DNA from: Actinospica acidithermotolerans
Lineage (GTDB): Bacteria; Actinomycetota; Actinomycetes; Streptomycetales; Catenulisporaceae
Assembly: GCF_018139625.1 (NCBI RefSeq)
Contig: NZ_JAGSOH010000025.1
Location: forward strand, 1 to 64,000
DNA: 64,000 nt
Direction of reading: 5' to 3'
Shown one piece after another: positions 1 to 64,000 of this stretch. The notes beneath the pieces were generated by a model. It was not told the origin of the DNA. It saw nothing but the letters and a program-made list of their open reading frames with translations, and made no database searches. Every line of letters starts with the position of its first letter. Position 1 is the first letter of the stretch. The translations under genes and the position numbers were made by a program.

Positions 1-13
1 GTATAAGAGACAG
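1..13. other. Sequencing adapter remnant (Tn5/Nextera mosaic end)
   Basis: The first 13 bases, GTATAAGAGACAG, equal the 3' end of the Illumina Nextera transposase adapter (mosaic end). This is probably untrimmed library sequence at a contig end, not genomic DNA. Upstream context of the first gene is therefore missing. Confidence 0.8.
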
Positions 14-114
14 GGGTGGTGGGCACCGATGACCGCTGTCGGGGTTGCCAGCAGGATTGATGGTGGCCCGCTACCGTCTGGTCGCCGGTCAGAGACGACC
101 GGGTGGAGTTGGGC

Positions 115-2061
115 ATGCTGCGATCCGCGCCGAACGCTGTGGGGTTTTCGCCGCCGTCGCTGCCGTCGCCGTCGCCGTCGCCGTCAACGACGACCACGAC
201 ATCGACATCGACATCGACATCGACATCGACGACGCTGCGCTTCCGCGTGCTGGGGCCGCTCCGGGGCTGGGTGGGTGGGCGCGAGGTGGCGCTCGGGCCG
301 CTGAAGCAGCGGCTGGTGCTCGCGATGCTGCTGTGCCGCAGCGGCAGCGCGGTCTCGGTCGAAGCGCTGACCGAGGCGGTTTGGGGGCAGCAGCCGCCGC
401 GGACGGCGCGCAAGAACCTGCAGGCGTATGTCCTCGGGATCCGCCGGATTCTGCAGGAGGCCGGGGCCGGGGAACGGCTGCTGCTGCGGTCCGGCGGCTA
501 TCAGCTGCTCGTGTCCGAGGACGAGCTGGACCTCTTGCGATTGTCGGCGCTGGCCCGGGCCGGGCGCGAGGCGGCCGATCGCGGGGCCGTCGAGCGGGCG
601 GCGCGGATCCTGGGTCGGGCGCGGCGGTTGTGGGACGGACCGCCGTTGGGCGAGCTGGCCGCCTCGGATTCCGTTCGGGCGGAGGCCGAACGGCTCGACG
701 TGCGTTACACGGCCTTATGCGAGGACTGGGCCGACGTCGCGCTGGAGGCGGGCCTGGCCGACGAGGTCGCCGAGGCGGCCGGCGAGCTGCTCGGGCGGCA
801 TCCGCTGCGGGAGCGGTTGCAGGTCGCCCGGATGACGGCGCTGTACCGCTCGGGGCGCCGCGCCGAAGCGCTCGCCGAGTACGACGAGGCACGCAAGCTC
901 CTGGCCCGCGAGTTGGGCCTTTCACCTAGCCCGGTGGCGGAATCGGTCTACCGCGCCATCCTGGCGGATGAGGGCGGAGACACCCGGGTGCGTGTTCGGC
1001 GCCTGGCGTCGGCCGTGGATCTGCCGCCGCAGAACGCCGGCTTCGTCGGGCGGACGGCTGCTCTGGCCGAGCTGACGGAGGTCGCGGCGGTCGATGGCGG
1101 CACGTGCCTGCTGGTGGGAGAGGCCGGTGTCGGAAAGACCGCCCTCGCGTTGCGCGCTGCCCATGGGCTGGATCGCGCGTTCCCGGACGGACGGATCTTC
1201 GTTCGGCTCCGAGAACCCGACGGCTCCCCCAGGCCCCTGATGCCGGTCGTCGCGGAACTTCTGTCGTACACGGGCAGGCCCGAGCCGGCCTCGGTCAATC
1301 CCGAGCGGGAAGCGGCTCGATGGCGCCTGTGGGCTGCCACCCGCCGCATTCTGCTCGTCCTCGACGACGCTTCCGACGAGGAGACCGTGCGCACGCTGCT
1401 GCCGGGCGGTCGCAGTTCGGCCATCGTCACCGCGTGCAGCCAACTGGCGGGGCTCACGCCGACCTGCCGGATGCAGCTTGCACCGCTGTCCGCCGACAAA
1501 GCACTCGCCCTGCTTGCCGGAGTCGCGGGTTCCAGCCGGGTGCGGTCCGACCCCGCCGCGGCCGAACGCCTCGTCGTCCTGTGCGGAATGCTCCCGCTGA
1601 CGATCCGCGCCGCAGCGCTCAAGCTCGCCGTGCTCCCGCACCTCGAGCTGGTTGAGTACGCAGCACGCCTCTCGTCCCCCGAGACGGCGTTGGATCACCT
1701 GGAAGTCGGCGACGTCCGGGTGCGCGCTCGCGCAGCCCGCGAGTGGTGCTGCCTGCGCCCGTCGCACCGGGCGATTGTGCGAGATCTGGCGGAAACGGTG
1801 CCCCCGACGGTGCCCCCGACGCGCTTCACCCTCCGCGATGTCACGGCGGTCGCGGGCGTTGCACCGGACCGAGCCTGCGTCGAGCTCGAATCGATGCTTG
1901 AGGAGGGCGCCCTGATCTCGCCCGACGGCGCAACGTATTCGCTGCCTTACATCACCTATCTCTACGCCCGCGAGCTGGCCGCCCGTTCGAAGGCGGCGCC
2001 TGTCCCGGCCTGGTCCGCGCGCACCGTCCACGCAGGAGGCCCCCTTGTTCGACGTCCTTGA
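115..2061 (+). CDS. AfsR-like SARP regulator (BTAD + NB-ARC ATPase)
   Basis: Predicted pathway-specific transcriptional activator of 648 aa. After a low-complexity Pro/Ser/Thr stretch (about residues 17-40) comes a winged-helix DNA-binding domain (LGPLRGWVGG ... QPPRTARKNLQAYVLGIRR) and a bacterial transcriptional activation domain ending near LGLSPSP. An NB-ARC-type NTPase follows, with the P-loop GEAGVGKT and a Walker B-like LLVLDDAS. No long TPR tail is present, so it is shorter than classical AfsR. ATG 115 is preferred because GGAG lies 6 nt upstream; GTG 103 is an alternative. The 3' end overlaps the LanKC start by 17 nt, so the two are co-transcribed and probably coupled. It is the likely activator of the lanthipeptide unit and possibly of the NRPS operon (inference). 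Confidence 0.85.
   Translation: MLRSAPNAVGFSPPSLPSPSPSPSTTTTTSTSTSTSTSTTLRFRVLGPLRGWVGGREVALGPLKQRLVLAMLLCRSGSAVSVEALTEAVWGQQPPRTARKNLQAYVLGIRRILQEAGAGERLLLRSGGYQLLVSEDELDLLRLSALARAGREAADRGAVERAARILGRARRLWDGPPLGELAASDSVRAEAERLDVRYTALCEDWADVALEAGLADEVAEAAGELLGRHPLRERLQVARMTALYRSGRRAEALAEYDEARKLLARELGLSPSPVAESVYRAILADEGGDTRVRVRRLASAVDLPPQNAGFVGRTAALAELTEVAAVDGGTCLLVGEAGVGKTALALRAAHGLDRAFPDGRIFVRLREPDGSPRPLMPVVAELLSYTGRPEPASVNPEREAARWRLWAATRRILLVLDDASDEETVRTLLPGGRSSAIVTACSQLAGLTPTCRMQLAPLSADKALALLAGVAGSSRVRSDPAAAERLVVLCGMLPLTIRAAALKLAVLPHLELVEYAARLSSPETALDHLEVGDVRVRARAAREWCCLRPSHRAIVRDLAETVPPTVPPTRFTLRDVTAVAGVAPDRACVELESMLEEGALISPDGATYSLPYITYLYARELAARSKAAPVPAWSARTVHAGGPLVRRP
163..230 (+). repeat. 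Hexanucleotide repeats coding a Pro-Ser/Thr-Ser linker
   Basis: Runs of CGTCGC followed by about 5.5 copies of GACATC (198-230) lie inside the SARP gene. They encode alternating Pro-Ser and then Thr-Ser residues just before the DNA-binding domain. Such short repeats vary easily in length by replication slippage. Confidence 0.7.
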
Positions 2062-4603
2062 AACAGCGCTCGCCGACGGCGAGTACTACGCCCCGTTCTG
2101 CACGGTGCGCGCCCCTGGGCCGCGACTGAGCCCCGGAGCCGTGCCGGAGGGCTGGTGTCGGAGCGATCGCGACATCTGGGCCTTCTGGTCCCGCCCCGGG
2201 CTTCCCGAGGTCGATCAAGGCTGGAAGATCCACGTATCGGCACAGATCAGCCGGATCCAACCGGTGCTCGACACGGTGGCCGAAGCCTGCTTCGCCGCGA
2301 ACGTGCCCTTCAAACACGTCGCCACCCGGCGCTTCTACCTCTTCCTCCACCACAAGCACGCGCCGCGGCCCCAAGCCGGCAAGTTCTGCGCCCTCTACCC
2401 GCCCGACACCGAGACCGCACGGCGCCTGCTCAACCGGCTGGCCGAGGCCCTGGACGGCGAAGAAGGGGCGTACGTTCTCACCGATCGGCGCTATCGAAAC
2501 TCGCGTACGGTCCAGTACAGGTACGGGGCTTTCCGCGGCCGCAGCAGGCTGCTGCCCGACGGAAAGCAGGAGCTGCTGGTCCGGGACGGCGCCGGGCGCG
2601 ACATCGTGGACCTGCGCACGCCGGCGTTCTTACTGCCCCCGGGGATCACCGATCCCTTTGTCGACGAGGAGCCCGCGGCCCATCAGGGTTCGATCGTCAT
2701 GGGGAACTACGAGGTCGTCAGGGTACTGCAGACCAGCAACGCCGGCGGCGCCTATCAGGCGCGTGACGTCCGCAGCGGGAGAGCCGTCTTCCTGAAGGAG
2801 GCCAGGGCCCACAACGGCTACACGCCCGATGGCCTCAGCGCGCAGGAGAGACTGCGCGCCGAGCACGCGACCCTGACCCGCCTGCACCAGGCCGCGCCGG
2901 GGCTGTGCCCGGAGCCGCTGGAGTACTTCAGCGAATGGGAGCACGAATTCCTCGCCACGGAGTTCGTCGCGGGCGTACCACTGCGGACCTGGGTCGGACA
3001 GAACACCCCGCTCATCCGGGCCGACTGGGCGCAGCGTGACTCGGAATCCTACTTCGCCGACTGCCGCCGCATCCTGGCAGGCCTCGACGACACACTCGGT
3101 CGCCTGCACGCCCTCGGATACCGGTTCGGGGATCTCAGTCCGTCGAACGTCATCGTCACGCCGGGCACCGGCGCCCGGCTCGTCGACTTCGAGATGGCCA
3201 CCCCGCTCGACGAGCCCGCCGTGGCCGGTGGGACTCCGGGCTTCGTGCCGTCGGCCGCGCTGCTCGCCGAGGGCTCCGACCCGCTGCTGGCCGACCGTTT
3301 CGCGCTCGGTGCACTGGCCCTGGCCATGTTCGCCAACGCGCACGCCGTCGCCGAGCGCGCGCCGGACAACCTCGCACTGCTCCGGCGGGACCTGACCGCC
3401 GTCACGGCCCCGCCCGCGGATCTCTGGGCCCGCGCCACGGCCTTCTACCCGACCGGCCCGGACCGCGAACCGACCACGCCGACACCTGACGAGGTGGACG
3501 CCGACCCCGTCGGCTGCCTGGCCCGGCTCGCCGACCGGCTGGCGGCGGGGCTGCTCGCGATGGCCGACTGCGACCGGGCGGACTGGGTCTTCCCGCCGCC
3601 GCCGGCCGCCTTCGCCACCAACACGGTGTGCGTCGGGTACGGGACGGCCGGGGTCGTCCACGCTCTGCTGAGCGCCCGGGTCGCGGTTCCGGACGCGGTG
3701 CGCAAACGCCTCCGCCAAGACGGTCTCGACCTGCGCGGGGAACTGCCGCCGGGGCTCGACGTGGGCGTGGCGGGGATTGCGAGGGTACTGGCTCAGCTCG
3801 GCCACCTGGACGAGGCGAACGACCTCGCCCTGCTGGCGGAGAACCACCCGCTCACCGCCTCCTGCGCCACCCTCGCCGGGGGCCGGGCCGGGGTCGGGCT
3901 GATGTGGCTCGACCTGTACCGCCGGACCGGCGACGGGCGCTGCCTCGACCGGGCGGCCGCGGCCGGCGACTTCATCGCAGAGACCGCAGAGCCGCGACCG
4001 TTGCTCGGCCCCCAGGACGCCCGCGGGCTCTTTCACGGCCGCTCCGGGCTCGCCCTCTTCCTGCACCGGCTCTTCGAAGAATCCGGGGAGGTCCGCTACC
4101 TGGCGGCAGGGAGCCGGCTGCTGCACGAGGAACTGGACCGGGCGATGGAGCTGCCGGACGGCGCGTTGTCGTTCCCGGACAACGCCGCGGTCCGCAGAGC
4201 CATGCCGTACTACGCCATCGGCTCGGCGGGTGTCGGAACCGTTCTGACTCGCTACGTCCACACCGATGGCGTGCAGGACGAGCGGTTCGCCGCCGCCCTG
4301 CCGCGCATCGTCGCCGATGCCGACAAGCTGTGCGCCACGGAGTCCGGGCTCTACGCCGGACTGGCCGGGCTGGCCCACTTCCTGACCGATCATGCCGAAC
4401 TGACCGGCCGGTCGACCGACCGCGAGCGCGCCGTCAAGGTCGCGACGGGACTGCTGAAGTACGCGGTCCCGCACGGCGAAGGCGTCCGTTTCCTCGGCAC
4501 CGGCGCACTCCGGTTCAGCGCCGACCTCTCCAGCGGCTCCGCAGGCGTGCTCCTGGCGGTCTGCCGGATCCTCGACGGCCCAGGCGCAGACCTCTTCGCC
4601 TGA
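2045..4603 (+). CDS. lanKC: Class III lanthipeptide synthetase LanKC
   Basis: Trifunctional enzyme of 852 aa that would phosphorylate Ser/Thr, eliminate phosphate to dehydro-residues and cyclise a class III precursor in the cytoplasm. The N-terminal lyase part (about 1-215) has the family motif GWKIHVSA and the AGKFC.LYP segment. The kinase (about 219-480) has FLKEAR, FGDLSPSNVIV and DFEMA. The cyclase (about 490-852) shows the LanC-like Gly repeats GVAGIA, GRAGVG, HGRSGLA, SAGVG, YAGLAGLA and SAGVLLA, but no Cys/His zinc ligands, which separates it from class IV LanL. The start is TTG at 2045, set by AGGAGG 6 nt upstream inside the end of the SARP gene. The precursor gene follows 39 nt downstream. 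Length and domain order are normal for the family. Confidence 0.93.
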   Translation: MFDVLETALADGEYYAPFCTVRAPGPRLSPGAVPEGWCRSDRDIWAFWSRPGLPEVDQGWKIHVSAQISRIQPVLDTVAEACFAANVPFKHVATRRFYLFLHHKHAPRPQAGKFCALYPPDTETARRLLNRLAEALDGEEGAYVLTDRRYRNSRTVQYRYGAFRGRSRLLPDGKQELLVRDGAGRDIVDLRTPAFLLPPGITDPFVDEEPAAHQGSIVMGNYEVVRVLQTSNAGGAYQARDVRSGRAVFLKEARAHNGYTPDGLSAQERLRAEHATLTRLHQAAPGLCPEPLEYFSEWEHEFLATEFVAGVPLRTWVGQNTPLIRADWAQRDSESYFADCRRILAGLDDTLGRLHALGYRFGDLSPSNVIVTPGTGARLVDFEMATPLDEPAVAGGTPGFVPSAALLAEGSDPLLADRFALGALALAMFANAHAVAERAPDNLALLRRDLTAVTAPPADLWARATAFYPTGPDREPTTPTPDEVDADPVGCLARLADRLAAGLLAMADCDRADWVFPPPPAAFATNTVCVGYGTAGVVHALLSARVAVPDAVRKRLRQDGLDLRGELPPGLDVGVAGIARVLAQLGHLDEANDLALLAENHPLTASCATLAGGRAGVGLMWLDLYRRTGDGRCLDRAAAAGDFIAETAEPRPLLGPQDARGLFHGRSGLALFLHRLFEESGEVRYLAAGSRLLHEELDRAMELPDGALSFPDNAAVRRAMPYYAIGSAGVGTVLTRYVHTDGVQDERFAAALPRIVADADKLCATESGLYAGLAGLAHFLTDHAELTGRSTDRERAVKVATGLLKYAVPHGEGVRFLGTGALRFSADLSSGSAGVLLAVCRILDGPGADLFA

Positions 4604-4642
4604 GTCCGCAACCCGATGAGAAGAGAAAGGAAGTACTCGACG

Positions 4643-4750
4643 ATGAACCAGATTCTCGCACTTCAGGAGCTCTCGGTTGACGACGGAGACGAGGTCGTCT
4701 GGTGCCCCAGCGCCTATAGCAGCATCCTGCGCACCACCTACGCGCTGTAG
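4643..4750 (+). CDS. Class III lanthipeptide precursor peptide 1
   Basis: A 35-aa peptide immediately downstream of lanKC. The leader begins MNQILALQEL, the conserved I/L-L-x-LQ recognition motif of class III precursors, followed by an acidic SVDDGDE stretch. The putative core is VVWCPSAYSSILRTTYAL, with one Cys (C21), three Ser and two Thr. AAAGG sits 12-13 nt before the ATG. The only Cys precedes all Ser/Thr, unlike the Ser-x2-Ser-x(n)-Cys motif that makes labionin or lanthionine rings in this class, so ring topology cannot be inferred from known members. It is paralogous to the peptide at 33280-33384: C21, S23, Y25, S27, L29 and T32 align without gaps. A strong hairpin follows. Confidence 0.88.
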   Translation: MNQILALQELSVDDGDEVVWCPSAYSSILRTTYAL

Positions 4751-4766
4751 CGGACGGCGCCAGGCC

Positions 4767-4793
4767 GCGGCCTGCCGGACCCCGGCAGGCCGC
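4767..4793 (+). terminator. Hairpin terminator after precursor 1
   Basis: Perfect 12-bp inverted repeat GCGGCCTGCCGG / CCGGCAGGCCGC with a 3-nt loop, 16 nt after the precursor stop. There is no U-run, as is common for actinobacterial terminators. The same stem recurs at 5569-5602. Confidence 0.75.
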
Positions 4794-4827
4794 ACCTCAG
4801 GAGCATCACGGAGATACGGAGACGACC

Positions 4828-5562
4828 ATGGCGAGAGCCGGGACCAGTCCATTGCACGTGTCGTTGCTGCCGGGGTTCATCTGCCGCCGGCAGTTCGAAG
4901 TGATCGACCTCGGCGACAGGCAGCAGAAGCTGATCGCCGCGCTGGCCCTGACCGAGGGGCCGCTGCACCGCGAGGACCTGGCCTGCCGGCTGTGGCCGGA
5001 TGTGCCCGCGCCCCGGGCGACCGCCCGGCTGCGCCAGACGCTCTGGCGGCTCAACCAGGCCACAGACGGAGAACTGCTGCAGGTCTCCAACGCCTCGATC
5101 GCGCTGCGCGAGGACGTGCACGTGGACTACCGGCTCGCAGCGCGGTGGGCGGTGCCGACGGCCGGGCGCCGCGGCATGGCCGGGAGCCACGACGACTTCC
5201 TCGGGTTGTGGGACCTGCTGCGCTATCCGCTGCTGTTCGGCTGGGACCTCGACTGGCTGCAGCCCTACCAGGAGAAGTGGGAGCTTCGGCGCATCCAGAC
5301 GCTCGAGGCGCTGGCCGAGAGCTTTCTCGGCCAGGGGAAGCACGCCCTGGTCCTGGAGCTCGCGGACGCCGCGGCCCAGGCCGATCCGCTGCGCGAGGGG
5401 CCGCGGCGTATCGCGGTCAAGTCCTGCCTGCAGGCCGACGAGATCGCCGACGCGCACCGCCGGTTCCACCAGTACCGCGTGCTGCTGCGCGAAGAGCTCG
5501 GGGTGGATCCGAGCGCGGCCATCCCCCGGATGCTGTGGCCGAGCCGTACCCGGGCGGCGTGA
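4828..5562 (+). CDS. Small SARP-family regulator
   Basis: A 244-aa protein with the minimal SARP layout. An N-terminal winged-helix region (about 20-95, with RLWPDVPAPRATARLRQTLWRL) is followed by a bacterial transcriptional activation domain (about 130-235, ending with the typical LLREELGVDPS). There is no ATPase or TPR part. SARPs bind direct repeats near the -35 region of biosynthetic promoters and recruit RNA polymerase. The start ATG has GGAG 7 nt upstream. It is separated from precursor 1 by a hairpin, so it may be read through or use its own promoter. It faces the NRPS operon end to end. Two SARPs within 5.6 kb suggest layered control of this locus (inference). Confidence 0.88.
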   Translation: MARAGTSPLHVSLLPGFICRRQFEVIDLGDRQQKLIAALALTEGPLHREDLACRLWPDVPAPRATARLRQTLWRLNQATDGELLQVSNASIALREDVHVDYRLAARWAVPTAGRRGMAGSHDDFLGLWDLLRYPLLFGWDLDWLQPYQEKWELRRIQTLEALAESFLGQGKHALVLELADAAAQADPLREGPRRIAVKSCLQADEIADAHRRFHQYRVLLREELGVDPSAAIPRMLWPSRTRAA

Positions 5563-5568
5563 ACCACG

Positions 5569-5602
5569 AGTGCGGCCTGCCGGGATTCCGGCAGGCCGCA
5601 CT
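5569..5602. terminator. Bidirectional terminator between SARP and MFS genes
   Basis: Perfect 15-bp inverted repeat AGTGCGGCCTGCCGG / CCGGCAGGCCGCACT with a 4-nt loop, followed on the + strand by a T-rich run (TTCTTTGTT). It lies between the convergent SARP and exporter genes and shares its inner 12-bp stem with the hairpin at 4767-4793. Confidence 0.85.
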
Positions 5603-5619
5603 TCTTTGTTCGAGCACGG

Positions 5620-6933
5620 TCACGGGCGGTGTTCCGCGACCTCCTCGACGGGGCGCTCGAGCAGGGCGAGCGAGGAGCTCAGGTGTGGCGCCACCGCGAG
5701 CGGGACCAGTGCGGCGGCCACGATCAGGAGTGCGGCGGGGGCGCCGAGGGCGTCGGCCAGGGCTCCGGCGACGAGCGGGCCGATCCACTGCAGCGCCTGG
5801 GCGCCGAAGCCGACCACCGCCGAGGCCCTGCCGTTGTACTTGTCGGGGACGAGCCTGACCTGGTACGCGGCGAACAGGGCGTTGACCGGGACCACCGCGA
5901 GCATCACCAGGAACACCGATCCGCCGATCTCGGCGGGCGTCGGGAGGACTCCGGTGAGCGCGGCCGCGCCGGTGAAGATCCAGCAGGCGGTCATCAGGAC
6001 CCGCCTGGCCTGGATCCGGCGCAGGATCATCGGGCCGAGCACCGCGCCGGTCACGCCGCCGAGCAGCGCGATGGAGTTGACCAGGCCGATGGCGGCGGGG
6101 CCGGCGCCGCGGTATTTCAGCACCGCGATGAAGAGCAGGAAGTACGCGCCGGCCGCCATGTTGATCGCGGGGGTCCACAGTGCGACGAACCTGAGGAACG
6201 GCACGCCCTTCACGTAGCCGAGGCCCTCCCGGAGGTCCGCGAGCATGCTGCGGCTCCGTGACTCCTCGGTCGTTCGGTCGGGGCCGAGGGGGCGGCGGAT
6301 CAGGGTGGCGCCCAGCGCGGAGAAGAGGAACGTGACCGAGTCGACGCCGAACGGCAGCCATCGCGCGGCGGAGAACAGCAGGCCGCCGAGGGGACTGCCG
6401 AAGAACTGGGCGGCCATGTCCCGGCCCTGCACCTGGCTGGAGGCGACGGCCATCTGCTCCTTGGGCACGATGCGGCGCAGGGCCGGGTTGCGTGCGGCGG
6501 TGTGCACGCCGCCGGCCAGCCCGCCGACGCAGGCCGCGACCGCGAGGACGGCGATGCTCGTGCGGCCGTGCAGCACGAGGAGCGCGACGGCGCCGACCGC
6601 GGCCGCCTCGATCAGCGGGCTGAGGATGAGCAGAGCCTTGCGCGAGACCCGGTCGGCGAGCACTCCGCCCCAGAGCGTCGTCAGCAGGGATCCGATCATG
6701 GCGGCCGCGGTGATCACGCCGGCGTGGGCGACCGAGCCGGAGGAGAAGAGCACCAGCAGCGGGTAGGCGATCGTCGACATGCTGGTGCCGAGTGCGGAGA
6801 TCGCGTCACCGGTCCACAGGCCCAGGTAGTCGCGGCTGCGCCAGAGCGAAGGCTGTTTCGCTTCCGGCGCGGGAGCGCGCTCTTCGGTCGGCTGCTGTTG
6901 CTCGATGGTCTGCGACATGTCGGCCGCCTTCAT
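5620..6933 (-). CDS. MFS exporter, last gene of the NRPS operon
   Basis: A 437-aa major facilitator superfamily permease with about 12 hydrophobic segments. The motif GGVLADRVSRKALLI follows the second segment (MFS motif A). The protein resembles drug-exporting MFS proteins of the DHA3/enterobactin-exporter type. Likely job: export of the NRPS and/or RiPP product or self-resistance (inference from context). The chosen ATG (6933) overlaps the dehydrogenase stop as ATGA. An internal ATG at 6918, beginning MSQTIEQQQ, is also possible and has AAGGCGG ahead of it. It ends 18 nt from the shared terminator at 5569-5602. Confidence 0.87.
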   Translation of the reverse strand: MKAADMSQTIEQQQPTEERAPAPEAKQPSLWRSRDYLGLWTGDAISALGTSMSTIAYPLLVLFSSGSVAHAGVITAAAMIGSLLTTLWGGVLADRVSRKALLILSPLIEAAAVGAVALLVLHGRTSIAVLAVAACVGGLAGGVHTAARNPALRRIVPKEQMAVASSQVQGRDMAAQFFGSPLGGLLFSAARWLPFGVDSVTFLFSALGATLIRRPLGPDRTTEESRSRSMLADLREGLGYVKGVPFLRFVALWTPAINMAAGAYFLLFIAVLKYRGAGPAAIGLVNSIALLGGVTGAVLGPMILRRIQARRVLMTACWIFTGAAALTGVLPTPAEIGGSVFLVMLAVVPVNALFAAYQVRLVPDKYNGRASAVVGFGAQALQWIGPLVAGALADALGAPAALLIVAAALVPLAVAPHLSSSLALLERPVEEVAEHRP

Positions 6934-8165
6934 CGGACCAGCGCGGTGGCGCGGTGCCCGCGGGCGACCGAGGGCAGCGGCACGTCGAGGTCGCGGGCTT
7001 CGGCGAGGTACTGCTCCACCCGGCGGTCGGGTCGGTCGACGAACGAGGCGACCATGTCGGAGAGCACCTCGTCGGTGCCGCCGCCGACGCGGGCGATCCG
7101 GCAGTCGCGCCAGAGCTTCTCCAGCGGGTAGGCCGTGGTGTTGCCGCGGGCCCCGAATATCTGCATCGACAGGTCGATGATCTCCAGCACCCGCTTGCCC
7201 GCGCTCAGCTTGAGGGCGGAGATCTGGTGCGGCGGCAGCGCCTGTTCGCGCCGGGCGAAGGCGAGGATCTCGGCGAACCTGCTCTGCAGGTTCCACAGGT
7301 CCGCCCGCGCCGTCGCGAGGTGATGGCGGATCACCTGCTTGTCGATGACTCGGCCGCCGTCGGTATGCCGGCCGCGGGCGTGTCCGGCCGCGAGCTCGAG
7401 TGCCGATTCGCCTCCGGCGAGCAGCAGGGCGCAGATGGCCAGGCGCTCGAACTGGAGCAGGTGCGAGGCGTAGAGCAGGCCCAGGCCGGGGCTTCCGAGC
7501 AGGGCGTCGGCCGGCAGATGCGCGTCCACGCTGAGCTGGCCCACGTCGCAGGACTGCACGCCCGCGGCGTCGAAGAACCCGTCCACCGTGACGCCCGCGG
7601 TGTTCAGCGGGACGATGAACAGCGAGAGGTCGGCGGCGTTCTCGGCCTTGTCGGTGCGCGCGAGCAGCACCGCGTGGGTGGCTCTGCCGATGTTCGAGAT
7701 GTAGCGCTTCGTGCCGCGCAGGTGCCAGCCGTCGTCCTCGGCCGTCGCACGGGTGCGGATGCCGGCGAGCTGTGCCCCGCCCTGCGGTTCGGTGGCGGCG
7801 AAGCAGCCCACTGCCCGCCCGGCGAGCGCGTCCTCCAGCAGGGCCGCATGGGCCCCGGAGGATCCGTGCCGGGCGAGCGCGCCGATGAAGATCTCGCTCT
7901 GGCCCATCGCCGCGATGGCGAGCCCCGAGTCGTACCGGAAGAGTTCCTCGATCAGCGTCGTCATGCGCCCGATGCCGAGGTAGGCTCCGTCGGCCCAGCG
8001 CGCCCGGAACAGGCCGCGGCCGGCGAGCAGGGTGAGGGCGGAACGCGGAATGTGCCGGTCGGCCTCCCAGGCGGCGAAGTCCTCGGCGTCGAAGGCCTTC
8101 ATCGCCTCGCGCACCTGGTCCCGGTACGCGGCGAGCGTCGCGTCGGGCGGGGTCAGATCAGTCAT
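6930..8165 (-). CDS. Acyl-CoA/acyl-ACP dehydrogenase
   Basis: A 411-aa flavoprotein of the acyl-CoA dehydrogenase family, with FAATEPQGGAQL and GTKRYISNIGRATH in the middle domain and a C-terminal ARVGGGTDEV motif that aligns with the usual R-x-G-x-GT-x-E-x end. It would install a double bond in an acyl thioester. Its place next to the acyl ligase, ACP and diiron protein suggests it desaturates the fatty-acyl starter on the ACP, as proposed for LipB in friulimicin-type lipopeptides (family knowledge; substrate is inference). It starts with a TGATG overlap on the aminotransferase stop and ends with an ATGA overlap to the exporter, showing tight coupling. Confidence 0.88.
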   Translation of the reverse strand: MTDLTPPDATLAAYRDQVREAMKAFDAEDFAAWEADRHIPRSALTLLAGRGLFRARWADGAYLGIGRMTTLIEELFRYDSGLAIAAMGQSEIFIGALARHGSSGAHAALLEDALAGRAVGCFAATEPQGGAQLAGIRTRATAEDDGWHLRGTKRYISNIGRATHAVLLARTDKAENAADLSLFIVPLNTAGVTVDGFFDAAGVQSCDVGQLSVDAHLPADALLGSPGLGLLYASHLLQFERLAICALLLAGGESALELAAGHARGRHTDGGRVIDKQVIRHHLATARADLWNLQSRFAEILAFARREQALPPHQISALKLSAGKRVLEIIDLSMQIFGARGNTTAYPLEKLWRDCRIARVGGGTDEVLSDMVASFVDRPDRRVEQYLAEARDLDVPLPSVARGHRATALVR

Positions 8166-9070
8166 CAGACGTAGTCCAGCCAATCGGGATGGGCGCCGGA
8201 CTCCCCGGTCACGGCGTCGGCGTAGAGGCGGGCGATCCGTGCGGTCACCGGTCCGGGGGCGCCCGCGGTCATCGGCCGCCCGTCGATCGACCCGACCGGC
8301 TTGACCCCGGCGGCGGTCCCGGTCAGGAAGACCTCTTCGGCGAGGTACAGGTCCGAGCGTACGAGCGGGCGCTCGGCGACGGTGATCCCGTCCTCGGCGG
8401 CGAGTGTCATGACGCTGTCGCGGGTGATGCCGGGCAGCCCGCCGGTCCACTGCGGCGGCACGGACAGCACGCCGTCGTACACGGTGAAGATGTTGTGCGC
8501 CCAGCCGTCCGCGACCAGGCCGTTCTCGTTGAGGAACAGGGCGTCGTCGTAGCCGGCGCGCAGCGCCGCGCTCTGGCCGATGACGGAGTTGAGATACTGC
8601 CCGCTGGCCTTGGCGGCGGGCGGCAGCGCGTTGGCTCCGAATCGCTGGAAGGAGGATATCTGGGCTCTGGCACCGATGGCCTTGGCCGCGCCGACCAGCG
8701 GGCCGTTGGCACTGGCCGTGATCGCGCAGCGCAGCGGCGCCGCGAGCGGGTTGGGGCCCTCGCCGAGGAAGACGAGCGGACGCAGGTAGCAGTCGGTCAG
8801 TCCGTTGGCCGAGACGACGGCGCGGCAGGCCCGCGCCAGCTCGTCGAGCGCGAAGGGCAGCTCCATGCCGTAGACGGCGGCGGAGTTGCGCAGCCGCCGC
8901 AGGTGGTCGCCGAGCCGGAACAGGGCGGGACCCTGCTTCGTCCCGTGGGCGCGGATTCCCTCGAAGAACCCGATGCCGTAGTGGAGGGCGTGTGTGGTGA
9001 TGTGGACGGTGGCGTCGTCCCAGGCGACCAGGTCGCCGTCGAGCCAGATGAACTTCTGCTCGGTCTGCAC
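8165..9070 (-). CDS. Class IV (IlvE-like) PLP aminotransferase
   Basis: A 301-aa fold-type IV aminotransferase. The start FIWLDGDLVAWDDATVHITTHALHYG and the core LRPLVFLGEGPNP are typical of branched-chain aminotransferases, and AKASGQYLNS carries the expected PLP lysine. The usual EGSGENIF cofactor loop reads DGWAHNIF here, so cofactor or substrate contacts differ from housekeeping IlvE. Possible jobs: supplying a branched-chain keto acid for an iso/anteiso fatty acid, or aminating a keto-acyl intermediate (inference). The start is GTG at 9070 with GGGAG about 10 nt upstream; a 37-nt gap separates it from the ligase gene. Confidence 0.85.
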   Translation of the reverse strand: MQTEQKFIWLDGDLVAWDDATVHITTHALHYGIGFFEGIRAHGTKQGPALFRLGDHLRRLRNSAAVYGMELPFALDELARACRAVVSANGLTDCYLRPLVFLGEGPNPLAAPLRCAITASANGPLVGAAKAIGARAQISSFQRFGANALPPAAKASGQYLNSVIGQSAALRAGYDDALFLNENGLVADGWAHNIFTVYDGVLSVPPQWTGGLPGITRDSVMTLAAEDGITVAERPLVRSDLYLAEEVFLTGTAAGVKPVGSIDGRPMTAGAPGPVTARIARLYADAVTGESGAHPDWLDYV

Positions 9071-9107
9071 TTTCGGAAATCTCCCTTCCCGTGGCCGTCT
9101 GAGGCGC

Positions 9108-10772
9108 TCAGTCGATGGCGGCGAGCAGCCGGCGGCCGAGCGTGCCCTCGGCGTGCAGCTGGCGGCAGTGGGCGCGCTGCACCTTGCCCGAGGTGGTGCG
9201 CGGGATGGTGCCGACCCGCACGACCTGGACGGTCGCGACGCGCACGCCGAGGGCGTCGCGGACCGCGGCCCGGATGCCGGAGCCCAGTTCGCCGATCCCG
9301 TCCCCCGCGCGCGCCGTGCTGGGCGGCACCTCGACCATCAGGCCGAAGCGCTGGTCGTCGGAGTGCAGCCGGAACGCGGCGCAGGCTCCGACCGCGGCGC
9401 CCGCGGTGTCCCGGACGACCGCCTCGATGTCCTCGGCGAAGACGTTGCGCCCGGCGATGGAGGCGACCTCGGCGCGGCGCCCGACGACGTGCAGTTCGCC
9501 GTCGTGGATGAATCCGTCGTCTCCGGTGTCGTGCCAGCCGCCGCGCGCCGCGGGGATGAAGCCGTCGATCGTGTGATAGCCGTCGAACAGGTACGCGCCG
9601 CGGATCAGCACCGGACCCGGCACCGGACCCTCGGGCGCGCGCACGGCGACTCCGGGCATCGGGGCGCCGAGCGGGACGTGGCCTCCCGGGCCGACCCGCG
9701 GGCCGAGGCCGTGTGTCGGGCTGGAGACGCCGACGACGTTCTCGGCGAGCCCGTAGCTGGGTATCAGCGCTCCCGGCAGCAGCCCCAGCGGCTCGGTCGC
9801 CGTCTGGAAGTCGCGCATCGTACGCGGATTGACACGCTCGCCGCCGCACAGCGAGACGCGGACGCCGGAGAGGTCGAGCCCTGAGTCGTAGGGCACGGTC
9901 GCCGCCATCCGGTAGGCGAAGTCGGGCGCCGCGGTGAAGGTACCGCGTTCTGCCGCGAGGGTGTTGAGCCATGTCGCCGGGCCGTACGCGAACGAGGTCG
10001 GCGGCATCAGGACGAGATCGACGCGGGCGATGAGGGCCTGCAGGAAGGCCGCTATCAGGCCCATGTCGTGGTAGAGCGGAAGCCAGGACACGATCCGGTC
10101 GTGGTCGGGCTCCAGCTGGTAGTGCCGCCTGAGCATGTCGATGTGCCCGGCGAGCGTGGAACTGCCGATCGCCACGCCCTTCGGCATCGACACGCTGCCC
10201 GAGGTGAACTGGATCAGGGCCGTGTCGCCGATAAGCGCATCCGGCACGCCGCGGGTCAGCGGCTCGAGCCCACGCAGGGCGGCGGCCGGAATGACCTTGA
10301 GACCCCCGAACGCCGCGAGTTCGGATTCGGTGTCCTCGGTCACCGCGAAGGCGCAGTCGCAGGCCTTGAGCAGCTGCCCGAAGTCGCGGGCGAAGCGTCC
10401 GGCGTCGCGGCGGGACGGCTTGGGCAGCGAGACGAACGCGGCTCCCGCGAACCACACGCCCATCAGCAGTGCGACGGTGTCGAGGTCGTTGCCCGCGTTC
10501 GCGGCCACCCGGTCGCCGGGGCGCACGCCGAACTCGCCGAGGCGCTGCGCGACGGCGGCGGCCCGTCCGGCCAGCTCGCGGTACGTGAGGGTGCGCCGGT
10601 CGCGCCCGTCGAGGAAGGTGATGCCGCGTCCGGCCTCCTCGAACGGTCGGACGACCTCCTCCAGGGACCTGCCCGGGACGCGGGCGCGGGGCCCCGTCAG
10701 ATCCACCGGGCCCCGCGCCGGGCCGGCCGGCGCGAGCGCCCGCTCGGCCGCTCCCGCGGTGACGCCGATCAT
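9108..10772 (-). CDS. Fatty acyl-AMP ligase (FAAL-like)
   Basis: A 554-aa ANL-superfamily enzyme. The P-loop-like IQFTSGSVSMPKGV (about 190), SWLPLYHDMGLI and PSYGLAENVVGV motifs are diagnostic of fatty-acyl-AMP ligases that load fatty acids onto carrier proteins in lipopeptide systems. The C-terminal subdomain has GWHDTGDDGFI and the adenylation lysine in RTTSGKVQR. It should activate a free fatty acid with ATP and transfer it to the ACP encoded at 11350-11625. The start overlaps the stop of the diiron gene (ATGA). This places lipidation, and so a lipopeptide product, on firm ground. Confidence 0.92.
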   Translation of the reverse strand: MIGVTAGAAERALAPAGPARGPVDLTGPRARVPGRSLEEVVRPFEEAGRGITFLDGRDRRTLTYRELAGRAAAVAQRLGEFGVRPGDRVAANAGNDLDTVALLMGVWFAGAAFVSLPKPSRRDAGRFARDFGQLLKACDCAFAVTEDTESELAAFGGLKVIPAAALRGLEPLTRGVPDALIGDTALIQFTSGSVSMPKGVAIGSSTLAGHIDMLRRHYQLEPDHDRIVSWLPLYHDMGLIAAFLQALIARVDLVLMPPTSFAYGPATWLNTLAAERGTFTAAPDFAYRMAATVPYDSGLDLSGVRVSLCGGERVNPRTMRDFQTATEPLGLLPGALIPSYGLAENVVGVSSPTHGLGPRVGPGGHVPLGAPMPGVAVRAPEGPVPGPVLIRGAYLFDGYHTIDGFIPAARGGWHDTGDDGFIHDGELHVVGRRAEVASIAGRNVFAEDIEAVVRDTAGAAVGACAAFRLHSDDQRFGLMVEVPPSTARAGDGIGELGSGIRAAVRDALGVRVATVQVVRVGTIPRTTSGKVQRAHCRQLHAEGTLGRRLLAAID

Positions 10773-11353
10773 GCGTTCACGGTCTTCAGCTGCCGGTCGT
10801 CGAGGGACGCAGCGCCGGCGAAGCCGATGTCGGCGACGGCCATGGCGTCCGCGGCCAGCGCCCGGTCGAGGGTCGCGCGCAGGGCGTCGTCGGTGCGCAT
10901 CCGGCGCTCGAGCTCCTCCCGGATGTACGAGACGTGCCAGGTCTCGTCCTTGAGGATGGCGCGCAGGATCTGCCGGATCGAGACCGGGATGTCCTTGATG
11001 TCCATGTGCTGCGTGTACTGCTCGACGCCGCGCGACTCGGAGACCCAGGTCAGCGCGAGCAGGTCGTCCAGCGTGCGCGGCAGGCCGAAGTGGAAGGCCA
11101 GGCGCTTCTGGTAGGGCTCGTCGACCTCGACGATCTCCCCGTCGATGTCGTTGAGCGCCTTGGTCCACAGCCAGGCGTGCACGGATTCGTCCCGCAGGTG
11201 CTTGGCGAGGTCGACCCGCAGCCGGTGCTCGTCGGCGAGCCGGCTCATCCGCATGATGGCCCCGGCGCCGTCGACCTCGGCCGCGCGGTACTGGTTGAGC
11301 AGCCAGACCGGGTCCAGCTCGTCGAAGGTCCTGTCCCCCACGTCGATGATCAC
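10769..11353 (-). CDS. Ferritin-like diiron protein
   Basis: A 194-aa four-helix-bundle protein with the ligand pattern of ferritin/rubrerythrin-type diiron enzymes: a first-helix Glu (AAEVDGAGAI), ESVH, a third-helix Glu (SRGVEQYTQH) and ETWH. That gives two E-x-x-H pairs plus two Glu, enough for a carboxylate-bridged di-iron site. Members next to biosynthetic genes include oxygenases, N-oxygenases and desaturases; the reaction here is unknown. It sits between ACP and acyl ligase, overlapping both (GTGA and ATGA), so an oxidative step on the ACP-bound acyl chain, perhaps with the dehydrogenase or aminotransferase, is the simplest guess. The start is GTG 11353, chosen for the overlap. Confidence 0.82.
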   Translation of the reverse strand: MIIDVGDRTFDELDPVWLLNQYRAAEVDGAGAIMRMSRLADEHRLRVDLAKHLRDESVHAWLWTKALNDIDGEIVEVDEPYQKRLAFHFGLPRTLDDLLALTWVSESRGVEQYTQHMDIKDIPVSIRQILRAILKDETWHVSYIREELERRMRTDDALRATLDRALAADAMAVADIGFAGAASLDDRQLKTVNA

Positions 11354-11625
11354 GCCGCGACCTCCTGACCGACGAGGCGGGTGGCGATGATCCGCACGGT
11401 GCTCAGGTCCTGCGGGGAGGCGGCGGCGAACTCCCGGCCGGTCTCCTTGTGGATGGCGGCCACCAGCTCGGCCGCGTCGAGCGAGTCGAATCCGAGCGTC
11501 TCGGCGAGATCGTCGGTCTCGGCGAGCTGTGCGGGATCGACATTCCGGAATCCGCACACGAGCCGGGTCACCAGCTCGACGGCGTCGTTGTATTCCATGG
11601 CGGTGGAAAACCCTTCTGTTGACAT
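11350..11625 (-). CDS. Stand-alone acyl carrier protein
   Basis: A small acidic carrier protein of 91 aa from ATG 11625, or 82 aa from ATG 11598. The phosphopantetheine attachment serine is in LGFDSLDAAELV. It is the predicted partner of the FAAL and should carry the fatty acyl starter during tailoring before transfer to a condensation domain. Neither start has a clear Shine-Dalgarno at ideal distance, so the N-terminus is uncertain. The stop overlaps the diiron gene start (GTGA). It lies 94 nt downstream of the Asp-activating NRPS gene. Confidence 0.9.
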   Translation of the reverse strand: MSTEGFSTAMEYNDAVELVTRLVCGFRNVDPAQLAETDDLAETLGFDSLDAAELVAAIHKETGREFAAASPQDLSTVRIIATRLVGQEVAA

Positions 11626-11719
11626 GGGATCCGAGACGGAATCCCCGGTCTCGAATAGAAAGCTACTCAGGCGTCATTCCTCGGCCGTCGCCCTTGCATC
11701 TCCGGCCCGTCTCGCGCCG

Positions 11720-14700
11720 TCAGCGGGCGACCGGGCGCAGTACGGCGCGCGTTTTCGCGGGCGCCCGCAGCCGGGTCGCCAGGCCCGCGGCCGTCGGAGC
11801 GTCGAACAGGTCCCTGATATCGATTTCGGCGTTCATCACCTGCCGCACCCGGCTCACCAGCCGGGTCGCGAGCAGGGAATGCCCGCCGAGGTCGAAGAAG
11901 CCCTCGTCCGGCGCCACGGACTCGAGTCCGAGGATGTCGGCGAACAGGCCGCAGAGCGCCGCCTCCTCGGGGCTGCCGGGCGGCCGCGCGGCGCCCGCCG
12001 GGCGGTGCTCCGGGCACGGCAGTGCCCTGCGGTCCACCTTGCCGTTGGGGGTGAGCGGCAGCGCGGGCAGCACCACCAGCGCGGACGGCACGAGATGGGC
12101 CGGGAGCAGCTCGGCCAGCCGGGTGCGCAGCCGCGTCTCGTCGAGCGTCGCGGAGCCGGCCGGGACCGCGTAGCCGACCAGCCGCGGATCGCCGGGCCGG
12201 TCCGTGCGGACCAGCACGACGGCCCGCGCCACGCCGGGGCAGCCGGCGAGCGCCGCCTCGGCCTCCGCCGGTTCCACCCGGAAGCCGCGGATCTTGACCT
12301 GGTCGTCCGCGCGGCCCACGAATTCGATCAGCCCGTCGGCGCCCCAGCGGACCAGGTCGCCGGTGCGGTACATCCGGTCTCCGGGCACGCCGCCGAACGG
12401 GCAGGCGAGGAAGCGCTCCGCGGTCTGCCCGGGACGCCCCAGATAGCCGCGGGCGACCTGGGCGCCGGCCAGGTACAGCTCGCCGACGGCACCCGGGCGC
12501 AGCGGGCGCAGCCGCTCGTCGAGCACGTAGGCGCGCATGTTGGCGACCGGACGGCCGACGGGCACCGAGGCGGCGGCCGGGTCGTCCCAATCGGTGGCGT
12601 CGTGCACCAGGCAGCCGACGGTGGTCTCGGTCGGACCGTAGTGGTTGATGATCCGCGATCCGCGATCCGCCGCCGTTCTCAGGGCCTCGAGCACCCGCGG
12701 GCGCAGGGTCTCGCCGCCGAGCACGGCCGCGCCGAAGGAGATCCCGCGCTCCTGCGCCGCCGCGCCGGTGAGCAGTTCCTCCAGGTGGGAGGGCGTCATC
12801 TTCACGACGCTCACCCCGTCCCCGGGCGCCATCCGGGCCGCGAGCTGCTGCGGGTCGCGCGCTTCGTCCAGCGCGGCCAGGCGCACGTCGCCGCCCTGCA
12901 GCAGCGCCGGATAGAGAGCCGTGACGGCGAGGTCAAAGGTCAGCGAAGTGGCGACGAGCGCCCCGTGCCTGGCGCCGTGCGGGAGCAGCTCCATAGCCCA
13001 GTCGAGGTAGTTCGACAGGCCGCGTCGGGTCACGACGACGCCCTTCGGCCTCCCGGTCGAGCCGGAGGTGTAGATCACGTAGGCAGGCGTATCCGGATGC
13101 TGCGAAATCCGAGGGGGCGGCCCGAGAGGCTGCTCGGCCTCGCCGTCGTCGAGCAGGAGGACTGCGGCGCCCTCGGGCAGCCTCCCGGCCGTGTCGCGGG
13201 TCGCGATCACGCACAGCGGGCGCGCATCGGCGAGCGTGGTCGCGAGGCGCTCGGCCGGATAGTCGGGGTCCAGTGGCAGGTATGCTCCGCCGGCCTTGAG
13301 CGCGGCGAGGAAGGACACGACCAGATCGGGGCTGCGCGGCAGGCATACCCCGACCAGCGACTCCGGGCCGACACCGCGGGCCGCGAGCAGTCCGGCCAGA
13401 CGATCCGAGCGGTGCTCCAGCTGGCGGAACGTCAGTTCGTCGGCTCCGCAGGACACCGCCACCGCATCGGGGACCAGCTCGGCCCGCGCGGAGAACAGCT
13501 CGGTCAGGCTGCTGGTCGGGGCCGGTCGCCCGGTGCTGTTCCAGACCTCGACGACGCGATGGTACTCGTCGGGGTCCTGGATGTGCGCGGTCGCCTGGTC
13601 GCGCACCCCGGAGGGATCGATGGGCAGGTTCGGATCCGCCGCGAAACCCTCCAGGAGGGCGAGGAAGCGTTCGGCGATGGAGTCGATCGTGGCGGCTTCG
13701 AAGAGGTCGACGGCGTACGTCCACTCCCCGGCGACGCCCGCCGGGCCGCCGCCCGCGGCGAGGCTTTCGGCGATCCGCAGGCTCAGGTCGAACTTGGCGG
13801 TCGTCGCGGCGGCCGTGGCGCTCGCGTCGAGCCGCGCGTCCGCGCCCGCGAATTCGAGGCCCGCCCGCTCACCGACCTCCGCGACGAGCATGGTCTGGAA
13901 CAGCGGGTGCCGGGCTGCCGAACGCGGCGGGTTGAGCAGCGCGACCAGCCGTTCGAAGGGGACGTCTTGGTGGGCGAAAGCGTCGAGGTCCACCGTCCGC
14001 ACGCGCTGCAGCAGTTCGCGGAAGGACGGATTGCCCGAGGTGTCGGTGCGCAGCACGAGGGTCGTGGCGAAGAAGCCGACGAGCTGGTCGAGGGCCTCGT
14101 GGGTGCGGCCCGCCACGGCCGTGCCGACCGGGATGTCGTACTGCCCGCTCAGCCGGGTCAGCAGGACCGCGAGCGCGGCCTGGAACACCATGAACACCGT
14201 CGCGTCGTTCTCCTGCGCGATCGCGGCCAGCCTCGCGTGCAGGTCGGCCGGCACCTGGAAGCGGCGGACTGCGCCCGCGTGCGTGGCGGCGGCCGGCCGC
14301 GGCCGGTCCCTGGGCAGCGCCAGCTCCGCAGGCAGCCCGGCGAGCTGATCGCGCCAGTAGGCCAGCTGGCCGTGCAGCAGGCTGGTGGGGTCGTTCTCCG
14401 CGCCGAGCCGCGCCTTCTGCCAGAGGGTGTAGTCGGCGTACTGCACCGGCAGCGGGCTCCAGTCGGGACCGTGGCCCGCCAGCCGCGCGGAGTAGGCGCG
14501 GCCGAGATCGCGCAGCAGCGGGCCGATGGACCAGCCGTCGGCGGCCACGTGGTGCACGACCAGGACGCAGACGTGCTCCGTAGCGCTCCGGGAGAACAGC
14601 CACGCCCGGATCGGCAGCTCCGCGGCCAGGTCGAAGACGTGCGCGAACGCCGCGGCGATCCGCTCGTCGAAATCCTCCCGGCGCACGTCGTGTTCGACCT

Positions 14701-15208
14701 CGACGACGAGGGGCGCCTCGTCCGCGGGCAGGATCAACTGGACCGGCTCGCCCTCGTCCTGCCGGATCAGGGTCCGCAGGCTCTCATGCCGCCTGACCAC
14801 GTCGCCGAGCGCCGCGCGCAGCGACTGCTCATCGACGCTGCCGGACAGGCTCACCGTGACGCTGATGTTGTAGGTGCTGCGCGGACCCTCGAACTGGTCG
14901 ATGAACCACAGCCGCCGCTGCGCGAAGGACAGCGGTATCGGACCGGTCCGGTCGGCCACCGGCACGGGAGCGTCGCGCGGGCCCGGTTCGCCGGCGCGCA
15001 GCCGTTCGGCGAGCCCGGCGGGCGTCGGCGCGTTGAACAGGTCCCTGATGCCGAGCTCGACGCCGAGCGCGTCGCGGATCCGGGCGAGCAGCCGCATCGC
15101 GGAGAGCGAGTTTCCGCGGAGGGCGACGAAGCTGTCGTCCGCGCCCACCCCGCCGAAACCGAGGACTTCGGAGAACAACTCGCGCAGCAGCGCCTCGTCA
15201 TCCACCAT
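11720..15208 (-). CDS. NRPS: PCP-C-A(Asp)-PCP
   Basis: A 1162-aa NRPS. Order: an N-terminal carrier domain with LRGNSLS replacing the usual LGGHS (Ser about residue 35), a condensation domain with intact HHVAADG (about 223), an adenylation domain (about 560-1060) with [11 protein letters not shown] and NGKVDRRAL, then a PCP with LGGHSLL (about 1106). The specificity residues read from the alignment are D-L-T-K-V-G-H-V-G-K, essentially the published Asp code DLTKVGHIGK. No TE or E domain. ATG 15208 is preferred: GGAG lies 6 nt upstream inside the end of the preceding gene, whereas ATG 15220 lacks a ribosome site. The first PCP has no A domain of its own and must be charged in trans. Confidence 0.93.
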
Positions 15209-15209
15209 G

Positions 15210-18200
15210 TCAATCTCCATATTCTAATACCGGTTCGGAGGCGTGCGCCGCGATCTCCCGCACGACCAGGTCGAGGGCGGCCGCGTCGGCGAGCATGCCC
15301 ATGTGGCGTCCGGGCAGGTCGACAGTGCGCGGCTCGCCCGCGCAGGCCTCGCGCCAGTAATCGAGGTACTGCGCGTGGTCGCCGTCGCTGTAGGTCGAAC
15401 CCTCGACCGCGTCGCGGACGTCGGCGCTGGTGAACAGCGTGGCGGGGACCGGAGATTCGGGGGGACGGACGCCGTGGTTCATCGCGGCGACGTAGAGCTT
15501 GCCGAGCGCCTCGTAGGGCAGCCATTCGTCGAGGGCGACCTTGTCCTGCGCGACCTCGAGCCCCTTGGCGGCGATCCGCAGCCGCTGCTCGGTCGCCCGG
15601 CGCTCCTCGCGCTGCTCGGACTGGCCGCGCAGCCACAGTTCGGCGGCCTCCCGATAGCCCTGCGCGTACGCGCGCAGCTGCTCGCCGACCCGGCCGGTGC
15701 GCCCGGTCATCGGCGGTTCGAGCAGAAACGCGTGCTCTACCTGCGCTGGCCGCTGCCGCGCCATCTCGTGCACGACGAGCGCGCCGTACGACCAGCCCAG
15801 CAGCAGGCACGGGCCCTCCGGCTGGACGGCGCGGATCTCGTCCCAGTACCGCGCGGCGATGGAGCCCATGTCGTCGAGGGGCGCCTGCATTCCGTCGAGC
15901 CCTGCGGCCTGGATGCCGATCACGCGCAACCGCGTGCCGATCTCCCGGGCGAGATTCAGGTACCAGTGCACGCTGCCGCCCCCTGCGTGCACGAGGAAGA
16001 CCGTCTTGGCGTCGGGTGTGGCCGCCGGACGTGCCAGTTCGACGGTCAGCCGCGCGGCGTCGCCCGCGCAATCCGTGCCGCCGCCGCGGATCTCGTCCGC
16101 GAGGAGCCCGATGGTCTTGTACTGCAGCATCTGCCGCGCGCTCGTCGTGATCCCGGCCTGGCTCAACCGGTTGACGACGCGCACGAGCTGGAGCGAGTGG
16201 CCGCCGAGCTCGAAGAAGTCGTCGTCGATGCCGACCCGCTCGATCTCCAGGACTTCGGCCCACACGGTGGCGAGCGCGATCTCGAGTTCATCGCGCGGGG
16301 CCGCGTAGGCCGGGCGCGCTGACGACTCGTCCGGGGCGGGCAGCGCCTTGCGGTCGGTTTTTCCGTTGGGCGTCAACGGGATCGCGTCCAGGGTGACGAG
16401 CCACGGCGGGACCATGTGCTTCGGCAGGCTGCGGGCGGCCCGCTCGCGTACCGCGGCCGGGTCGATGGCCGCGGCCGGATCGGCGGGAACGCAGTAGGCG
16501 ACCAGGCGCTTGTCCCCCGGCGTGTCCTCGCGCACGATCACGACCGCCGCGCGGATCTCGGGATCCGCGCCGAGCACGTTCTCGATCTCGCCGAGCTCGA
16601 TCCGCAGGCCGCGGATCTTCACCTGGTCGTCGATCCGGCCCAGGAACTCGAGATTCCCGTCCGGCAGCCAGCGCACCAGGTCGCCGGTGCGGTACACGCG
16701 GGCTGCCGCGTCGGTCGAGTACGGGTTGCGGACGAAGCGCTCAGCGGTCAGCTCCGGGCGCCGCCAATAGCCGCGGGCGACGCCCACTCCGCCGAGCCAC
16801 AACTCGCCGGCCACGCCCACCGGGGCCAGCGCGCCGAACCGGTCCACCACCAGCGCCTGCGTGTTCGCGATCGGGCGGCCGATCGGCTGCGCGCGGCGGT
16901 CCGTGTGCGACAGGTCGAGGCGGAAGCCGGTGGCGGCGACCGTGCACTCGGTCGGGCCGTAGACGTTGGTCACCCGGCCCGGGGCGAACGGGCCGGCCAC
17001 CAGCGCGTCCGCCACCGCGCGGTCCACGGCCTCGGCGCCGTACAGCACTTCCCGCACGCCGGAGAACAGATCCGGGCATTCCGTGAGCTGCTGGTTGAAC
17101 AGCGCCGCCGTCAGGCCGATGGCCGTGATTCCGCGGGCGCGGATCGCGGCGCGCAGGTCCACCGGGCTCAGGATCGTGTCCTTGTCCAGGACGGCGAGGG
17201 TCGCGCCCGCGGTGAGCGTGGTCCAGACTTCAAGGGCGAAGGCGTCGAACGAGAAGCTGCAGCACTGCGCGAAGGTGTCCTCCGCGGTCACCCGCACGAT
17301 CGATCCCGTGCTGACGAGGCTGCACAGGGAGCGGTGCTCGACCGCGACGCCCTTGGGGGTGCCGGTCGATCCCGACGTGTAGATGACGTAGGCCAGATCG
17401 TCAGGGCCCGAACGTAGTCCGAGGTCCGAGTCCTCGTGCTGCGCGAAGTCGCCGTCGATCAGAACCTGCTCGACGTCTGTGATCCCGGCGAACAGGTCGC
17501 TGTGCCGGTTCTGCGTCAGCAGCACCGGGGCCTGGGCGTCGCGCACCATGAACTCGAGGCGCTCGGCCGGGTATTCGGCATCCAGCGGAACGTACGCGCC
17601 GCCCGCCTTGAGGACGCCGAGCACGGCCACGATCAGGTCGATGCCGCGCTCCAGGCCGACGGCCACGAGCGTGTTCGAGCCGACTCCGCGCGTGACCAGG
17701 TGGCGCGCGAGCCGGTTCGCCCGCGCGTTCAGCTCGCCATACGTCAACGCGCCGTCATTGTGCACGACGGCCACGGCCTCGGGGGCGCGCGCGGCATGCT
17801 GCTCGACGAGCTGGTGCAGAGTGGTGTTGTCGGGGAACGGCGTCACCGTGTCGTTGAAGTCTTCGAGGATCTGACGCCGCTCGTTCTCCGTCAGCATTCC
17901 GACCGAGCCGAGCCGTGCCTCGGAATCGGCAGCGACGTCCTCCAGCACCCGCGCCAGGTGGCCGGCCATCCGCTCGATCGTCGCGGCGTCAAACAGTTCG
18001 GGTGCGTACGTGAGCTGTCCGCGCAGACCGCCGTCGGCATCGAGAGCCAGCGAGCAGAGGAGATCGACCTTGGCCTGCACGCCTTCCGTAGCGAAGGGCG
18101 TCGTCTCGAGCCCGGGCAGGCTCCACTGCTCGCCGGTGCCGGCGTTGTCGAGGACGAAGCCGACCTGGAACAGCGGATTGCGGCCTAGTTCCCGCTCGGG

Positions 18201-21200
18201 GGCGAGCTCCTCGACCAGCCGCTCGAACGGCAGGTCCTGATGGGCGAACGCCCCCAGCACCACCTCCCGCACCCGATCGACCAGCTCCCCGAACTCGGGA
18301 TCACCCGTCGCATCCACCCGCAAAACCAACGTGTTGACGAAGAACCCGATCAGCCCTTCGAGCTCGGCCCGATCACGCCCGGCGATCGGCGTACCCACCG
18401 CCACGTCATCCTGACCACTCCACCGCGCCAACACCACCACCCACGCGGCCAACGCCGTCATGAACAGCGACGCACCACGATCCGAGCCCACCCCGCGCAG
18501 TCGGCGCACCGCGTCCGCCGAGATCCGCAGGTCCACGGTCCGGCCCGCGCCCGAGCCGGCCGCCGAGCGCGGCCGATCCACCGGGAGCTCCAGCACATCG
18601 AGACCGGCCAGACGCTCGCGCCAATACCCGAGCTGCCGCTCAAGAACGCCGCCGGACAGCCAGTCCCGCTGCCAGGCCGCGAAGTCCGAGTACTGAATCG
18701 GCAGCTCGGGCAGGTCGGGCGCATCACCCGACAACGCCGCCGCGTACAGCGCACCCAGCTCACGGCCGAGCACGCCCACCGACCAGCCGTCGGCCACGAT
18801 GTGGTGCATCGACAACCACAGAATATGGTCCACGGGAGACACCCGGACCACGCCGGCGCGGAACAAGCCACCCGCACTCAGATCGAACCCGCGACCCGCC
18901 TCACGCTCGACGACGGACCGCGCCTCATCAAGGTCGTCCGCCTCGGCGACAGCGATCTCGATCCCGCAGTCGGCATCGACCAGCTGAACCGGGTCCCCGT
19001 CCGCACCGACCGCGAATCGCGACCGCAACACCTCATGCCGGGCGACGAGCCCCGACAAAGCCGTAATCAGAGCTCGCTCATCCAAGCCGCCACGCAACCG
19101 AACCGCGTACGACATCACATACTCGGAACCACCCGGAGCCAACTGGTCCAAGAACCACAAACGCTGCTGCCCGAACGACAGCCCCGCACCCGCGTCGGCG
19201 GGATGGTCGCGGCGGATGATGGGAGTGGTGGCGCCGGTGTACGGGCGAAGCCGGGCCGCGACGGCCTCTACGGTCGGGGCGGCGAAGAACTCCTTGAGCT
19301 CGATGTGCAGCCCGGCGAGCGTCCGTAGCCGGTTGATGACCTTCATGGCGAGCAGCGAGTGGCCGCCGAGCTCGAAGAAGTCGTCCAGGGCACCGACCTG
19401 CCCGACGCGCAGCAGTTCGGCCCAGACATCGGCGACAGTGGTCTCGAGTTCGGTGCGCGGCGCGACGTACGTACTGACGGCGCCGACGCGGTCGGTCTCC
19501 TCCGGCCGGGCGAGCGCCTTGTGGTCGATCTTTCCGTTGGGGCTTCGCGGGATCGTGTCGAGGGCGACGAACCACTGAGGGACCATGTGGGCCGGCAGCT
19601 TGAGTCCGGCGCGCTCGCGCACGGCCGCGACGTCGATGCCTCCGTGGACGCTCGCCGCGTCGGCCGGGACGCAGTAGGCGACCAGGCGCTTGTCCCCCGG
19701 CGTGTCCTCGCGCACGATCACGATCGCGGTCGTGATCTCGGGGTCCGCGCTCAGCACGGTCTCGATCTCGCCGAGCTCGATCCGCAGCCCCCTGATCTTC
19801 ACCTGGTGGTCGACCCGGCCGAGGAACTCCAGATTGCCGTCGGGCAGCCAGCGCACCAGGTCGCCGGTCCGGTAGACGTGCTCCGGGGAGTCGCCGGAAG
19901 CCGCGAACGGGTTGCGCACGAAGCGCTCGGCGCTCAGCTCCGGACGCCGCCAGTAGCCGCGGGCCACGCCCACTCCGCCGAGCCAGAGCTCGCCGGGAAC
20001 CCCGATCGGCACCAGCGCGCCGTACCGGTCCACCACCAGCGCCTGCGCGTTCGGGACCGGACGGCCGATCGGCTGGGCCCGGCGGCCGAGGTGCGAGCCG
20101 TCCACGTCGAAGTAGGTCACGCCGACCGTGGCCTCGGTCGGGCCGTAGACGTTGATCACCCGGTCGGGCGAGTACGGGCCGCTGACCAGCGCCTGCGCCA
20201 CCGAACCGTCGACGGACTCGCCGCCGAACATGCCCTCGCGGAGCCCGGCGAACACGTCGGGGCATTCGAGGACGTGCTGGTTGAACAGGCCGGCATTGAG
20301 AACGATCATGGTTGCGCCGTGCCTGCGCAGCGCGGCGCGCAACGCCGGGGTCTCGATCACGGTGCTCTTGTCGATGATCGCGAGCCTGCCGCCGGCGGTC
20401 AGGGCGGACCAGCATTCGAGAGCGAAGACGTCGAATGCGAAGTTCATGCATTGAGCGAAGGTGTCCCGCTCGGTCATGTCGCCGAAGGAGCCGGTGCCCA
20501 CGAGGTTGCACACGGAGCGGTGCTCGACCGCGACGCCCTTGGGGGTGCCGGTCGATCCCGAGGTGTAGATGACGTACGCGAGATCCCGCGGCCCGGAGCG
20601 CTCGCCGAGATCCGTGTCTTCGTACTCGGAGATCCGATCGCGGTCGCCGTCGATCAGAACCTGCTCGACGTCGGTGATCCCGGCGAACAGGGCCGCGTAA
20701 CGGCTCTGCGTCAGCAAGACCGGGGCCTGGGCGTCGCGCACCATGAACTCGAGACGCCCGGCCGGGTATTCGGGGTCCACCGGCACGTACGCGCCGCCGA
20801 CCTTGAGCACCCCGAGCAGGGCCGCGATCAGATCAAGGCCGCGCTCCATGCCGACGGCGACGAGCGTGTCCGGCCCCACGCCGCGCGCGACCAGTAGCCG
20901 CGCGAGCCGGTTCGCCTGCGCGTTCAGCTCGCCGTATGTCAGCTCGTCGTCGCCGTGCACCACCGCGACGGCTTCCGGGGTGCGCGCGGCCCGGGCTTCG
21001 ACCATGCGATGGATGGTCGTGCCGTCCGGGAACGGCGCCGCCGTGTCGTTGAATTCGTTCAGGATCTGACGCCGCTCGGCCTCAGTCAGCATCCCGACCT
21101 CGCCGATCCCGACCTTGGGTTCGGCGGCCACGCCCTCCAGCACCTGCACTAGATGGCCGGCCATCCGCTCGATCGACGCCCTGTCGAACAGCTCCGCGGA

Positions 21201-22478
21201 GTAGGTCAACTCGCCGCGCAGGCTTCCGTCGGCCTGCTCGGCGAATCCGCAGAAGGCGTCGAACTTCGCGACGGTGCGCTCGATCTCGAAGTCGCTTACC
21301 TCCAGGCCGGGCAGTGTCCATTGCTCGCCGGTGCCGGCGTTGTCGAGGGTGAACCCGACCTGGAACAGCGGGTTGCGGCCTAGTTCGCGTTCCGGGGCGA
21401 GCTCCTCGACCAGCCGCTCGAACGGCAGGTCCTGATGGGCAAACGCCCCCAGCACCACCTCCCGCACCCGATCGACCAGCTCCCCGAACCCGGGATCACC
21501 CGTCGCATCCACCCGCAGAACCAGCGTATTGACGAAGAACCCGATCAGCCCTTCAAGCTCGGCCCGATCACGCCCGGCGATCGGCGTACCCACCGCCACG
21601 TCATCCTGACCACTCCACCGCGCCAACACCACCACCCACGCGGCCAACGCCGTCATGAACAGCGACGCACCACGGTCCCTGCTTACGCCGCGCAGTCGGC
21701 GCACCGCAGCCGCCGAAACGGTGAAGTCGACGACGCCGCCCGCATGTGACCGAACCGGCGGACGTGCCCGGTCAAGCGGCAGCTCCAAGGATTCAAGGCC
21801 CGCGAGCTGCTCGCGCCAGTAGCCGAGCCGTCCTTCGAGAAGCGTGCCCGAGAGCCTCTCCCGCTGCCATGCTGCGAAGTCCGAGTACTGAATCGGCAGC
21901 TCGGGCAGGTCGGGCGCGTCACCCGAATACAGCGCACCCAACTCGCGGCACAGCACACCGATCGACCAGCCGTCGGCCACGATGTGATGCATCGACAACC
22001 ACAGAACGTGCTCGACGGGAGAAACCCGCACCACACCGGCCCGGAACAGACCGCCCGCACTCAGATCGAACCCACGACGCACCTCACGCTCGACCACGAG
22101 TCGTGCCTCATCGACCCCGTCCACGTCGACCAGAGAGACTTGCAGGCCGGGGCTCTCGTCGACGAGCTGAACCGGCTCGCCGTCCGCGCCGAGCACGAAT
22201 CGGGACCGCAGGACCTCGTGCCGGGCTACGAGTGTGGATAGAGCCGCACTCAGAGCCCGCACATCCAAGCCGCCACGCACCCGAACCGCGTACGACATCA
22301 CATACTCGGATCCACCCGGCGCCAGCTGATCCAAAAACCACAAACGCTGCTGCCCGAACGACAGCTCCGCACCCGCGCCTGCTGCTCCGGCGCGACGCGG
22401 GATCGAGGACAACTCACCGCCGCCTGCCCGCGCGGCCATCCGCTCGAACAGGCGCTTTCCGGCACCTTCCCGGTCCAT
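15210..22478 (-). CDS. NRPS: C-A-PCP-C-A-PCP-TE (terminating)
   Basis: A 2422-aa, two-module NRPS with a C-terminal thioesterase. C domains carry [11 protein letters not shown] (about 164) and [11 protein letters not shown] (about 1227). A domains span about 490-990 and 1530-2040, PCPs [10 protein letters not shown] (about 1040) and [10 protein letters not shown] (about 2090), and the TE GWSYG with a distal His in GRHMG (about 2222-2400). Specificity residues read D-V-L-V-M-G-V-V-G and D-A-L-G-L-G-V-V-A; I cannot match either to a substrate with confidence, though both pockets look hydrophobic. No epimerisation domain. The TE makes this the likely last enzyme of the line although another NRPS gene lies downstream, so gene order and assembly order differ. 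ATG 22478 follows GGAAGGAAG. Confidence 0.93.
18238..18479 (-). repeat. Internal NRPS repeat, copy 1 (second C domain)
   Basis: About 240 bp nearly identical (about seven mismatches by eye) to 21433-21674, offset 3195 nt. It codes for part of the condensation domain. Its codon choice is poorer in C-ending codons than the flanking A domains. Confidence 0.8.
21433..21674 (-). repeat. Internal NRPS repeat, copy 2 (first C domain)
   Basis: Partner of 18238-18479 in the same gene, coding for the same stretch of the first condensation domain. The spacing equals one module, consistent with module duplication followed by gene conversion. Confidence 0.8.
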
Positions 22479-22507
22479 CGGCGTCTCTCTTCCTTCCCGT
22501 AGCGGGC

Positions 22508-25500
22508 TCAGCAGGTCTGGGCGTCGTCATCCGCCGCGAACAGTTCGAGGAGGTACGGCGCGAGGGCGTCGAGCGTGGGTCTGGCGAAGAAGTCGCGCAC
22601 GCTCAGCTCGAGTCCGGTCAGCAGGCTGATCCGGTTGACGAGCTGCATGGCGAGCAGCGAGTGGCCGCCCAGCTCGAAGAAGTCCTCGTGCATGCCGACC
22701 CGGTCGACCCGCAGCACGTCGGTCCAGATCTCGGCGAGCGCGGTCTCGAACTCGGTGGCGGGCGCATCGTCGACCCGGTCGGGGCCGGCCGGCTCCTCGG
22801 GCGCGGGAAGCGCCGCGCGGTCGATCTTGCCGTTCGGGGTGAGCGGCATCTCGTCGAGCAGGACGAAGTGCGCGGGGACCATGTACTCGGGCAGCCGCGT
22901 CGCGCACCAGTCCCGCAGCTCGCGGGTCTCCGGCCCGGTGCCGGGCGTGGCGGACGTGAGATAGGCGACCAGCCGCCGGTCGGCCGCGTCCTGCGCGCTC
23001 TCGCGCACCTGCAGGTGCACGGCCGAGACCTGCTCGTGCGCCGCGAGCACGGACTCGATCTCGCCCAGCTCGATCCGGAATCCGCGGATCTTGACCTGGT
23101 CGTCGATCCGCCCGAGGAACTCCAGGTTCCCGTCCGGCAGCCAGCGCACCAGGTCGCCGGTGCGGTAGAGCCGGGCGCCGGGCCGCGCGGACCGGAAGGG
23201 GTGCGCGACGAACTTCTGCTCGGTCAGCTCGGGCCGGTCGAGGTAGCCTCGGGCCAGGCCCACTCCGCCGATCCACAGCTCCCCGGCGGCCCCGTCGGGC
23301 GCCAGCCCGCCGAACTCGTCCACGACGTAGACCTCGGTGTTCGCGAGCGGCCGGCCGATCGGAACGGTCTGCTGCTCGGCCGTGAGCACGAACGAGGTCG
23401 CGGTGATCGTGGTCTCGGTGGGTCCGTAGGTGTTGTGCAGCGGCACCCGGCTGTGCTTGAACCAGCGGGCCGCGAGGGCGGCTGGGACCGCCTCGCCGCC
23501 GAGGATCATCAGGCGGAACCCGTCGTGCAGCCGCTCGCCGGACTCGAGGCGCGGGACGAGCTGCTGCCACAGCGACGGGGTGAGCTCGGCGACGGTGACG
23601 CCGCTGCGGTTGACCTCCCGGACGATCTCGGCGGGCGTCCACTTCTCCTCGTCGCGCAGCACCAGCCGGCCGCCGCTCATCAGGGTGGGGAAGATCTGCT
23701 CGGCCGCCGCGTCGAAGCAGACCGAGGCATATTGCAGGGTCCTGTCTCGCTCGGTGAGCCCGTACTGCCGCCTCATCTCCTGGAGCCGGTTGCTCATCGC
23801 GCGCCGTTCGATCAGCACGCCCTTCGGTGTGCCGGTCGATCCCGAGGTGTAGATGACGTAGGCCAGGTCGTCCGGTCCCGCCTGCGGCTCGAGGTCCGAG
23901 TCGTCGAGTGCGGCCAGCTTCGCGCGCTCGGCGTCGAGCAGAATCCGGCGATCCGCGTCGACGCCGTCCAGCCGGCCGGCCAGCGAAGCCGTGGTGACGA
24001 GGAGATCCGCCTGGGAATCGGCCAGCATGAACGCCAGGCGCTGCGCCGGATAGTCCGGGTCGAGCGGGACGTACGCCGCGCCCGACTTCAGTACCGCGAT
24101 CAGCGTGCTGATGAGCTCTGGGCCGCGTTCGAGGCAGACGGCCACCAGCTTTCCGGCCCCTGCTCCGCGCGCGACGAGCTGACGTGCGAGCCGGTTGGCG
24201 GCGGCGTTGACCTCGCCGTAGCTGACTGTGGCATCGCCGCAGACGAGGGCCACGGCCTGCGGCGTGCTCGCCGCCCGGCGCTCGAAGACCTGGTGTACGC
24301 CGAGGTCGTCCGGGTACAGGATCGGCTTGCCATGGCGACCGTGCAGCAGCAGGTCGCGCTCGTCGGCGCCGAGAAGGTCGAGCTGTCCGATTGCACGCTC
24401 GGGGTCGTCGGCGACGGCTTCCAGCAGGAGCACGAGGCGGTCGGCGATCTCGGAGACCGTGGAGGCGTCGAACAGATCGGAGGCGTACTGGATGTCGGCG
24501 CTGATTCCGGCCGGGGCGCCGTCCGCGGTGCGCCGCTCGACCAGGCCGAAGTCGAGGTCGAACTTGACCTGTCCCTTGTGGATCGGACGCGGCTCCGCTC
24601 GCAGGCCCGCGAGTTCGAGGCCGTCGCCGTCGCTCTGCTCGACGGTGACGAGGACTTGGAACAGGGGGTGGCGGGTGGCCGAGCGGGCCGGGTTGAGCTC
24701 TTCGACCAGGCGCTCGAACGGCACGTCCTGATGCGCGTACGCATCCAGATCCACCGCACGCACCCGCTCCAGAAGCTCACGGAACGACGGGTCACCCGAG
24801 GTATCGGTCCGCAACACCAACGTATTGACGAAGAACCCGACCAGATCCTCCAACGCCGCCTCGTTACGCCCGGCGATCACCGCACCCACCGGCACATCAG
24901 TCCCCGCACCCAGCCGCGTCAACAACGCCGCCACCGCCGCATGCACCACCATGAACATCGTCACCCGGCACGAACGCGCCAAAGCCCGCAACCGCCCGTG
25001 CAGATCCGCCGACAACTCGAACTCGAACACCCCGCCCCGCACACCCCCGGCAGCCGTCCGCGGCCGGTCCACCGGCAACCGCAACTCCACCGGAACACCC
25101 TCAAGACGCTCCCGCCAAAAACCCAACTGACGAGCGATCAAACTCCCCGGATCACCCTCATCCCCCAACAACTCCCGCTGCCACACCGCATAATCCACAT
25201 ACTGCACCGGCAACGCATCCCACACCGGCACCGACCCCGAAACCCGCGCCGCATAAGCCGCCGCCAAATCACGCGACAACGGCCCCACCGACCAGCCATC
25301 ACTCGCAATATGATGCATCAACAACAACAGAACATGCTCATCCACACCCGTCCGGAACAACGAAACCCGAACCGGAATCTCCACCGACAAATCAAACGGC
25401 CGCACCACCGCCCCAGCCAACAACCCATCCAACTCACCCGCAGCCACATCGAAAACCTCGAAGACCACCCCCGCCTCACCCACCGAAAGCACCCGCTGCC

Positions 25501-27574
25501 ACGGCTCCCCCTCCACCGAAGGAAACACCGTACGCAAACTCTCATGACGCCCCACCACATCACGAACCGCACACTCCAACGCCCCCACATCCAACACACC
25601 CGACAAACACACCACCCGCGGCACGTTGTACGAAACACCACCGTCCTGCATCTGGGTCAGGAACCAGAGGCGGCGTTGGGCGGAAGAGAGCGGGGGCTGC
25701 TCCGCGCGCGGTCGGCGCACGAGCGCCGCCCGGGGCTCGTCGCCGGCGCGAAGCCGCTGCGCGAGAGCCGCGACCGTGGGGGCGCTGAACAGCTCCCTGA
25801 TCCCGATCTCGGCGGACAGGGCCGCGCGGATCCGGGCCAGCAGGCGGGTGGCCAGCAGCGAATGGCCGCCGAGGGCGAAGAAGTTGTCGTGCACGCCCAC
25901 GGATGGAACGTCCAGGACCTCCGCGAACAGCGCGCAGAGGATCTCCTCCTGCGGGGTGCGCGGATCACCGCCGGGGGCGGCCTGCTCTCGTTGCGTCGCG
26001 TCCGGCGCGCGCAGGATGAACCGCGAGGGTATGTACTCCGCGGCAGGAAGCCTCCGCTCGCACCAGGCGCGCAGCGCGTCCTTGTCGAGCTCTGCTCCGA
26101 TGGACGGTGTGAGGTAAGCGGCCAGCACCGGCGCGGCGTCGTCCGACGCGGCCGGCGCCGCCAGCACTATCGCGCACTCGACGCCCGGGTGGGAACCGAG
26201 CGCCGCCTCGATCCCGGCAAGATCAACCTGCTCGCCGCCGAGGGCGGCCCGCTGCGGAAGCTCGGCGATCGTGAGCTCCGGGTCTGCGGCCACGGCCTCG
26301 AGCAGCGCGCCGAGACGGTCCGCGATCGCCGCGACGGTCTCCGCGTCAAAGAGGTCTCGCGAGTACGTGACGACGCCCTTGAGACCCGCCGGTTCCTGGC
26401 CGGCTCCGTGCGTCTCGCTCAGCGTGAGGGCGAGATCGAACTTGGCGACCTCGAGATCGCGGTTCGTCCAGGTCGTCTCGATCCCGGGCAGGGCGGCGGG
26501 CGTCTCCTGCTGGTTCACCGTGACGAGGACCTGGAACAGGGGGTGGCGGGTGGCCGAGCGGGCCGGGTTGAGCTCCTCGACCAGGCGCTCGAACGGCACG
26601 TCCTGATGCGCGTACGCATCCAGATCCACCGCACGCACCCGCTCCAGAAGCTCACGGAACGACGGGTCACCCGAGGTATCGGTCCGCAACACCAGCGTAT
26701 TGACGAAGAACCCGACCAGATCCTCCAACGCCGCCTCGTTACGCCCGGCGATCACCGCACCCACCGGCACATCAGTCCCCGCACCCAGCCGCGTCAACAA
26801 CGCCACCACCGCCGCATGCACCACCATGAACATCGTCACCCGGCACGAACGCGCCAAAGCCCGCAACCGCCCGTGCAGATCCGCCGACAACTCGAACTCG
26901 AACACCCCGCCCCGCACACCCCCGGCAGCCGTCCGCGGCCGGTCCACCGGCAACCGCAACTCCACCGGAACACCCTCAAGACGCTCCCGCCAAAAACCCA
27001 ACTGACGAGCGATCAAACTCCCCGGATCACCCTCATCCCCCAACAACTCCCGCTGCCACACCGCATAATCCACATACTGCACCGGCAACGCATCCCACAC
27101 CGGCACCGACCCCGAAACCCGCGCCGCATAAGCCGCCGCCAAATCACGCGACAACGGCCCCACCGACCAGCCATCACTCGCAATATGATGCATCAACAAC
27201 AACAGAACATGCTCATCCACACCCGTCCGGAACAACGAAACCCGAACCGGAATCTCCACCGACAAATCAAACGGCCGCACCACCGCCCCAGCCAACAACC
27301 CATCCAACTCACCCGCAGCCACATCGAAAACCTCGAAGACCACCCCCGCCTCACCCACCGAAAGCACCCGCTGCCACGGCTCCCCCTCCACCGAAGGAAA
27401 CACCGTACGCAAACTCTCATGACGCCCCACCACATCACGAACCGCACACTCCAACGCCCCCACATCCAACACACCCGACAAACACACCACCCGCGGCACG
27501 TTGTACGAAACACCACCGTCCTCCAACTGAGCCGAGAACCACAGACGACGCTGGGCGAAAGACAGGGGGTGCAT
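22508..27574 (-). CDS. NRPS: C-(A remnant)-PCP-C-A-PCP
   Basis: A 1688-aa NRPS. The first C domain (HHIASDGWSVG, about 133) is followed not by a full A domain but by about 95 residues (about 441-535) matching only the C-terminal A subdomain (LAGIEAALGSHPGVECAIVL ... RRLPAAEYIPSRFIL); motifs A1-A7 are absent. A normal PCP (LGGHSLL, about 568) follows. The second module is complete: C (about 758), A (about 1081-1581) and PCP ([10 protein letters not shown], about 1636), with no TE. Pocket residues of the intact A read D-A-E-E-I-G-T-I-T-K; two acidic residues hint at a basic amino acid, low confidence. PCP1 must be loaded by another A domain, for which the free Ser A domain (39963-41582) is the best candidate. 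The start overlaps the hydroxylase stop (TGATG). Confidence 0.92.
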   Translation of the reverse strand: MHPLSFAQRRLWFSAQLEDGGVSYNVPRVVCLSGVLDVGALECAVRDVVGRHESLRTVFPSVEGEPWQRVLSVGEAGVVFEVFDVAAGELDGLLAGAVVRPFDLSVEIPVRVSLFRTGVDEHVLLLLMHHIASDGWSVGPLSRDLAAAYAARVSGSVPVWDALPVQYVDYAVWQRELLGDEGDPGSLIARQLGFWRERLEGVPVELRLPVDRPRTAAGGVRGGVFEFELSADLHGRLRALARSCRVTMFMVVHAAVVALLTRLGAGTDVPVGAVIAGRNEAALEDLVGFFVNTLVLRTDTSGDPSFRELLERVRAVDLDAYAHQDVPFERLVEELNPARSATRHPLFQVLVTVNQQETPAALPGIETTWTNRDLEVAKFDLALTLSETHGAGQEPAGLKGVVTYSRDLFDAETVAAIADRLGALLEAVAADPELTIAELPQRAALGGEQVDLAGIEAALGSHPGVECAIVLAAPAASDDAAPVLAAYLTPSIGAELDKDALRAWCERRLPAAEYIPSRFILRAPDATQREQAAPGGDPRTPQEEILCALFAEVLDVPSVGVHDNFFALGGHSLLATRLLARIRAALSAEIGIRELFSAPTVAALAQRLRAGDEPRAALVRRPRAEQPPLSSAQRRLWFLTQMQDGGVSYNVPRVVCLSGVLDVGALECAVRDVVGRHESLRTVFPSVEGEPWQRVLSVGEAGVVFEVFDVAAGELDGLLAGAVVRPFDLSVEIPVRVSLFRTGVDEHVLLLLMHHIASDGWSVGPLSRDLAAAYAARVSGSVPVWDALPVQYVDYAVWQRELLGDEGDPGSLIARQLGFWRERLEGVPVELRLPVDRPRTAAGGVRGGVFEFELSADLHGRLRALARSCRVTMFMVVHAAVAALLTRLGAGTDVPVGAVIAGRNEAALEDLVGFFVNTLVLRTDTSGDPSFRELLERVRAVDLDAYAHQDVPFERLVEELNPARSATRHPLFQVLVTVEQSDGDGLELAGLRAEPRPIHKGQVKFDLDFGLVERRTADGAPAGISADIQYASDLFDASTVSEIADRLVLLLEAVADDPERAIGQLDLLGADERDLLLHGRHGKPILYPDDLGVHQVFERRAASTPQAVALVCGDATVSYGEVNAAANRLARQLVARGAGAGKLVAVCLERGPELISTLIAVLKSGAAYVPLDPDYPAQRLAFMLADSQADLLVTTASLAGRLDGVDADRRILLDAERAKLAALDDSDLEPQAGPDDLAYVIYTSGSTGTPKGVLIERRAMSNRLQEMRRQYGLTERDRTLQYASVCFDAAAEQIFPTLMSGGRLVLRDEEKWTPAEIVREVNRSGVTVAELTPSLWQQLVPRLESGERLHDGFRLMILGGEAVPAALAARWFKHSRVPLHNTYGPTETTITATSFVLTAEQQTVPIGRPLANTEVYVVDEFGGLAPDGAAGELWIGGVGLARGYLDRPELTEQKFVAHPFRSARPGARLYRTGDLVRWLPDGNLEFLGRIDDQVKIRGFRIELGEIESVLAAHEQVSAVHLQVRESAQDAADRRLVAYLTSATPGTGPETRELRDWCATRLPEYMVPAHFVLLDEMPLTPNGKIDRAALPAPEEPAGPDRVDDAPATEFETALAEIWTDVLRVDRVGMHEDFFELGGHSLLAMQLVNRISLLTGLELSVRDFFARPTLDALAPYLLELFAADDDAQTC
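24646..25649 (-). repeat. 1-kb duplicated C-domain segment, copy 1
   Basis: About 1,004 bp almost identical to 26521-27524 (offset 1875), coding for most of the second condensation domain of the 22508-27574 NRPS. Only a few single-base differences are visible by eye. Codons such as GGT, GTT and TTG are common inside and rare outside. Confidence 0.9.
26521..27524 (-). repeat. 1-kb duplicated C-domain segment, copy 2
   Basis: Partner of 24646-25649, coding for most of the first condensation domain of the same gene. Identity ends abruptly at both sides, at linker boundaries, which points to recent duplication or gene conversion. Confidence 0.9.
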
Positions 27575-28326
27575 CAGCTCTCTCCTACGAATCGGCGTAT
27601 CTCCGTGATGAGTCCGACCAGCGCCTCGCGCTCCGCCTCGGTGGTCTCCGGATGCCAGAGGTCGACGAGGAGGCAGGTGCGCGGCGCAGTGCCGGCGTTC
27701 CACGCCTCGTGTTCGAAGGAGTAGTCGAACAGCAGGCACCGCCCCTCTTCCCATCGCCTTGCCTCGCCGGCGACGCTGATGCCGCAGCCCTCGGGTACGT
27801 CGATCGCGAAGTGGAGGTTGATGCTGAAGTTCCACAGGTCGCAGTGCGGCTTGATGCGCGCGCCCGGCAGGAGCACCGAGAAGTGGCTCTCCAGCAGCGG
27901 GCAGATGGCCCCGGTCTGCACGACGTGATCCCGCAGCACCGAGAACGCGGTGCGGGCGGTCTCGGCGGACTCCTCGACCAGGCCGGCGTTCCGGTACAGG
28001 TAGAGGGCCTGCCAGTCGCGCTGGGTCGAGAGGTAGTGCCGGTAGTCGGAGAACGCGTCCCGGTCCACGGCCCAGGCGGACCGCAGTTCGCTCTTGATGG
28101 CCCCGTACTCGGCCTCGAAGGCCTTGGCGATCGAGCCGATCTCGGCGTACTCATACGGGTCGTGCCACGGCTTGCGGGAGATGCCGGGGAGAATCCACTT
28201 GGCGCCCTTCTGGGCGGGGTGGCGGTCTGACCGGCCGGCGGCGGTCATCTCCTCCACGCGACGGATCGAGTCGGCGCCGTGCTTCTGCTTGACGCGGGCG
28301 AACAGCGCGTCGATCTCGGGGGTCAT
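27574..28326 (-). CDS. Aspartyl/asparaginyl beta-hydroxylase-like Fe(II)/2OG enzyme
   Basis: A 250-aa protein of the AspH/LpxO family of iron/2-oxoglutarate hydroxylases. The core has ARIKPHCDLWNFSINLHFA and, about 40 residues on, FDYSFEHEAWN, giving the two metal-binding His of this family, followed by RTCLLVDLWHPE with the 2OG-binding Arg. Given the Asp-activating module (11720-15208), beta-hydroxylation of Asp or another carrier-bound residue is a reasonable role, but the substrate is not proven. The gene overlaps its neighbours on both sides (ATGA with the thioesterase, TGATG with the NRPS). Confidence 0.85.
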   Translation of the reverse strand: MTPEIDALFARVKQKHGADSIRRVEEMTAAGRSDRHPAQKGAKWILPGISRKPWHDPYEYAEIGSIAKAFEAEYGAIKSELRSAWAVDRDAFSDYRHYLSTQRDWQALYLYRNAGLVEESAETARTAFSVLRDHVVQTGAICPLLESHFSVLLPGARIKPHCDLWNFSINLHFAIDVPEGCGISVAGEARRWEEGRCLLFDYSFEHEAWNAGTAPRTCLLVDLWHPETTEAEREALVGLITEIRRFVGES

Positions 28327-29099
28327 CGCGTCTCCAGAAGTTCCGCCGGGCGCAGCGCTGCGATGCGCTTCGGCAGTTCGGCCCAGATCTCGGGTGTGTA
28401 GAAGTGGCCGCCGGGCAGCCGGTCGTGCCGGAATCCGCCGCCGGCGAGCCTCTGCCACTGCTGCGCCGTGTCCGGCTCGATCACCTCGTCGTCGGCGCCC
28501 GTCAGCACCTGGAGCGGCACGTTCACGACGGCGCCGTCCCGGTAGCGGAAGGTGTCCCGGACGGTGATGTCGGCGCGCATGAGCTCGATGGCCATGTCCT
28601 GCAGGTCGGGTTCTGCCAGCACGTGCGCGGGCAGCAGACCGAAGGTGCGCATCCAGTGCATGAGCTGCTCGTCGGTGTCCCGCCGCGAAGGGAACATGTC
28701 CTGCGGCGTCAGACCGCGGCTCGGCGCGTTGGCGGAGGAGATGACGAGCGCTTCAGGGGCGGGGCCGCCCGCTTCCTCGATGCGGACCGCGACGTCGAAG
28801 GCCGTCCAGCCGCCCATGCTGTGGCCGAAGAGCACGTACGGCCGGTCGGCCGCGGAGCGGACCGCCGCGAGCGCGTCCTCGACGAGCTCGTCCCAGTCCC
28901 GGGCGCAGTCCTCGAGGAAGCGTCCGTCCCGGCCCGGGTAGCAGATCGCGGCCAGCTCGGTGCCGGGCGGCATGATCTGCGCCCAGGGCAGGTAGGAGCC
29001 GGGTCCGCCGCCGCAGAAACCGAGGCAGACGAGGGTGCGGGTGGCGTTCTCGACGCGCTTGGGCCGCACCACGACCGTGTCCTTGACCATCGTCGTCAT
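28323..29099 (-). CDS. Type II thioesterase
   Basis: A 258-aa alpha/beta hydrolase of the NRPS-associated type II thioesterase family: N-terminal LGFCGGGPGSYLPWAQ, nucleophile motif GHSMGGW (about 97), a mid-domain Asp (LTGADDEVI) and a catalytic His in GGHFYTP. These enzymes hydrolyse misprimed acyl or aminoacyl groups from carrier domains. ATG 29099 overlaps the stop of the A-PCP gene (ATGA), and its own stop overlaps the hydroxylase start, so it is translated as part of the operon. Confidence 0.92.
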   Translation of the reverse strand: MTTMVKDTVVVRPKRVENATRTLVCLGFCGGGPGSYLPWAQIMPPGTELAAICYPGRDGRFLEDCARDWDELVEDALAAVRSAADRPYVLFGHSMGGWTAFDVAVRIEEAGGPAPEALVISSANAPSRGLTPQDMFPSRRDTDEQLMHWMRTFGLLPAHVLAEPDLQDMAIELMRADITVRDTFRYRDGAVVNVPLQVLTGADDEVIEPDTAQQWQRLAGGGFRHDRLPGGHFYTPEIWAELPKRIAALRPAELLETR

Positions 29100-30898
29100 G
29101 CCGTCGCCGCCTCGACCGGGGCGGCGCCGGCCTGCCCGAGCTCCTCGACGTAGCCGGCCAGGTCGCCGAGCCGGGGATACCGGTAGACGTCCTTGACCGC
29201 GATGCTCACGCCGAGCTGCCGTTTGAGCCGTCCCACGGCCCGCAGGGCGAGCAGCGAGTGTCCGCCGAGGGCGAAGAAGTCGTCGTCCACACTCAGCGAG
29301 GGACGGCCCAGGACCTCGGACCACACCTCGGCGAGCAGCCTCTCCGACGCGCTCTCCGGCAGGGTCCCGGCCTGCGTGTCCGGGCCCTGCGAAGGCCGCG
29401 CCGCCGCGATCAGGGCGGCGACGTCGAGCTTGCCGTTGACGGTGAGCGGCAGCTGCTCGATCACGGCGAAGTCGGTCGGCACCATGAAGTCGGGCAGCGA
29501 CGCGGCCGCGTGCTCGCGCAGGGCCTCGGCGGTCGGCGCCATGCCTTCGGCGGGCACGCAGTACGCCGCCAGCCGTTCACCGGAGACCTCTTCGCTGCGG
29601 ATCAGCGCGACGGCGCCGAGCACCTCGGGGTGGCCGGTGAGCACGCCCTCGATCTCGCCGAGCTCGATCCGGTAACCGCGGAACTTGACCTGCCGGTCGC
29701 TGCGGCCGAGGAACTCGAGTGTGCCGTCAGCGGCGGCGCGCACCACGTCTCCGGTGCGGTACAGGCGTGAGCCGGGTTCACCGAAGGGGTTGGCGACGAA
29801 GCGGCCGGCGGTCAGGCCCGGCCGGTTCAGGTAGCCCAGCGCCACTCGGGAGCCGCCGATGTAGAGCTCCCCCGCAGTGCCCGCCGGGACGGCGCACAGG
29901 GTTTCGTCGAGCACGAACACGTCGCCCCGCGGCAGCGCGCCGCCGATCGTCGGCGAGCCTCCCGCGATCCACGCGGCGGTGCTGTCCACGGTGCATTCGG
30001 TGGGCCCGTACAGGTTCAGGCCCTCCACCGCGTCGCGCGCGGCGGTGATCTCCTGCCAGGTGTGCTCGGACACCGGCTCACCGCCCATGAACAGCCGCAG
30101 CGGCGCGCCCTCGGGGCGCCGCGAGAGCAGCGTCGAACGCAGCAGCTGCCAGTGCGAGGGTGTGAGGTCGAGGTCCGTCACGGACCACCGGTCGATCAGG
30201 GCCTTGAGGCGCTCGGGATCCTTGCGGTCCTCCTCGTCCAGAACGACGATGGTGTCCCCGCGGCATACCCTGGCCCACTGCTGGACGGAAGCGTCGAAGG
30301 CGGCGCTGGCGTTCCACGCGACGACCCGCGGCTCTCGCTCGTACGCGCCGAACTCCTCAAGGGCGCTGAGCAGAGAGGCGACGCCGCCCCGGGTCACCGC
30401 GACCGCCTTCGGCCGCCCGGTCGATCCCGAGGTGAACATGACGTACGCAAGGTCGAGGGGCGAGAGCGAGTCGCCGGGCAGGCCGACGCGCTCGTGCGCG
30501 GCGGGTGTCTTGTCCGCGTCGAGGCACTCGACGTCGGCCGGCCGGAAGCCGGAGCCCTCCGTCGCTATCAGGGCCCGGATACCGGCGTCCTCGGCCATGA
30601 ACTCGAGCCGCTCGCGGGGATGGCTTGGGTCGAGCGGCACGTAAGCCGCGCCGGCCCGCCAGACGGCCAGCAGCGCCACGACGAGCCGCGCGCCGCGCGC
30701 CAGGCTGACACCCACCCGCTCGCCCCGGCCGATGCCCCGCGCGACCAGCGCCGCGGCCAGTCCGGCGGAGGCGGCGTCGAGGTCGGCGAACGTCAGGGCC
30801 CGGTCACCTCCGCGCACCGCGACGCGGTCCGGGTCTGCGTGGACCGCGGCGGCGAAGCGCCGCAGCACGTCGGTTGGTTTCCGATCGGAATCGGGCAT
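29096..30898 (-). CDS. NRPS: stand-alone A-PCP didomain (Gln-like code)
   Basis: A 600-aa didomain. The adenylation domain (about 1-500) has [31 protein letters not shown] and NGKLDVAAL; the PCP has [13 protein letters not shown] (about 545). Pocket residues read D-A-Q-D-F-G-L-V-D-K, close to the Gln code DAQDLGVVDK; Glu is an alternative. A detached A-PCP next to hydroxylases is the arrangement used elsewhere to tailor an amino acid on a carrier before it joins the line, so this may be the platform for the SyrP-like enzyme at 30962-32095 (inference). AAGGAG precedes the ATG, and the stop overlaps the thioesterase start. Confidence 0.92.
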   Translation of the reverse strand: MPDSDRKPTDVLRRFAAAVHADPDRVAVRGGDRALTFADLDAASAGLAAALVARGIGRGERVGVSLARGARLVVALLAVWRAGAAYVPLDPSHPRERLEFMAEDAGIRALIATEGSGFRPADVECLDADKTPAAHERVGLPGDSLSPLDLAYVMFTSGSTGRPKAVAVTRGGVASLLSALEEFGAYEREPRVVAWNASAAFDASVQQWARVCRGDTIVVLDEEDRKDPERLKALIDRWSVTDLDLTPSHWQLLRSTLLSRRPEGAPLRLFMGGEPVSEHTWQEITAARDAVEGLNLYGPTECTVDSTAAWIAGGSPTIGGALPRGDVFVLDETLCAVPAGTAGELYIGGSRVALGYLNRPGLTAGRFVANPFGEPGSRLYRTGDVVRAAADGTLEFLGRSDRQVKFRGYRIELGEIEGVLTGHPEVLGAVALIRSEEVSGERLAAYCVPAEGMAPTAEALREHAAASLPDFMVPTDFAVIEQLPLTVNGKLDVAALIAAARPSQGPDTQAGTLPESASERLLAEVWSEVLGRPSLSVDDDFFALGGHSLLALRAVGRLKRQLGVSIAVKDVYRYPRLGDLAGYVEELGQAGAAPVEAATA

Positions 30899-30961
30899 GA
30901 GCCGGCACTCCTTGAAGGTGTGAATCGTTGTGTGTGCCTGAAGCCCCGTGACCGCGCCGGA

Positions 30962-32095
30962 TCAGCGGGCGAACACGGCCGCCGGCTCGACGGTCGGCTT
31001 GCACTGCGCCAGCTCGACCGGCTCGCCCATCGCGACCACGATCCGGCGCGCGCCGCGGAACGGGTCGCGGCCGTGGGCGGTCATCACGTTGTCGACGACG
31101 AGCAGATCGCCCGGCCGCCAGGCCTCGCGGACGGTGGCCGCGTCGTAGGCCGCACGGATCGCGGCCAGATCCTCGCGGGTCAGCGCCTCGCCGTCGCCCG
31201 CGGCGGTGTTGAACGGGAAGCCGTCCGGGCCGAACTCGTCGATCAGCGTCTCGCGCAGCTCGTCGTCCAGCGCCCACTCGTTCCAGAAGGCGAGGTGGTT
31301 GAACCAGACCTCCTCGCCGGTGGACGGATGGCTGACGATGCCGGGCCGCAGCTGGCTGGTGCGCAGGTTGCCGTCCGCGAGCCACGTGTAGGCGATCAGG
31401 TTCTCCGCGCAGTAGCTCTCGACCCAGTGGCGCATCTGGTTGTCCCGGCCGTCCGGGCCCCGCTCCGCGCTCCGCGGGTCCTCGCCCACGCCCGCGCCCG
31501 CGGCCGGGGCCGGGTCAGGGGCCGGGGCCGACGGATCGGCGGAGGCGAACGCGGTCCACCAGTCGGTGGAGATGTAGTCGGAGAAGTTCCGGGTCAGCAG
31601 CCAGCCGGCCGCGCGGATCTTGTCCACCAGCCGCGGCGGAAGCGCGGCGAGCACCTTACGGCAGTCGGCGACCGGCGTGGCCCCGCCCTCCTCGGGCGCG
31701 ACGAGGCAGCCGAACAGCAGCAGGCCGGGAAAGGTCAGTGTGTAGCTGTTCTCGTTGTGCAGCATGATGGGATGCGACGCCGGCATGTCGGTCGAGGAGA
31801 AGACCCCGTTGCCGAGGTCACTGCGCGGGGTGGCCTTTTCCCGATAGGGCGTCGACTGCGAGATGAGGATGTCGCGCACTACGGCGAAATCCTCGGTCGT
31901 GGTAATCGGCAGACCCCGGAGATAGAGCGCGCCGTGCTCGTGCAGAGCATTGCGCAGCGAGGGCAATGCGGCCGACAACCATTGCGCGGCTTCTGCGATC
32001 CCGCTCAATCCGATCACCTCGGTCGTGGCCGGCTTGCCGGGAACCAGCTGCCAGTCCAGAACCGCCGTATCAGACGAGCTGTCGGAACACGCCAT
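30962..32095 (-). CDS. SyrP-like TauD-family Fe(II)/2OG hydroxylase
   Basis: A 377-aa TauD/clavaminate synthase-type dioxygenase. The iron ligands are visible as HNENSY (H-x-E, about residue 110) and the distal His in VVDNVMTAHGRDPF, with Arg in ARRIVVAM for 2-oxoglutarate. HNE-S-Y is typical of SyrP-type enzymes that beta-hydroxylate carrier-bound amino acids such as Asp. An Ala/Pro-rich insertion (about 190-215) is unusual. The start is ATG 32095 with GGAG about 10 nt upstream. It probably heads the NRPS operon: 63 nt separate it from the A-PCP gene, and a 118-nt gap without a recognised gene lies upstream. Confidence 0.88.
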   Translation of the reverse strand: MACSDSSSDTAVLDWQLVPGKPATTEVIGLSGIAEAAQWLSAALPSLRNALHEHGALYLRGLPITTTEDFAVVRDILISQSTPYREKATPRSDLGNGVFSSTDMPASHPIMLHNENSYTLTFPGLLLFGCLVAPEEGGATPVADCRKVLAALPPRLVDKIRAAGWLLTRNFSDYISTDWWTAFASADPSAPAPDPAPAAGAGVGEDPRSAERGPDGRDNQMRHWVESYCAENLIAYTWLADGNLRTSQLRPGIVSHPSTGEEVWFNHLAFWNEWALDDELRETLIDEFGPDGFPFNTAAGDGEALTREDLAAIRAAYDAATVREAWRPGDLLVVDNVMTAHGRDPFRGARRIVVAMGEPVELAQCKPTVEPAAVFAR

Positions 32096-32213
32096 GAGCT
32101 CACTCCTGCGATCCGGTGCGAATACGCCGTTTACTGGAAACGACGATAGGCACCGGCCATTCTTCGCACGTCTGTAGCGCGTCTCCGCACCGTCGCCGGG
32201 CCGTCTCGCGATT

Positions 32214-33116
32214 TCAACACCGCTTGAGCACGGTGACCGTATCCACCCACCAGCCCGCGCGCTGGAGATTGTCGAGCAGTGCCTGCGGACGAACACCGCG
32301 GAGCGCGGCGACGGTCGCGGCCAGCGAACGCACGCCTTCTTGAGCGACCAGATGCTCGATCCGGGCGGTGAGCAGACGTGACCAGCCGTGCCCCTTCTGC
32401 CGGGCGTCCGGGACCAGGACGTCGACGATCATCGCCTCGCTTTCGGCGCCACGCTCCGCGGGCGTCATCGACACCAGGGCGTGCGCCACGAGTTCGCGTT
32501 CGTACTCGATGACGTAGGACCTCAAGACCTCGCCATCGATGCCGTCCAGCCACGCTTCGGTGTATTCGGCGATTCGGCCGTCCTCGGCCTCGCCGACCGG
32601 CTCGGTCGCCAGTCCTTGGCCGATCGAGGCCCGGATGCACCCGAGCGCGAATGCGAACTCTGCTTCGTTGTCTCGGTCGAGCATCCGGAAGACGGCGCCG
32701 GGAGGCAGTTCGGCCGGCGAGTGCGTCTGCTGCGTGACGAGTTTGCGTACGACGAGGTTGTGCTCCTCGAACCCCGCCTGCGCGAGAAGCCCGCCGAGTA
32801 CACCCGCCTGCTCGTGCGCCGAGATGTCGGCTCGCAGCTGGGTGATCTCGTCCGGCAGGTCCGCGCACGCTGCTTCCACCAGCGCGCGCAGGGCTTGCGC
32901 GTTCTCGGATTCAGGCGGTGATCCGTGCAACGCGGCTAGCAGACGGCCGCGCTGGTCGGTGATGGGATGGCTGCTGTCCTGCCACAGGATCGCCTCGGTG
33001 ACGACGCCGTTTCCATCCAGCGCAACCAGGCCGGAGTCGTAGTCGAGCAGATCCTCCTCTGCGGCCAGATCGCGGAGCGCACTGCTGTGCCCTGGACCGA
33101 CTGTGCGGAAGTGCAT
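32214..33116 (-). CDS. GNAT-family N-acyltransferase
   Basis: A 300-aa protein. The C-terminal half has a GNAT fold: MIVDVLVPDARQKGHGWSRLL contains the (Q/R)-x-x-G-x-G/A acyl-CoA pyrophosphate loop, preceded by a beta strand with LVAHALVSM. The N-terminal half is a divergent, GNAT-like extension. ATG follows AAGGAGGAATCCC. It lies just downstream of the 17-aa peptide, the second class III precursor and a strong hairpin. GNAT enzymes acylate RiPPs in the goadvionin and selidamide pathways, so acylation of one of these peptides, perhaps with an ACP- or PCP-bound chain, is plausible. Simple N-acetylation for self-resistance is the alternative. Function not proven. Confidence 0.8.
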   Translation of the reverse strand: MHFRTVGPGHSSALRDLAAEEDLLDYDSGLVALDGNGVVTEAILWQDSSHPITDQRGRLLAALHGSPPESENAQALRALVEAACADLPDEITQLRADISAHEQAGVLGGLLAQAGFEEHNLVVRKLVTQQTHSPAELPPGAVFRMLDRDNEAEFAFALGCIRASIGQGLATEPVGEAEDGRIAEYTEAWLDGIDGEVLRSYVIEYERELVAHALVSMTPAERGAESEAMIVDVLVPDARQKGHGWSRLLTARIEHLVAQEGVRSLAATVAALRGVRPQALLDNLQRAGWWVDTVTVLKRC

Positions 33117-33142
33117 GGGATTCCTCCTTCACCGTCGCAAAA

Positions 33143-33194
33143 CACTGCCGGGTGTGTGAACGCGGGAATCCCCACGTTCACACACCCGGCAGTG
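33143..33194 (-). terminator. 20-bp perfect hairpin with U-run after the micropeptide
   Basis: Arms 33143-33162 and 33175-33194 are exact complements (20 bp, starting CACTGCCGGGTGTG), with a 12-nt loop that itself can pair GGG-AAT-CCC. On the - strand the stem is followed by TTTTGCG. This is an intrinsic terminator or attenuator 6 nt after the 17-aa peptide stop. It would let the two short peptides be made in large excess over the GNAT gene. Confidence 0.9.
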
Positions 33195-33199
33195 TCGTG

Positions 33200-33253
33200 T
33201 CAGGCCTTCTTCTTACGGGACGTCGGCCAGGGCAGGATGATGATTTCTCGCAT
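33200..33253 (-). CDS. 17-aa micropeptide, possible RiPP precursor
   Basis: A tiny frame encoding MREIIILPWPTSRKKKA. AAGGAG lies 8-9 nt before the ATG, the frame sits between precursor 2 and a strong terminator, and there is no other gene in the gap. Ile-rich start, Pro-Trp-Pro centre and Lys-rich tail are seen directly. I do not recognise a family. It could be a minimal RiPP precursor, for example for Lys or N-terminal acylation by the adjacent GNAT, a leader peptide controlling the following hairpin, or a translational artefact. The Shine-Dalgarno and isolation argue for translation. Confidence 0.6.
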   Translation of the reverse strand: MREIIILPWPTSRKKKA

Positions 33254-33279
33254 GGTGTGCTCTCCTTAGTGTTAGCTGT

Positions 33280-33384
33280 TTACAGCGCCGTGCCGGTCAG
33301 CGAACTGGCGTAGATGCTGAAGCAGGGGAAGGGGTGGGGTTCCAGGTCGGCCTCGAGCTGCTGGAGAGCGAGAATCTGAGACAT
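33280..33384 (-). CDS. Class III lanthipeptide precursor peptide 2
   Basis: A 34-aa peptide starting MSQILALQQL, the class III leader motif, then acidic EADLE and a putative core HPFPCFSIYASSLTGTAL. It is clearly paralogous to the peptide at 4643-4750: the same I-L-A-L-Q leader and an ungapped match of C21, S23, Y25, S27, L29 and T32, both ending in A-L. The 5' leaders also match (GAAAGG, then 12 nt ending CGACG, then ATG). No LanKC is adjacent here, so the one 28 kb away is the likely enzyme. As in peptide 1, the only Cys lies before all Ser/Thr. It is transcribed with the micropeptide, and a palindrome lies 58 nt upstream. Confidence 0.87.
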   Translation of the reverse strand: MSQILALQQLEADLEPHPFPCFSIYASSLTGTAL

Positions 33385-33441
33385 CGTCGCTTCACGCCTT
33401 TCTTTTTTCGTCGGCGCTCCATACTGGGCCGACGCGGTGCA

Positions 33442-33462
33442 GAACCGGTTGATTAACGGTTC
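33442..33462. promoter_or_regulatory. Palindrome upstream of precursor 2
   Basis: GAACCG - 9 nt - CGGTTC, perfect 6-bp arms in an AT-richer stretch between the LuxR-family gene stop and precursor 2. Position and symmetry fit a dimeric regulator site; the adjacent LuxR-family regulator is a candidate binder (inference). Confidence 0.45.
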
Positions 33463-33482
33463 AGTAAGCGGCTATGGCCAGG

Positions 33483-36386
33483 TCAGGAGGGGCCGAGTTC
33501 GGCGGCGACCTCGCGCAGGCTCTCCCGGTCCGGCCGCCCGATCTTCGCCAGCAGATTCGCCACATGCTTCTCCACGGTGCGCGGCGAGATGGACAGCCGC
33601 CGGGCGATGTCCTGGTTGCCGAGTCGCTCGGCGATCAGGCCGAGAACCTCGTATTCGCGCACGGTGACGCTCAGCGCCCGCAGTTGCGCCGGTATCTGCT
33701 CGCGCCGGTCGCGGTGCTGGGCGACGCTCGCGCCGGCCTGCCGCAGCAGTGCCCTGCAGGCGCCGGCCACGGGGGCGATCTCGGCGGCGTGGAAGAACTC
33801 CTCGGCGGTGCGCAGCCACCCGATCGGATCGCCCCACCCGTCCTCGAGAGCGGCCGGGGCGACCAGGCGCAGACCGAGGTGACGCGGCGTCGGAAAGATC
33901 TCGGCGTCCTGCTGGGCCCGGGCGAGCGCCGCCTGCGCCTGCTCCGGCCGGCCCTCGCGGCCCAGCAGCACCGCGTCGGCCAACTGCAGGAACTGGCGGT
34001 TCCAGCGCAGCGCGGCCGCCGGGGCGGCGAGCGCCGCCTCGTACTCGGCCCGGCCGGCGCGGCCGGCCAGGATCTCCAGCAGCGGCCGCAGGCCGCAGCG
34101 GCCGGTCAGGTAGAACAGGTTCGGGTGCCGGTCCTCCCAGTCCAGGGCCGCGTTCAGCTCCGCGCTCGCCTGGTCGCGGTCCTCCTCCAGCAGCGCGCAC
34201 ATCGCGCGGCACAGGCCGTGCACGTTCGGCATCAGCGGCGAGTTCTCGCCGCCCGCCCGGCGGAAGGTCTGCAGGTCCCGTTCCATCTCCCGCCGGCTGC
34301 CCCGGTGCGCCCCGAGGATCGCGGACACCAGCAGCAGATACCGGTGCGCGGAGAGGTTGCGCAGCCGCACCGTCGCTTCGAGGCTGCGGCCGATGATCTC
34401 CCGCGCCGCCTCCTGCTCGCCCCGCAGTGCCGCGTTCATCGCCAGCAGGCAGTCAGCGGTCTGCATCGGAATGATGGCGCTCAGTTCGCAGGCCGCGCGC
34501 CACGCCTCGTCGAGCCCCGTGGTGCCCCCGGTGCGCATCCACGCGTCCCCGCCGAGGCTCAGCAGGGCCTCCACCCGCCACTTCGGCAGCGCGTGCGCCT
34601 CGGCGACCGCCAGCATCCGGTTCAGGCAGTCATCGGCCTCCACGAAGCCCCGGGCCCGGGCGAGCAGCGCTAGCAGCTGCCAGGCCTGGCAGGCGACCTC
34701 AGGCAGCGGAACCGCCTCGGCGATCCGGACAGCCGCGCGGGCGAGGCGCTCGGCGTCCTCGGCGCCGCCGCGCTGCCCGGGGAACAGCGCGAGATATCCC
34801 TCGGCGATGGCGAGCGCGGCGTTCTGCTCCGGGCGGCCGCCGTCGCCCAGCAGTTCGCGGGCCGCGGCGAGCTGCGTGACGATCTCGGCCGGCCGCTCCG
34901 CGTCCACGGCGGTCCAGGCCAGCCGGGTGCGCAGCGCCACCAGCCGATCGGTGCCGAGGGCCGCGGCCGCGGCGGGCGGCAGCGTGTCGAGAAGCGCGAG
35001 GGCGCGGTCCAGCTCACCGGCGTCCGCGAGGGCGTGGACGAGCGCCTCGACGACCGCGGGCCGGTCGGTCTCGGCGGCGAGCGCGTGCGCGCGTTCGAGC
35101 AGGGCCACGGCCGAGGCGGCGCCCGCGGCGGTGGCGCGGCGTCCGGCCTCGGCGTACAGCAGGGCCGCGCCCGCCGTGTCGTCGGCCGCCAGCAGCAGCG
35201 CGGCGACCTGCTGGCACCGCTCGTCGGACAGCTCCGGATCGGCCCGGCGCACCGCGGCCGCGGCACCGCGCGCGACCACGGCGCGCTCGGCCGGCGGGGT
35301 CGCGGCGACCAGCGCCTCGGCGGTCAGCGCGTGCCGGAAGACGTACTGGTCGGGATTGGCGCCGTCGGGCCGGATGAAATCGGCCTCGGCGGCGGCCCGC
35401 AGGCAGGCGAACAGGCCGCGGTCCTCGTGGCCGGTGGCGAACTGCACGGTGGTCACCGAGAAGCGGGGCCCGAGCAGGGCGGCGACCAGCAGCAGGTCGT
35501 GCACCGGCGGGTCGAGCCGGACGAGGCGCTGCCGGTGGCTCTCCAGCACCGAAGCCGGGATCTTCGCGTCCAGATTGTCCGCGATCCGCCACCGGCCGCC
35601 GACCTGCTCGAGCGCGCCGGTGCCGACCATGTCGCTGAGCAGTTCCTCGATCAGGTAGGGGTTGCCGTCGACGCCGCCGACGAGCCGGGCCAGGACCGCC
35701 TGCGGCACGTCGCCCTTCTTGACGTCCAGACAGGCGGCCGCCATGCCGTGGACCTCCTCCGCGTCGAGCGGCCGCAGCGGCGCGAGTTCGGCCGCGCGGC
35801 GGCGCTCGGCGGCACGCGCCAGCTCGAGCGCGGGGCCGGGCCTCGGGCGCAGCGTGCCGACGAGCGCGATCGGCAGGTCCGCGAGATTGTCGACGAGGTA
35901 GTCGACCACGGTCAGCGTCTCCGGGTCCGCGTCGTGCAGATCCTCGAGTACCAGGACGCAGCCGGCGTCCCGGCCGAGGACGGCCAGCAGCCGCAGCAGG
36001 GCTTCGGCGAGTTCGACGAGCGTTCCGGGGTAGGCCGCGCCGCCGCTCTGCGGGCGCCACTCGGGGACCAGCCGGGCCAGCGTGGGCCGGTACGGCTCGA
36101 GTTCGTGGTCGACGAGCGGGCCGTGCACCCGGAAGCGCGAGGCCAGCGCCTCGACGAGCGGTCGCAGGGGGCTGACCGCGCCGGTGGGGCTGCCGCGGCC
36201 GCGCAGCAGCGGCACGCCGCCGGCCAGGGCCCGCGCGCCGACCTCGCCGGCCAGGCGCGACTTGCCGATTCCGGCCTCGCCCAGCAGGAACACCGCGCTG
36301 CCGCGGGCCGGCAGCGCGTCGAGCGCGCCGGCGAGCAGGCCCAGCTCGGGATCGCGCCCGACGATGATCGGCGATGAGGTGCGCAC
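33483..36386 (-). CDS. LuxR-family ATP-binding (LAL) transcriptional regulator
   Basis: A 967-aa large ATP-binding LuxR-family regulator. The N-terminal ATPase has the P-loop LLGEAGIGKSRLAG and Walker B CVLVLEDLHD. A long Ala-rich alpha-helical (TPR-like) middle follows, and a C-terminal LuxR helix-turn-helix carries SVTVREYEVLGLIAERLGN and ISPRTVEKHVANLLAKIG. GTG 36386 is preferred because GAGGGGG lies 7 nt upstream; GTG 36413 is the alternative. LAL regulators typically activate polyketide or NRPS clusters. It lies between the LanM unit and the precursor 2 unit, and its own promoter probably follows the hairpin at 36498-36539. Confidence 0.92.
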   Translation of the reverse strand: MRTSSPIIVGRDPELGLLAGALDALPARGSAVFLLGEAGIGKSRLAGEVGARALAGGVPLLRGRGSPTGAVSPLRPLVEALASRFRVHGPLVDHELEPYRPTLARLVPEWRPQSGGAAYPGTLVELAEALLRLLAVLGRDAGCVLVLEDLHDADPETLTVVDYLVDNLADLPIALVGTLRPRPGPALELARAAERRRAAELAPLRPLDAEEVHGMAAACLDVKKGDVPQAVLARLVGGVDGNPYLIEELLSDMVGTGALEQVGGRWRIADNLDAKIPASVLESHRQRLVRLDPPVHDLLLVAALLGPRFSVTTVQFATGHEDRGLFACLRAAAEADFIRPDGANPDQYVFRHALTAEALVAATPPAERAVVARGAAAAVRRADPELSDERCQQVAALLLAADDTAGAALLYAEAGRRATAAGAASAVALLERAHALAAETDRPAVVEALVHALADAGELDRALALLDTLPPAAAAALGTDRLVALRTRLAWTAVDAERPAEIVTQLAAARELLGDGGRPEQNAALAIAEGYLALFPGQRGGAEDAERLARAAVRIAEAVPLPEVACQAWQLLALLARARGFVEADDCLNRMLAVAEAHALPKWRVEALLSLGGDAWMRTGGTTGLDEAWRAACELSAIIPMQTADCLLAMNAALRGEQEAAREIIGRSLEATVRLRNLSAHRYLLLVSAILGAHRGSRREMERDLQTFRRAGGENSPLMPNVHGLCRAMCALLEEDRDQASAELNAALDWEDRHPNLFYLTGRCGLRPLLEILAGRAGRAEYEAALAAPAAALRWNRQFLQLADAVLLGREGRPEQAQAALARAQQDAEIFPTPRHLGLRLVAPAALEDGWGDPIGWLRTAEEFFHAAEIAPVAGACRALLRQAGASVAQHRDRREQIPAQLRALSVTVREYEVLGLIAERLGNQDIARRLSISPRTVEKHVANLLAKIGRPDRESLREVAAELGPS

Positions 36387-36497
36387 GCAGGTTCCCCCTC
36401 GGCCGTGGCTCACGGTGAATGGACGGTCACGAACCTACCGGCTCGGACGTCCAGTACGGGAGTGGCCTTTCAGCGAACAGTGGGAATTTCGCGCGTG

Positions 36498-36539
36498 CGC
36501 CCCCTGATTCACCGGGCCGGGCCGGCGGATCAGGGGGCG
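36498..36539 (-). terminator. Hairpin after the LanM peptide gene
   Basis: 11-bp perfect inverted repeat CGCCCCCTGAT / ATCAGGGGGCG with a 20-nt GC-rich loop, 16 nt after the peptide stop. Likely terminator of the A domain-LanM-peptide transcript. Confidence 0.7.
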
Positions 36540-36554
36540 TGCCGAGGCGATGGG

Positions 36555-36785
36555 TCAGGCGGACTGCAGGCCCGCGGTGACCGTCGTGATGGTGGGGATG
36601 ACGGTGTCCTCGTTGCGGCCGCGCTCGGGGCCGGCCAGCAGCTCGGCCCGGCGGCCCAGGCGCCGGGGAGCGCTCAGCCGGATCTGCCCCGCCGGGTGGC
36701 CGGCCGGGCCGCCGCGACCCGCGCCGGGCGCCTTCCACGCCTTCACCGTCTCGTCGGCGTCAACATCGATGTCTGTCAGGTTCAT
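36555..36785 (-). CDS. Cys-free Thr-rich peptide paired with LanM
   Basis: A 76-aa peptide starting 17 nt after the lanM stop, with GGAGGAG 6 nt before the ATG. The N-terminal part is acidic (MNLTDIDVDADETVKAW), the middle is Gly/Arg/Pro-rich, and the C-terminus is NEDTVIPTITTVTAGLQSA with five Thr and one Ser. There is no Cys anywhere, so LanM-type lanthionine formation within this peptide is impossible; dehydration alone, or addition of another nucleophile, would be possible. Proximity to lanM makes it the presumed substrate, but a typical class II leader (ELxxV, GG cleavage site) is not evident. It could also be an accessory or regulatory peptide. Confidence 0.72.
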   Translation of the reverse strand: MNLTDIDVDADETVKAWKAPGAGRGGPAGHPAGQIRLSAPRRLGRRAELLAGPERGRNEDTVIPTITTVTAGLQSA

Positions 36786-36802
36786 GTCCGTCTCCTCCTT
36801 GA

Positions 36803-39800
36803 TCACCGGGTATACGACGCCTGCGAAGGGCGCCGGATGGGAATCGGCGGCTCCACGAGGAGCGCCGAGGGTATGCGGTCGGGAAAGCCGATGCGCAGCA
36901 GGCCGTGGCCGATTCCGGCCAGGCCGGCGAGCAGGCCGGGGGTGGGCATGCCCGCGGGCGTCCCGCAGCGCGGCGGCCGCACGGCCAGGGCCTCGGCCAG
37001 CGCCGCCGCCCGCTCGGCGGCCGCGGCGCGCAGTTCGGGGTCGGCGGCGCGGCTGAGCGCATGCACCGCGCCCAGTTCCCCGTGGCACAGGCTGTCGTCG
37101 GGCAGCGGGCCGGCCAGCGCGAGAGCCCGCAGCGCGGCCGCCGCCTGCGCGGCGAGCCCCGACCCATCTGCGGCGGCGAGCGCCGACGCGTACCCGGCCA
37201 GGCCCTCGCACCACGAGGAGTCCGAGCCGGCGGCGTCCGCGGCGCGCAGCATGGCGGACGCCGCGTTCTGCACGGCCGGATCCCCGGCCGCCGCGGCGAA
37301 TTTCGACAGTGCCCAGCCGACGCCCGCCGCGCCGCGGATGAAGCCAGGTTCCGCCGGAACCGGTCGGCCGAGCAGGCGCGCGGCGCAGGCCCGCGCCCCG
37401 TCCCACGCCGCGGGCGAGCCGGTGCCCTGATGCACGGCCAGCAGCGCCGCGAGCCCTCCCGCGGTCCCGTCGCCGACCCCGACTTCGTCCTCCGCCTCGG
37501 CCGCCGCGGCGGTGAGCAGCACCGCGCGCTCGACCCAGCCGCCGATCTCAGCGTCCTGCAACGCGGCGGCCACCTGCGCCAGCGCGTAGGCGATGCCGCC
37601 CAGGCCGGCGAAGGCGCCGGAGCCGACGACGGCGAGGTCCTCGGGCTGCCCGGCGAGGGCTTCGAGGACGGAGGGCACCGGGGCCAGCGCCAGCCGGGCG
37701 ATCCGCGCGTAGCGTTCGGAGCCGGTCAGTGCAGCGAGCTGCGCGAGGAACAGCGCCGGACCGCAGCAGCCGTGCGCCAGGTCCGCGCCCATCGCACGCA
37801 CGCGCCAGTGCCCGGCGCCGACCGGTTCGAGCCCGACCCAGTTGGTGCGCTCGCCGTCGCTGAATGCACTGGCGATCAGCTGATCGCCGAGGGCCCGGGC
37901 GGTGGTGAGCAGGGTCTCCGGGTCGGGCGCCGTGGCCGCGGCGATCGCGGCGGCGGCCCGGACGGCGGGCGCGGCCGCGGGCCGGGTGCCGCAGCGCGCG
38001 GCCAGCGACGCGCGGATGACCCACTCCTGATCGTGCCGGTCCGCGACGCCCATCGCCGCGATCTTGTCCTGAACCCGATCGAGGCCCGTTTGCGCCAGTG
38101 CACCCGGAATTCGCGTTCCGGCGGCGCCGCACAGATCCACGGCCCCGGGACACGCGGTGAACAGCGGCACGTCCCCGATCCGCAGATCCGCCTGCTCGCA
38201 GTCTTCCAGCAGCGCGCCGCGCGGACCGCCGAGCGGATTCTCCCGCAGCGACTCGAGGATTCCGTCCCGGTCCGCGGCCGTCCTGAGCACATCAGGGTGC
38301 GTCGACTCCTCGAGCAGCGTCGCGTACACGTGCGTGGCCCGCAGCACGACCCGGACCTCGTCCCGTGCGAAACGGTGCAGCAGGCCGCGCGGCCCGACCA
38401 GTTCGTCGCGCCCGGCGACGACGGTGTCGTAGGCGGCGCGGAAGCCGGCGACGAGCGCCTCGGTGAAGTCGGCCGGTTCGGCCGCGCCGTCGCCGGCGGC
38501 CAGGTACGGCCGGTTGAGCGAGGGCTCGAACGCGTGCGTCCCGCGAATAAGGCGCATCTCGTCCGTGCCCGCGTCCGCCCAGGACACCGAGTCGACCGGC
38601 CAGTGCTGACCCGCGTCGCCGCCGAGGCCGGACAGATCGAGCGCGTTCTCCTCGCCGAGCAGCAGCCGCGGCAGCAGCCCGACGCGGTCCACGGAGGACT
38701 CCAGCGCCCGCCAGGCCGGATCCGGAGCGGTCTGCGCGGCGAGGGAGGGCGCGGGCGGGTGGAAGAGCGTCTCGAGGTCCACCAGGACCGGCTCGTCGCC
38801 GCAGGCGATCACGTTCTCGAAATGCATATCGGTGCCGTCGAGGGCGTACATCAACGCCAGCAGCGCGCCTTGGCGCTCGTAGAAGCGCTCGAATTCGCTT
38901 CTACCTCGGCACGGACGGTGCGGTACGAACTCGGCCCACCCGTACCCGTCTCCTTCGACGACCGCCGCCGCCCGCAGCGCCGGGCCGGCGGTACGCGCGT
39001 TGAACCAGGCGAGGAGGTCGTTGAAATGCCCGTGCGCGGCAAGGGAACGCGGCTTGTAGACGAGCCGGGAGCCGTCGGCGAAGCGCAGCAGTGCGACAGA
39101 CCGGCCGCGCCGGTGCCCGTCCCCGACTGACGTGCGCACCTCGACCAGCGGGCCCGGATCGCGGCCCGAGAACAGCGTGGCGACCAGCGACGGGCGGTCG
39201 GCGGACAACCGGTGCAGCACCTCGGCCAGCGCCTCGGCGGCGTGCAGACCGGCCTGGGCCAGAATCCGGCCCAGCACCGCGTACTCGCCGAGCAGCGAAG
39301 CCAGTCCGTCGTGCGAGGCCGCGTGCCCGACGAAAGCGCGGAACCGATCGGTCGGGCTGTCCCCCGCCAACCGGCCGGTCACCCGGGCGACGTTTAATTC
39401 CAGCACCAGCGTCCGCGCGGCCAGCCGGCCGAGCACCGCCGCGAGCCGCTGCGCGAACTCGTCGAGGATCGCGGTCAGGTCGACCTCGCCGTCCAGCGCG
39501 GCCGCGGCGGCTCGAACGCGTTCGGCGGCCAGGTCGGCGAACGGCGCGAGGATCGCCGCGAAGCCGCTCGTGCCGGGAAGTTCGCCCTCGGGCGGCCGGA
39601 CGGCAACCGGTGCCTTCGCCACGGCGGCCGCGGCGAAGGCGGCCCACTCCGGAGTGCCGGCGGCATCCCGGGCTTCGGCCGGAGACAGGGCGCGCAGCCA
39701 CCAGGCGTGCGTCTCGGCCCGGTCGGACGGGCCGGCGGAGGTCTCGATCACGACGCGGCACCCGGGCGCCACACGCGCATGCCAGTCATCAGTTCGCCTC

Positions 39801-39844
39801 CGGTGTGCCGTCCGCGGAGCCCGACGCGGCTCCGTTCGCTGCAC
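36803..39844 (-). CDS. lanM: Class II lanthipeptide synthetase LanM
   Basis: A 1013-aa bifunctional LanM of normal length. The N-terminal dehydratase domain (about 100-600) contains VALLRFADGSRLVYKPRS, ALDGTDMHFENVIACGDEPVLVDLETLFHP and similar DUF4135 motifs with the kinase-like catalytic Asp, Asn and Asp residues. The C-terminal cyclase (about 690-1010) has LanC Gly repeats and the zinc ligands: Cys in SSWCEGLAG (about 880) and Cys-His in LCHGELGAVHAL (about 921). It ends with the usual GLLAGLAGIGHGLLRIG ... VEPP. So both activities look intact. The start is GTG 39844 with GGCGGAG ahead of it; a later GTG cannot be excluded. It is followed by a Cys-free peptide and preceded by the Ser A domain gene, an odd pairing. 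Confidence 0.92.
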   Translation of the reverse strand: MQRTEPRRAPRTAHRRRTDDWHARVAPGCRVVIETSAGPSDRAETHAWWLRALSPAEARDAAGTPEWAAFAAAAVAKAPVAVRPPEGELPGTSGFAAILAPFADLAAERVRAAAAALDGEVDLTAILDEFAQRLAAVLGRLAARTLVLELNVARVTGRLAGDSPTDRFRAFVGHAASHDGLASLLGEYAVLGRILAQAGLHAAEALAEVLHRLSADRPSLVATLFSGRDPGPLVEVRTSVGDGHRRGRSVALLRFADGSRLVYKPRSLAAHGHFNDLLAWFNARTAGPALRAAAVVEGDGYGWAEFVPHRPCRGRSEFERFYERQGALLALMYALDGTDMHFENVIACGDEPVLVDLETLFHPPAPSLAAQTAPDPAWRALESSVDRVGLLPRLLLGEENALDLSGLGGDAGQHWPVDSVSWADAGTDEMRLIRGTHAFEPSLNRPYLAAGDGAAEPADFTEALVAGFRAAYDTVVAGRDELVGPRGLLHRFARDEVRVVLRATHVYATLLEESTHPDVLRTAADRDGILESLRENPLGGPRGALLEDCEQADLRIGDVPLFTACPGAVDLCGAAGTRIPGALAQTGLDRVQDKIAAMGVADRHDQEWVIRASLAARCGTRPAAAPAVRAAAAIAAATAPDPETLLTTARALGDQLIASAFSDGERTNWVGLEPVGAGHWRVRAMGADLAHGCCGPALFLAQLAALTGSERYARIARLALAPVPSVLEALAGQPEDLAVVGSGAFAGLGGIAYALAQVAAALQDAEIGGWVERAVLLTAAAAEAEDEVGVGDGTAGGLAALLAVHQGTGSPAAWDGARACAARLLGRPVPAEPGFIRGAAGVGWALSKFAAAAGDPAVQNAASAMLRAADAAGSDSSWCEGLAGYASALAAADGSGLAAQAAAALRALALAGPLPDDSLCHGELGAVHALSRAADPELRAAAAERAAALAEALAVRPPRCGTPAGMPTPGLLAGLAGIGHGLLRIGFPDRIPSALLVEPPIPIRRPSQASYTR

Positions 39845-39962
39845 CGATACTCCGCCGTGCCGGGGTGCGCGGACAACAGGGCGACCTACGTATGTTCTTA
39901 GCGCCGGCTACGCCCATTTTCCAGACTGAGCCGCGGAATCCCGCCTGAGCTGCGGCGTATCC

Positions 39963-41582
<1,620 letters not shown>

Positions 41583-41752
41583 GGCTCTCCTCCGCATATC
41601 CGGTACGGGTCGACGCAAGTGTGTCAGACGAATGCGGCCGACGCGATGCCTCGTCACAGCCACGAGACGCCGCGGCGACGCCGCGAAGACGCCCGAGGAA
41701 TGCATCTCGCCTAACGTCGTCTTCAACACGGCCATCTGTCGAAGGATGAAAA
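41583..41752. promoter_or_regulatory. Divergent promoter region, Ser A domain / MbtH
   Basis: 170-bp gap between divergent genes that must hold both promoters. A TAACGT sequence near 41712 could serve as a -10 element for mbtH, but no convincing -35 was identified. No hairpin seen. Confidence 0.5.
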
Positions 41753-41974
41753 ATGCTTACCAATCCGTTCGAGGACGAATCCGCGCACTATCTCGTATTG
41801 GTCAACGAGGAGAATCAGCACTCTCTGTGGCCGGCCTCGATCGACGTACCGGACGGCTGGCGTACGGCGTTCGGGGCGGCCGACCGGGCGAGCTGCCTCG
41901 AGTACGTGGAGACGAACTGGACGGACATCCGCCCCGCGAGCCTGATCGCGGCCATGGCGGGCGACCGGGGCTGA
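41753..41974 (+). CDS. MbtH-like protein
   Basis: A 73-aa MbtH family protein. The signature is complete: NPFEDESAHYLVLVNEENQHSLWP at the N-terminus, then VPDGWRTAFGAADRASCLEYVETNWTDIRP at the C-terminus, with the conserved Trp residues. MbtH proteins bind the N-terminal subdomain of many A domains and are needed for their solubility or activity. It is divergent from the Ser A domain gene, and it may serve the A domains of the whole locus. GAAGGA lies 5 nt before the ATG. A 9-bp-stem hairpin (41996-42023) follows. Confidence 0.97.
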   Translation: MLTNPFEDESAHYLVLVNEENQHSLWPASIDVPDGWRTAFGAADRASCLEYVETNWTDIRPASLIAAMAGDRG

Positions 41975-41995
41975 CAAACGCCGGGAACGGGACCG

Positions 41996-42023
41996 GACGG
42001 CTCGAAGTTACCACCGAGCCGTC
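41996..42023 (+). terminator. Hairpin after MbtH gene
   Basis: GACGGCTCG / CGAGCCGTC, perfect 9-bp stem with a 10-nt loop, 21 nt after the MbtH stop. Marks the probable right edge of the biosynthetic locus. Confidence 0.65.
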
Positions 42024-42110
42024 GCCCCGACTACGTCTCCCCTGTCCACGACCAGGCAGGCGGCGCGCGAGTCTTGCGCGCCCGATCGACGAACTGCGAT
42101 GGCTCGAACT

Positions 42111-42947
42111 TCAGGTGAATGCCGCGATGTGGTCGGCGATGAAGGTGCGCAGCGGGCGCGGCGGCGTGCCGGTGATGGCTGCGACCTCGTCGGAGAGCCA
42201 CGCCGCGTCGCCCTCGGCGATCAGCCCGAAAGCCTGGGCGTTGGAGGTCGCGACCGGTTCGGGAACGCCCGCCCGGATCATCGCCGCCAGGTGCTCGGCG
42301 GGCGTGGTTCGGCGGTAGCCGACCGAGTGTCCGAGCGCGTCCGAAAGCTCCTTGGCGACGTCGTCGTAGGTGATCAGCTCTGGCCCTGTTAGCCAGTACG
42401 CTCGGCCGGCGTGCGCCTCGGGCGAGGTGGCCACCGTCGCGGCGGTGGCGGCGACGTCACGAGCGTCGATCATGCCGACCTGGCCGTCGCCGGCGGACAT
42501 CACGAACCCGCCCGTTTGTTTGATCGTCGGGGCCAGGGCGAGGAGGTTTTGCATGTAGGCGTTCGCGCGCAGCAGCGTATAGGAAATCCCTGAGGTTTCC
42601 AGGTACGCCTCGATCTGCGCCTGGCCGCGGCGGCGATCAACAGGAGAATCGGCCGACGCCTTGCTGGTGACTTTGACGATGTGCCGTACGCCTCGCCGTG
42701 CGGCGCTGGCGATGACCGCAATCTCCTGCGCGGGTACGGCGGGGCTGACCAGGATGACGGTCTCGATCCCGCGCATGGCCGCATCCAGCGTGTCCGGGAC
42801 CTCGAAGTCCCCGGTGACGATCTCGATGTCGGCGCGGGGCGCGCGGGACGGATCGCGGACCAGCGCCCTGGTGGGCTGGTGCTGCGCGCCGAGCAACCGG
42901 GCGGCTTCGGAGCCGACCTTCCCGGACGCGCCGGTGACCAGAATCAC
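42111..42947 (-). CDS. NmrA-like NAD(P)-binding oxidoreductase
   Basis: A 278-aa atypical short-chain dehydrogenase of the NmrA/QorB type. The N-terminus ILVTGASGKVGSEAARLL has the Gly-rich Rossmann motif, LVRDPSR the cofactor-specificity region, and LLRANAYMQNLL the NmrA-type active-site region. It is probably an NAD(P)H-dependent quinone or azo reductase-like enzyme or redox sensor. GTG 42947 is set by AAGGAG 7 nt upstream. Divergent from a TetR gene with two matching palindromes between, so its expression is probably repressed by that regulator. It appears unrelated to the NRPS locus. Confidence 0.85.
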   Translation of the reverse strand: MILVTGASGKVGSEAARLLGAQHQPTRALVRDPSRAPRADIEIVTGDFEVPDTLDAAMRGIETVILVSPAVPAQEIAVIASAARRGVRHIVKVTSKASADSPVDRRRGQAQIEAYLETSGISYTLLRANAYMQNLLALAPTIKQTGGFVMSAGDGQVGMIDARDVAATAATVATSPEAHAGRAYWLTGPELITYDDVAKELSDALGHSVGYRRTTPAEHLAAMIRAGVPEPVATSNAQAFGLIAEGDAAWLSDEVAAITGTPPRPLRTFIADHIAAFT

Positions 42948-43036
42948 GATGTTCTCCTTCGTCGGTAGTGCCGTATTCGGCCGCCGGGCGGCGCACGTCC
43001 TCAGGTGAGGCCAGGCCGACGCGGAGGAAGCGCCCC

Positions 43037-43091
43037 GCAGTCCGCAGTCCGCAGTCCGCAGTCCGCAGTCCGCAGTCCGCACTCCGCAGTC
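43037..43091. repeat. Tandem heptamer repeat (GCAGTCC)
   Basis: About 7.8 head-to-tail copies of GCAGTCC, one with a single change (GCACTCC), in the 5' intergenic region of the NmrA-like gene, about 90 nt from its start. Likely variable in number; it may affect the 5' leader of that transcript. Confidence 0.9.
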
Positions 43092-43115
43092 GGCCGCGAC
43101 CGCTCGCCACGCACG

Positions 43116-43168
43116 GATTGGATTGTGCTATCCAATCTACGGCCGCTAAGATTGGATCGTCAAATCCA
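43116..43168. promoter_or_regulatory. Two TetR operator-like palindromes
   Basis: Site 1 (43116-43137): GATTGGAT-6 nt-ATCCAATC. Site 2 (43150-43168): GATTGGAT-6 nt-ATCCA. Both share TGGAT-N6-ATCCA and lie between the divergent NmrA-like and TetR genes, the expected place for a TetR operator. Confidence 0.75.
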
Positions 43169-43185
43169 CTTCTGGGGGTGAACCG

Positions 43186-43815
43186 ATGTCGACGCAGACG
43201 GCGCGGAAGGACGCGCCGAGCACCAGCAAGGGCCGCGCGACCCGCGACCGGATCGTCGCCGCAGCCGCGGATCTGATGTACCGGCACGGAGCGGCCGGCA
43301 CGAGCACCCCGGCACTGCGCGACGCCGCCGGGGTCAGCTCGTCGCAGATCTACCACTACTTCGCCGACAAGGACGACCTGACCCGGGCCGTCATCGCCTT
43401 CCAGACCCAAGCGATCCTCGCGAACCAGACCCCGCTGCTCGCCAAGCTCGACAGCCTCAACGCCCTGAACGCATGGCGCGACGTCGTCATCGACGCCGCC
43501 CGGGAGCATGGCGGCACCGGCGGCTGCCCACTCGGCAGCCTGTCCAGCGAACTGTCCGACCACAACCCGCAGGCCCGCACTGCCCTGGCCGCGAGTTTCA
43601 CCGCGTGGGCCGCGGCGATCCGCGAAGGCCTGCTCGGCATGGTCGGCAACGGCACCCTGCGACCGGAAACCGACACCGACCGGCTCGCCCTAGCGCTCCT
43701 GGCCGCCGTCCAGGGCGGACTCCTGCTCGCCCAGGCTCAGCACACCACCGGCGCCCTGGAAGCCGCCCTCGACACCGTGATCGCCCACATCCACGACCAG
43801 GCGACGCCGCGATAG
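43186..43815 (+). CDS. TetR/AcrR family regulator
   Basis: A 209-aa one-domain repressor. The N-terminal HTH has RDRIVAAAADLMYRHGAAGTS, ALRDAAGVSSSQIYHYFADKDDL, typical of TetR. The C-terminal ligand domain contains a Cys (GGCPLGSLSSEL) conserved in the LmrA/YxaF subgroup. It probably represses itself and the divergent NmrA-like oxidoreductase through the palindromes at 43116-43168. GGGGGTG precedes the ATG. Confidence 0.9.
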   Translation: MSTQTARKDAPSTSKGRATRDRIVAAAADLMYRHGAAGTSTPALRDAAGVSSSQIYHYFADKDDLTRAVIAFQTQAILANQTPLLAKLDSLNALNAWRDVVIDAAREHGGTGGCPLGSLSSELSDHNPQARTALAASFTAWAAAIREGLLGMVGNGTLRPETDTDRLALALLAAVQGGLLLAQAQHTTGALEAALDTVIAHIHDQATPR

Positions 43816-43823
43816 AACGGCTC

Positions 43824-43852
43824 CCCCGACATACCTAAGCCGGCCGTCGGGG
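43824..43852. terminator. Hairpin between convergent TetR and SDR genes
   Basis: CCCCGAC / GTCGGGG, 7-bp stem with a 15-nt loop in the 47-nt gap between convergent genes. Plausible weak bidirectional terminator. Confidence 0.5.
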
Positions 43853-43862
43853 CGCTTCCCTA

Positions 43863-44530
43863 TCAGATGACGGTGGTGCCGCCGTCGGTGACCAGTTCCA
43901 TGCCGTTGACGTAGCTGGAGTCGTCGGAGGCGAGGAACAGGGCGACGGTTGCGATCTCTTCGGGGCGGCCCATCTGGCCGCGGGGGATCAGGGATTCGAA
44001 GGCCTTCTTGGTCGCCTCGTCGAAGAGTTCTTCCTGCTTGGCCGTGGCGACCTGGCCAGGGGTCAGGACGTTGACGCGGATGCGGCGGTCCTTGAGCTCG
44101 TTGAGCCACACCCGGGCCCAGGCCTGCTGCACGGCCTTGCTCCCGGCGTACACGCTCCAGCCGGGATAGCCCTTGCGCGAGGCGCTCGAACCGGTCATGA
44201 AGATCGAGGCACCGTCGTTGAGCAGCGGCAGCGCCTTCTGCACCGTGAACAGCGTCCCGCGCGCGTTGAGCGAGAAGGTGGCCTCGAACTGGGCCTCGGT
44301 GATCTCGCCGAGCCTGGCCTGCTCGCCTATCCCGGCGCTCGCCCACAGCACGTCGATCGCGCCCTTGAGGTCGGACGCGTCCCCCTGCACGGCGGTCACG
44401 TTCCGGCCGATCAGCTTGACGGCCTCGTCGAGCGCTTGCTGCCGTCGGCCTTGGATGAAGACGTGCGCTCCCTCCTCGACGAACAGCCGGGCGCCGGCCA
44501 GCGCCATGCCGGTCGAGCCCCCACGATCAC
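43863..44530 (-). pseudogene. Short-chain dehydrogenase, frameshifted near the N-terminus
   Basis: The reading frame from 44507 encodes an SDR body of 214 aa with the active-site S and YxxxK region (GSSASRKGYPGWSVYAGSK), NVLTPGQV and the C-terminal GMELVTDGGTTVI. The start of the Rossmann fold lies in another frame: GTG at 44530 gives V-I-V-G, and adding one G to the five-G run (44518-44522) would join it as V-I-V-G-G-S-T-G to MALAGARLFVEEG. Either a real 1-nt deletion or a homopolymer sequencing error. Even when repaired, the third motif Gly is replaced (GGSTGMA). Divergent from a TetR gene, so probably once a regulated oxidoreductase. Confidence 0.7.
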
Positions 44531-44569
44531 TCCAGTGTTCAGACGGGCGTCCGGAACGGCTTCGGCGTT

Positions 44570-44658
44570 ATGTACACCGAGCCGTGTGCTTAACGTAGCG
44601 GAGGGTGCGCCCGCGTGCAAGCTATGTACACCGATCGGTACCAGTCTGGGCTAGACTG
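44570..44658. promoter_or_regulatory. Operator candidates between SDR and TetR genes
   Basis: ATGTACACCGA occurs twice in direct orientation (44570 and 44624), the second followed by TCGGTACC, giving the palindrome ACCGATCGGT. A further perfect palindrome CAGTCT-5 nt-AGACTG (44642-44658) ends 5 nt before the TetR ATG. These are likely binding sites for the divergently encoded TetR. Confidence 0.6.
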
Positions 44659-44663
44659 CGGGC

Positions 44664-45284
44664 ATGACGGAGCTGGAGAAGGGTCCCCAAGGCCTGCGCC
44701 GCGGCCGGGGCGCGCGCGAACGCATCCTCGGCGCGTGCCGGCAGCTGTTCCGCGACCAGGGCATCAACCGCACCGGCATGGACGAGCTGTGCGCGGCGGC
44801 CCAGGTCTCGAAGCGCACGGCCTACCAGCACTTCGCCGGCAAGGACGAGCTCGTCGCCGAATACCTGCGCCAGTTCGATCCGGACGTCATGCCAGCGGTG
44901 TTCGACAACACCGACCTCAGCCCGCGCGAACGGCTGCTCGCCGCGTTCGAGCTGCCCGCGTCAGGCACAGGGGAGCTCACGCCCATGTGCCCCTACATCG
45001 CGGCGGCCGTCGAACTCCACGACCCCGAACACCCCGCGTCCCGCTACGCACGCGACTACAAGAACGCCATCGCCGCGCGCCTGGCCGATACCGCCCGCGA
45101 AGCCGGGGCCGCCAACCCCGAGCAACTCGGCGAACAACTCGCGCTGCTCCTCGACGGCGCCGCGGCCCGCACCCGAGTCCTCAACACCGAATCCTTCCCC
45201 ACCGCCGCCGCCATCGCCGCCGTCCTGATCGACAACGCCCTCCCCGCCACGGCCGGGGATGGCGCCAAGACCACGGTCGGATAG
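44664..45284 (+). CDS. TetR/AcrR family regulator
   Basis: A 206-aa TetR repressor: ARERILGACRQLFRDQGINRTGMDEL and AAQVSKRTAYQHFAGKDELVAEYL form the HTH. The C-terminal part has a Cys (PMCPYIAAAVEL) and the pattern DPEHPASRYARDYK common in regulators of oxidoreductases. Divergent from the frameshifted SDR, which is the presumed target. No strong Shine-Dalgarno; a palindrome sits directly upstream of the start. Confidence 0.9.
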   Translation: MTELEKGPQGLRRGRGARERILGACRQLFRDQGINRTGMDELCAAAQVSKRTAYQHFAGKDELVAEYLRQFDPDVMPAVFDNTDLSPRERLLAAFELPASGTGELTPMCPYIAAAVELHDPEHPASRYARDYKNAIAARLADTAREAGAANPEQLGEQLALLLDGAAARTRVLNTESFPTAAAIAAVLIDNALPATAGDGAKTTVG

Positions 45285-45450
45285 CCCGGGGACCTCCAGG
45301 GCTGCGCGCTCAACTCAACGGTGCACGGTGAGGCTGTCAGCCTGGATCCCGGCGCGGGCGCTGGCTCCATCGAAGACCAGGCTTAGCTGACGAGCCAGCA
45401 GGTCCGGGTGTATTCGCAGAGCACTCCATCGTAAGCTGCGGGGGACGGGC

Positions 45451-46185
45451 TCAGCGCGTGGGGGCGAGGTGGCGCGTGTAAGTGTTGCGGTGTACGAAGT
45501 GCTCGAGCGGACGGCGCACGCGCAGGTAGCGGGCGGGTTGCGTGGCGGGGTAGCCGAGGCGGCAGGCGTAGGCGATCTTCATGTGGTCGGGGATCGTGAG
45601 GATCTCGTGCAAGCGCGTCTCGATGCCGGTGTCGCTGAACACGCTCATCACCTGCAGGCCGATACCGCGCGAGGTGGCGGTCAGCCACATGTTCTCCAGT
45701 ACGCAGCCCAGGCTGATCAACCCGAGGACGTCTCCCTCGGAGGCGGGTGCCCGCTTGCGGGTGTCGTAGACGACGATCAGCACGAGCGGGCAAGAGCGCA
45801 TGGTCTGGTCGAGGAAGCCGTGCTCGATGAGGTCCGCCGCGGGCTGATCATCGGACGGGGTCTCCGGCTGCCGCCACTCAGGGGGGAACATCGTCGCCGG
45901 CAGACCCGTGCCCTTGGCGATCAGTTCGTCCTCGCTGAAGGAGAGCTGGGCGTAGTTCTCCCGGATGAACTCGGCCGAGACGCCGCCGGGCACCCGGCCG
46001 ATCTCGGCCAGCACCGCCGGATCGTCGAGGACGATCACCTCGAAGTTCTGCATGTTGTGCGCGGTCGGGGCCCACTGGGACGCCTCGAGGATCGCGCGGA
46101 TGTCGGCGTCCGGGGGTCGACGGTCCGGATCGTAGCCGCCCCGCTCGGAACGGCGGTTTCTGATGAGGTCTGCCAGGTTGGTCAT
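45451..46185 (-). CDS. Nitroreductase family protein
   Basis: A 244-aa FMN-dependent nitroreductase family enzyme. The FMN-contacting N-terminal RNRRSERGGYDPD and SQWAPTAHNMQNFEVIV, the middle GLISLGCVLENMWLTATSRGIGLQVMS and the C-terminal RLGYPA region are typical. The N-terminal half has an unusual insertion (about 75-115). GAGGTTATCCGCG precedes the ATG. A DosR-like box (46263-46276) lies about 80 bp upstream, suggesting induction by hypoxia or stress, as known for nitroreductases of the mycobacterial dormancy regulon (inference). Confidence 0.87.
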   Translation of the reverse strand: MTNLADLIRNRRSERGGYDPDRRPPDADIRAILEASQWAPTAHNMQNFEVIVLDDPAVLAEIGRVPGGVSAEFIRENYAQLSFSEDELIAKGTGLPATMFPPEWRQPETPSDDQPAADLIEHGFLDQTMRSCPLVLIVVYDTRKRAPASEGDVLGLISLGCVLENMWLTATSRGIGLQVMSVFSDTGIETRLHEILTIPDHMKIAYACRLGYPATQPARYLRVRRPLEHFVHRNTYTRHLAPTR

Positions 46186-46262
46186 CGCGGATAACCTCCT
46201 CTGGGATCAATGATCGGCGCGGCGCGGGCGCGCTCGGACGGGTCCTGCGGCCAGGTTCGGGC

Positions 46263-46276
46263 GGGACTAAAGACCT
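46263..46276. promoter_or_regulatory. DosR/DevR-like box
   Basis: GGGACTAAAGACCT closely matches the core of the known DevR consensus GGGACTWWAGTCCC (two mismatches in the right half). It lies upstream of the nitroreductase and of the CBS-BON remnant, both gene types typical of dormancy regulons. Confidence 0.5.
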
Positions 46277-46328
46277 TTGCGCGCTCTGGGGTTCTCGGGG
46301 AGCGTGAAGGGGAGTTCTTCGCAAGGAG

Positions 46329-46706
46329 ATTCCAGAAGCCGCCCGGAGCATGCTGAAGCAGCACGTCAAGCGTCTCGTCGTGACGGATCCGGATGGGCGG
46401 TTGGAGGGCGTGGTCAGCCGGAAGGACGTGCTGAAGGTGTTCGCGCGCTCCGATGAGGAGATCCGCCGCGAGGTCGCCGAGGACGTCATACGTGGCATGT
46501 TCTGGATCGACCCGGCGGCCGTGCGCGTGCGGGTCGAGGACGGCGTGGTCCACCTACACGGCCGGGTTCCGACCCGCGGACAGGCCGGGCTGATCAGCGG
46601 CGTCGTCGCCCGCACGGACGGAGTCGTCGCCGTCGCCGGCGAACTCGGCTTCGACTACGACGAAACCCACGGCAGAGCCGGAGGCACCGGGCCGCTCGGT
46701 GGCTGA
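46329..46706 (+). pseudogene. 5'-truncated CBS-BON domain protein
   Basis: Codes for the second half of a CBS domain (HVKRLVVTDPDGRLEGVVSRKDVLKVFAR) followed by a BON domain (EVAEDVIRGMFWIDPAAVRV, DGVVHLHGRVPTRGQAGLISGVV). Full-length relatives have two complete CBS domains before BON; here similarity begins at about 46329 (I-P-E-A-A-R-S) and nothing recognisable lies upstream. ATG 46350 could start a 118-aa product, and AAGGAG lies upstream but too far away. Most likely a deletion remnant of a DosR-regulon-type CBS protein. Confidence 0.65.
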
Positions 46707-46814
46707 GCCGAAGCGAGCGCGCGGACGGATGCTCGGCGTACGCCAGGAGCGCTCACGCCGGGCCACGCGCCCCCGGAACGACGCTCCGTTACTGCCCCGG
46801 TGGACAGGCCCGTC

Positions 46815-47780
46815 TTACGTCGGTGAACACGCCCGTCTCACATCGCCACGAACTGATATCCGCGTTCGAGTAGCGCGGGGATGAAAGATGCGCATCGCGG
46901 CGATGGTCTGCGCGCGGTTCCCGCCTCCGTCGTGCTCGAGGATGATGTCGCGGCTTCGGGTGTGGGTCAGCACGTTCGTCACGATCGCCCCAACGCCGGG
47001 GCGTGCCCAGTCGCGCGGATCGACCGACCAGGCCACCGGCGTGAGGCCGTAGGCGGCACACGCCCGGTACACGCTTCGGGTCCAGTTGCCGTAGGGGGCG
47101 CGGAAGATGCGCGGGTGCTGCCCCGCGTCGGCCAGGACCTGGTTGCACCGGTCGATCTGCGCACAGGTCTGGGCGTAGGTCAGCCGCCGCGGGTCGCTGT
47201 GGTCCCACGTGTGGTTGGTGATCGCATGCCCGGCCGCGGCGACCTCGCGCACCAGCGACAGATGCTGGGCGACCTGACGGCCGACCATGTTGAACGTCGC
47301 GGTGATCCCATGGGCGGCGAGCAGGTCAAGTGCCTGCGGGGTGTAGACCGGGTCCGGGCCGTCATCCAGGGTCAGCGCGATCGCCTTCGACCCGCGTCCG
47401 TCGACGTACCAGACCGGGGCGCTGCGTATCTCCGCGCCCGGCGGCGGGACCGGTACGCGCCGGTCCCCAAGCGCAAGCGGGGCCGCGCCCGCTCCAGCCG
47501 GTCGCGCAGATCCGCCGGCGGGCGAGTGCGCCCCGGACGCGGTCACGGCGTTGCGCGCGGCGATCATCGGCGGTGACGCGGCGGCACGAGAAGCACTCGG
47601 TAGCGCGGTCTCCTCCAGGGAAGAAGCACCCGGAAGCACGGTCTCCTCCAGGGCTATCGCGCCCCCGGCCACAAGCGTCCAGCCGCCGAGCGCGCACAGC
47701 ACCCGTCTACGGGACGACGTCCCACGCCGCTGCCCGTCCTCGCCGCCGCTCGCCTCGCCCCGCGCGCCCCACTTGCGCAT
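46815..47780 (-). CDS. Secreted polysaccharide deacetylase (NodB domain), C-terminus frameshifted
   Basis: A 321-aa carbohydrate esterase family 4 protein. The N-terminus has basic residues and a hydrophobic segment (RRRVLCALGGWTLVAGGAIAL), a signal peptide or anchor, then a low-complexity Ala/Pro linker. The NodB domain has catalytic TLDDGPDP, metal-binding NHTWDHSD, RAPYGNW, WSVDPRDWARPG and the final ILEHDGGGNRAQT. The natural family ending (I-P-A-L-L-E-R-G-Y-Q-F-V-A-M) is present but in another frame; removing one T (within AAA 46884-46886 on the + strand) restores it with a stop at 46838. Likely substrate: cell-wall glycan or chitin oligomers. Either a real slip or a sequencing error. 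Confidence 0.87.
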   Translation of the reverse strand: MRKWGARGEASGGEDGQRRGTSSRRRVLCALGGWTLVAGGAIALEETVLPGASSLEETALPSASRAAASPPMIAARNAVTASGAHSPAGGSARPAGAGAAPLALGDRRVPVPPPGAEIRSAPVWYVDGRGSKAIALTLDDGPDPVYTPQALDLLAAHGITATFNMVGRQVAQHLSLVREVAAAGHAITNHTWDHSDPRRLTYAQTCAQIDRCNQVLADAGQHPRIFRAPYGNWTRSVYRACAAYGLTPVAWSVDPRDWARPGVGAIVTNVLTHTRSRDIILEHDGGGNRAQTIAAMRIFHPRATRTRISVRGDVRRACSPT

Positions 47781-48236
47781 CCCGACCTCCCATCAGGCCC
47801 GCTCGCGGGCTACTCCCGTACATGATCTCGGCACTTCGAACGTAAGCCGACACCGCGTCATCCCGCCCCCGGTGTGCTCCGCACGAGTGCGTCGCCGCGC
47901 CTGCATGACCCGAGCGGCCCAAGGTCGGCTGCAGTGCGGTGACACCTCGTCATACGGCCGGGAGTTATCCAGGCCGGCGGCCGGCAGAGTCGGTTCTCCC
48001 ACCCGTGGCCCGGCCGCCTCTCCCCTGCCTACTGCATTCGAGCGAAGGAGCGGACGAGCGGTGGCGACGGGCAGCCGACTGCCGCAGGCTGAGATACGGG
48101 CGACTTCGTGCCGGGCTCCGGGCCAGGCCGGTCGGCCCCGGCAACCGATCGGTGCCGCCGAGTTCGCCGTCGAGGTCATCGCCGACCGCGCCCCCGTCTG
48201 CCGGCGGACGCGACGAGGGAGAAAGCGGAGTTGGCT
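47781..48236. other. Intergenic region, no gene seen
   Basis: 456 bp between the divergent deacetylase and arylsulfatase genes. It contains a small perfect hairpin GCCCGC-2 nt-GCGGGC near 47798. I see no coding signal with a ribosome site; an in-frame upward extension of the arylsulfatase is Arg-rich and lacks family similarity. Confidence 0.6.
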
Positions 48237-50591
48237 GTGGTGGGATCGTTCAAGGGGAAGATCGCACTCGATATCCGAGACTCGCGGCCGGACTGGCAGC
48301 CCTTCCTGGCCCCGAAAGCTCGCGAACACGCGCCGAACGTGCTGCTGATCGCCTGGGACGACGTGGGCTACGGCACGATGGACTGCTTCGGCGGCCCGGT
48401 CGAGACGCCGACGATGACGCGGATCGCGAACCTCGGGGTGAGCTATTCGAACTTCCACACCACCGCACTGTGTTCGCCGAGCCGGGCATCGCTGTTGACC
48501 GGCCGGAACGCGACCTCCAACGGCATGGCGACGATCGCCGAGTTCAGTGCCGGCTTCCCGGGGATCTCCACGCGCATCCCGTTCGAGAACGGGTTCATCT
48601 CGGAGGTGCTGCTCGAGCACGGCTACAACACGTACTGCGTCGGGAAGTGGCACCTGACTCCGGGTGAGGAGACCAGCATGGCCTCCTACAAGGGACGCTG
48701 GCCGCTGGGACGCGGCTTCGAGCGCTTCTACGGGTTCCTCGGCGGCGAGTCGAGCTGCTGGTATCCCGACCTCATCCACGACAACCACTCGATCGACGCT
48801 CCGGGAAGGCCCGAGGACGGCTACCACATCGCGCGGGATTTCTCCGACCAGGCCATCCGGTTCATCCGCGACGCGAAGTCGGTAGAGCCAGACAAGCCCT
48901 TCTTCATGTACTTCGCGCTGGACGCGGCCCATGCGCCCCACCACGTCTTCAAGGAATGGGCCGATCGGTACAAAGGCGTCTTCGACCAGGGCTACGAGGC
49001 CATCAGGCCCGGTATCCTGCGCAGGCAGAAGGAACTCGGCCTGCTGCCTGAGCAGACCGAGCTGTCCCCGATCAACCCGCACGGCGAGCCGGCGGCGACC
49101 GGGCCGGACGGGCAGCCGTGGCCGAGCCTCGACACCGTCCGCCCCTGGGACTCGCTCAGCGCTGACGAGCAGCGGCTCTTCATCCGGATGGCCGAAGTCT
49201 TCGCCGGCTACGTCTCCTACAGCGACGACCAGCTCGGCCGGGTGATCGACTTCCTGGAGTCGATCGGCGAACTGGACAACACGATCATCGTGGCCGTCTC
49301 CGACAACGGAGGCAGCGGTGAGGGTGGACCCGACGGCACGTTCAACGAGTGGCGCTTCTTCAACGGCCTGCCGACTCCGGCCGAGCTGTCCTTGCAGCAC
49401 ATCGACGAGCTGGGCAGCCCGGCGTCCTACAACCACTACAACACCGGCTGGGCGTGGGCGTTCGATACTCCGTTCCCTTATTGGAAGCGCTGGGCCGGCT
49501 ATGAGGGCGGCGTCGCCGACATGTGCCTGGTCGCCTGGCCGTCCAAGATCAAGGCTCGCGGAGAGGTACGCCATCCGTACATCCACGCCGTCGACATCGT
49601 GCCCACCCTTTACGAGCTTCTGGAGATCGAACCGCCCGCGACGCTCAAGGGGTATCCGCAGAACCCGATCGAGGGAGTGAGCTTCGCGGCCTCCCTCGCC
49701 GATCCGGCCGCACCGGGCAAGGACACCCAGTTCTACTCGATGCTCGGTCAGCGCTCGATCTACCACGAGGGATGGCTGGCCTGCACGGTTCACCCGCCGC
49801 TGAGCGGCTGGAGGAACTTCGAGCACGATCAGTGGGAGCTCTACAACCTGGCGGCCGACCGCGCGCAGGTCCACGACATCGCAGCGCAGGAGCCGGCCCG
49901 CCTCGAGACCCTCAAGAGCCTGTGGTACTACTACGCAGGCGTCTACCACGGCCTGCCTCTAGACGATCGCACGGCCCTCGAACAGACGCTCGCGGAACGC
50001 CCGCACGGCACGCCGCCGCGAGACCGATACGTCTACTACCCCGACTGCTCCCCGGTGCCCGAACAGTCGGGAGTCGTGATCAGCGGGCGTTCGTACACGA
50101 TCGCCGCCGGGGTCGATATCGACTCCCCCGATGTGCATGGCGTCCTGTATGCCCATGGCGGCCTCGCGGGAGGCCACAGTCTCTACGTCAAGGACCGCCG
50201 GCCGCACTACGCGTTCAACTGGGTGGGCACGCACCTCCAGACCGTGCGCGCGGATCAGGAGGTCACGCCGGGCCGGCACGTCATCACGGTCGACTTCACC
50301 GCCGACGGACGAAGCTCCGACCCTGCGATGCCCGGAACCACCGGCACCGTGAACCTCTATATCGATGACCGGCATGTCGGTACCGGGCAGATCACGACCC
50401 AACCCGGCTACTTCTGTGTCGTCGGAGACGGAATCTGCGTCGGCCGCGACAGCGCGTCGTCCGTCACCCCCGATTACCAGGGGCCGTTCGAGTTCACCGG
50501 CGGCACCATCGACAAGGTCGTCGTCGACGTCTCCGGCGAGCGCTACGTCGACCACGAGGCGCAGGTACGCGGCTGGTTCATGATCGACTGA
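48237..50591 (+). CDS. Arylsulfatase (type I, formylglycine-dependent)
   Basis: A 784-aa sulfatase. The N-terminal metal site is LLIAWDDVGYG, and the signature TTALCSPSRASLLTGRN (about residues 75-92) contains the C-x-P-S-R motif whose Cys is oxidised to formylglycine. GKWHL and an alkaline-phosphatase-fold core (VAVSDNGGSGEG) follow. The last 150 residues form an extra beta-rich domain seen in long actinobacterial arylsulfatases. No signal peptide is evident, so it may be cytosolic. GTG 48237 is chosen: GGAG lies 6 nt upstream and homology starts here. Would hydrolyse sulfate esters of phenols or other compounds for sulfur supply. No formylglycine-generating enzyme in this window. Confidence 0.93.
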   Translation: MVGSFKGKIALDIRDSRPDWQPFLAPKAREHAPNVLLIAWDDVGYGTMDCFGGPVETPTMTRIANLGVSYSNFHTTALCSPSRASLLTGRNATSNGMATIAEFSAGFPGISTRIPFENGFISEVLLEHGYNTYCVGKWHLTPGEETSMASYKGRWPLGRGFERFYGFLGGESSCWYPDLIHDNHSIDAPGRPEDGYHIARDFSDQAIRFIRDAKSVEPDKPFFMYFALDAAHAPHHVFKEWADRYKGVFDQGYEAIRPGILRRQKELGLLPEQTELSPINPHGEPAATGPDGQPWPSLDTVRPWDSLSADEQRLFIRMAEVFAGYVSYSDDQLGRVIDFLESIGELDNTIIVAVSDNGGSGEGGPDGTFNEWRFFNGLPTPAELSLQHIDELGSPASYNHYNTGWAWAFDTPFPYWKRWAGYEGGVADMCLVAWPSKIKARGEVRHPYIHAVDIVPTLYELLEIEPPATLKGYPQNPIEGVSFAASLADPAAPGKDTQFYSMLGQRSIYHEGWLACTVHPPLSGWRNFEHDQWELYNLAADRAQVHDIAAQEPARLETLKSLWYYYAGVYHGLPLDDRTALEQTLAERPHGTPPRDRYVYYPDCSPVPEQSGVVISGRSYTIAAGVDIDSPDVHGVLYAHGGLAGGHSLYVKDRRPHYAFNWVGTHLQTVRADQEVTPGRHVITVDFTADGRSSDPAMPGTTGTVNLYIDDRHVGTGQITTQPGYFCVVGDGICVGRDSASSVTPDYQGPFEFTGGTIDKVVVDVSGERYVDHEAQVRGWFMID

Positions 50592-50660
50592 AAGTCGTAT
50601 ATCCGCGCGGGCCCAGGTGTGCCAGAATGCGTCCGCTATCCATTGACATCGGGGGCTCTC

Positions 50661-51557
50661 ATGGTCAGGCGTGTCCTGTGCTGCACCGTCGCTCTACTGG
50701 CCGCGCTCGGCGTCCCGGCCGGATACGCCTACGGTGCAACGGTCTCGCCGTCGTGCTCCGATGGCAATCTGTCTGCCGCGAACGTGAGCGGTACGCCCAC
50801 GTCCGTGAAGGCGGGTGCGGCGATCGTCGACAGTACTCGCCTGACGAACACCACGGCCGCGGTGCTCTCGAACGCGAGCTTCATCCTGGCTCTGCTTCCG
50901 CCACCTGGTGTTCACGGCGGGACCGGCGCACCGGCGCTTTCCTGGCGGGTGGACGGCGGCGCCTGGCACGCGTTCGGGCTGACGTGGATGGCCTCGGCCG
51001 TCGACTGGCAGAGCCAGGTGCAGTACTTCGGTGCCACCTTCGCGCCGAAGGCCGCACACACACTCGACATCCGCACCGAGTTCACCACCGCCAGTCCGTC
51101 CGGCGAATACCAGTACGACCTGGCGTACAGCGCCGACCCGTGCTCCATGAACGAACTCGGCATGAACTTCGAGTACAGCCAATACGCGCAGGGCTGGACC
51201 CAGCCCAAGCCGTCGCCGAGCACGTACAAGACCACGACCTCCGCCCCGACGCACGAGGCGGTGCGTACCTCCGCGGCCACCACTCCCCCAACGCCGTCGC
51301 GCACCGGCACCGCCGCATCGAGTCCGAGTCCGAGTCCGAGCGCCGACGCGAAGAACTCACGGTCGGCGTCGGCGATGTCGATGCCGAGTGATCCGGCCGC
51401 ACCCAGCGACAGCGCGGCGACTCTGACCGGAACGCAGGACACCGCGGCGTCGCAACCGCAACGGCACGGTGTTCCCGTGCTCGACGTCGCCGTGCCTGCC
51501 GCGCTCCTGTTTCTGGGCGGCGGACTGTACGCCAGAAGGCGCTTCCGCCGCCGTTAA
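50661..51557 (+). CDS. Secreted, membrane-anchored surface protein of unknown function
   Basis: A 298-aa protein with an N-terminal signal peptide (VRRVLCCTVALLAALGVPAGYAYGA), a beta-rich domain (about 30-185, with paired Cys near PSCSDG and ADPCSMNE), a Ser/Thr/Pro-rich linker (about 190-265) and a C-terminal membrane segment AVPAALLFLGGGLYA followed by RRRFRRR. This is the layout of an exported protein held in the membrane with the domain exposed, like Streptomyces cell-surface proteins without an LPxTG site. ATG 50661 follows GGGGG. Function not recognised. Confidence 0.75.
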   Translation: MVRRVLCCTVALLAALGVPAGYAYGATVSPSCSDGNLSAANVSGTPTSVKAGAAIVDSTRLTNTTAAVLSNASFILALLPPPGVHGGTGAPALSWRVDGGAWHAFGLTWMASAVDWQSQVQYFGATFAPKAAHTLDIRTEFTTASPSGEYQYDLAYSADPCSMNELGMNFEYSQYAQGWTQPKPSPSTYKTTTSAPTHEAVRTSAATTPPTPSRTGTAASSPSPSPSADAKNSRSASAMSMPSDPAAPSDSAATLTGTQDTAASQPQRHGVPVLDVAVPAALLFLGGGLYARRRFRRR

Positions 51558-51577
51558 TGTCGATATCGCCAGCCGCG

Positions 51578-52561
51578 TCAGTTCCCGATGGGGTGAGTGG
51601 TCCAGTCTGCCGGGTCGAGGCCGAGTGAGGTGATCCGCGAGAGGTAGGCCGTGGGGTCGCCGGGTGCGGATTGCTTCAAGCTGGCCATTTCGATGTTGAT
51701 TCCGAGTCCGTTCGATGCCTTAGCCGCGTCTTTGAACGTGTGTGTGGAGACGTAATAGTTCAACTCCACTCCAAGGTTCGTCGGATAGGGTTTCCCCGGC
51801 TTGACGTCGATCGTGATGTCGATCGGCCCCTCGGTGTAGGCCAGTTGCAGGGTCCACGCGTCGTTGCCCTGAGTAGAGAAGGTGACGCGGGAGGGTTTGG
51901 CGTCGGCGTCATCGATCCGGATCGGCAGGGCGATCTCTCGCGGGGCGAAGCGGACCGAGCGGGCGATCGCCAGTTCGGTCGCGACGGGGACGTGGCCGTA
52001 GTCGGGGGCGGCGTTGCCGCCCGGGAGGGCGGCGGCGGTGAGTTCGGCCCACTGGCCGGCGGGGGACTTGAAATACAGTGCGCCGTCGCTCGTGTAATAG
52101 GCGGCCTGGCCGTTGACGGTGCCGGCGCTTTTGAGCTTGCGGATGATCGGGTCGGGTGTCGTATTCCAGGTCAGGTCCTCGGTGACCGGGATCGTGCCGT
52201 CGCTCCAGGTGTGGTCGACGTAGCCGCTGCCGCGGAGGCTACCGCTCGAATACTGGATCGAGCGTGTCGGGCCGGGCAGCCAGGTGAAGTCGGCCTGAAT
52301 GGTGAGCGGATCGCCGGCCTCGGACGTGGTGGTGTCCGGGGTACGGCCGGTGGGGTGCGACGCAGTGAGGACGAACGCGCCTGCTGCGAGGAGGCAGACG
52401 AGGCCGGCCGCGGAGCCGGTGATCTGCCGTGTCCGGCGCCGCTGTCTCTTGATGCGCCGGCCTGCCTCGAGCAGGTTGTGCGGGTCAATGTCGGTTGCGG
52501 GCTCGGGCGCGTCGAAGACGTGCGCGAAACGCTCGGCCAGGTTGTCGCTGTCCAGGGACAT
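51578..52561 (-). CDS. Membrane protein, probable anti-sigma partner
   Basis: A 327-aa protein with a cytosolic N-terminus of about 46 residues (FAHVFDAPEPATDIDPHNLLEAGRR), one membrane segment (ITGSAAGLVCLLAAGAFVLTAS) and an extracytoplasmic beta-rich domain. No zinc-finger (HxxxCxxC) motif. Position directly downstream of an ECF sigma factor gene is typical for proteins that hold a sigma factor at the membrane; that role is inferred from context. ATG 52561 has AAAGGAG 11 nt upstream; ATG 52582 is the alternative. Confidence 0.75.
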   Translation of the reverse strand: MSLDSDNLAERFAHVFDAPEPATDIDPHNLLEAGRRIKRQRRRTRQITGSAAGLVCLLAAGAFVLTASHPTGRTPDTTTSEAGDPLTIQADFTWLPGPTRSIQYSSGSLRGSGYVDHTWSDGTIPVTEDLTWNTTPDPIIRKLKSAGTVNGQAAYYTSDGALYFKSPAGQWAELTAAALPGGNAAPDYGHVPVATELAIARSVRFAPREIALPIRIDDADAKPSRVTFSTQGNDAWTLQLAYTEGPIDITIDVKPGKPYPTNLGVELNYYVSTHTFKDAAKASNGLGINIEMASLKQSAPGDPTAYLSRITSLGLDPADWTTHPIGN

Positions 52562-52591
52562 CTGCTTGGTTCTCCTTTCCATTCCCGGGTT

Positions 52592-53167
52592 TCAGGCGGT
52601 GGGGCGGACCTCGAGGACCCGGCGGAGCGCGTCGAGCCCGCGTGAGGTCTGGCTCTTGACGGTGCCGGGGGTGCAGCCGAGCAGGTGCGCGGTGTCGGTG
52701 ATCGAGAGGTCGCAGTAGTAGCGCAGGACGAGGGCGGCACGCTGCCGGGGTGGCAGTTCGGCGAGAGCGGCCAGCAGATCGAGCGAGTCCTCGGACGCGT
52801 CCTGCGGGGCCGCGGCGTATCCGGGCGCGGTTTCGGAGCGGGCGCCGAGGTGGCTGCGGGCTTGAGCATTGGTGAGCACGGGGAACTCCTCGCCGCCCGC
52901 ACGGCCGTGCGTCAGCGTGATCCGTTTCCACCAGGGCGAACGCTGCTCATTGAGGAAGGTGTTGACCAGGATCGTGCGAACGTAGGCGTCGAGGTGCTCG
53001 ACCTTCAGCGCACGTTCCCAGTGCACGTAGAGCCGCAGAAACGCGGCCTGGGTCAGATCGTCGGCCCGGTGCCAGTCCTGGCACAGCAGGTACGCGGTAC
53101 GGCGCAGCCACGCCGTGCGGGCGGCGACGTACTCGGTGAACTCCGCATCATGCTGTGCCCCGGCCAT
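52592..53167 (-). CDS. ECF sigma factor (SigE-like group)
   Basis: A 191-aa extracytoplasmic-function sigma factor. Region 2: EFTEYVAARTAWLRRTAYLLCQDWHRADDLTQAAFLRLY; region 4: LPPRQRAALVLRYYCDLSITDTAHLLGCTPGTVKSQTSRGL. Matches the actinobacterial SigE-family group that responds to envelope signals. Ends 30 nt before its putative membrane-bound partner. Confidence 0.92.
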   Translation of the reverse strand: MAGAQHDAEFTEYVAARTAWLRRTAYLLCQDWHRADDLTQAAFLRLYVHWERALKVEHLDAYVRTILVNTFLNEQRSPWWKRITLTHGRAGGEEFPVLTNAQARSHLGARSETAPGYAAAPQDASEDSLDLLAALAELPPRQRAALVLRYYCDLSITDTAHLLGCTPGTVKSQTSRGLDALRRVLEVRPTA

Positions 53168-53498
53168 GCGAGCCCCCCTTCTTGATCCAGTCGCGAGCGT
53201 AAGTGGGCGGACATGAGCTCAACAAGATGGAGGTGCAGAAAGGTTGCACGACTCCCCGGGCGGCCTTGTTCTGGACCGGATCGACCGGCTGGCAGGTAGC
53301 TCGCGGTGTTCAGCCGGCGGCTGGCTCGAGCGAGCGCCGATCCGCCGACTTAGTTAACCTAACTTCCAGCTTTGGACACCCGGCGGACATTCTGCTCCGC
53401 GACGATCTCCCGGTACTGCTGCCTCAAGAAGGATGGGTCGAGAACTGATGCGAGCGGGGCCGCTGCGCGCGGTGGTAGGTCGGGACAATGCCCGGGGC
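53168..53498. other. Intergenic region with AT-rich palindrome
   Basis: About 330 bp between the divergent ECF sigma gene and the T7SS operon. Near 53351-53363 lies AGTTA-ACC-TAACT, a small AT-rich palindrome unusual for this genome. No gene seen. The region must carry promoters for both sides. Confidence 0.5.
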
Positions 53499-55574
53499 AT
53501 GTCACTGAGCGTCCTGGCGGCCCGGCTGCGGGGTGCGGAGGCCGGGAGCACGGTCGGGTGGCCGGGCGGGCAGTCGTTCACGGGGGACGTCGAGGTGCCT
53601 GCCGGCGTGGCTCTCGCCGTGGAGGGCGAGGAGCCGGGCCGCGTCATCGGCTCGGTGACGCTGGGCGCCGGCGCGAGCGTCACCGGGGTGCGGATTCAGG
53701 GCACTGATTCGGCGCAGACGGTCGTGCGACTGGGGATCGGGGCGCGGCTGACGGACGCGACGGTGACGGGTGGGCGCATCGGCTGCCTTGCCACGGGACC
53801 GGCCGTCATCGAGTCCTGCACGTTCGAAGGGTCGGCGACCGCCGCCGTGCACGGGGCGGGACGGGCCGCCCTGGCGATCCGGGACAGCCGCGTCGTGAGG
53901 GTCTCGGGTGCGGGGATCGTGCTGACTGACGACGGCTTCGCAGACCTCCGAGACATCGAGATCGCGGATGCGGGAGCGAGCGGGCTCGTGCTGCGAGATC
54001 GGGCCAGGCTCGTGGCCCGCGGCCTGACGGTGTCCGGGAGCGGGGGCAACGGGATGCTGTGCGGCGACCGCGCGCGGGCCGACGTGGCCGACGGCCGGTT
54101 CGGACGGACCTCGTTCAGTGCGGTGCACCTGGGCGGCGCGTCGTTCGCCAGGCTGTCCGGAATACGCATCGAGGGCGGCGACGAGCACGGGGTGCGCACG
54201 ACGGACGAGGCCGAGGTCGATGCGTACGGCTGCGTGATCGAGGGCGCGAAACTGACGGGCGTCACCGCGGACGGGAGGTCGCGGGTCCGGTTCGCGGACT
54301 GCGCGGTGCTCGGGGTCGGTTCGGCGGGCTTCCTGCTCCAGACTCCGGGCAAGGCGTCACTCGACCGCTGCCGGGTCGAGAAGGCCGGCGCCGGCGCCGT
54401 CGTGGTGTGGACGGGGGCCGCCCCCGATATCAGCTCGCTGACGATCGCCGGAGCCGGGAAGAACGGGCTGTACATCGCGGACGGAGCGCACGGGACGTAC
54501 ACGGACTGCGAGATATCGGACACGGCCTACCCCGCGGTGAGTATCGGTGCGGGCGCCGATCCGGTCCTGCGGCGGCTGACCGTCCATGACTGCGCCGAGG
54601 ACTACGCGGCGCACGACGACGCGCGCGGGGTGTTCGAGGACTGCCGCACGGAGAACGTGGCGGTCAGCAGCCTGCCTCGGGGTATCCGGACGCCCGCCGC
54701 GGTGAGTGGTGGAACTCCAGCCGCCGAGGCCGGAGCGGATGCGCGGACGGAGCCGGCGGCCGATCTCGACGAGGTGCTGGCCGAGCTGAACGGGCTGACC
54801 GGGCTCGCCTCCGTCAAGCAGGACATCGCGACCCTCGTCGACGTGATGCGGCTGGTCAGACGGCGGCAGGACGCGGGCCTGCCCGCCCCGCCGCTGAGCA
54901 GGCACCTCGTCTTCGCGGGCAATCCGGGCACCGGGAAGACCACCGTGGCCCGGCTCTACGGGCGGATCCTCGCCGCGCTCGGGCTGCTGGAGTCGGGCCA
55001 CCTGGTCGAGGCCGACCGGTCGAGCCTGGTCGGCGAGTACGTCGGGCACACCGGGCCGAAGACGCAGGCGGTGTTCAAGCGGGCGCTCGGCGGGGTGCTG
55101 TTCATCGACGAGGCGTACTCGCTCACGCCGGCCTCGCCGGGCAACGACTTCGGCCAGGAGGCGATCGCCACGCTGGTCAAGCTGATGGAGGACCACCGGG
55201 ACCGCGCGGTGGTGATCGTGGCCGGCTATCCGGGAGAGATGGGGCGCTTCGTCGCGGCGAACCCCGGACTCGCCTCCCGCTTCACCAGGACTCTGATGTT
55301 CGAGGACTACAGCGTCGGGGAGCTCGTGGCCATCGCCACCCACCAGGCCGCGTCGCACGCCTACGAACTCGACGAGGACACGGTCGCGCAGCTCGCGGCC
55401 CTGTTCGGCTCGCTGCCCCGGGAGCGCGGCTTCGGCAACGGCCGTACCGCGCGGCAGGTGTTCCAGCGGATGACGGAGAACCACGCGCGGCGGCTCGCCG
55501 CGCTGGCGGATCCGACCGAGTCCGACCTCGTCCGGCTGCGGCCCGAGGACCTGCCCGCGCCGGAAGCCTGCTAG
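53499..55574 (+). CDS. Beta-helix/AAA ATPase fusion (EccA-like)
   Basis: A 691-aa fusion. Residues about 20-400 form repeats of about 23 residues rich in G-I-x-L/V and polar turns, predicted to fold as a right-handed parallel beta-helix. The C-terminal third is a CbxX/CfqX-type AAA ATPase: LNGLTGLASVKQDI, Walker A GNPGTGKTT (about 480), Walker B LFIDEAYSL (about 533), and sensor ASRFTRTL. EccA ATPases of type VII secretion have this AAA domain with a TPR rather than beta-helix partner; the fusion seen here is a variant of non-mycobacterial actinobacteria. ATG 53499 is inferred from where similarity begins; ATGs at 53433 and 53448 are alternatives. Head of the T7SS operon; its stop overlaps the next start. 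Confidence 0.85.
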   Translation: MSLSVLAARLRGAEAGSTVGWPGGQSFTGDVEVPAGVALAVEGEEPGRVIGSVTLGAGASVTGVRIQGTDSAQTVVRLGIGARLTDATVTGGRIGCLATGPAVIESCTFEGSATAAVHGAGRAALAIRDSRVVRVSGAGIVLTDDGFADLRDIEIADAGASGLVLRDRARLVARGLTVSGSGGNGMLCGDRARADVADGRFGRTSFSAVHLGGASFARLSGIRIEGGDEHGVRTTDEAEVDAYGCVIEGAKLTGVTADGRSRVRFADCAVLGVGSAGFLLQTPGKASLDRCRVEKAGAGAVVVWTGAAPDISSLTIAGAGKNGLYIADGAHGTYTDCEISDTAYPAVSIGAGADPVLRRLTVHDCAEDYAAHDDARGVFEDCRTENVAVSSLPRGIRTPAAVSGGTPAAEAGADARTEPAADLDEVLAELNGLTGLASVKQDIATLVDVMRLVRRRQDAGLPAPPLSRHLVFAGNPGTGKTTVARLYGRILAALGLLESGHLVEADRSSLVGEYVGHTGPKTQAVFKRALGGVLFIDEAYSLTPASPGNDFGQEAIATLVKLMEDHRDRAVVIVAGYPGEMGRFVAANPGLASRFTRTLMFEDYSVGELVAIATHQAASHAYELDEDTVAQLAALFGSLPRERGFGNGRTARQVFQRMTENHARRLAALADPTESDLVRLRPEDLPAPEAC

Positions 55575-56116
55575 TGGCCGACGAGATCGCGGACCCGGGT
55601 ATCGCAGGGTTCTGGCACAACCTGCACGCCGAGCACCGCGGGCCGCTGATGCGCTACGTGCGCAGGCTGGTGCCGGACGATCCGCACCGAGCGGAGGACA
55701 TCGTGCAGGAGACCCTGCTGCGCGCGTGGCTCGCGGCGCCGACGCTGGTCGACCAGGGCGCCGCGGGCTCGCCGCGGGCGTGGCTGTTCACAGTCGCCCG
55801 CAACCTGGTCGTGGACACGCGGCGGCGCGCGGCGGCCCGGCCGCGCGAGGTCGAGGAGGAGCTCGCCCCGCACCACGTCGATCCGTCCGCGCCGGTGGAC
55901 GAGCAGGTGCTCGACGCCGTCGTGCTCGCGCGGGCGCTGCGCCTACTGACCGACGCGCACCGGGAGATCCTCGTCCGCTTCTACTGCCTGGACCATTCGG
56001 GACCGCGGATCGCCGCCGACCTCGGCATCCCGCCAGGCACTGTCAAGTCCCGCACACACCATGCGACGCGCGCGCTGCGCGGAGCGCTGCTGAGAACAGG
56101 AATCGACGAATGCTGA
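55574..56116 (+). CDS. ECF sigma factor within the T7SS operon
   Basis: A 180-aa sigma-70 family protein. Region 2: EHRGPLMRYVRRLVPDDPHRAEDIVQETLLRAW; region 4: LTDAHREILVRFYCLDHSGPRIAADLGIPPGTVKSRTHHATRAL. Start GTG 55574 shares one base with the upstream TAG, and its stop overlaps the next ATG, so all three are translated together. An ECF factor inside a secretion operon suggests feedback control of the locus or coupling to envelope state (inference). Confidence 0.9.
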   Translation: MADEIADPGIAGFWHNLHAEHRGPLMRYVRRLVPDDPHRAEDIVQETLLRAWLAAPTLVDQGAAGSPRAWLFTVARNLVVDTRRRAAARPREVEEELAPHHVDPSAPVDEQVLDAVVLARALRLLTDAHREILVRFYCLDHSGPRIAADLGIPPGTVKSRTHHATRALRGALLRTGIDEC

Positions 56117-56964
56117 CCGAGCTCCACCCGGCCGTGGCGCCGCCGCCCGATCTCGTCACGGCAAGCGGCTTCCTTTCCCCGCAGATCACGCGGTACTGGC
56201 CGCTGGCCGTGCTCGGCCTGGCGCTATTGGTCTTCGCGGCCCCGCTCGTGCGGTCCGTGGGCTCGCTCTACGACTGGGCGCGACGGGCCGATCGCGCGGC
56301 GAGCGCGGCGGCCGCTGCACGCCGGCCGAAGGCCCCGCGCGCGCTCCGGGCCGGTCGACCGGGGCTCGGCACGACGGAAGCGACGACGCTCGCCGCCGTC
56401 GCGCTGGCCTCGCTGGCGGAAGGCGAGGACAGCCCGGCGCCGTACGCGGTGCTGGCCGGCGCGAGTCAGGTCGAGGTGCTGCTGCCCGGGGCGGACGCCG
56501 GAAAGCCGCGCGCTCCGTGGACGGCGACGGCGGCGAACCGGTGGGTCGCGCCGACCGACGAGCTGACGGCGGACCCGGCCGACGCGGCGCTGCTGGTGCT
56601 CGGGATGCAGGGCGAGGGATGGCTTGTCGTCGACCTCGACTACTGCCCGGGGACGATAGCGGTCTCGGGGGCAGGTGCCGCCGACTGGATCGGGACGCTC
56701 GGGGATACGCACGGGATTCAGGTCACCCAGCAGAAGCCTGATTCGGGCTGCTGGACAGTGCGGATCGGACGGAACGGGCTCGGCGCCGTGGAGGAGTTGG
56801 GCCTGCCGTTCGACGGAAGGCCGCTGCGGGACGTAAACACGGCGGTGGCGGTAGTAGCACCGACGGAACCGATATCGACCCCGCCCGCAGCGCCCGAAGA
56901 AGGACTCCACGAGCTGGCGCTCTCCGTCAGCAGCCGCGACGCCGACCACGACACAGACAGCTGA
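56110..56964 (+). CDS. T7SS-associated membrane protein of unknown function
   Basis: A 284-aa protein with one N-terminal membrane segment (YWPLAVLGLALLVFAAPLV, about 28-46) followed by a charged Ala/Arg stretch and a globular C-terminal domain. No motif recognised. The stop of the sigma gene overlaps its ATG by 7 nt, and 10 nt separate it from the EccC start. Context suggests a partner of the secretion apparatus or an anti-sigma factor for the ECF gene upstream. Confidence 0.7.
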   Translation: MLTELHPAVAPPPDLVTASGFLSPQITRYWPLAVLGLALLVFAAPLVRSVGSLYDWARRADRAASAAAAARRPKAPRALRAGRPGLGTTEATTLAAVALASLAEGEDSPAPYAVLAGASQVEVLLPGADAGKPRAPWTATAANRWVAPTDELTADPADAALLVLGMQGEGWLVVDLDYCPGTIAVSGAGAADWIGTLGDTHGIQVTQQKPDSGCWTVRIGRNGLGAVEELGLPFDGRPLRDVNTAVAVVAPTEPISTPPAAPEEGLHELALSVSSRDADHDTDS

Positions 56965-56974
56965 GGTAAGACCC

Positions 56975-59900
56975 TTGTCAGCAGCACAGCTCAGAGTCAC
57001 GGTACGCGGCTCGGGTACCGGTGCCGGATCCGAGCCGACCGAGCTCGTCCTCGGCGTGCACGGAGGCAGCCGGATCGGCCGCGTCGCCGAAACCCTCGCC
57101 GAGAGCACATCCGGCTTCTCGAGCCTCGAAGCGCCCCTGCTCAGCGTCGAGGGGCGGCTGCTCCCGGCCGAGCTCCCGTTGCGCGGGGCCGGGATCGTCG
57201 ACGGCACGGCCCTCGTCCTCGGCGGCACGGAGCCGTGGAACGACGTGCCGGTGCGCAGGGTCGTCGGCGCGCGCCGGTCGGTGGCGGAACTGCGCGTCGT
57301 GGGCGGCCCGGACGCGGGAGGCGCCTGGCTGCTCGGTCCCGGCACCTACACCGTCGGCCCGGACGCCGGGCACGTCATCCAGGTGACGGAGGCGGAGGAG
57401 CCGTTCACCCTCACCATCACGCCGGACGGACGAGGCTGGATCGCCGCGTCGTCCGGGCGATCCCGCAGGTCCGGCACCCCGCCCGTCGTCCCGATCGCGG
57501 TGCTCGCCCCCGAGGGCGACGTGCGGCGCGATGCGGCCGGGGCCGAGCCGGAGATTCCCTGGCCGGTCGGCGCCGATCTGCCCATCGGCAGGCAACTGCT
57601 GCGGCTGACCGAGGCCGCGCAGGCAGACGCCGCGGTGTCCGCCTCGGGCGACGGCTTCGCGGTCGACTTCAACCGCCCGCCGCGGCTGGTGCCGCCGCTC
57701 GCGCTGACCAGGCTGCGGATGCCGGTGCTGCCGGTCCGGCCGGGGCGACGGCCGTTCCCGATGGTGATGATGGTCGCGCCGGTGCTGATGGGCGTCGGCA
57801 TGGCGTACTTCTTCAAGAACACGTTCTATCTGGTGTTCACGGCCTTCAGCCCGGTGTTCGCCGTCGCGAACTGGTGGAGCGACCGGCGCACCGGACGCCG
57901 CACGTACCGCCGCGACATGAAGGAGTACCGGGCCAAGCGGGAGAGGATCACCGCGCAGGCGCTCGACGCCGTGCGCGACGAGCACGAGATCCGCCGCACG
58001 ATGAGCCCGGACCCGGCGGCTGTGGCCGCCGCCGCGCTCGGTCCCGGCGGACGGCTGTGGGAGCGCAGGCGCGCCCACCCCGACTACCTCGCGCTGCGCG
58101 TCGGGACCGTGGAGCAGCCCTCGATCGTCGAGGTGGAGGATATCGCGCGCGAGGACGGGCAGCGCTCGGTGCGCTGGCCGGTGCCGAACTCCCCGCTCGG
58201 CCTCGATCTGCCGCGCCTCGGCGTCGTCGGGCTGTGCGGGGACGAGGACGCCGCGCAGGGCCTGGCGCGCTGGCTGGTCGCCCAGTGCTCCGTGCTGCAC
58301 AGTCCGCGCGATCTGCGCCTGATGCTGCTCACCGACTCCGCCGCGGCCGTGCGGTGGGACTGGCTGCGCTGGCTGCCGCATGCCCGGCCGTCCGCGCCGG
58401 GCGGCCCGGCGGTGTGCGTGGGGAACGACCCGGAGACCGTCGCCAACCGCGTCTCCGAACTCGTCTCGCTGATCAAGGCCCGTTCTCGGGCGAAGGGGTC
58501 CGCCCTGAGCGCGGCCGTCGCCACCAACGCGGACATCATCGTGATCGCCGACGGCGCGCGGCGGCTGCGCGAGGTTCCCGGCATGGTCCAGGTGCTCACC
58601 GAGGGGCCCGCCGCGCGCGTCTTCGTGGTCTGCGTCGATCGCGCCGAGCGGCTGCTGCCCGAGGAGTGCGCCGCGGTGGTCGAGTGCGCCGCGGACCGGC
58701 TCGCCGTGCGGCAGAAGGACACGCCCGAGGTCGCGGACGTCTGCCCGGATCTCGTCGAGCCGGACTGGTGCGAGGCCGTGGCCCGGGCGATCGCCCCGAT
58801 CCGCGACGTCACCGTGGAGGACGACTCGGGCCTGCCCGACTCGGTCCCGCTGCTCGGCCTGCTCGGCTGCGAGCCGCCGGACGCGGCCGCCCTCGCGGCC
58901 CGCTGGAAGGCGGAGCCGGCCTCCACCCGGGCGCTGCTCGGCGCTGGATACGACGGTCCGGCCGCCTTCGACCTGGTCAGGGACGGACCGCACGCGCTGA
59001 TCGGCGGCACGACCGGCTCGGGCAAGTCAGAACTGCTGCAATCGCTGGTCGCCTCGCTGGCCGTGGCCAACCGCCCGGACGAGCTCGTGTTCGTGCTCGT
59101 CGACTACAAGGGCGGCAGCGCGTTCCGGGACTGCGTGCGGCTGCCGCACACCCTCGGCATGGTCACCGACCTCGACGAGCACCTCGTCACCCGCGCCCTG
59201 GACTCGCTGCGCGCGGAGCTGCGCCGCCGCGAGCGGGTGCTGGCCGACGCCAGCGCCAAGGACCTGCCGCAGTACCGGTCCATGCGCGCCCGCGACCCGG
59301 AGCTGCCGCCGCTGCCCCGCCTGCTGCTGGTGATCGACGAGTTCGCCACGCTGGTCCGCGAGGTGCCCGAGTTCGTGCCCGGTCTCGTCGGAATCGCGCA
59401 GCGCGGCCGCTCGCTCGGCCTGCACCTCGTGCTCGCCACGCAGCGGCCCGCGGGCGCCGTCAACCACGACATCAAGGCGAACACGAACCTGCGCATCGCC
59501 CTCCGCGTGACGGACGCGACCGAGAGCCACGACGTGATCGACGCGACCGACGCGGTCACCATTTCGGCCGGCACCCCGGGGCGCGCGCTGGCCAGGATCG
59601 CGCACGGCACGGTCGTCGCGTTCCAGACCGGCTACGCGGGCGCCGTGCGCGGCCGCGCCGAAGCCGAAGCGGACCAGGACGCGAACGACGACGCGGTCTG
59701 GGCGCTGCCGCTGCCCTGGACGAGCCTGGGACGACGCCTCGACGCGCCGCTGGTCGAGACGGCCCGCGCCGTCGTGCCCGAGGACGAGGAGACGGACCTG
59801 TCGGCCCTCGTCGACGCGATCAGGGACGCCACGGAATCGCTCGGCATCGAGGCCCAGCCGAGCCCCTGGCTGCCGCCGCTCCCGGCCGTGCTGACCCTCG

Positions 59901-61489
59901 ACGATCTCGCCTCCTTCCCCACGGCACCGGCGCGGACCGACCCGACCGGCGCGGTGCTGCCGCCGGTCGCCTTCGCGGTCGAAGACCTGCCCGCGCAGCA
60001 GCTCCAGCGCGCGATCACGCTGGACTTCAGCACCTTCCACCACCTATACATCCTCGGTGCGCCGCGCTCGGGCCGCTCCCAGGTGCTGCGGACGCTCGCC
60101 GGAGCCATCGCGCGCAAGCACAGCTGCGCGGACGTGCACCTCTACGCGATCGACGCGGCCGGCGGCGCCCTGAACGCGCTGGAGGAACTGCCGCACACCG
60201 GGGCCGTCGCGCGACGCGGCGACCTGGACCGGATCGACCGCCTCGTCACCCGGATCGGGGCCGAGCTGACCCGCCGTCAGGAACTGCTGTCCGACCAGGG
60301 CGCGGCGACACTCACCGAGCTGCGCACGATGCTGGCGCCGGCCGACCGCCCGGCGCACCTGATGTTCTTCATCGACGGCTGGGAGTCGCTGTTCACGACG
60401 ACGAACGACCACGACAACGGCCGGTTGACCGAGGATCTCGTGCGTATCGTGCGGGAGGGCGCGGCCAGCGGCATCCACGTCGTGGCGACCTCGGAGCGCG
60501 CGCTGCTCTCCGGCCGCATCGCGACCCTCAACGACAACAAGCTGATGCTCCGGATGGCCGACCGCAGCGACTACACGATGATCGGCATCGACTTCGGCAA
60601 CCTGCCGACGGTGCTCTTCCCCGGGCGCGGCTGGCGCAGCGAGGGTCCGTCCGAAACCCAGATCGCGCTGCTCGGGCCCGGCCTGTCAGGCCAGGAGCAG
60701 GCGAGCGCGCTCAAGGCGATCGGCGAGCATGCCGCCAAGCGGGACGCCGCGGTGCCGGACAGCCGTCGCCCGTTCAAGGTCGGGACGGTGCCGGGCGCGG
60801 TCACCTTCGCCGACGCGTACGCGCAGGTCCCGACGGCGGCGCGGCGTCCGCTGTGGGCGCTGATCGGCGTCGGAGGCGACGAGTCGCAGCCGATCGGCGC
60901 GGACTTCGCGACGCGGACCACGTTCACCGTGGCCGGGCCCGGCGGCTCCGGCCGCTCGACCGCGCTGCTCTCGATCGCGGTCTCGCTGCTGGCCCACGGG
61001 ACGGCGGTGCTGGCGGTCACGCCGCGCACCTCGCCGCTGGCGGGCCTGGCCCGGCACGAACGCGCGGCGGTCATCGCCTCGGCCAACCCGGCGCCCGGCG
61101 ACCTGGAGGACGCGCTACGGCGGCTCGGCGGACCCGCGGTCGTCCTCGTGGACGACGTGGACATGATCCCGCTCTCGTGCGCGGCCGACGCGTTCCTGAC
61201 CACGATCGTGCGCACCGGCAAGGAGACCGGCCGCGGCATCGCGGTGGCCGGGTCCGCGGACCATCTGAACCAGGTCAGCATGGGCTGGCTCGGCGAGGTG
61301 CGGCGCGGGCGGCGCGGCCTGCTGCTCGCCCCGCAGGGCATCATGGAGGGGGACCTGGCGGGCGTGCGGCTGCCGGTCTCGCTCACCCGCCGGCCGATCA
61401 AGCCGGGCGTCGCGCTGACCGCGGATCCGTCGGGCTCCGGCTCTCCGGTCGCGATCGCCGTGCCGCTGACCGTGATGCGCGCCGGGTAG
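56975..61489 (+). CDS. eccC: Type VII secretion ATPase EccC (FtsK/SpoIIIE family)
   Basis: A 1504-aa single-chain EccC. The N-terminal about 200 residues are beta-rich (ubiquitin-like/FHA-like). Two membrane segments lie near 255-305 (PMVMMVAPVLMGVGMAYFF, FYLVFTAFSPVFAVANWW), and three FtsK-type ATPase domains follow. D1 has Walker A GGTTGSGKSELLQS (about 677) and Walker B LLLVIDEFATL with the catalytic Glu. D2 (about 1026) has GAPRSGRSQ and FFIDGWES; D3 (about 1320) has GPGGSGRSTA and VLVDDVD. In D2 and D3 the P-loop Lys is Arg and Walker B lacks Glu, so only D1 looks catalytic. It energises export of WXG100-type substrates. TTG start with GAGGTAAG upstream. Confidence 0.93.
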   Translation: MSAAQLRVTVRGSGTGAGSEPTELVLGVHGGSRIGRVAETLAESTSGFSSLEAPLLSVEGRLLPAELPLRGAGIVDGTALVLGGTEPWNDVPVRRVVGARRSVAELRVVGGPDAGGAWLLGPGTYTVGPDAGHVIQVTEAEEPFTLTITPDGRGWIAASSGRSRRSGTPPVVPIAVLAPEGDVRRDAAGAEPEIPWPVGADLPIGRQLLRLTEAAQADAAVSASGDGFAVDFNRPPRLVPPLALTRLRMPVLPVRPGRRPFPMVMMVAPVLMGVGMAYFFKNTFYLVFTAFSPVFAVANWWSDRRTGRRTYRRDMKEYRAKRERITAQALDAVRDEHEIRRTMSPDPAAVAAAALGPGGRLWERRRAHPDYLALRVGTVEQPSIVEVEDIAREDGQRSVRWPVPNSPLGLDLPRLGVVGLCGDEDAAQGLARWLVAQCSVLHSPRDLRLMLLTDSAAAVRWDWLRWLPHARPSAPGGPAVCVGNDPETVANRVSELVSLIKARSRAKGSALSAAVATNADIIVIADGARRLREVPGMVQVLTEGPAARVFVVCVDRAERLLPEECAAVVECAADRLAVRQKDTPEVADVCPDLVEPDWCEAVARAIAPIRDVTVEDDSGLPDSVPLLGLLGCEPPDAAALAARWKAEPASTRALLGAGYDGPAAFDLVRDGPHALIGGTTGSGKSELLQSLVASLAVANRPDELVFVLVDYKGGSAFRDCVRLPHTLGMVTDLDEHLVTRALDSLRAELRRRERVLADASAKDLPQYRSMRARDPELPPLPRLLLVIDEFATLVREVPEFVPGLVGIAQRGRSLGLHLVLATQRPAGAVNHDIKANTNLRIALRVTDATESHDVIDATDAVTISAGTPGRALARIAHGTVVAFQTGYAGAVRGRAEAEADQDANDDAVWALPLPWTSLGRRLDAPLVETARAVVPEDEETDLSALVDAIRDATESLGIEAQPSPWLPPLPAVLTLDDLASFPTAPARTDPTGAVLPPVAFAVEDLPAQQLQRAITLDFSTFHHLYILGAPRSGRSQVLRTLAGAIARKHSCADVHLYAIDAAGGALNALEELPHTGAVARRGDLDRIDRLVTRIGAELTRRQELLSDQGAATLTELRTMLAPADRPAHLMFFIDGWESLFTTTNDHDNGRLTEDLVRIVREGAASGIHVVATSERALLSGRIATLNDNKLMLRMADRSDYTMIGIDFGNLPTVLFPGRGWRSEGPSETQIALLGPGLSGQEQASALKAIGEHAAKRDAAVPDSRRPFKVGTVPGAVTFADAYAQVPTAARRPLWALIGVGGDESQPIGADFATRTTFTVAGPGGSGRSTALLSIAVSLLAHGTAVLAVTPRTSPLAGLARHERAAVIASANPAPGDLEDALRRLGGPAVVLVDDVDMIPLSCAADAFLTTIVRTGKETGRGIAVAGSADHLNQVSMGWLGEVRRGRRGLLLAPQGIMEGDLAGVRLPVSLTRRPIKPGVALTADPSGSGSPVAIAVPLTVMRAG

Positions 61490-61506
61490 CCCGCTCTCGG
61501 AAAAGG

Positions 61507-61543
61507 GCGCGGCCCCGGCGGATGGATTCCGCCGGGGCCGCGC
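61507..61543. terminator. Bidirectional terminator between EccC and Esx-like genes
   Basis: Perfect 16-bp stem (GCGCGGCCCCGGCGGA and its complement) with a 5-nt loop, between the convergent EccC and Esx-like genes. AAAA lies on the left flank, which reads as a U-run for the - strand transcript. Confidence 0.9.
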
Positions 61544-61553
61544 TGTGCACCGA

Positions 61554-61865
61554 TCAGGAGCCGGACTTGATCGAGGAGGCCATCTGCGTGTCCATCTGGT
61601 GCAGCTGACCGGCGATCTGGGTGAACTGCTGCGCGAAGGACGTGATGCCCTGCACCGCGTTGTTCAGGTCGGTGTTGAACTTGGTGTAGGCCTGCTCCAG
61701 CGTCGGGCTGGTCGCCTGCAGGTAGAGGCCGCCGGAGCTCTGCAGCAGGCCGTTGACCGCGCTCGCCAGGGTGTTGAGCTCGGGCACGATGGTCGAGGTC
61801 ACCGCCGTGTTCAGCTGGCCGGAGACGGACTGCACCTGGTTGTAGTCGATAGCGATGTCGGGCAT
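61554..61865 (-). CDS. Esx/WXG100-like small secreted protein lacking WXG
   Basis: A 103-aa, all-helical small protein with size and hydrophobic pattern of the WXG100 superfamily: helix 1 (YNQVQSVSGQLNTAVTSTIVPELNTLASAVN), a turn, and helix 2 (PTLEQAYTKFNTDLNNAVQGITSFAQQFTQIAGQL). The turn reads S-S-G-G-L-Y-L in place of W-x-G. The typical Y-x-x-x-D/E export signal is not obvious near the C-terminus (HQMDTQMASSIKSGS). Position beside EccC supports a role as substrate or chaperone-like partner. Convergent with eccC. Confidence 0.78.
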   Translation of the reverse strand: MPDIAIDYNQVQSVSGQLNTAVTSTIVPELNTLASAVNGLLQSSGGLYLQATSPTLEQAYTKFNTDLNNAVQGITSFAQQFTQIAGQLHQMDTQMASSIKSGS

Positions 61866-61937
61866 CTTCGGGCGCTCCTTATGCGTGGTCTGTCAGGTCT
61901 GCGGGGTCCGCGTGGTCCTGGGAAACGTGGTTCGAGG

Positions 61938-62861
61938 TCAGTCCAGATACGGCGAGTGGCCGCCGGTCCCGCGCGGGTTCTGCGTGGCGGGCGAGTTGTC
62001 CGGGTTCTTCGCCGGGGTGGTGTCCACCCACGTGCCGTTCCACCCGGTGCGGCTGTAGTCCGTGGTCGTGCCGTCGGAGTTGACGTCGGTCATCGTGGCG
62101 TTGCCGTTCGGGTTCTCGGTGACCGTGATGGTGTCCGACGAACCGTCGCTGTTGTGCACCACGCTGGTCGTGTCCTGGATCGGGTTGCCGCTCGGGTCCG
62201 TGCCCTGGCTCGGGCCGAAGGTGGTGGTCTCCGAGTAGGTCAGCCCGTCCGGGCCGGTCACCGTGGTCGTCTCCGAGGCGATCGAGCCGTCCGGGTTCTG
62301 CGTCACGGTCGTCGTGCCGGGGCCGTAGCTGCCCGAGGCCGGCGTCGTCGAGGTGGCGCCGGGCGGGGTCGGCGGCCCGGGCATCGGCACCGTCTCGGCG
62401 ATCCAGCCGCCGTGCCCGTCCGGGACGTACTGGGTGTACGTGGTCGTCGACTCGCCGTTCTTCTTCAGGTCGGCGAGGTTCTGGTTGTACTGCTGCAGCG
62501 CCGCCTCGTACGCGGCCCACTCGGCGGGGTAGTTCTTCGCCGCGCTCATCACCTCGCCGGCCGTGACCTGGGAGGCCGCCTGCGCGTCGACGTCGAACCA
62601 GGCGTGGGCCAGTTGGGCGAACGCCGTGGAGAGCTGGTCCATCCGGGACTTCGCCTCGCCGAAGGGCGCGGCCCACTGCGAGAAGAGGTTGTCCACCGAG
62701 GCGCCGAGCCCGGCGTCGCCGAACACCGAGTCGTCCACGGTCCCGCTCTGCGTCGGGATCCCGGAGTCCCAGATCGACGTGTTCGCGAACTGCGTTTCGA
62801 GGTTCTTGAGCTGGGTCGAGCACTCATACAGCAGCGAGTAGCTGATCACCAGGTCCGCCAT
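61938..62861 (-). CDS. T7SS substrate-like protein with repetitive C-terminus
   Basis: A 307-aa protein. Residues about 1-130 are helical and resemble a WXG100-type or PE-like secretion domain (MADLVISYSLLYECSTQLKNL ... WAAYEAALQQYNQNLADLKKNG). From about 140 onward it is Pro/Thr/Gly-rich with loose repeats of N-P-D/N-G and T-V-T-x-P-D-G (SYGPGTTTVTQNPDGSIAS, TVTGPDGLTYSETTT), like extended surface or rhs-type linkers. Lies 72 nt upstream of the Esx-like gene on the same strand, so co-transcribed. Probably exported by the adjacent EccC system (inference). Confidence 0.75.
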   Translation of the reverse strand: MADLVISYSLLYECSTQLKNLETQFANTSIWDSGIPTQSGTVDDSVFGDAGLGASVDNLFSQWAAPFGEAKSRMDQLSTAFAQLAHAWFDVDAQAASQVTAGEVMSAAKNYPAEWAAYEAALQQYNQNLADLKKNGESTTTYTQYVPDGHGGWIAETVPMPGPPTPPGATSTTPASGSYGPGTTTVTQNPDGSIASETTTVTGPDGLTYSETTTFGPSQGTDPSGNPIQDTTSVVHNSDGSSDTITVTENPNGNATMTDVNSDGTTTDYSRTGWNGTWVDTTPAKNPDNSPATQNPRGTGGHSPYLD

Positions 62862-62892
62862 CGCGGGCCGCCCTTCCTTCTCGGTCGTCGTG

Positions 62893-62960
62893 GGGTGAAA
62901 CGCAGCCGGGTGCGCGCAGGGTTCAGATGAACCTCCGAAACACGCCGCTGCGTTTCACCC
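62893..62960. promoter_or_regulatory. Nested inverted repeats in the divergent T7SS promoter
   Basis: Outer arms GGGTGAAACGCAG (62893-62905) and CTGCGTTTCACCC (62948-62960) are perfect 13-bp complements. Inside lies a second palindrome, GGTTCA-GA-TGAACC (62920-62933). Both sit between the divergent starts at 62861 and 62964, so a shared regulator site is likely. Confidence 0.65.
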
Positions 62961-62963
62961 GAC

Positions 62964-64000
62964 GTGAGCTCAAGACCGACCGACTGGTCCCCGCTCGGAC
63001 TCGGCGGCGATCCGACCCCCGGCGACTACGACAGCGTGATCGCCGTCGCGTCGTACATGAACGCGATCAACGCCTCCGCGGGGGTGATCAAACAGGGCCT
63101 GGACGCGATCTACGGGCAGGCCAGCCAGACCGAGAACTTCGCCGGGCAGACCGCGACCGCGCTCAGCGGGCTCATCACGAGTGATCTGCACAACTTCCTG
63201 GAGAACGTCGCCACGTCGTTCTCCGAGGCGTCCACCGCCGTGAACACGTACGCCTCGATCCTGCAGGAGCAGCAGTCGGTCGCGGACAACGCGCTCAGCC
63301 AGGCGCAGGGCCTGAACAAGACCACCGACGCCGCGCAGATCGCCGCGCTGGCGAACACGGCGACCGGCGCCGGGTCCACGCTGAGCGGCGCGGCGTCCAT
63401 CGCGGGCACGGCCGTGGACAACGCCGCGTCGCTGGTGGTGTGGCCGGACAGCTTCTGGGACCGGTTCTGGGAGGCGCTCGGCTGGCTCGCGATCTTCCTG
63501 ATGATCCCCGCGGTGCTGTTCGGCGGCGTGTTCGCGCTGATCGAGTTCGGCCTGAACTTCGTGCTCTTCATCAAGGCCGCGGTCGACTTCTTCCACGGGG
63601 ACATCTCGGTCGGCCAGTTCCTGCTCTCCTTCCTCGGCATCCTCGCCCCGACCACCGAGCCGCTGGACGTCATCGGCATCCTCAGGGGCCTGCTCAACGG
63701 TCTCAAGGGGATAGGCAAGGCGACCATCACCTTCCTCGGCGACGGCATCAAATCCTTCGGCAACCTGGTCGAACTGTTCGGCGGCGTGAAGCTGTTCATG
63801 TACGCCGTCCCCTCGCTCGCGCTGGACGCGGCCAAGGTCGGCGGGCTGTTCATCGCCGACGGCATCAAGGCGATCCCGGCATTCGTCGTCGCGGGTGGCA
63901 GGCTCGTCCTGGACGGGATCACGTCGATCCCGAGGGTCATCGCGACGGAGCTCGGCGGCGCGAAGTGGCTGCGGCTGTTCCTGCCGGTGACCGCGCACGA
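62964..64000 (+). CDS. Putative T7SS-secreted protein, partial (runs off the window)
   Basis: An open frame from GTG 62964 to the window end with no stop (at least 345 aa). It starts SSRPTDWSPLGLGGDPTPGD, the opening of the actinobacterial putative T7SS-secreted family, followed by helical WXG/LXG-like repeats (SVIAVASYMNAINASAGVIK, ASQTENFAGQTATALSG, VATSFSEASTAVNTYASIL) and then two or more membrane or hydrophobic segments (GWLAIFLMIPAVLFGGVFAL, FGLNFVLFIKAAV). The C-terminal domain, which in this family is often a toxin, lies beyond the window. No good ribosome site before the GTG, so the start is uncertain. Divergent from 61938-62861 across paired inverted repeats. Confidence 0.8.
   Translation, partial: MSSRPTDWSPLGLGGDPTPGDYDSVIAVASYMNAINASAGVIKQGLDAIYGQASQTENFAGQTATALSGLITSDLHNFLENVATSFSEASTAVNTYASILQEQQSVADNALSQAQGLNKTTDAAQIAALANTATGAGSTLSGAASIAGTAVDNAASLVVWPDSFWDRFWEALGWLAIFLMIPAVLFGGVFALIEFGLNFVLFIKAAVDFFHGDISVGQFLLSFLGILAPTTEPLDVIGILRGLLNGLKGIGKATITFLGDGIKSFGNLVELFGGVKLFMYAVPSLALDAAKVGGLFIADGIKAIPAFVVAGGRLVLDGITSIPRVIATELGGAKWLRLFLPVTAH

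Follow-up and report, generated by a model that had tools for sequence, protein, structure and literature searches.

In the labyrinthopeptin system, which belongs to class III, one LanKC serves several precursors with an LxLQ-type leader. Andalusicin biosynthesis, with several precursors (ThurA1-A7) for one LanKC and a leader of the same type, is likewise similar to the two precursor genes of Actinospica acidithermotolerans considered here, P1 and P2; structures of ThurKC show the leader bound as an amphipathic helix, with the LELQL motif critical, and an enzyme that handles several precursors (PMC10604976). In both described systems the precursors lie in one cluster and carry Ser...Ser...Cys motifs, whereas here one precursor gene stands apart, at a distance of 28.7 kb, and the Cys comes first. 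Noursin (NorA/NorKC) resembles P2 in combining a class III leader and a LanKC with a short core that has a single Cys (PMC10206099), and the model NF050143 gives a weak match (13.2 bits, cut-off 40). It differs in forming a labionin and a His-butyrine link, whereas in the P2 core no Cys follows the Ser/Thr and His is missing from C21 onwards. Prochlorosins (ProcA/ProcM) offer a parallel in class II, in that precursors scattered over the genome are served in trans by one synthetase (PMC10783134), but there a class II enzyme acts on dozens of Nif11-family precursors, whereas the present case is class III with two. A survey of class III clusters predicted a single precursor in 57% of them, so that many have more than one, and found 55% of class III precursors unannotated (PMC7268733). 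Multi-precursor class III clusters are already known; what is new here is the 28.7-kb split and a core whose only Cys stands ahead of all Ser/Thr.

The window analysed comprises 64,000 nucleotides (contig NZ_JAGSOH010000025.1, positions 1 to 64,000) and contains the following elements of the class III system:

103-2061, plus strand: SARP/BTAD-NB-ARC regulator, a conserved LanKC neighbour in Actinospica durhamensis C577, Streptomyces sp. MBT53 and others
2045-4603, plus strand: LanKC, class III synthetase (NF038151, 713 bits, cut-off 575), kinase and lyase motifs intact
4643-4750, plus strand: P1, the first precursor, MNQILALQELSVDDGDEVVWCPSAYSSILRTTYAL, 39 bp after the LanKC
33280-33384, minus strand: P2, class III precursor gene of 34 aa, MSQILALQQLEADLEPHPFPCFSIYASSLTGTAL, leader approximately residues 1-20, core from C21
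33385-33402, minus strand: ribosome-binding region of P2 by direct reading, GAAAGG and 12 nt, then ATG, laid out as in P1

The ORF at 33280-33384 exists as originally predicted and reads on the minus strand; the plus strand gives a different frame. Direct reading also bears out two further claims, the gapless coincidence of P1 and P2 at C21, S23, Y25, S27, L29 and T32 and the GAAAGG-12 nt-ATG arrangement common to both genes. Across the wider family, only C21, S23 and S27 of these six positions are invariant, and Y25, L29 and T32 vary. The leader motif is ILALQQL in P2 (residues 4-10, the LxLQ type of class III precursors) and ILALQEL in P1. P2 is a real, well-conserved gene that probably encodes the precursor of a modified peptide, and routine annotation is likely to overlook a gene of 34 residues. 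We consider it likely, with good though not complete confidence, that P2 functions as a class III precursor gene and that the enzyme modifying its product is encoded at a distance of 28.7 kb, one enzyme giving two products.

The immediate surroundings of P2 give it the look of a small transcription unit, since a 17-codon ORF, preceded by an AAGGAG of its own, comes next and a very strong terminator closes the stretch:

33145-33192, minus strand: strong intrinsic terminator (20 pairs counted, then TTTT; fold z = -10), closing the unit of P2 and the tiny ORF
33203-33253 (coding bases without stop), minus strand: 17-aa ORF MREIIILPWPTSRKKKA between P2 and the terminator, AAGGAG in front, not conserved
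33442-33462, minus strand: perfect inverted repeat GAACCG-TTAATCAAC-CGGTTC upstream of P2, single copy in the window, a possible operator or regulator site
33483-36413, minus strand: LuxR-type (LAL) regulator, upstream of P2 on the same strand

The DNA pattern of the 17-aa ORF was searched for in 391 further genomes of the order and had no match. Beyond the terminator, 32214-33116 (minus strand) encodes a 300-aa protein whose matches to GNAT acetyltransferases are all sub-threshold and which has no homologue in 98 relatives.

P2 is short, and a strong hairpin precedes the GNAT-like gene, as might be seen if P2 were a chance ORF or the leader peptide of an attenuator. Two genome-wide tests nevertheless rule out a chance ORF. 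A degenerate DNA pattern for M-x-x-I-L-x-L-Q-x-L matched at two places in the 7.9-Mb genome, P1 and P2, and the reversed control at none. A profile built from 16 precursors of other genomes, with P1 and P2 left out, found P2 at E=1.3e-12 and P1 at E=3.7e-5, followed by the next place at 0.5; only P1 and P2 stand clear of the background, and the values mark P2 as the more typical family member and P1 as divergent. When P2 alone served as the query, it retrieved the A. durhamensis precursor MTRILALQQLEADQAEAYPDLFPCFSIYASTITVGY at E=7e-7. Codon by codon, P2 differs from its closest homologue at 7 first, 3 second and 12 third positions, counted over the few codons available (32), and this third-position excess is what constraint on a coding sequence would produce. 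Because the core residues, like those of the leader, are conserved in other genera, attenuation is rejected as the main role of the peptide. Overall, a chance frame or an attenuator peptide is extremely improbable.

Beyond Actinospica, the P2 family has members in Streptacidiphilus, Kitasatospora and Streptomyces, which came to light when 392 genomes of the order were searched and named genomes scanned. A Micromonosporaceae MAG (L127) holds a divergent member; the precursor profile detected no family outside the order in 395 genomes of the class, and P2 was not found in plasmids. The 19 aligned members have M1, L5 A6 L7 Q8, C21, S23 and S27 (P2 numbering) in common. P2 itself carries all the residues (L5 A6 L7 Q8, C21, S23 and S27) by which we define a CFSxxxS precursor family. 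Its closest homologues are the 'A' precursor of A. durhamensis contig C144, which shares FPCFSIYAS, and the Kitasatospora purpeofusca precursor, in which PFPCFSIYASS is identical; both adjoin LanKCs of one same subfamily. P1 and P2 fall below the cut-offs of NF038154 (lanthi_III_a) and NF038160 (lanthi_III_c), as do nine of the ten relatives tested, the 'B' peptide of locus L105 being the single one to pass NF038154. Matches of the family to these models are weak and mostly confined to the leader part. In the open-licence literature we found no description of a Cys-first class III family or of an orphan class III precursor, and a CFSxxxS family of class III precursors with a conserved Cys ahead of its Ser is apparently undescribed.

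Assignment to class III, as proposed originally, is supported by the leader and the enzyme, but the canonical order Ser-x2-Ser-x(n)-Cys is missing from the core. The Ser-x2-Ser-x(2-5)-Cys arrangement, frequent though not universal in class III, is absent from P2: its only Cys, C21, stands ahead of every core Ser/Thr, and beyond S23 a Cys occurs in none of the aligned family members. Class III precursors are encoded with a LanKC, and so are the homologues of P2, which adjoin LanKCs, with P2 itself 28.7 kb from the LanKC of the window.

Among the loci fetched, those with a confident family precursor all have it next to a LanKC, with P2 as the sole exception. Since relatives always keep the precursor beside the LanKC and P2 lies 28 kb off, one enzyme probably processes two different peptides here. 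The original prediction had named paired precursors in relatives as a check, and such pairs occur in three relatives of three genera, each around one LanKC: in Streptacidiphilus jeojiense (L104), A. durhamensis contig C144 (L105) and Streptomyces sp. MBT53 (L108), a P2-like 'A' precursor lies closely upstream of the single LanKC and a different 'B' precursor just downstream. Two precursors per enzyme are thus an established arrangement, and the original idea that one enzyme makes two products has good support from these pairs and from the catalytically dead appearance of the other LanKC in the genome (see below). The same pairs, and the retention of two precursors in the window, would also be compatible with P1 and P2 forming a two-component product that needs both peptides for activity, as two-peptide lantibiotics do. 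This proposal, drawn from gene pairing, goes further than our preferred explanation while agreeing with it; most family clusters have a single precursor, so that a partner peptide is not obligatory, and P1 diverges from the 'B' peptides. We therefore regard a two-component product as possible but unlikely.

The window shares its SARP gene with C577 (63% identity) and with MBT53 but not its NRPS genes, and the conserved unit is therefore the SARP (often), the LanKC and one or two precursors. NRPS and GNAT-like genes of the window are absent beside the LanKCs of relatives. The window breaks up this unit, its A-type precursor standing apart from the LanKC. A move of the A gene, an insertion of DNA or survival of P2 from a former C144-type cluster could each give this layout.

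In a tree of LanKCs, the window enzyme is sister to the C577 LanKC of A. durhamensis (100/100), within a 15-member clade (100/100) that also holds the enzymes of the family precursor loci; its wider grouping, with K. purpeofusca and S. fildesensis, has weak support (81/89). The original prediction spoke of the only LanKC. This holds within the window but not for the genome (a 422-contig draft assembly with completeness given as 100, in whose gaps a further LanKC might lie), where one more LanKC-like gene, apparently inactive, is found on contig C56 (locus L055, 4291-7341). It belongs to another LanKC clade, has lost the Asp of HRD with the Asn that follows, the Asp of DFG and conserved lyase Lys residues, and contains low-complexity insertions; from these sequence features it is apparently a degenerate or repurposed LanKC. 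With its kinase and lyase motifs lost and no LxLQ precursor found alongside, C56 was rejected as the cognate enzyme of P2. In A. durhamensis C577 (L029, 12660-17947), two different LanKC genes stand in tandem, the first of them related to the C56 type and with a possible precursor of its own, MVENEIVIGVEASASVLDIQGLTPEAPLKSVCVSLLSVIEGTGGGGGK, upstream (L103, 5805-6053).

A second lanthipeptide synthetase, which went unmentioned in the original prediction, lies 3.4 kb from P2 and so far closer than the LanKC:

36555-36785, minus strand: LanM precursor candidate of 76 aa, downstream of the LanM, leader DIDVDADETVKAWK...HPAGQI, Thr-rich core NEDTVIPTITTVTAGLQSA without Cys
36803-39844, minus strand: class II LanM (TIGR03897, 700 bits), Zn-type cyclase motifs present

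Its proximity and cyclase motifs, and the position of P2 just upstream of the NRPS-side genes, could suggest that P2 belongs with the LanM or the NRPS operon rather than with a LanKC. The LanM is rejected as the cognate enzyme because it is followed by its own precursor candidate, whose leader differs and whose A. durhamensis homologue (60% identity) also follows a LanM-like sequence. P2 does not qualify as a class II precursor, its leader being of class III type, and none of its homologues was seen beside a LanM. The strong terminator separates P2 from the GNAT-like and NRPS genes, which relatives lack next to their LanKCs; affiliation with the LanM or NRPS operon is accordingly highly improbable. 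The NRPS cluster itself (11353-32296, minus strand) encodes a stand-alone A-T protein, a thioesterase and hydroxylases of the TauD type (clavaminate synthase/VioC-like) and the Asp/Asn type, which suggests beta-hydroxylated residues; an MbtH-like protein is encoded at 41753-41974 (plus strand).

Loss of the active-site residues in C56, together with the LanM having its own precursor candidate, makes the window LanKC (2045-4603) the likely enzyme for P1 and P2, and modification of P2 by it is likely. Orthology does not prove this pairing, because the nearest homologue of P2 within the genus belongs to the C144 LanKC paralogue and not to C577, the orthologue of the window LanKC. P2 might be a stranded relic of a C144-type cluster that lost its LanKC in this lineage, leaving a precursor intact but unused. 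The origin of its closest homologue in such a cluster, the lack of any C144 LanKC orthologue found in the genome and the foreign surroundings of P2, with NRPS and LanM genes outside the conserved SARP-LanKC-precursor unit, are consistent with this history. P2 has nevertheless retained all family invariants in leader and core, its codon changes are commonest at third positions, its ribosome-binding site and terminator are intact, and the genome still encodes a related, intact LanKC associated with the same type of leader. We consider an unused relic clearly unlikely, and favour a functional P2 modified by the window LanKC.

For the chemistry, the position of C21 ahead of all core Ser/Thr means that the usual Ser-x2-Ser-x(n)-Cys labionin cannot form, and with no Cys after a core Ser, P2 is claimed as a LanKC substrate and not as a labionin peptide. 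Core residues open to dehydration are S23, S27, S28, T30 and T32. By analogy with ThurKC, ILALQQL of P2 and ILALQEL of P1 would bind the same groove, so that the LanKC at 2045-4603 would recognize the ILALQxL leader shared by both peptides. It would then phosphorylate core Ser/Thr and eliminate the phosphate to leave Dha/Dhb in P1 and P2. The Cys21 of P2 would either add to a Dha C-terminal to it or stay free; ring closure by the single Cys may thus proceed onto a Dha on its C-terminal side. Host proteases would remove both leaders, and the two separately transcribed precursors would yield two different products from one enzyme. As to origin, an upstream 'A' precursor of the kind found in A. 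durhamensis, S. jeojiense and Streptomyces sp. MBT53 was probably separated from its LanKC.

We tentatively suggest, as a possibility on which we place rather low confidence, that this LanKC subfamily builds Cys-first (inverted) crosslinks on CxSxxxS cores and evolved as a two-substrate (A+B) system in which A is movable and may be separately controlled, its neighbours in this window being a LuxR-type regulator, a LanM and an NRPS cluster. As labionin or lanthionine of the usual direction is impossible, the product of these LanKCs is a directly testable chemical question. The A+B clusters provide natural two-substrate pairs for the study of leader-guided promiscuity, and genome mining restricted to the neighbourhood of the enzyme can overlook LanKC substrates.
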